Shown one piece after another: positions 1 to 10,104 of a DNA stretch of 10,104 nucleotides. Made by a program: the position numbers and the translations under genes. The stretch is from Methanobacteriota archaeon. GTDB taxonomy: Archaea > Thermoplasmatota > Poseidoniia > Poseidoniales > Thalassarchaeaceae. The first letter of the stretch is position 1, and each line of letters opens with the position of its first letter. Below the pieces are notes generated by a model. That model had not been told where the DNA came from. It saw only the letters and a list, made by a program, of their open reading frames with translations, and ran no database searches. The DNA is taken from contig NYXO01000010.1 in the NCBI GenBank assembly GCA_002685415.1, positions 1 to 10,104 of the forward strand, written 5' to 3'.

Positions 1-1890
1 GTGAAGAGTTCCCAATCTTTCGTCAAGCATTCGTCCAGTCATCTTTGGATACCAATAGTAAATCGCTGAGAAGAATCCGAAGACTGTACCTCCTACCAGC
101 ACATAGTGGAAGTGAGCCACGACGAAGTAAGTCTCGTGTAGGTGAGTATCCATTGCGATGGACGGGAAGAACATTCCAGAAATCCCACCAAGCGTGAAGG
201 TAACCAAGAATCCTAGCGCCCACAAAGTGTGCGTGCGATAGACAAGCGAACCTCCGTGCATAGTTTTCAGCCAATTGAAGATCTTGATACCAGTAGGGAC
301 AGCGACCAGCATAGTTGTCAGCATTGTTACGAATCTTAGCGAAGGTGACATTCCAGAGGTAAACATGTGGTGTCCGTATACGATGAAAGCCACGACTCCA
401 ATTCCTGCCATTGCATAGACCATTGATCGGTATCCAAAGATAGAACGCCTTGCGGATGTGGCAAGTACTTCGGAAATAACACCGAATGCAGGCACAATAA
501 CCACGTACACCTCAGGATGTCCGAAGTACCAGAACAAGTGACTCCACAGTAATGGGTCCCCTCCAGCAGATATGTCATAGAATGCTGTGGAGATAGTTCT
601 GTCAAGGTATACTTGAATCAGCCCTACACCGAATGCTGGAATTGAAAGGAATAGCATTAGGTTAGCAACCAAAATACTCCATGTAAACAATGGCATTTGC
701 ATCCATCCCATACCTTCTGCACGCATTACTGCCATTGTGGTAAGGAAGTTAATTCCGGTTAGAGTAGATGATGCTACCAGCATTATCTGTCCTGCAACCC
801 ACATTGTGACACCAGTATGTGCGCCTTCTGTTACGATGTATGGGGCATATCCTGTCCATCCGGTATCTGCTCCTTCTCCGGTGAATACACCGGTGAAAAT
901 CAATAATGCAGCGAACGGTTGTAGCCAGAATGATAGCGCATTCAATCTTGGCATAGCAAGGTCAGGAGCACCGATTTGAAGAGGGACCATCCAATTTGCA
1001 AAACCATTGATCAAAGGCATTGCCGCAAGGAAAATCATAGTTGTTCCGTGCAATGTAAAGAATGAGTTGTACTGGTCTTGAGAAATGAAGTCATTACCTG
1101 GGACAGCCAGTTGAATTCTAATCATCATAGCAAGAATTCCACCGATTCCGAGGAAGAATAGACCTTGAACGAAGTATAGAGTTCCTATCTTCTTGTGGTC
1201 TGTACTGGTAAGCCACTCGGTCAACCAAGGTGCTAGATGCTCCCAATCGAATGCATCGGGATTGGTTCTGTAAAATCCATACAGGATTGTGACTGTGAGA
1301 AGTATTCCAGAGATAATGATGAGAGTTGCCAATACCTTGTATGGGTCGGCTTCTTCCAATCCAGGGCCTAATGACCCTGCAACCTTCAGAGTCAGTTTAT
1401 TCCACTGATCTTCGGGACCAGCATTTCCATCTCCGTTAACAGAGTTCACATGGACTACGAAGTCTACATCTCTACCATGACTTGGAGCAATCCATTCGAC
1501 TGTCCATGATGTGTAATCGTTACCGGCTTCGGTATGGGTGACCTCAGAGGGGCCATTGGATTGAACAGTTGCATCTAGAGGAGTAATTTCACCGCCGGAT
1601 GCCCAAAGATTGAATCCTCCAAGATTTGCATTTCCTTCAGCAGATGGGCCACCAGTGAATGAGATTGTAACCTGATAGGTCTCAGACATGTTGTATTCTT
1701 CTGGAAGGCCATCTAGAGTCACCATGACCGCAGCATTTGGAGCAGCGGCGTGACAGTTACATCCACCAGCACTGATTTGATCGTAATTTACACCAGTCGG
1801 TAATGAGTTCACTGAGGGTGATACAACCATTGCGATAGATATCAAAAGAAAAGCTACCATACTTCGTGAAATCGTAATGTTTCTTCCCAT
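1..1890 (-). CDS. coxA: Cytochrome c oxidase subunit I (aa3, A-type) with extra N-terminal extracytoplasmic domain; 3' end outside window
   Basis: Catalytic subunit of a proton-pumping haem-copper O2 reductase in the membrane. The frame is open for 630 codons from the ATG at 1890 to base 1, with no stop. Seen in the translation: haem a ligands H281 and H595, haem a3 ligand H593, CuB ligands H458, H507 and H508, the cross-linking Y462 (GHPEVY), E460, D310 and N317 of the D channel, and K536 of the K channel (VPTGIK). This set defines A-type oxidases. The normal core begins near residue 228 (TSTDHKKIGTLY). Before it lie a signal peptide (hydrophobic core 11-23, possible cleavage after S29), a beta-rich domain at about 37-172 with GGCNCH at 42-47, and a membrane helix at about 187-205. 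That layout is unusual for subunit I. The expected Mg-site Asp is Glu here (E586). The gene follows coxB after 14 bases, so it is probably cotranscribed. The last helices lie beyond the left edge. Confidence 0.96.
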   Translation of the reverse strand, partial: MGRNITISRSMVAFLLISIAMVVSPSVNSLPTGVNYDQISAGGCNCHAAAPNAAVMVTLDGLPEEYNMSETYQVTISFTGGPSAEGNANLGGFNLWASGGEITPLDATVQSNGPSEVTHTEAGNDYTSWTVEWIAPSHGRDVDFVVHVNSVNGDGNAGPEDQWNKLTLKVAGSLGPGLEEADPYKVLATLIIISGILLTVTILYGFYRTNPDAFDWEHLAPWLTEWLTSTDHKKIGTLYFVQGLFFLGIGGILAMMIRIQLAVPGNDFISQDQYNSFFTLHGTTMIFLAAMPLINGFANWMVPLQIGAPDLAMPRLNALSFWLQPFAALLIFTGVFTGEGADTGWTGYAPYIVTEGAHTGVTMWVAGQIMLVASSTLTGINFLTTMAVMRAEGMGWMQMPLFTWSILVANLMLFLSIPAFGVGLIQVYLDRTISTAFYDISAGGDPLLWSHLFWYFGHPEVYVVIVPAFGVISEVLATSARRSIFGYRSMVYAMAGIGVVAFIVYGHHMFTSGMSPSLRFVTMLTTMLVAVPTGIKIFNWLKTMHGGSLVYRTHTLWALGFLVTFTLGGISGMFFPSIAMDTHLHETYFVVAHFHYVLVGGTVFGFFSAIYYWYPKMTGRMLDERLGTLH

Positions 1891-1904
1891 ATCTTTCAAC
1901 CCCC

Positions 1905-2639
1905 TCAGGCATGAATACTAACGCCAGCCATCATGTAGGCGTGATCGTCTCCACAATATTCGGTACAGAGTAGAAGGAAGTCCTCAACATCCTCTGCGAG
2001 AATCCAAACAGTGGTTGTCTGTCCCGGAAGAACGTCTTCTTTGACTCCCAAAGAGACAAACCAAGGTGCGTGAGTTACATCTTCTGAGGTCATGTATGCG
2101 AGATATGCATTCCCTGCCTGTAGAGAGAGATGAGGAACGGCTCTTCCGTCTGCCTCAGTAAATCCTGATTCACATAATTCTGCTTCAAGCGTTCCACAAT
2201 CAAAACTCCAAACCCATTGCTTGGCTGTAATTTCGATGGTGTGATAGCAATCTGCTTTGTATTCCCCTTTCAGATTTGCATCATAGTCGAAGTACAAGTT
2301 CGAACCATCGTAATCGGGGCTATCGTACACACACTCGTTACCGAAATGCCCATCATTTGGGGAAGACCAAACATTGTCTAGTGGCGCCCAAGAAATGTAA
2401 GTTAGGTAAACAATCAAGATAAATGGCACAATAGTCCATGCTAATTCTAATTTTAGATTATCATTTTCAGCAGGAAAAACTCCAACTTCTAGATTGTCAA
2501 CATTGGGGTTTTCGCCATCTTTTGAGCGATAGAAAAATGAGTGGTGATATAGCCACCCAAAGGTGAACAATGCAACCAAAGCCGACCATGCAAGATACTC
2601 GTTGAAGAGGCTATCGTATAGAGGTGTGATGAGACTCAT
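1905..2639 (-). CDS. coxB: Cytochrome c oxidase subunit II with CuA site
   Basis: Electron-entry subunit of the oxidase; accepts electrons from a soluble donor (cytochrome c or a blue copper protein) at the binuclear CuA centre. The 244-residue protein has two membrane helices (about 17-36 and 66-85) and a C-terminal cupredoxin domain. All CuA ligands are visible: H190 (HAPW), C225, E227, C229, H233 and M236 in CTEYCGDDHAYM. The aromatic QWVW stretch at 141-144 matches the electron-entry patch of the family. A complete CuA site argues against a quinol oxidase. An acidic insert at about 88-168 holds four extra cysteines (103, 131, 148, 156), possibly disulfides. I chose the ATG at 2639 because GGAGAT lies just upstream; an in-frame TTG at 2651 would add four residues but overlaps that motif. 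The gene precedes coxA in the same operon. Confidence 0.95.
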   Translation of the reverse strand: MSLITPLYDSLFNEYLAWSALVALFTFGWLYHHSFFYRSKDGENPNVDNLEVGVFPAENDNLKLELAWTIVPFILIVYLTYISWAPLDNVWSSPNDGHFGNECVYDSPDYDGSNLYFDYDANLKGEYKADCYHTIEITAKQWVWSFDCGTLEAELCESGFTEADGRAVPHLSLQAGNAYLAYMTSEDVTHAPWFVSLGVKEDVLPGQTTTVWILAEDVEDFLLLCTEYCGDDHAYMMAGVSIHA

Positions 2640-2671
2640 CGTTATCTCCAATCTGACCGCGTGTGAAAGTC

Positions 2672-2687
2672 CCTCATAAGTGTGAGG
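2672..2687. repeat. Inverted repeat CCTCA-N6-TGAGG upstream of coxB
   Basis: Five-base arms around TAAGTG, about 33 bases upstream of the chosen coxB ATG. If transcription starts further upstream it would form a small leader hairpin; otherwise it could be an operator half. Weak by itself, but it sits next to the stronger palindrome at 2709-2723. Confidence 0.4.
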
Positions 2688-2708
2688 TTTGTCATCCCTG
2701 AAGAGAGG

Positions 2709-2723
2709 TCCGACATAGTCGGA
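2709..2723. promoter_or_regulatory. Perfect palindrome TCCGAC-ATA-GTCGGA in the coxB / TOPRIM divergent region
   Basis: Six-base perfect arms with a 3-base centre, lying 70 bases upstream of coxB and 95 bases upstream of the divergent TOPRIM gene. It could be an operator for a dimeric regulator of the oxidase operon or a hairpin in a long coxB leader. The arms are GC-rich, which would make a stable RNA hairpin. No second copy was noticed in the window. Confidence 0.5.
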
Positions 2724-2780
2724 AATGACTTCAAAAGAACAACCAACGTGAGCCCATGTGGATAAGTTCTGAATCAGTCG

Positions 2781-2817
2781 AATATTACTGAGATTTTTGA
2801 TTTGAAGGTGAGGTTAG
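2781..2817 (+). promoter_or_regulatory. Probable promoter and ribosome binding site of the TOPRIM gene
   Basis: An AT-rich AATATTACT stretch at 2781-2789 may be the TATA element. GGTGAGG at 2807-2813 is a good archaeal Shine-Dalgarno match and lies four bases before the ATG at 2818, which supports that start. Confidence 0.45.
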
Positions 2818-3327
2818 ATGGGGGCCAGTGATTGGATTCAAGATAAGGGAAAAATTTCTGGCTCCCCCGATCGTGAAGTTCGCTTTAATTTGGCAGCCCG
2901 TGCCTTCGCAGAAAGTCAAATCAGAAATCGCAATCCTTCGGATGGAGGAGCAGGTTGTCCAATCGTAGTAGAAGGTAAAAGAGACAGAGAAGCACTCATG
3001 GCTCTAGGTTTTCAAGGACCTATTGAATTGATTAATCGAGGTTGGGATAGATCTAGACTTGTAGCATATTTCTATGATACATACGGAACTCGGAATACAA
3101 TCGATGGCGGCCCCCCTCTAATTTTATTGATGGATTGGGATCGTACTGGAGGACGGATACAGAATTCACTACGAGAGCGACTGAATTCACTCGACGTTCC
3201 AATTGATGAAAGTCTCAGAAATGTTCTGTTGAAATCGATGAAACCAGAGGGAAAAACTGTCGAAGCACTAGCACCATTTGCTAATGTTCTAAGGTCGCTG
3301 ATTGATATTCACCTGGACAGTTTGTGA
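2818..3327 (+). CDS. TOPRIM-domain protein, UPF0292-like
   Basis: Small 169-residue protein with an isolated TOPRIM fold, the metal-binding catalytic module shared by DnaG primases, topoisomerases, OLD nucleases and RNase M5. The signature is visible: CPIVVEGKRD at 47-56 with acidic E52, a GF/GPIE turn at about 64-70, and LLMDWDRTGGRI at 103-114 with D106 and D108. Archaea carry a family of stand-alone TOPRIM proteins (UPF0292) of about this size and their substrate is not established. An N-terminal stretch of about 45 residues precedes the domain and a helical tail follows it. No helicase, ATPase or zinc finger is attached, so it is not a primase or OLD-type nuclease by itself. The GGTGAGG ribosome binding site supports the ATG. 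It ends two bases from the stop of the convergent Lrp gene. Nucleic-acid metal chemistry is inferred; the target is unknown. Confidence 0.85.
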   Translation: MGASDWIQDKGKISGSPDREVRFNLAARAFAESQIRNRNPSDGGAGCPIVVEGKRDREALMALGFQGPIELINRGWDRSRLVAYFYDTYGTRNTIDGGPPLILLMDWDRTGGRIQNSLRERLNSLDVPIDESLRNVLLKSMKPEGKTVEALAPFANVLRSLIDIHLDSL

Positions 3328-3329
3328 AA

Positions 3330-3776
3330 TCATTTCGGGAAAGAAGTAGGCCCTTCTTTAACGGTATTCAGAACTAAATGAGTAACGGAACGTACAACTC
3401 CGTCCATAGATAGTACATTCTTCGATAAGTCATCGAGGTCACTCCGATCCACTGCTCTTGCTATAACCATGGAATCGAATTCCCCGGTTACGTCATAGAC
3501 TCCATAGACTCGATTATCACGAGCTATTTTCTCTTGGATTTCAATCAATCTGCCTTTCTGAATTCTTAATCCGATAACAACGTTGAGATTCCATCCGACT
3601 TTTTCAGAATCTAAAATCACTCGATAATCCTTGATGACTCCATTATCTTCCAATTTCTTTACTCGATTACTGACGGTGCCCAGCGAAACACCGACCTCTT
3701 CTGCTATGCCTCGAAGCGATGTTCTAGCATCTCGTTCGAGAACCTCAATTATCCGGCGGTCGGTGTCGTCGAGCAT
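3330..3776 (-). CDS. Lrp/AsnC-family transcriptional regulator
   Basis: DNA-binding regulator of 148 residues, the usual length for the family. The N-terminal winged helix-turn-helix spans about 3-60: LDDTDRRIIEVLERDAR, then IAEEVGVSLGTVSNRVKKLEDNGVI as the recognition unit. The C-terminal ligand-sensing, oligomerising RAM domain spans about 65-145 and includes GVYDVTGEFDSMVIA. Proteins of this group usually act as dimers to octamers that respond to amino acids or other small molecules, and often repress their own gene. The ATG at 3776 is preceded by GAGGGAG with a short spacer. Two TTGAAC-type palindromes lie in the promoter just upstream, consistent with autoregulation. The effector and regulon cannot be read from the sequence; the downstream neighbour is convergent, so the gene is probably monocistronic. 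Confidence 0.95.
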   Translation of the reverse strand: MLDDTDRRIIEVLERDARTSLRGIAEEVGVSLGTVSNRVKKLEDNGVIKDYRVILDSEKVGWNLNVVIGLRIQKGRLIEIQEKIARDNRVYGVYDVTGEFDSMVIARAVDRSDLDDLSKNVLSMDGVVRSVTHLVLNTVKEGPTSFPK

Positions 3777-3815
3777 GAATCTCCCTCAGGAGACCGGCCT
3801 GAAAGCACCCGGCTA

Positions 3816-3838
3816 TTGAACATTCAGTTCAAAATAAG
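3816..3838 (-). promoter_or_regulatory. Lrp gene promoter: TATA-like box and overlapping palindromic operator
   Basis: On the minus strand CTTATTTT (3838-3831) is a plausible TATA box about 55-60 bases before the Lrp ATG. Next to it, overlapping by two bases, is the perfect palindrome TTGAAC-ATTCA-GTTCAA at 3816-3832. A regulator bound there would block the preinitiation complex, the usual arrangement for archaeal Lrp autorepression. Confidence 0.55.
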
Positions 3839-3847
3839 CCACTTAAT

Positions 3848-3861
3848 TGAACGTATGTTCA
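3848..3861. promoter_or_regulatory. Second operator-like palindrome TGAAC-GTAT-GTTCA
   Basis: Same half-site as the palindrome at 3816-3832, with five-base arms and a 4-base centre. The two centres are about 30 bases apart, close to three helical turns, so both would face the same side of DNA. It overlaps the stop codon of the methyltransferase gene (3859-3861). Confidence 0.5.
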
Positions 3862-5505
3862 TTCTTCTTGATTGACTTTGACTCCTCTCATTAGTCGTAA
3901 TACACGTACCTCGGCTGTCCTCATCATTAGACTAACTCGCCCGCCAATCCAAACTGGAATAGTAGTCCCGTCGGACTCATCCACCAACAGAAAATTCCCT
4001 CTTGTGGAGATTAGGTTCTGACTCACCTGGCTAGGTTCCGGCTCATCTCCAGAGAGTAATGAATCGATAACTTTCGGCGACACTTCAGTACGTCCTTTGT
4101 CGATTATATCGGCGAATTTTTTTGCAGAAGAACCAACAATTCGTTCAAACTCTCCACGACGCAAATGGATTGCTTCAAGTCCGAGATAGGCCACTTTAAG
4201 CGGGCGCCAACGTCCACCGGGAATACGGGTTCTTCCACCTCTACGGCTCCTTTCAGAGGACCAAATTTCGTGAGCTTCGGGTGTTGACCAGAGTACTTTC
4301 TTTCCTCGTATCCAAAGGTCCTCTGGTAAGTGTCCCAATTGCTCTTCCAAAATGGTTCTAGTATCCGATGAAATTGGTTTGGGAACATCCTCGTTATCTA
4401 CTGGTGCTTCTTCATCCGTCAACTCTCGATTAACTTGAGGATTAACTTCTGGTTCTACAGAGGAATTTTTCTCAATTACAGCTAGGAAAAATCCTCCACC
4501 ATTCGACTCATCATTCCACACTCTCATACATAGTGGCAGAGATTCAATTATTTCTTTTTCAGAAGGAGAAGAGAAACTGTCTCCCGCCTTCTCGTCCTGA
4601 ACAATTGAACATTCATCGGAAAGCACATGCCATTGGGTCATTCCTTCAGATCCGGACAATTTTGGAATCAAATCATGGGCTGAAATCAGCTTCAAAGAAG
4701 GGTCGCTTCTCAGAATCTCGGCAACTACAGCTTCGTTTTCGATTGGATCCAGAGAACAGGTTGAGTAGACAATTCGCCCTCCTGTTTTGATTAGTTTGGT
4801 AGCTCGACTTAGAATGTCGATTTGCAGCCTCTGCATTGAACGACCACCACTTGGCTTCCATCGAGACCACACATCGGGATTCTTGCGCGTGGTTCCAGTG
4901 CCTGTGCAGGGTGCGTCAACCAAGATTCGGTCATATCCAAATTCCGGAACTTTGGGAAAATGACGTGCATCGTGGTTAACGATGATATTGCTTCGAGAAC
5001 GATGTCTCTGCATATTGGAAACTAGTAGATTTACTCGACCTCTGACTATCTCGTTTGCGACAACGACTCCAGAATCATTCAGATGTTCTGCGATTTGAGA
5101 AGTTTTAGACCCTGGACTAGCGCACAAGTCGAGAATATATTCCCCTGGTTTTGGGTCTAAGGCCAGAACAGGCAGCATTGATACAGCCTCTTGTCGAGTT
5201 AATCTTCCAGTCTCATGTAAAGCGGCAAGGGCAGATTTGACTTCACCCTCAGCCTTACCGCGAGGAAAAGGCATAGTCCAACCAGATCCGACCCCGTTGA
5301 ACCATTCAATAGGCTTACAGCCTAATGATTCCAACCATTCTTCGAGCCATTCTTGATCTCCTGATAAGGGATTCACTCGTACTGTTTCTGGGAGTCTTTC
5401 ATAGGCGTGTGCGAACCATGAATCGGAATTTCCCCGCCAGCAACTTACCGCCTTCAATAACAGGCTGGCGCGCGCGGCCTTATCCCAATCGACCTCGTCT
5501 CGCAC
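3859..5505 (-). CDS. NSUN/Trm4-like RNA (cytosine-5) methyltransferase with C-terminal extension
   Basis: SAM-dependent enzyme that probably methylates cytosine C5 in tRNA or rRNA. It has 548 residues. A short N-terminal part with ETVRVNPL (about 40-47) is followed by the Rossmann methyltransferase core: motif I DLCASPGSKT at 126-135 binds SAM, motif IV DAPCTGTG at 197-204 holds C200 (enzyme release), and motif VI YSTCSLDPIENEA at 247-259 holds the nucleophile C250. These two cysteines define the Nop2/NSUN/RsmB family. After a low-complexity linker (about 350-385), residues 390-548 form a further domain resembling the C-terminal region of eukaryotic NSUN2/Trm4 (GKKVLW..., IPGGRWRPLKVAYLGLEAI), so tRNA is the likeliest substrate. 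The start is GTG at 5505; an in-frame TGA lies four codons upstream, so it cannot begin earlier in this frame. A 40-codon overlapping reading frame precedes it. Confidence 0.9.
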   Translation of the reverse strand: MRDEVDWDKAARASLLLKAVSCWRGNSDSWFAHAYERLPETVRVNPLSGDQEWLEEWLESLGCKPIEWFNGVGSGWTMPFPRGKAEGEVKSALAALHETGRLTRQEAVSMLPVLALDPKPGEYILDLCASPGSKTSQIAEHLNDSGVVVANEIVRGRVNLLVSNMQRHRSRSNIIVNHDARHFPKVPEFGYDRILVDAPCTGTGTTRKNPDVWSRWKPSGGRSMQRLQIDILSRATKLIKTGGRIVYSTCSLDPIENEAVVAEILRSDPSLKLISAHDLIPKLSGSEGMTQWHVLSDECSIVQDEKAGDSFSSPSEKEIIESLPLCMRVWNDESNGGGFFLAVIEKNSSVEPEVNPQVNRELTDEEAPVDNEDVPKPISSDTRTILEEQLGHLPEDLWIRGKKVLWSTPEAHEIWSSERSRRGGRTRIPGGRWRPLKVAYLGLEAIHLRRGEFERIVGSSAKKFADIIDKGRTEVSPKVIDSLLSGDEPEPSQVSQNLISTRGNFLLVDESDGTTIPVWIGGRVSLMMRTAEVRVLRLMRGVKVNQEE

Positions 5506-5603
5506 AAGGTCGCGTCAATCATCTTCAACATCAAGCGATTGGCTCTGGCAATCTCACTACCCCCAATAATTCTCATCCTTCTCCCAAACAAATTCGTAAA
5601 CGG

Positions 5604-5609
5604 TTAAAC
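5604..5609 (+). promoter_or_regulatory. Possible TATA element for the gene at 5640
   Basis: TTAAAC lies about 31-36 bases before the first ATG, a distance that fits an archaeal promoter with a very short leader. The surrounding GGTTAAACC is symmetrical, so it could also serve the divergent methyltransferase gene. Confidence 0.3.
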
Positions 5610-5639
5610 CTCTAACTATGCGCTCACGACTCACGGCCT

Positions 5640-6014
5640 ATGCCGTATGGGATGCACATGACAGGACTGAGAAGAAGAATTGCAAGAAGCCCGACCGAAC
5701 CTAATCGAACGACAAATACCGAAGCAACTCAAAAGTTAGTTGGCCTTGTTGAACGAGCTAGGACGAATGGTAGAGAGCAAGGTCCACTAGTACCTGTTGA
5801 GGCCTTGATTACAGTTGATCGAGAAGAATGGGTTTGGCAGGTTGTTGACAGAAATGTATTGGAAGTCTTGTCACACAGATTGGTATTCGAATCATCGGCT
5901 GGAAAGCGCCGAGAAATTTTGATGACCGCCAGTATCGATGCTGCTATGGATGCGGCCTCAAAAATTGTCGAACTCGATGGCGGATGTGTACTAATTGAGA
6001 CACTAGATCCTTGA
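5640..6014 (+). CDS. Hypothetical protein, 124 residues
   Basis: I do not recognise the family. The basic N-terminus (GLRRRIARS) leads into a compact, balanced sequence with predicted alternating strands and helices: ALITVDREEWVWQVVDR, VLEVLSHRLVFE, REILMTASIDAAMDAASKIVEL and a final GGCVLIETLDP. There is no signal peptide or membrane helix, and no catalytic motif. The opposite strand is also open here but encodes a Ser/Thr-rich, low-information protein, so I prefer this strand. The ATG at 5640 is the furthest upstream; ATGs at 5652 and 5658 are equally possible because no ribosome binding site decides between them. TTAAAC at 5604-5609 may be the TATA element, giving a short or absent leader. 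A weak hairpin and T-rich stretch follow the stop. Confidence 0.65.
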   Translation: MPYGMHMTGLRRRIARSPTEPNRTTNTEATQKLVGLVERARTNGREQGPLVPVEALITVDREEWVWQVVDRNVLEVLSHRLVFESSAGKRREILMTASIDAAMDAASKIVELDGGCVLIETLDP

Positions 6015-6028
6015 TTTCGACTCATTTT

Positions 6029-6059
6029 CAACAATTTGTTGTGAATTTACTGATTTATT
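6029..6059 (+). terminator. Weak hairpin plus T-rich stretch after the 124-residue gene
   Basis: CAACA-ATT-TGTTG (6029-6041) has five-base arms and is followed by an AT-rich run that includes TTTATT (6054-6059). It could end the upstream transcript; the TTTATT could alternatively be the TATA element of the next gene, whose ATG is 45 bases further on. Confidence 0.3.
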
Positions 6060-6103
6060 CTGTTTCGCCGTCTTGAAATAGTGCAGGTAGGTGCGACGGC
6101 CCG

Positions 6104-6301
6104 ATGGCGAAGGAGAAGAAGGGCAGCGGCATCCAGCAAGCAGCGGGATTAATCCGCTACTTCGACGAGGAGTCAGAGGATGCTATTCAGATCAGTAAAG
6201 GAATAGTCTACGCTGCATGTGTAGTCTTCTCTCTAGCAATTTATCTTCAGCACCATGGAGTATGGGCGTGGATGGGCGACGTCCTTTCTGGAATTGTCTG
6301 A
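6104..6301 (+). CDS. secG: Preprotein translocase subunit Sec61-beta
   Basis: Small accessory subunit of the SecYE(beta) protein-conducting channel in the cytoplasmic membrane. The 65-residue protein shows the archaeal/eukaryotic Sec61-beta layout: a polar basic N-terminus (AKEKKGSG), the conserved AAGLIRYFDEESEDAIQIS block at about 13-31, and one C-terminal membrane helix (about 33-51). Its length is normal and the gene is complete. The helix is tail-anchored, so the N-terminus faces the cytoplasm. AGGTAGGTG at 6085-6093 may be the ribosome binding site, although the spacer to the ATG is long (about 10 bases). The stop codon TGA (6299-6301) directly abuts the stop codon of the convergent neighbour, with no base between. 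This is one of the best signs that the window is archaeal. Confidence 0.92.
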   Translation: MAKEKKGSGIQQAAGLIRYFDEESEDAIQISKGIVYAACVVFSLAIYLQHHGVWAWMGDVLSGIV

Positions 6302-7159
6302 TTACTCTTCACCGGTTAAATCGACAACTGGTAATTCATCATCTAGTAGATGTGAAGCCTCCACCTCATCTTCCTGTTGGTTCTTGTCCCACCATGTGAG
6401 AACTCCCGAACTTATTGCGGCTGCCTCTGATGATCTGACTTCGGTAGTAGGGTCTGCTTCCACTAGAGCCTGTGTTGCTCTAGCTAGAGCCCTTTCCACG
6501 GCAGGAGCATTGTGATCGGAAAGTGCAGCCCGAGCCTCATCCAAATTTCGTTCAGCTTGATTTAGGATGAGCTCGATATCCTCGCTTCCACGTAGCGTAG
6601 ATATTTTTTCGGATAGATTCGTGATTTCTTCGTTCATCTCATCTCTTGCGTGATGAATGAGTCCTTCCCAAGCGCTACGATGTTGGGAAATTGTAGCGCT
6701 TGTCCTTTTTTCAAACCTCGATGTCCATGATGGCTCCCAAGGATTTCTACCCAAGGTGGCAGCGATATCGTGCACAATTCGCGCACGTAGAGCCAATGGT
6801 CCTGTGATTTCGATTCGATTGAGAAAACATCTTGCCAGCAATCCAAATCCCCAATATGAATCCGATTTTACAACCATAGAAACGTCTCCTGCTGAGGTTG
6901 AAAATCCCCACCTCTGTTCATCATAAGCAGGTTTTGATTCGAAAAATGGTGGATCAGCAGGACCTAGGGAGCGGAGAGCAGCCCTAGCAACATCTCCGAG
7001 ATATACAGTTGAATTGTCCTTAATTCCGGCGGGTCGAAGCCTTCCTTCAATGTCTATTGACATCTGAGGTTGCCCTTCCCTGACCTGAGCCCATAGTATG
7101 GTTTTGTTTGGATCGAGGCCGATTGTTCCCTCCTCTATCGACTCGGCCTCGCCATCCAT
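6302..7159 (-). CDS. Hypothetical protein, 285 residues, helical C-terminal half
   Basis: I do not recognise the family. No signal peptide or membrane helix is evident, so it is probably cytoplasmic. Residues 1-150 look globular and mixed alpha/beta, with Trp-rich stretches (RWGFSTSAGDVSMVVKSD at 83-100 and SYWGFGLLARCFLNRIEITG at 101-120). Residues about 160-235 are strongly helical with heptad-like spacing (HHARDEMNEEITNLSEK, NQAERNLDEARAAL, VERALARATQALVEA), suggesting a coiled coil or helical-repeat partner surface. The tail is very acidic (QQEDEVEASHLLDDELPVVDL). The ATG at 7159 has no ribosome binding site, so the message may be leaderless. It is divergent from the Cys-rich gene across only 47 bases and convergent with secG. 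A lineage-specific scaffold or partner protein is a guess only. Confidence 0.75.
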   Translation of the reverse strand: MDGEAESIEEGTIGLDPNKTILWAQVREGQPQMSIDIEGRLRPAGIKDNSTVYLGDVARAALRSLGPADPPFFESKPAYDEQRWGFSTSAGDVSMVVKSDSYWGFGLLARCFLNRIEITGPLALRARIVHDIAATLGRNPWEPSWTSRFEKRTSATISQHRSAWEGLIHHARDEMNEEITNLSEKISTLRGSEDIELILNQAERNLDEARAALSDHNAPAVERALARATQALVEADPTTEVRSSEAAAISSGVLTWWDKNQQEDEVEASHLLDDELPVVDLTGEE

Positions 7160-7206
7160 GATGACGGCTGAACAGACTTCGCGTTGAACGTTACGTGCAG
7201 ACGAGA

Positions 7207-7434
7207 ATGCTCAAGTCCCGTCTGTTTGAACACTGCTACGTGCCACGACGCAAGTACGGACGACTTACCAAAGTCGTAGAACTTCCTCCAAAGGATAACT
7301 GTTCGCGATGTCGTGCTGGAAAGTACTGCCCACTTCCAGGTCATTCAGGAAATAATGTTCAAGCGGAACGCGAATGGCAAGGCCCAGAAGTAGTCGATAA
7401 GCGACAAAATAAGAAAAATCCAGCCAAAAAATGA
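7207..7434 (+). CDS. Small basic Cys-rich protein (putative zinc-binding), 75 residues
   Basis: Not assigned to a named family. From the ATG at 7207 the protein has 75 residues, many Lys and Arg, and a cluster C32-x2-C35-x5-C41-x4-H46 (CSRCRAGKYCPLPGH), with another Cys-His pair at H9-C10. That pattern could hold one zinc ion. The charged, lysine-rich tail (DKRQNKKNPAKK) looks disordered and suited to nucleic-acid contact. Third-position base use resembles the neighbours, and opposite-strand frames give less natural proteins. A GTG at 7195 could add four residues. The gene shares a 47-base control region with the 285-residue gene and ends five bases before the convergent xerA stop. RNA or ribosome association is inferred from composition only. 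Confidence 0.65.
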   Translation: MLKSRLFEHCYVPRRKYGRLTKVVELPPKDNCSRCRAGKYCPLPGHSGNNVQAEREWQGPEVVDKRQNKKNPAKK

Positions 7435-7439
7435 CCCTA

Positions 7440-8567
7440 CTAATCTTGCTGAACAGCAGTTGCTGGAAGTACCAGATATTCGCTTTCCAATTCGTCTTCG
7501 ACTTCGGAATCAACTTCAAATTCTTCCAATTCCGGTAATCGCTGGGCTCTGTGGTAAATCTCTCTGAGCGTTTGATCACTGATTTCCAGATATACTCTGG
7601 TTGTAGCGATACTTGCATGCCCCAATAATCTCTGAATCGTAACTAAATCTGCACCGCGCTCAAGCAATCCTGTCGCGAATGTGTGTCGCAATGTGTGAGG
7701 GGATAATCGCGCGCGGGGAATTTCAGCCTCATCAGCCAATCTGTCAATTAATTTCTGAATAGAACGAGGATTGATTCTATTTCCTCTGCTAGATATGAAG
7801 AGGGCCCTTTCCGAGTCTTCATTTTCTACCATCTTTGAGCGCATAGTTCTGATCGGATTCCAAGCTTCAATTGCTTCGGTAGTCTTCTTGGTAAACAGAA
7901 CCGTTCGGTCCTTTTCCCCCTTGCCCCCAATTACGAGAGCAGATAGGTCTTCATGGTCAACATCATCGATGTCTAAATTACATAATTCAGAGATTCGCAA
8001 TCCGGTGTCCAACATTGTGGTAACTATTGGATGAGCTAGTGGGTCTTCCATTCTAAGCGCCGCTGAACGAACTTTCAGTACCTCTGAACGACCTAATGGT
8101 CGAGGCAAAGGTCTTCGGCGCGCTGGTCTTTGTACCCATTCAGGAACATTGTATCCTAGCCATTTGAGAAGATGAGATACAGCCGCTAGTCTGGCGTTTA
8201 TTGTAGCAGGACGCAACTCTCCTAGGCTGTTTAACCAAGCATCGACACGCCCAGAAGAAGGATCTACTCGCTCATGATAAACTCTTACTGGAATTTCCTG
8301 AGCCATCTCCCAAGACACCTCTTCTTCACCTGGTAAGACCGTGGTTGAGAAATCACGAGCTGCTACTGAGTATGCACGAATTGTATGCTTAGATTTCTTT
8401 TCAGTGCGTAATTGTCCAGCCCAGCACTCAAACCAAGGAAGGGCTGCCAAACGCATTAATCTGGTAGGTAGAGGAATTACTGGGTTTGAATGACTAATAC
8501 TAGAGGAAGTTTCGAACCGCCCCTGCATAACCTCTCGGTTAGCAATTCCTCTATCTTCGCCTTCCAT
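7440..8567 (-). CDS. xerA: Tyrosine site-specific recombinase, XerA/XerC/D family
   Basis: Cuts and rejoins DNA through a covalent 3'-phosphotyrosine; the chromosomal Xer enzymes resolve replicon dimers at dif. The N-terminal SAM-like core-binding domain spans about 45-145 (TEKKSKHTIRAYSVAARDF, TINARLAAVSHLLKWLGY). The catalytic domain has the full set R191 (TGLRISEL), K216 (GGKGEKDR), H291 and R294 (HTLRH), H317 (LLGHASI) and nucleophile Y326. At 375 residues it is longer than a typical 280-300 residue Xer, with about 45 extra residues at the N-terminus and an acidic tail of nearly 50 residues after the tyrosine. The ATG at 8567 follows GAGGGAG with good spacing; an ATG at codon 14 is an alternative. 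No transposon or phage genes adjoin it, so a housekeeping role is more likely than mobility. Confidence 0.93.
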   Translation of the reverse strand: MEGEDRGIANREVMQGRFETSSSISHSNPVIPLPTRLMRLAALPWFECWAGQLRTEKKSKHTIRAYSVAARDFSTTVLPGEEEVSWEMAQEIPVRVYHERVDPSSGRVDAWLNSLGELRPATINARLAAVSHLLKWLGYNVPEWVQRPARRRPLPRPLGRSEVLKVRSAALRMEDPLAHPIVTTMLDTGLRISELCNLDIDDVDHEDLSALVIGGKGEKDRTVLFTKKTTEAIEAWNPIRTMRSKMVENEDSERALFISSRGNRINPRSIQKLIDRLADEAEIPRARLSPHTLRHTFATGLLERGADLVTIQRLLGHASIATTRVYLEISDQTLREIYHRAQRLPELEEFEVDSEVEDELESEYLVLPATAVQQD

Positions 8568-8588
8568 ATCAAGCTCCCTCGCCTATTT

Positions 8589-8640
8589 CCGTCGCTAACG
8601 ACGGGTGCATCCCTGCCCATACGGGCGAACCCAAGGGGGT
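8589..8640. repeat. Three consecutive GC-rich hairpins upstream of xerA
   Basis: CCGTCG-CTAA-CGACGG (8589-8604) has six-base perfect arms; GCCC-ATAC-GGGC (8615-8626) and ACCC-AAGG-GGGT (8629-8640) have four-base arms. All lie 20-75 bases before the xerA ATG in a region with no gene. They could be a structured leader of xerA, a small RNA, or recombinase-related sites. Confidence 0.5.
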
Positions 8641-8671
8641 CTATCCAAACTTGAATGCTTCTGATGTGGAC

Positions 8672-8693
8672 AACCTAACGGCTAGGTTTTTCC
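8672..8693 (+). terminator. Hairpin AACCTA-ACGGC-TAGGTT with plus-strand T run
   Basis: Six-base perfect arms (8672-8688) are followed by T residues on the plus strand (five in a row at 8687-8691), like an intrinsic terminator for a plus-strand transcript. No plus-strand gene is visible upstream, so it may end a small RNA or antisense transcript, or be a protein-binding palindrome near xerA. Confidence 0.35.
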
Positions 8694-8700
8694 AGCAATA

Positions 8701-8711
8701 AGAAAAAAGCC
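8701..8711 (-). terminator. T-tract terminator of rimK
   Basis: On the minus strand CTTTTTTCTT lies directly after the rimK stop region (8723). Archaeal RNA polymerase terminates at such T-tracts without a required hairpin. Confidence 0.45.
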
Positions 8712-8722
8712 GATTAATGGAT

Positions 8723-9676
8723 TTAATCAGTAATCATTGAGGGTCCATCAGAGGCTGAATTTGACAATTTCGCTTCTTCTTTTTGTTGTCTTTCGAACGC
8801 TTCCAGACGGTTATTCAGATGTTCAGCAACCGCCCCAGCGACATTTACTCCAGAAGCACCCTCGATTCCTTCTAGACCAGGACTTGAGTTGACTTCCAAA
8901 ACAAGTGGGCCGTTACTCGATTCCAAGAGGTCGACACCTGCAATATCCATACCGAGAATATTTGCTGCTGAGAGCGCTACTGAAACGAACTCTTCACTCA
9001 ATTGAACTCTCTCTACACTTCCTCCAAGATGGAAGTTGGAACGGAATTCGCTTCCTGATGCTCGTCTTCGCATTGCTGCGGCGACTTTTCCACCAACAAC
9101 GAGAACTCTGATGTCTTTACCATGAGACTCCTCAATATATGTCTGGACTAATGGTTTCATTCCTCTCTCTAACATTTGGCTTACGAGTTGTCTAACTTGA
9201 GGGTAGTTTCTAGCGAGGAATACACCGGAACCCTGAGTTCCTTCGGTCGCTTTGACCACACAAGGCACTCCGCCAACTCGAGCTAATGCACTGTCTACGT
9301 CTGTTGTAGAAGCGACATGGGCTGTTACAGGGATAGGTATTCCAGCGTCCGCCATCAGTTGGCTTGCTAGGAGTTTGTCACGACTCTGTTCAATAGACCG
9401 TGAATGATTGAGAACAATTACTCCCATTTGCTCGAATTGACGAACTATTGCCACCCCTCGTCGAGTAATTGAGAATCCAATTCGAGGAATTACTGCCTCA
9501 CATTCGATAGGCCAACCTTTGTGGAAAATCCGACCTCCTTTCTCATCAACGACTACAGTAAGTGATAGTGGGTCGATGATTCGAACCGCCCATCCTGCCT
9601 TCTGGGCTTCTTCTGCGAGACGACGGGTTGAGTACAACCTCGGACCGCGCGAAAGAATGACCAGACGTGGGTACAT
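8723..9676 (-). CDS. rimK: RimK-type ATP-grasp glutamate ligase (bacterial S6-modification type)
   Basis: ATP-dependent ligase that in bacteria adds glutamate residues to the C-terminus of ribosomal protein S6. The 317-residue protein aligns from end to end, by eye, with E. coli RimK (300 residues): ILSRGPRLYSTRRL at the start, PRIGFSITRRGVA at 64-76, then the ATP-grasp domain with K142 (CVVKATEGTQGSGV), the DIRVLVVGGKV strand at 188-198, the RSNFHLGGS loop at 212-220, and metal/ATP residues D249, E261 and N263 in EVNSSPGLEGIE. An extra polar tail of about 25 residues ends the protein. Archaea lack the bacterial S6 protein, so the acceptor here must differ; archaeal relatives act on LysW, coenzyme F420 or tetrahydromethanopterin. 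The close match to the bacterial type suggests transfer. The start is ATG at 9676; no clear ribosome binding site is seen. Confidence 0.93.
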   Translation of the reverse strand: MYPRLVILSRGPRLYSTRRLAEEAQKAGWAVRIIDPLSLTVVVDEKGGRIFHKGWPIECEAVIPRIGFSITRRGVAIVRQFEQMGVIVLNHSRSIEQSRDKLLASQLMADAGIPIPVTAHVASTTDVDSALARVGGVPCVVKATEGTQGSGVFLARNYPQVRQLVSQMLERGMKPLVQTYIEESHGKDIRVLVVGGKVAAAMRRRASGSEFRSNFHLGGSVERVQLSEEFVSVALSAANILGMDIAGVDLLESSNGPLVLEVNSSPGLEGIEGASGVNVAGAVAEHLNNRLEAFERQQKEEAKLSNSASDGPSMITD

Positions 9677-9729
9677 GAATTCGGGCCCGCCACAAGTCCT
9701 TTTTGACTCTGACGGATTTATTCATGGAA

Positions 9730-9738
9730 GAGAATATA
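9730..9738 (-). promoter_or_regulatory. Possible TATA box of rimK
   Basis: Minus-strand AGTATATTC lies about 55-60 bases before the rimK ATG and would give a leader of about 30 bases. It is the most TATA-like sequence in the rimK-SAP intergenic region. Confidence 0.35.
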
Positions 9739-9777
9739 CTCATTTCTCCTTTCTATTGTAAAAAATTTCTCAAAATT

Positions 9778-9890
9778 AACCCCTTTGGCGATATCGTTCA
9801 AAGATGTGGAATAGCGCTACGCAAAGCAGAACGCCGAAGGGGTTGAAAGCCCCAGCGCACGACTCCCTAGCGTTAGATGGACAGGAGGGA
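9778..9890 (+). promoter_or_regulatory. Structured leader of the SAP-domain gene with competing stems
   Basis: AACCCCTTTGGCG (9778-9790) pairs with CGCCGAAGGGGTT (9832-9844) to give a continuous 13-bp stem with one G-U pair and a 41-base loop. GGGG at 9839-9842 can instead pair with CCCC at 9850-9853, so the two structures exclude each other. TCCCT at 9864-9868 can pair with AGGGA at 9886-9890, covering the purine-rich stretch and the first base of the ATG. This resembles a cis-acting RNA switch or a small RNA gene; pairing was found by eye, not by energy calculation. Confidence 0.5.
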
Positions 9891-10104
9891 TGGGTCTGGA
9901 CCGTGATTCACTATCTACAATGAAGGTTTCAGAACTACGCAGTTTGTGTAAGGAAAAGGGCCTACTCATCTCCGGTAAGAAGGAGGAGTTAATCGCTCGT
10001 TTACTTGGAGACAAGGCACCTGCAAGTACATCTGAAAACAAAGTGACTTCGTCTAGCTCAGAACAAGACAAGGACGATGCAATTGATCGTCTTCTGTCTC
10101 GTAT
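9890..10104 (+). CDS. SAP-domain protein, 5' part only
   Basis: The frame is open to the right edge and gives 71 complete codons. Residues 11-40 (MKVSELRSLCKEKGLLISGKKEELIARLLG) form a SAP motif, a helix-turn-helix of about 35 residues that binds AT-rich DNA or RNA and is usually an accessory module attached to another domain. A Ser-rich linker follows (APASTSENKVTSSSS), then a charged stretch that leaves the window, so the main domain is unseen. Starts: ATG at 9890 or ATG at 9920 (the first SAP residue). In this frame a TAG at 9812 closes the upstream side and no ATG lies between. AGGAGGG touches the 9890 ATG with no spacer, which is odd for a ribosome binding site; start choice is uncertain. 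The leader is highly structured. Confidence 0.8.
   Translation, partial: MGLDRDSLSTMKVSELRSLCKEKGLLISGKKEELIARLLGDKAPASTSENKVTSSSSEQDKDDAIDRLLSR

Follow-up and report, generated by a model that had tools for sequence, protein, structure and literature searches.

The window analysed here comprises the first 10,104 of the 15,435 bases of contig C41, counted from the contig's first base, in a draft genome of 1.6 Mb. Its minus strand carries coxA, which encodes oxidase subunit I and whose reading frame is open from the ATG at position 1890 to the contig end without a stop, as the first-pass annotation had described. The gene is cut within the window because the contig begins there. More of coxA stands at the end of contig C7, where 33 overlapping residues are all identical, and a complete, near-identical CoxA (P0052, 99% identity) has 772 amino acids. 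The frame matches the COX1 profile PF00115 with 439.5 bits (cut-off 34.8); the TIGR02891 cut-off of 670.75 is missed even by the full-length P0052 (626.2). The subunit I core (1..1215, minus strand), which the contig end cuts, begins at residue 226 according to TIGR02891 (226–630) or at residue 234 according to Pfam COX1, close to the residue 228 proposed earlier. Upstream of coxA on the same strand lies coxB (1905..2651), encoding subunit II, which scores above the cut-off of PF00116 and below that of TIGR02866. Its translation contains CTEYCGDDHAYMM (1929..1967, minus strand), a C-x3-C-x3-H-x2-M pattern that we take to be the CuA ligand motif, and searches with Pfam and TIGR/NCBIfam profiles found no cytochrome c profile in coxB. 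Elsewhere in the window, a short plus-strand frame (6104–6301) is by eye Sec61-beta-like, and a minus-strand frame (7440–8567) resembles by eye an XerC/D-type tyrosine recombinase.

The part of CoxA in front of the core consists of a predicted signal peptide, a β-rich domain and an additional membrane helix, all on the minus strand, and each of these elements had been recognised in the first-pass annotation. Hydropathy places hydrophobic segments at residues 4–31 and 182–208, followed by core helix I at 235–259. An AlphaFold2 model of residues 1–215, with a mean pLDDT of 83.9 and a poorly modelled motif region, has a helix at 9–22, nine strands between residues 55 and 172 and a second helix at 183–209. 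The putative signal peptide or first hydrophobic helix thus covers residues 1–30 (1801..1890), and the added transmembrane helix, originally placed at 187–205, covers residues 183–209 (1264..1344). Residues 22–168 (1387..1827) match the choice-of-anchor V profile NF041895 with 95.8 bits (cut-off 42); this choice_anch_V domain is predicted to be extracytoplasmic from the signal peptide and the topology given by hydropathy and the model. Near its start stands GGCNCH (residues 42–47; 1750..1767), which, by its conservation and the spacing variants of its relatives, we propose as a heme c attachment motif of the form CXCH. His119 (1534..1536) is by its conservation the candidate second axial ligand. 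With the domain outside and the added helix running inward, core helix I again begins on the cytoplasmic side, as is usual, and since hydropathy and the model agree on this arrangement, the fusion can be called topologically coherent, as first supposed.

An internal start near residue 220, which had been raised as a possible objection to the fusion, is unlikely. CoxA has no methionine between residues 68 and 255 and therefore no ATG start, the only start codon considered, near residue 220; moreover, the domain is under purifying selection. For residues 31–180, dN/dS is 0.005–0.023 in comparisons with six close relatives; among three more distant ones, one yields 0.099 and the other two are saturated. 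The choice_anch_V domain of CoxA is therefore under protein-level selection, and G43, C44, C46, H47 and H119 are invariant in all 68 of 68 distinct fused N-termini.

The fusion is widespread. In a coxA survey of 292 genomes of the order, the best 150 matches came from 149 genomes, and in 145 of these 150 the domain runs into the core (one of them, in G201, with an in-frame TGA). Three others are diverged and still fused, and two end at a contig edge, L200 with the added helix in frame and L201 with only the linker behind the helix. Beyond the best 150 matches, the best E-values in some drafts are only about 1e-9 to 1e-24, a range that a missing or broken coxA would produce. Six genomes from a different order of the class carry the fusion too, and one genome that does not belong to the class, G315, has it twice; it is likewise present in the single-cell genome AG-404-A19. 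Names on the fused proteins include Thalassarchaeum betae and Poseidoniales. One protein search admitted only lengths of about 350–1100 amino acids, which explains why it lacks the small separate copies present among the 51 hits of another. The survey of subunit I N-termini in Poseidoniales that had been suggested thus shows a fusion recurring across genera and families, and this recurrence, together with the single-cell genome, rules out an assembly artefact or a gene-call error. As supposed from the start, no subunit I with such a domain was found described in the literature covered, mostly non-subscription papers and including passages of PMC6336850, PMC9723583, PMC11218250, PMC9287336, PMC9258230 and PMC6461757.

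A core tree of 31 rows, from which ten fused loci (L056, L059, L061–L066, L069 and L075) were left out because the start-motif pattern missed them, splits the fused proteins into two clades, the second of which also includes one unfused protein, L086. The fused state must change at least twice on this tree, which would fit either a separate fusion on each of two oxidase types or a loss in L086; the domain tree is poorly resolved and does not separate one from two origins of the fusion on the two types. In L086 (G294), the unfused coxA is followed by a separate, overlapping choice_anch_V gene. The separate-gene relative that had been foreseen as a counter-argument does therefore occur, but it does not refute the fusion, because it belongs to a second oxidase and the same genome carries the fused L061. 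Three further observations concern the oxidase genes themselves. Subunit I at L087:4588-6843 (G482) has a long, different N-terminal extension without a Pfam match, its core starting at about residue 264. In a draft genome of the order, the COX1 at L084:1266-2945 (G077:C6) is by eye mitochondrial-like and probably contamination. The longest coxB frames at L053–L060 (family f2) have mostly 310–348 amino acids (258 in L058), compared with about 217–293 at most other loci, suggesting an insert.

The spacing of the motif is informative about its role. Among 249 distinct domain strings, drawn from all loci and proteins of the analysis, the first Cys precedes the CH by one residue in 232, by two in six, by three in one and by four in two, and is absent in two; the other six comprise five that lack the region and one whose CICH lies immediately before the examined stretch. 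The canonical CXXCH is thus not found in the CoxA domain, which has CXCH, but stands at the same place in six of the 249 relatives, and the spacing variants score above the same family cut-off. Such a pattern, in which the CH stays in place while the first Cys shifts, is characteristic of heme c attachment, as in CXnCH cytochromes, and forms with single-Cys attachment exist. His119 is present in 205 of 212 domains; the aligned residue is absent in four of the six CXXCH members and in the Rieske-linked L140, so that the second ligand may differ between members.

Genes for cytochrome c maturation are present as well. The source genome encodes PF01578 and CcmE, both heme c maturation genes; PF01578 was found in all 16 genomes searched for it, and CcmE in 49 of 60, the other 11 giving no match. 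The cytochrome c domains PF00034 and PF13442 were found in none of the 16 genomes tested, while a test for multiheme proteins with PF09699 was insensitive. PMC9287336 describes Thermoplasmatota as without cytochrome c genes, and a published survey found neither PF00034 nor PF01322 in them. Co-occurrence was assessed in 205 genomes of the phylum outside the class. Domain matches at E ≤ 1e-6 occur in 18 of the 205 genomes, all with PF01578, which is present in 39 of 205 overall (Fisher 2e-15, kinship uncorrected); at E ≤ 1e-3, 20 of 26 genomes with a match have PF01578, and the six without it have E-values of 7.8e-6 to 6.1e-4. Among the 48 genomes with a listed COX1-core match, the domain is present in 8 of 13 with PF01578 versus 0 of 35 without (Fisher 3e-6), or 8 of 13 versus 1 of 35 at E ≤ 1e-3; this comparison leaves out G323, G329 and G476, whose COX1 label goes back to a match outside the listed core matches, perhaps to the domain itself.

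The gene neighbours of other copies also speak to function. The source genome has four choice_anch_V copies including the CoxA fusion. One heads an apparent operon with DUF7318-like (below the Pfam cut-off), Rieske-like (TIGR01416, 39.8 bits, cut-off 97.4), cytochrome b and Fer4/CCG proteins; another lies between a by-eye PntB-like gene and TatC, and another is part of a long repeat protein. In L133, L140 and L147, choice_anch_V adjoins Rieske-like and/or cytochrome b genes. A separate choice_anch_V gene in the same class (L148, G294:C1) directly precedes NarG (TIGR01580) and NarH (TIGR01660), both above cut-off, and three tandem domains precede a Tat-signal molybdopterin oxidoreductase in L131 and L132 (G323:C234, G328:C263). 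In six operons of the second oxidase type (L070–L075), a fused coxA is accompanied by an additional, separate copy downstream of it. G345 has a copy with a canonical CTSCH that keeps His119 and lies some 1.3 kb upstream of cytochrome b. What the neighbours have in common is that they exchange electrons at the membrane or across it, in most cases on the outer side. The CXCH motif with its variable spacing, the genes for cytochrome c maturation and the operon context speak for covalently bound heme, a conclusion that the first reading did not draw. The fusion it described is real. Some copies are parts of secreted proteins with repeats or T9SS tails. Separately, L195:16937-19899 (G060:C92), about 11 kb from a CcmF-like gene, encodes an 886-residue protein with a CNCH domain, behind which another secreted protein, with CGGSCH (CX3CH), begins.

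The likeness to Reeler and choice-of-anchor domains noted at the outset was confirmed by the NF041895 profile match and by a fold match of the model. With the choice-of-anchor V family (NF041895; MXAN_6652 family NF041894) the CoxA domain shares a GCxCH start, a signal peptide and a variable C-terminal anchor, and the family name implies no function; in CoxA the "anchor" differs in being a membrane helix that continues into subunit I. The CoxA domain reaches 16.3 bits against Reeler PF02014, below the gathering cut-off of 21, and 31 of 49 relatives match this profile at E ≤ 10 (best 2.5e-4). The predicted model nevertheless has the Reeler β-sandwich fold, and among solved structures the F-spondin Reeler domain is nearest to it (2zou, 3coo; second look with VIA-align), although that alignment begins only after the CXCH region. 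Immunoglobulin-like PDB matches of the single sequence (antibody chains, E of 0.0015 and above) were rejected as β-sandwich noise.

We consider it likely that the added part of CoxA is a membrane-tethered c-type cytochrome domain on the outside, a β-sandwich of Reeler or cytochrome f type that feeds CuA, and there is good reason to think that the choice_anch_V domain of CoxA carries heme. We infer that the Ccm system would attach heme at the contracted motif C44-N-C46-H47; one axial ligand would be His47, and the other probably His119. The domain and the CuA subunit would sit in one complex. The Rieske/cytochrome b complex, whose operon contains a sister choice_anch_V copy, would hand electrons to this protein of its own, standing where cytochrome c1 or f stands; from there electrons could reach the CoxA domain directly or through halocyanin, a blue copper protein, and would then move to the CuA centre of CoxB and on to the oxygen site. 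Of this route, the first step and the last follow from established oxidase and bc/b6f biochemistry.

Docking of an electron donor and metal binding had rightly been listed among the options, and attachment to other envelope proteins now appears less likely. A Reeler-like module without cofactor could serve docking or assembly for blue copper donors or a supercomplex, the CXCH being a disulfide or structural element, and it would fit the F-spondin Reeler as the closest solved structure and the copies in those secreted proteins that have repeats or a T9SS tail. It would not account for a CH that stays fixed while the first Cys moves, or for Ccm genes in genomes without the tested cytochrome c domains, and we regard it as unlikely. 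Copper or zinc might instead be bound through C44, C46, H47 and H119, in a copper electron carrier or a device delivering copper to CuA/CuB. These four potential ligands are invariant in 68 of 68 fusions, and copper redox proteins are evidently in use in Thalassarchaeaceae, given the high transcription of halocyanin reported in PMC9723583. Nevertheless, the domain also adjoins Rieske/cytochrome b, NarGH and molybdopterin enzymes that need no copper delivery, it co-occurs with Ccm, and a fixed CH combined with a lone Cys or with a Cys spacing anywhere from 1 to 4 would be unusual for a metal site, which makes this explanation improbable. Lastly, the domain could be made within CoxA and cut off after translation, working free or separately anchored. 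Separate genes do adjoin cox and Rieske genes, but the added helix brings the chain back inside and the fusion is retained across the order, so that such cleavage is very improbable indeed.

Among the planktonic archaea of the surface ocean, Poseidoniales are the most abundant (PMC6461757), and most of them are without a canonical bc1 complex, as PMC6336850 states. The domain on their oxidase looks like an overlooked heme-binding electron carrier, as predicted here. If this is true, a heme c domain filed under a name of unknown function fills the cytochrome c and bc1 gap of Poseidoniales, the Ccm genes gain a client and heme-copper oxidases gain a new layout.

Two known systems invite comparison. 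The CoxA domain model has the fold of the large domain of cytochrome f (petA). The two differ in that cytochrome f has CXXCH rather than CXCH, and its small inserted domain is absent from the CoxA model, which has about 147 residues versus about 250. In hhalign without realignment, the best local match to cytochrome f is the heme motif itself (CNCH...LPEE against CANCH...LPDT; 21.2, equalled by one of 200 column shuffles); with the motif masked the score drops to 14.4, and seven of 100 shuffles score as high. hhalign in default local or global mode provides no sequence proof of homology, and it is the fold, architecture and gene company of the domain that suggest it to be homologous to cytochrome f. 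More tentatively, and with the balance of our judgement leaning against it, choice_anch_V may be a widespread, unrecognised class of c-type cytochromes with a contracted CXCH, related to cytochrome f and pointing to its origin, which in Poseidoniales replaces both cytochrome c1/f of the Rieske/cytochrome b complex and the oxidase cytochrome c. To our knowledge the origin of cytochrome f, a photosynthetic protein, is unexplained; if the link is true, a prokaryotic relative of a photosynthetic protein has been found. The other system is caa3 oxidase, in which a cytochrome c domain is tethered to an A-family, CuA-bearing oxidase; its heme domain stands at the C-terminus of subunit II and has the ordinary cytochrome c fold. 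A tethered cytochrome on the oxidase would be common to both, the heme of the CoxA domain being predicted. The CoxA domain differs in its fold and in standing at the N-terminus of subunit I, with none on subunit II, and the oxidase would, like caa3, have a cytochrome of its own, in the form of an N-terminal fusion to subunit I.
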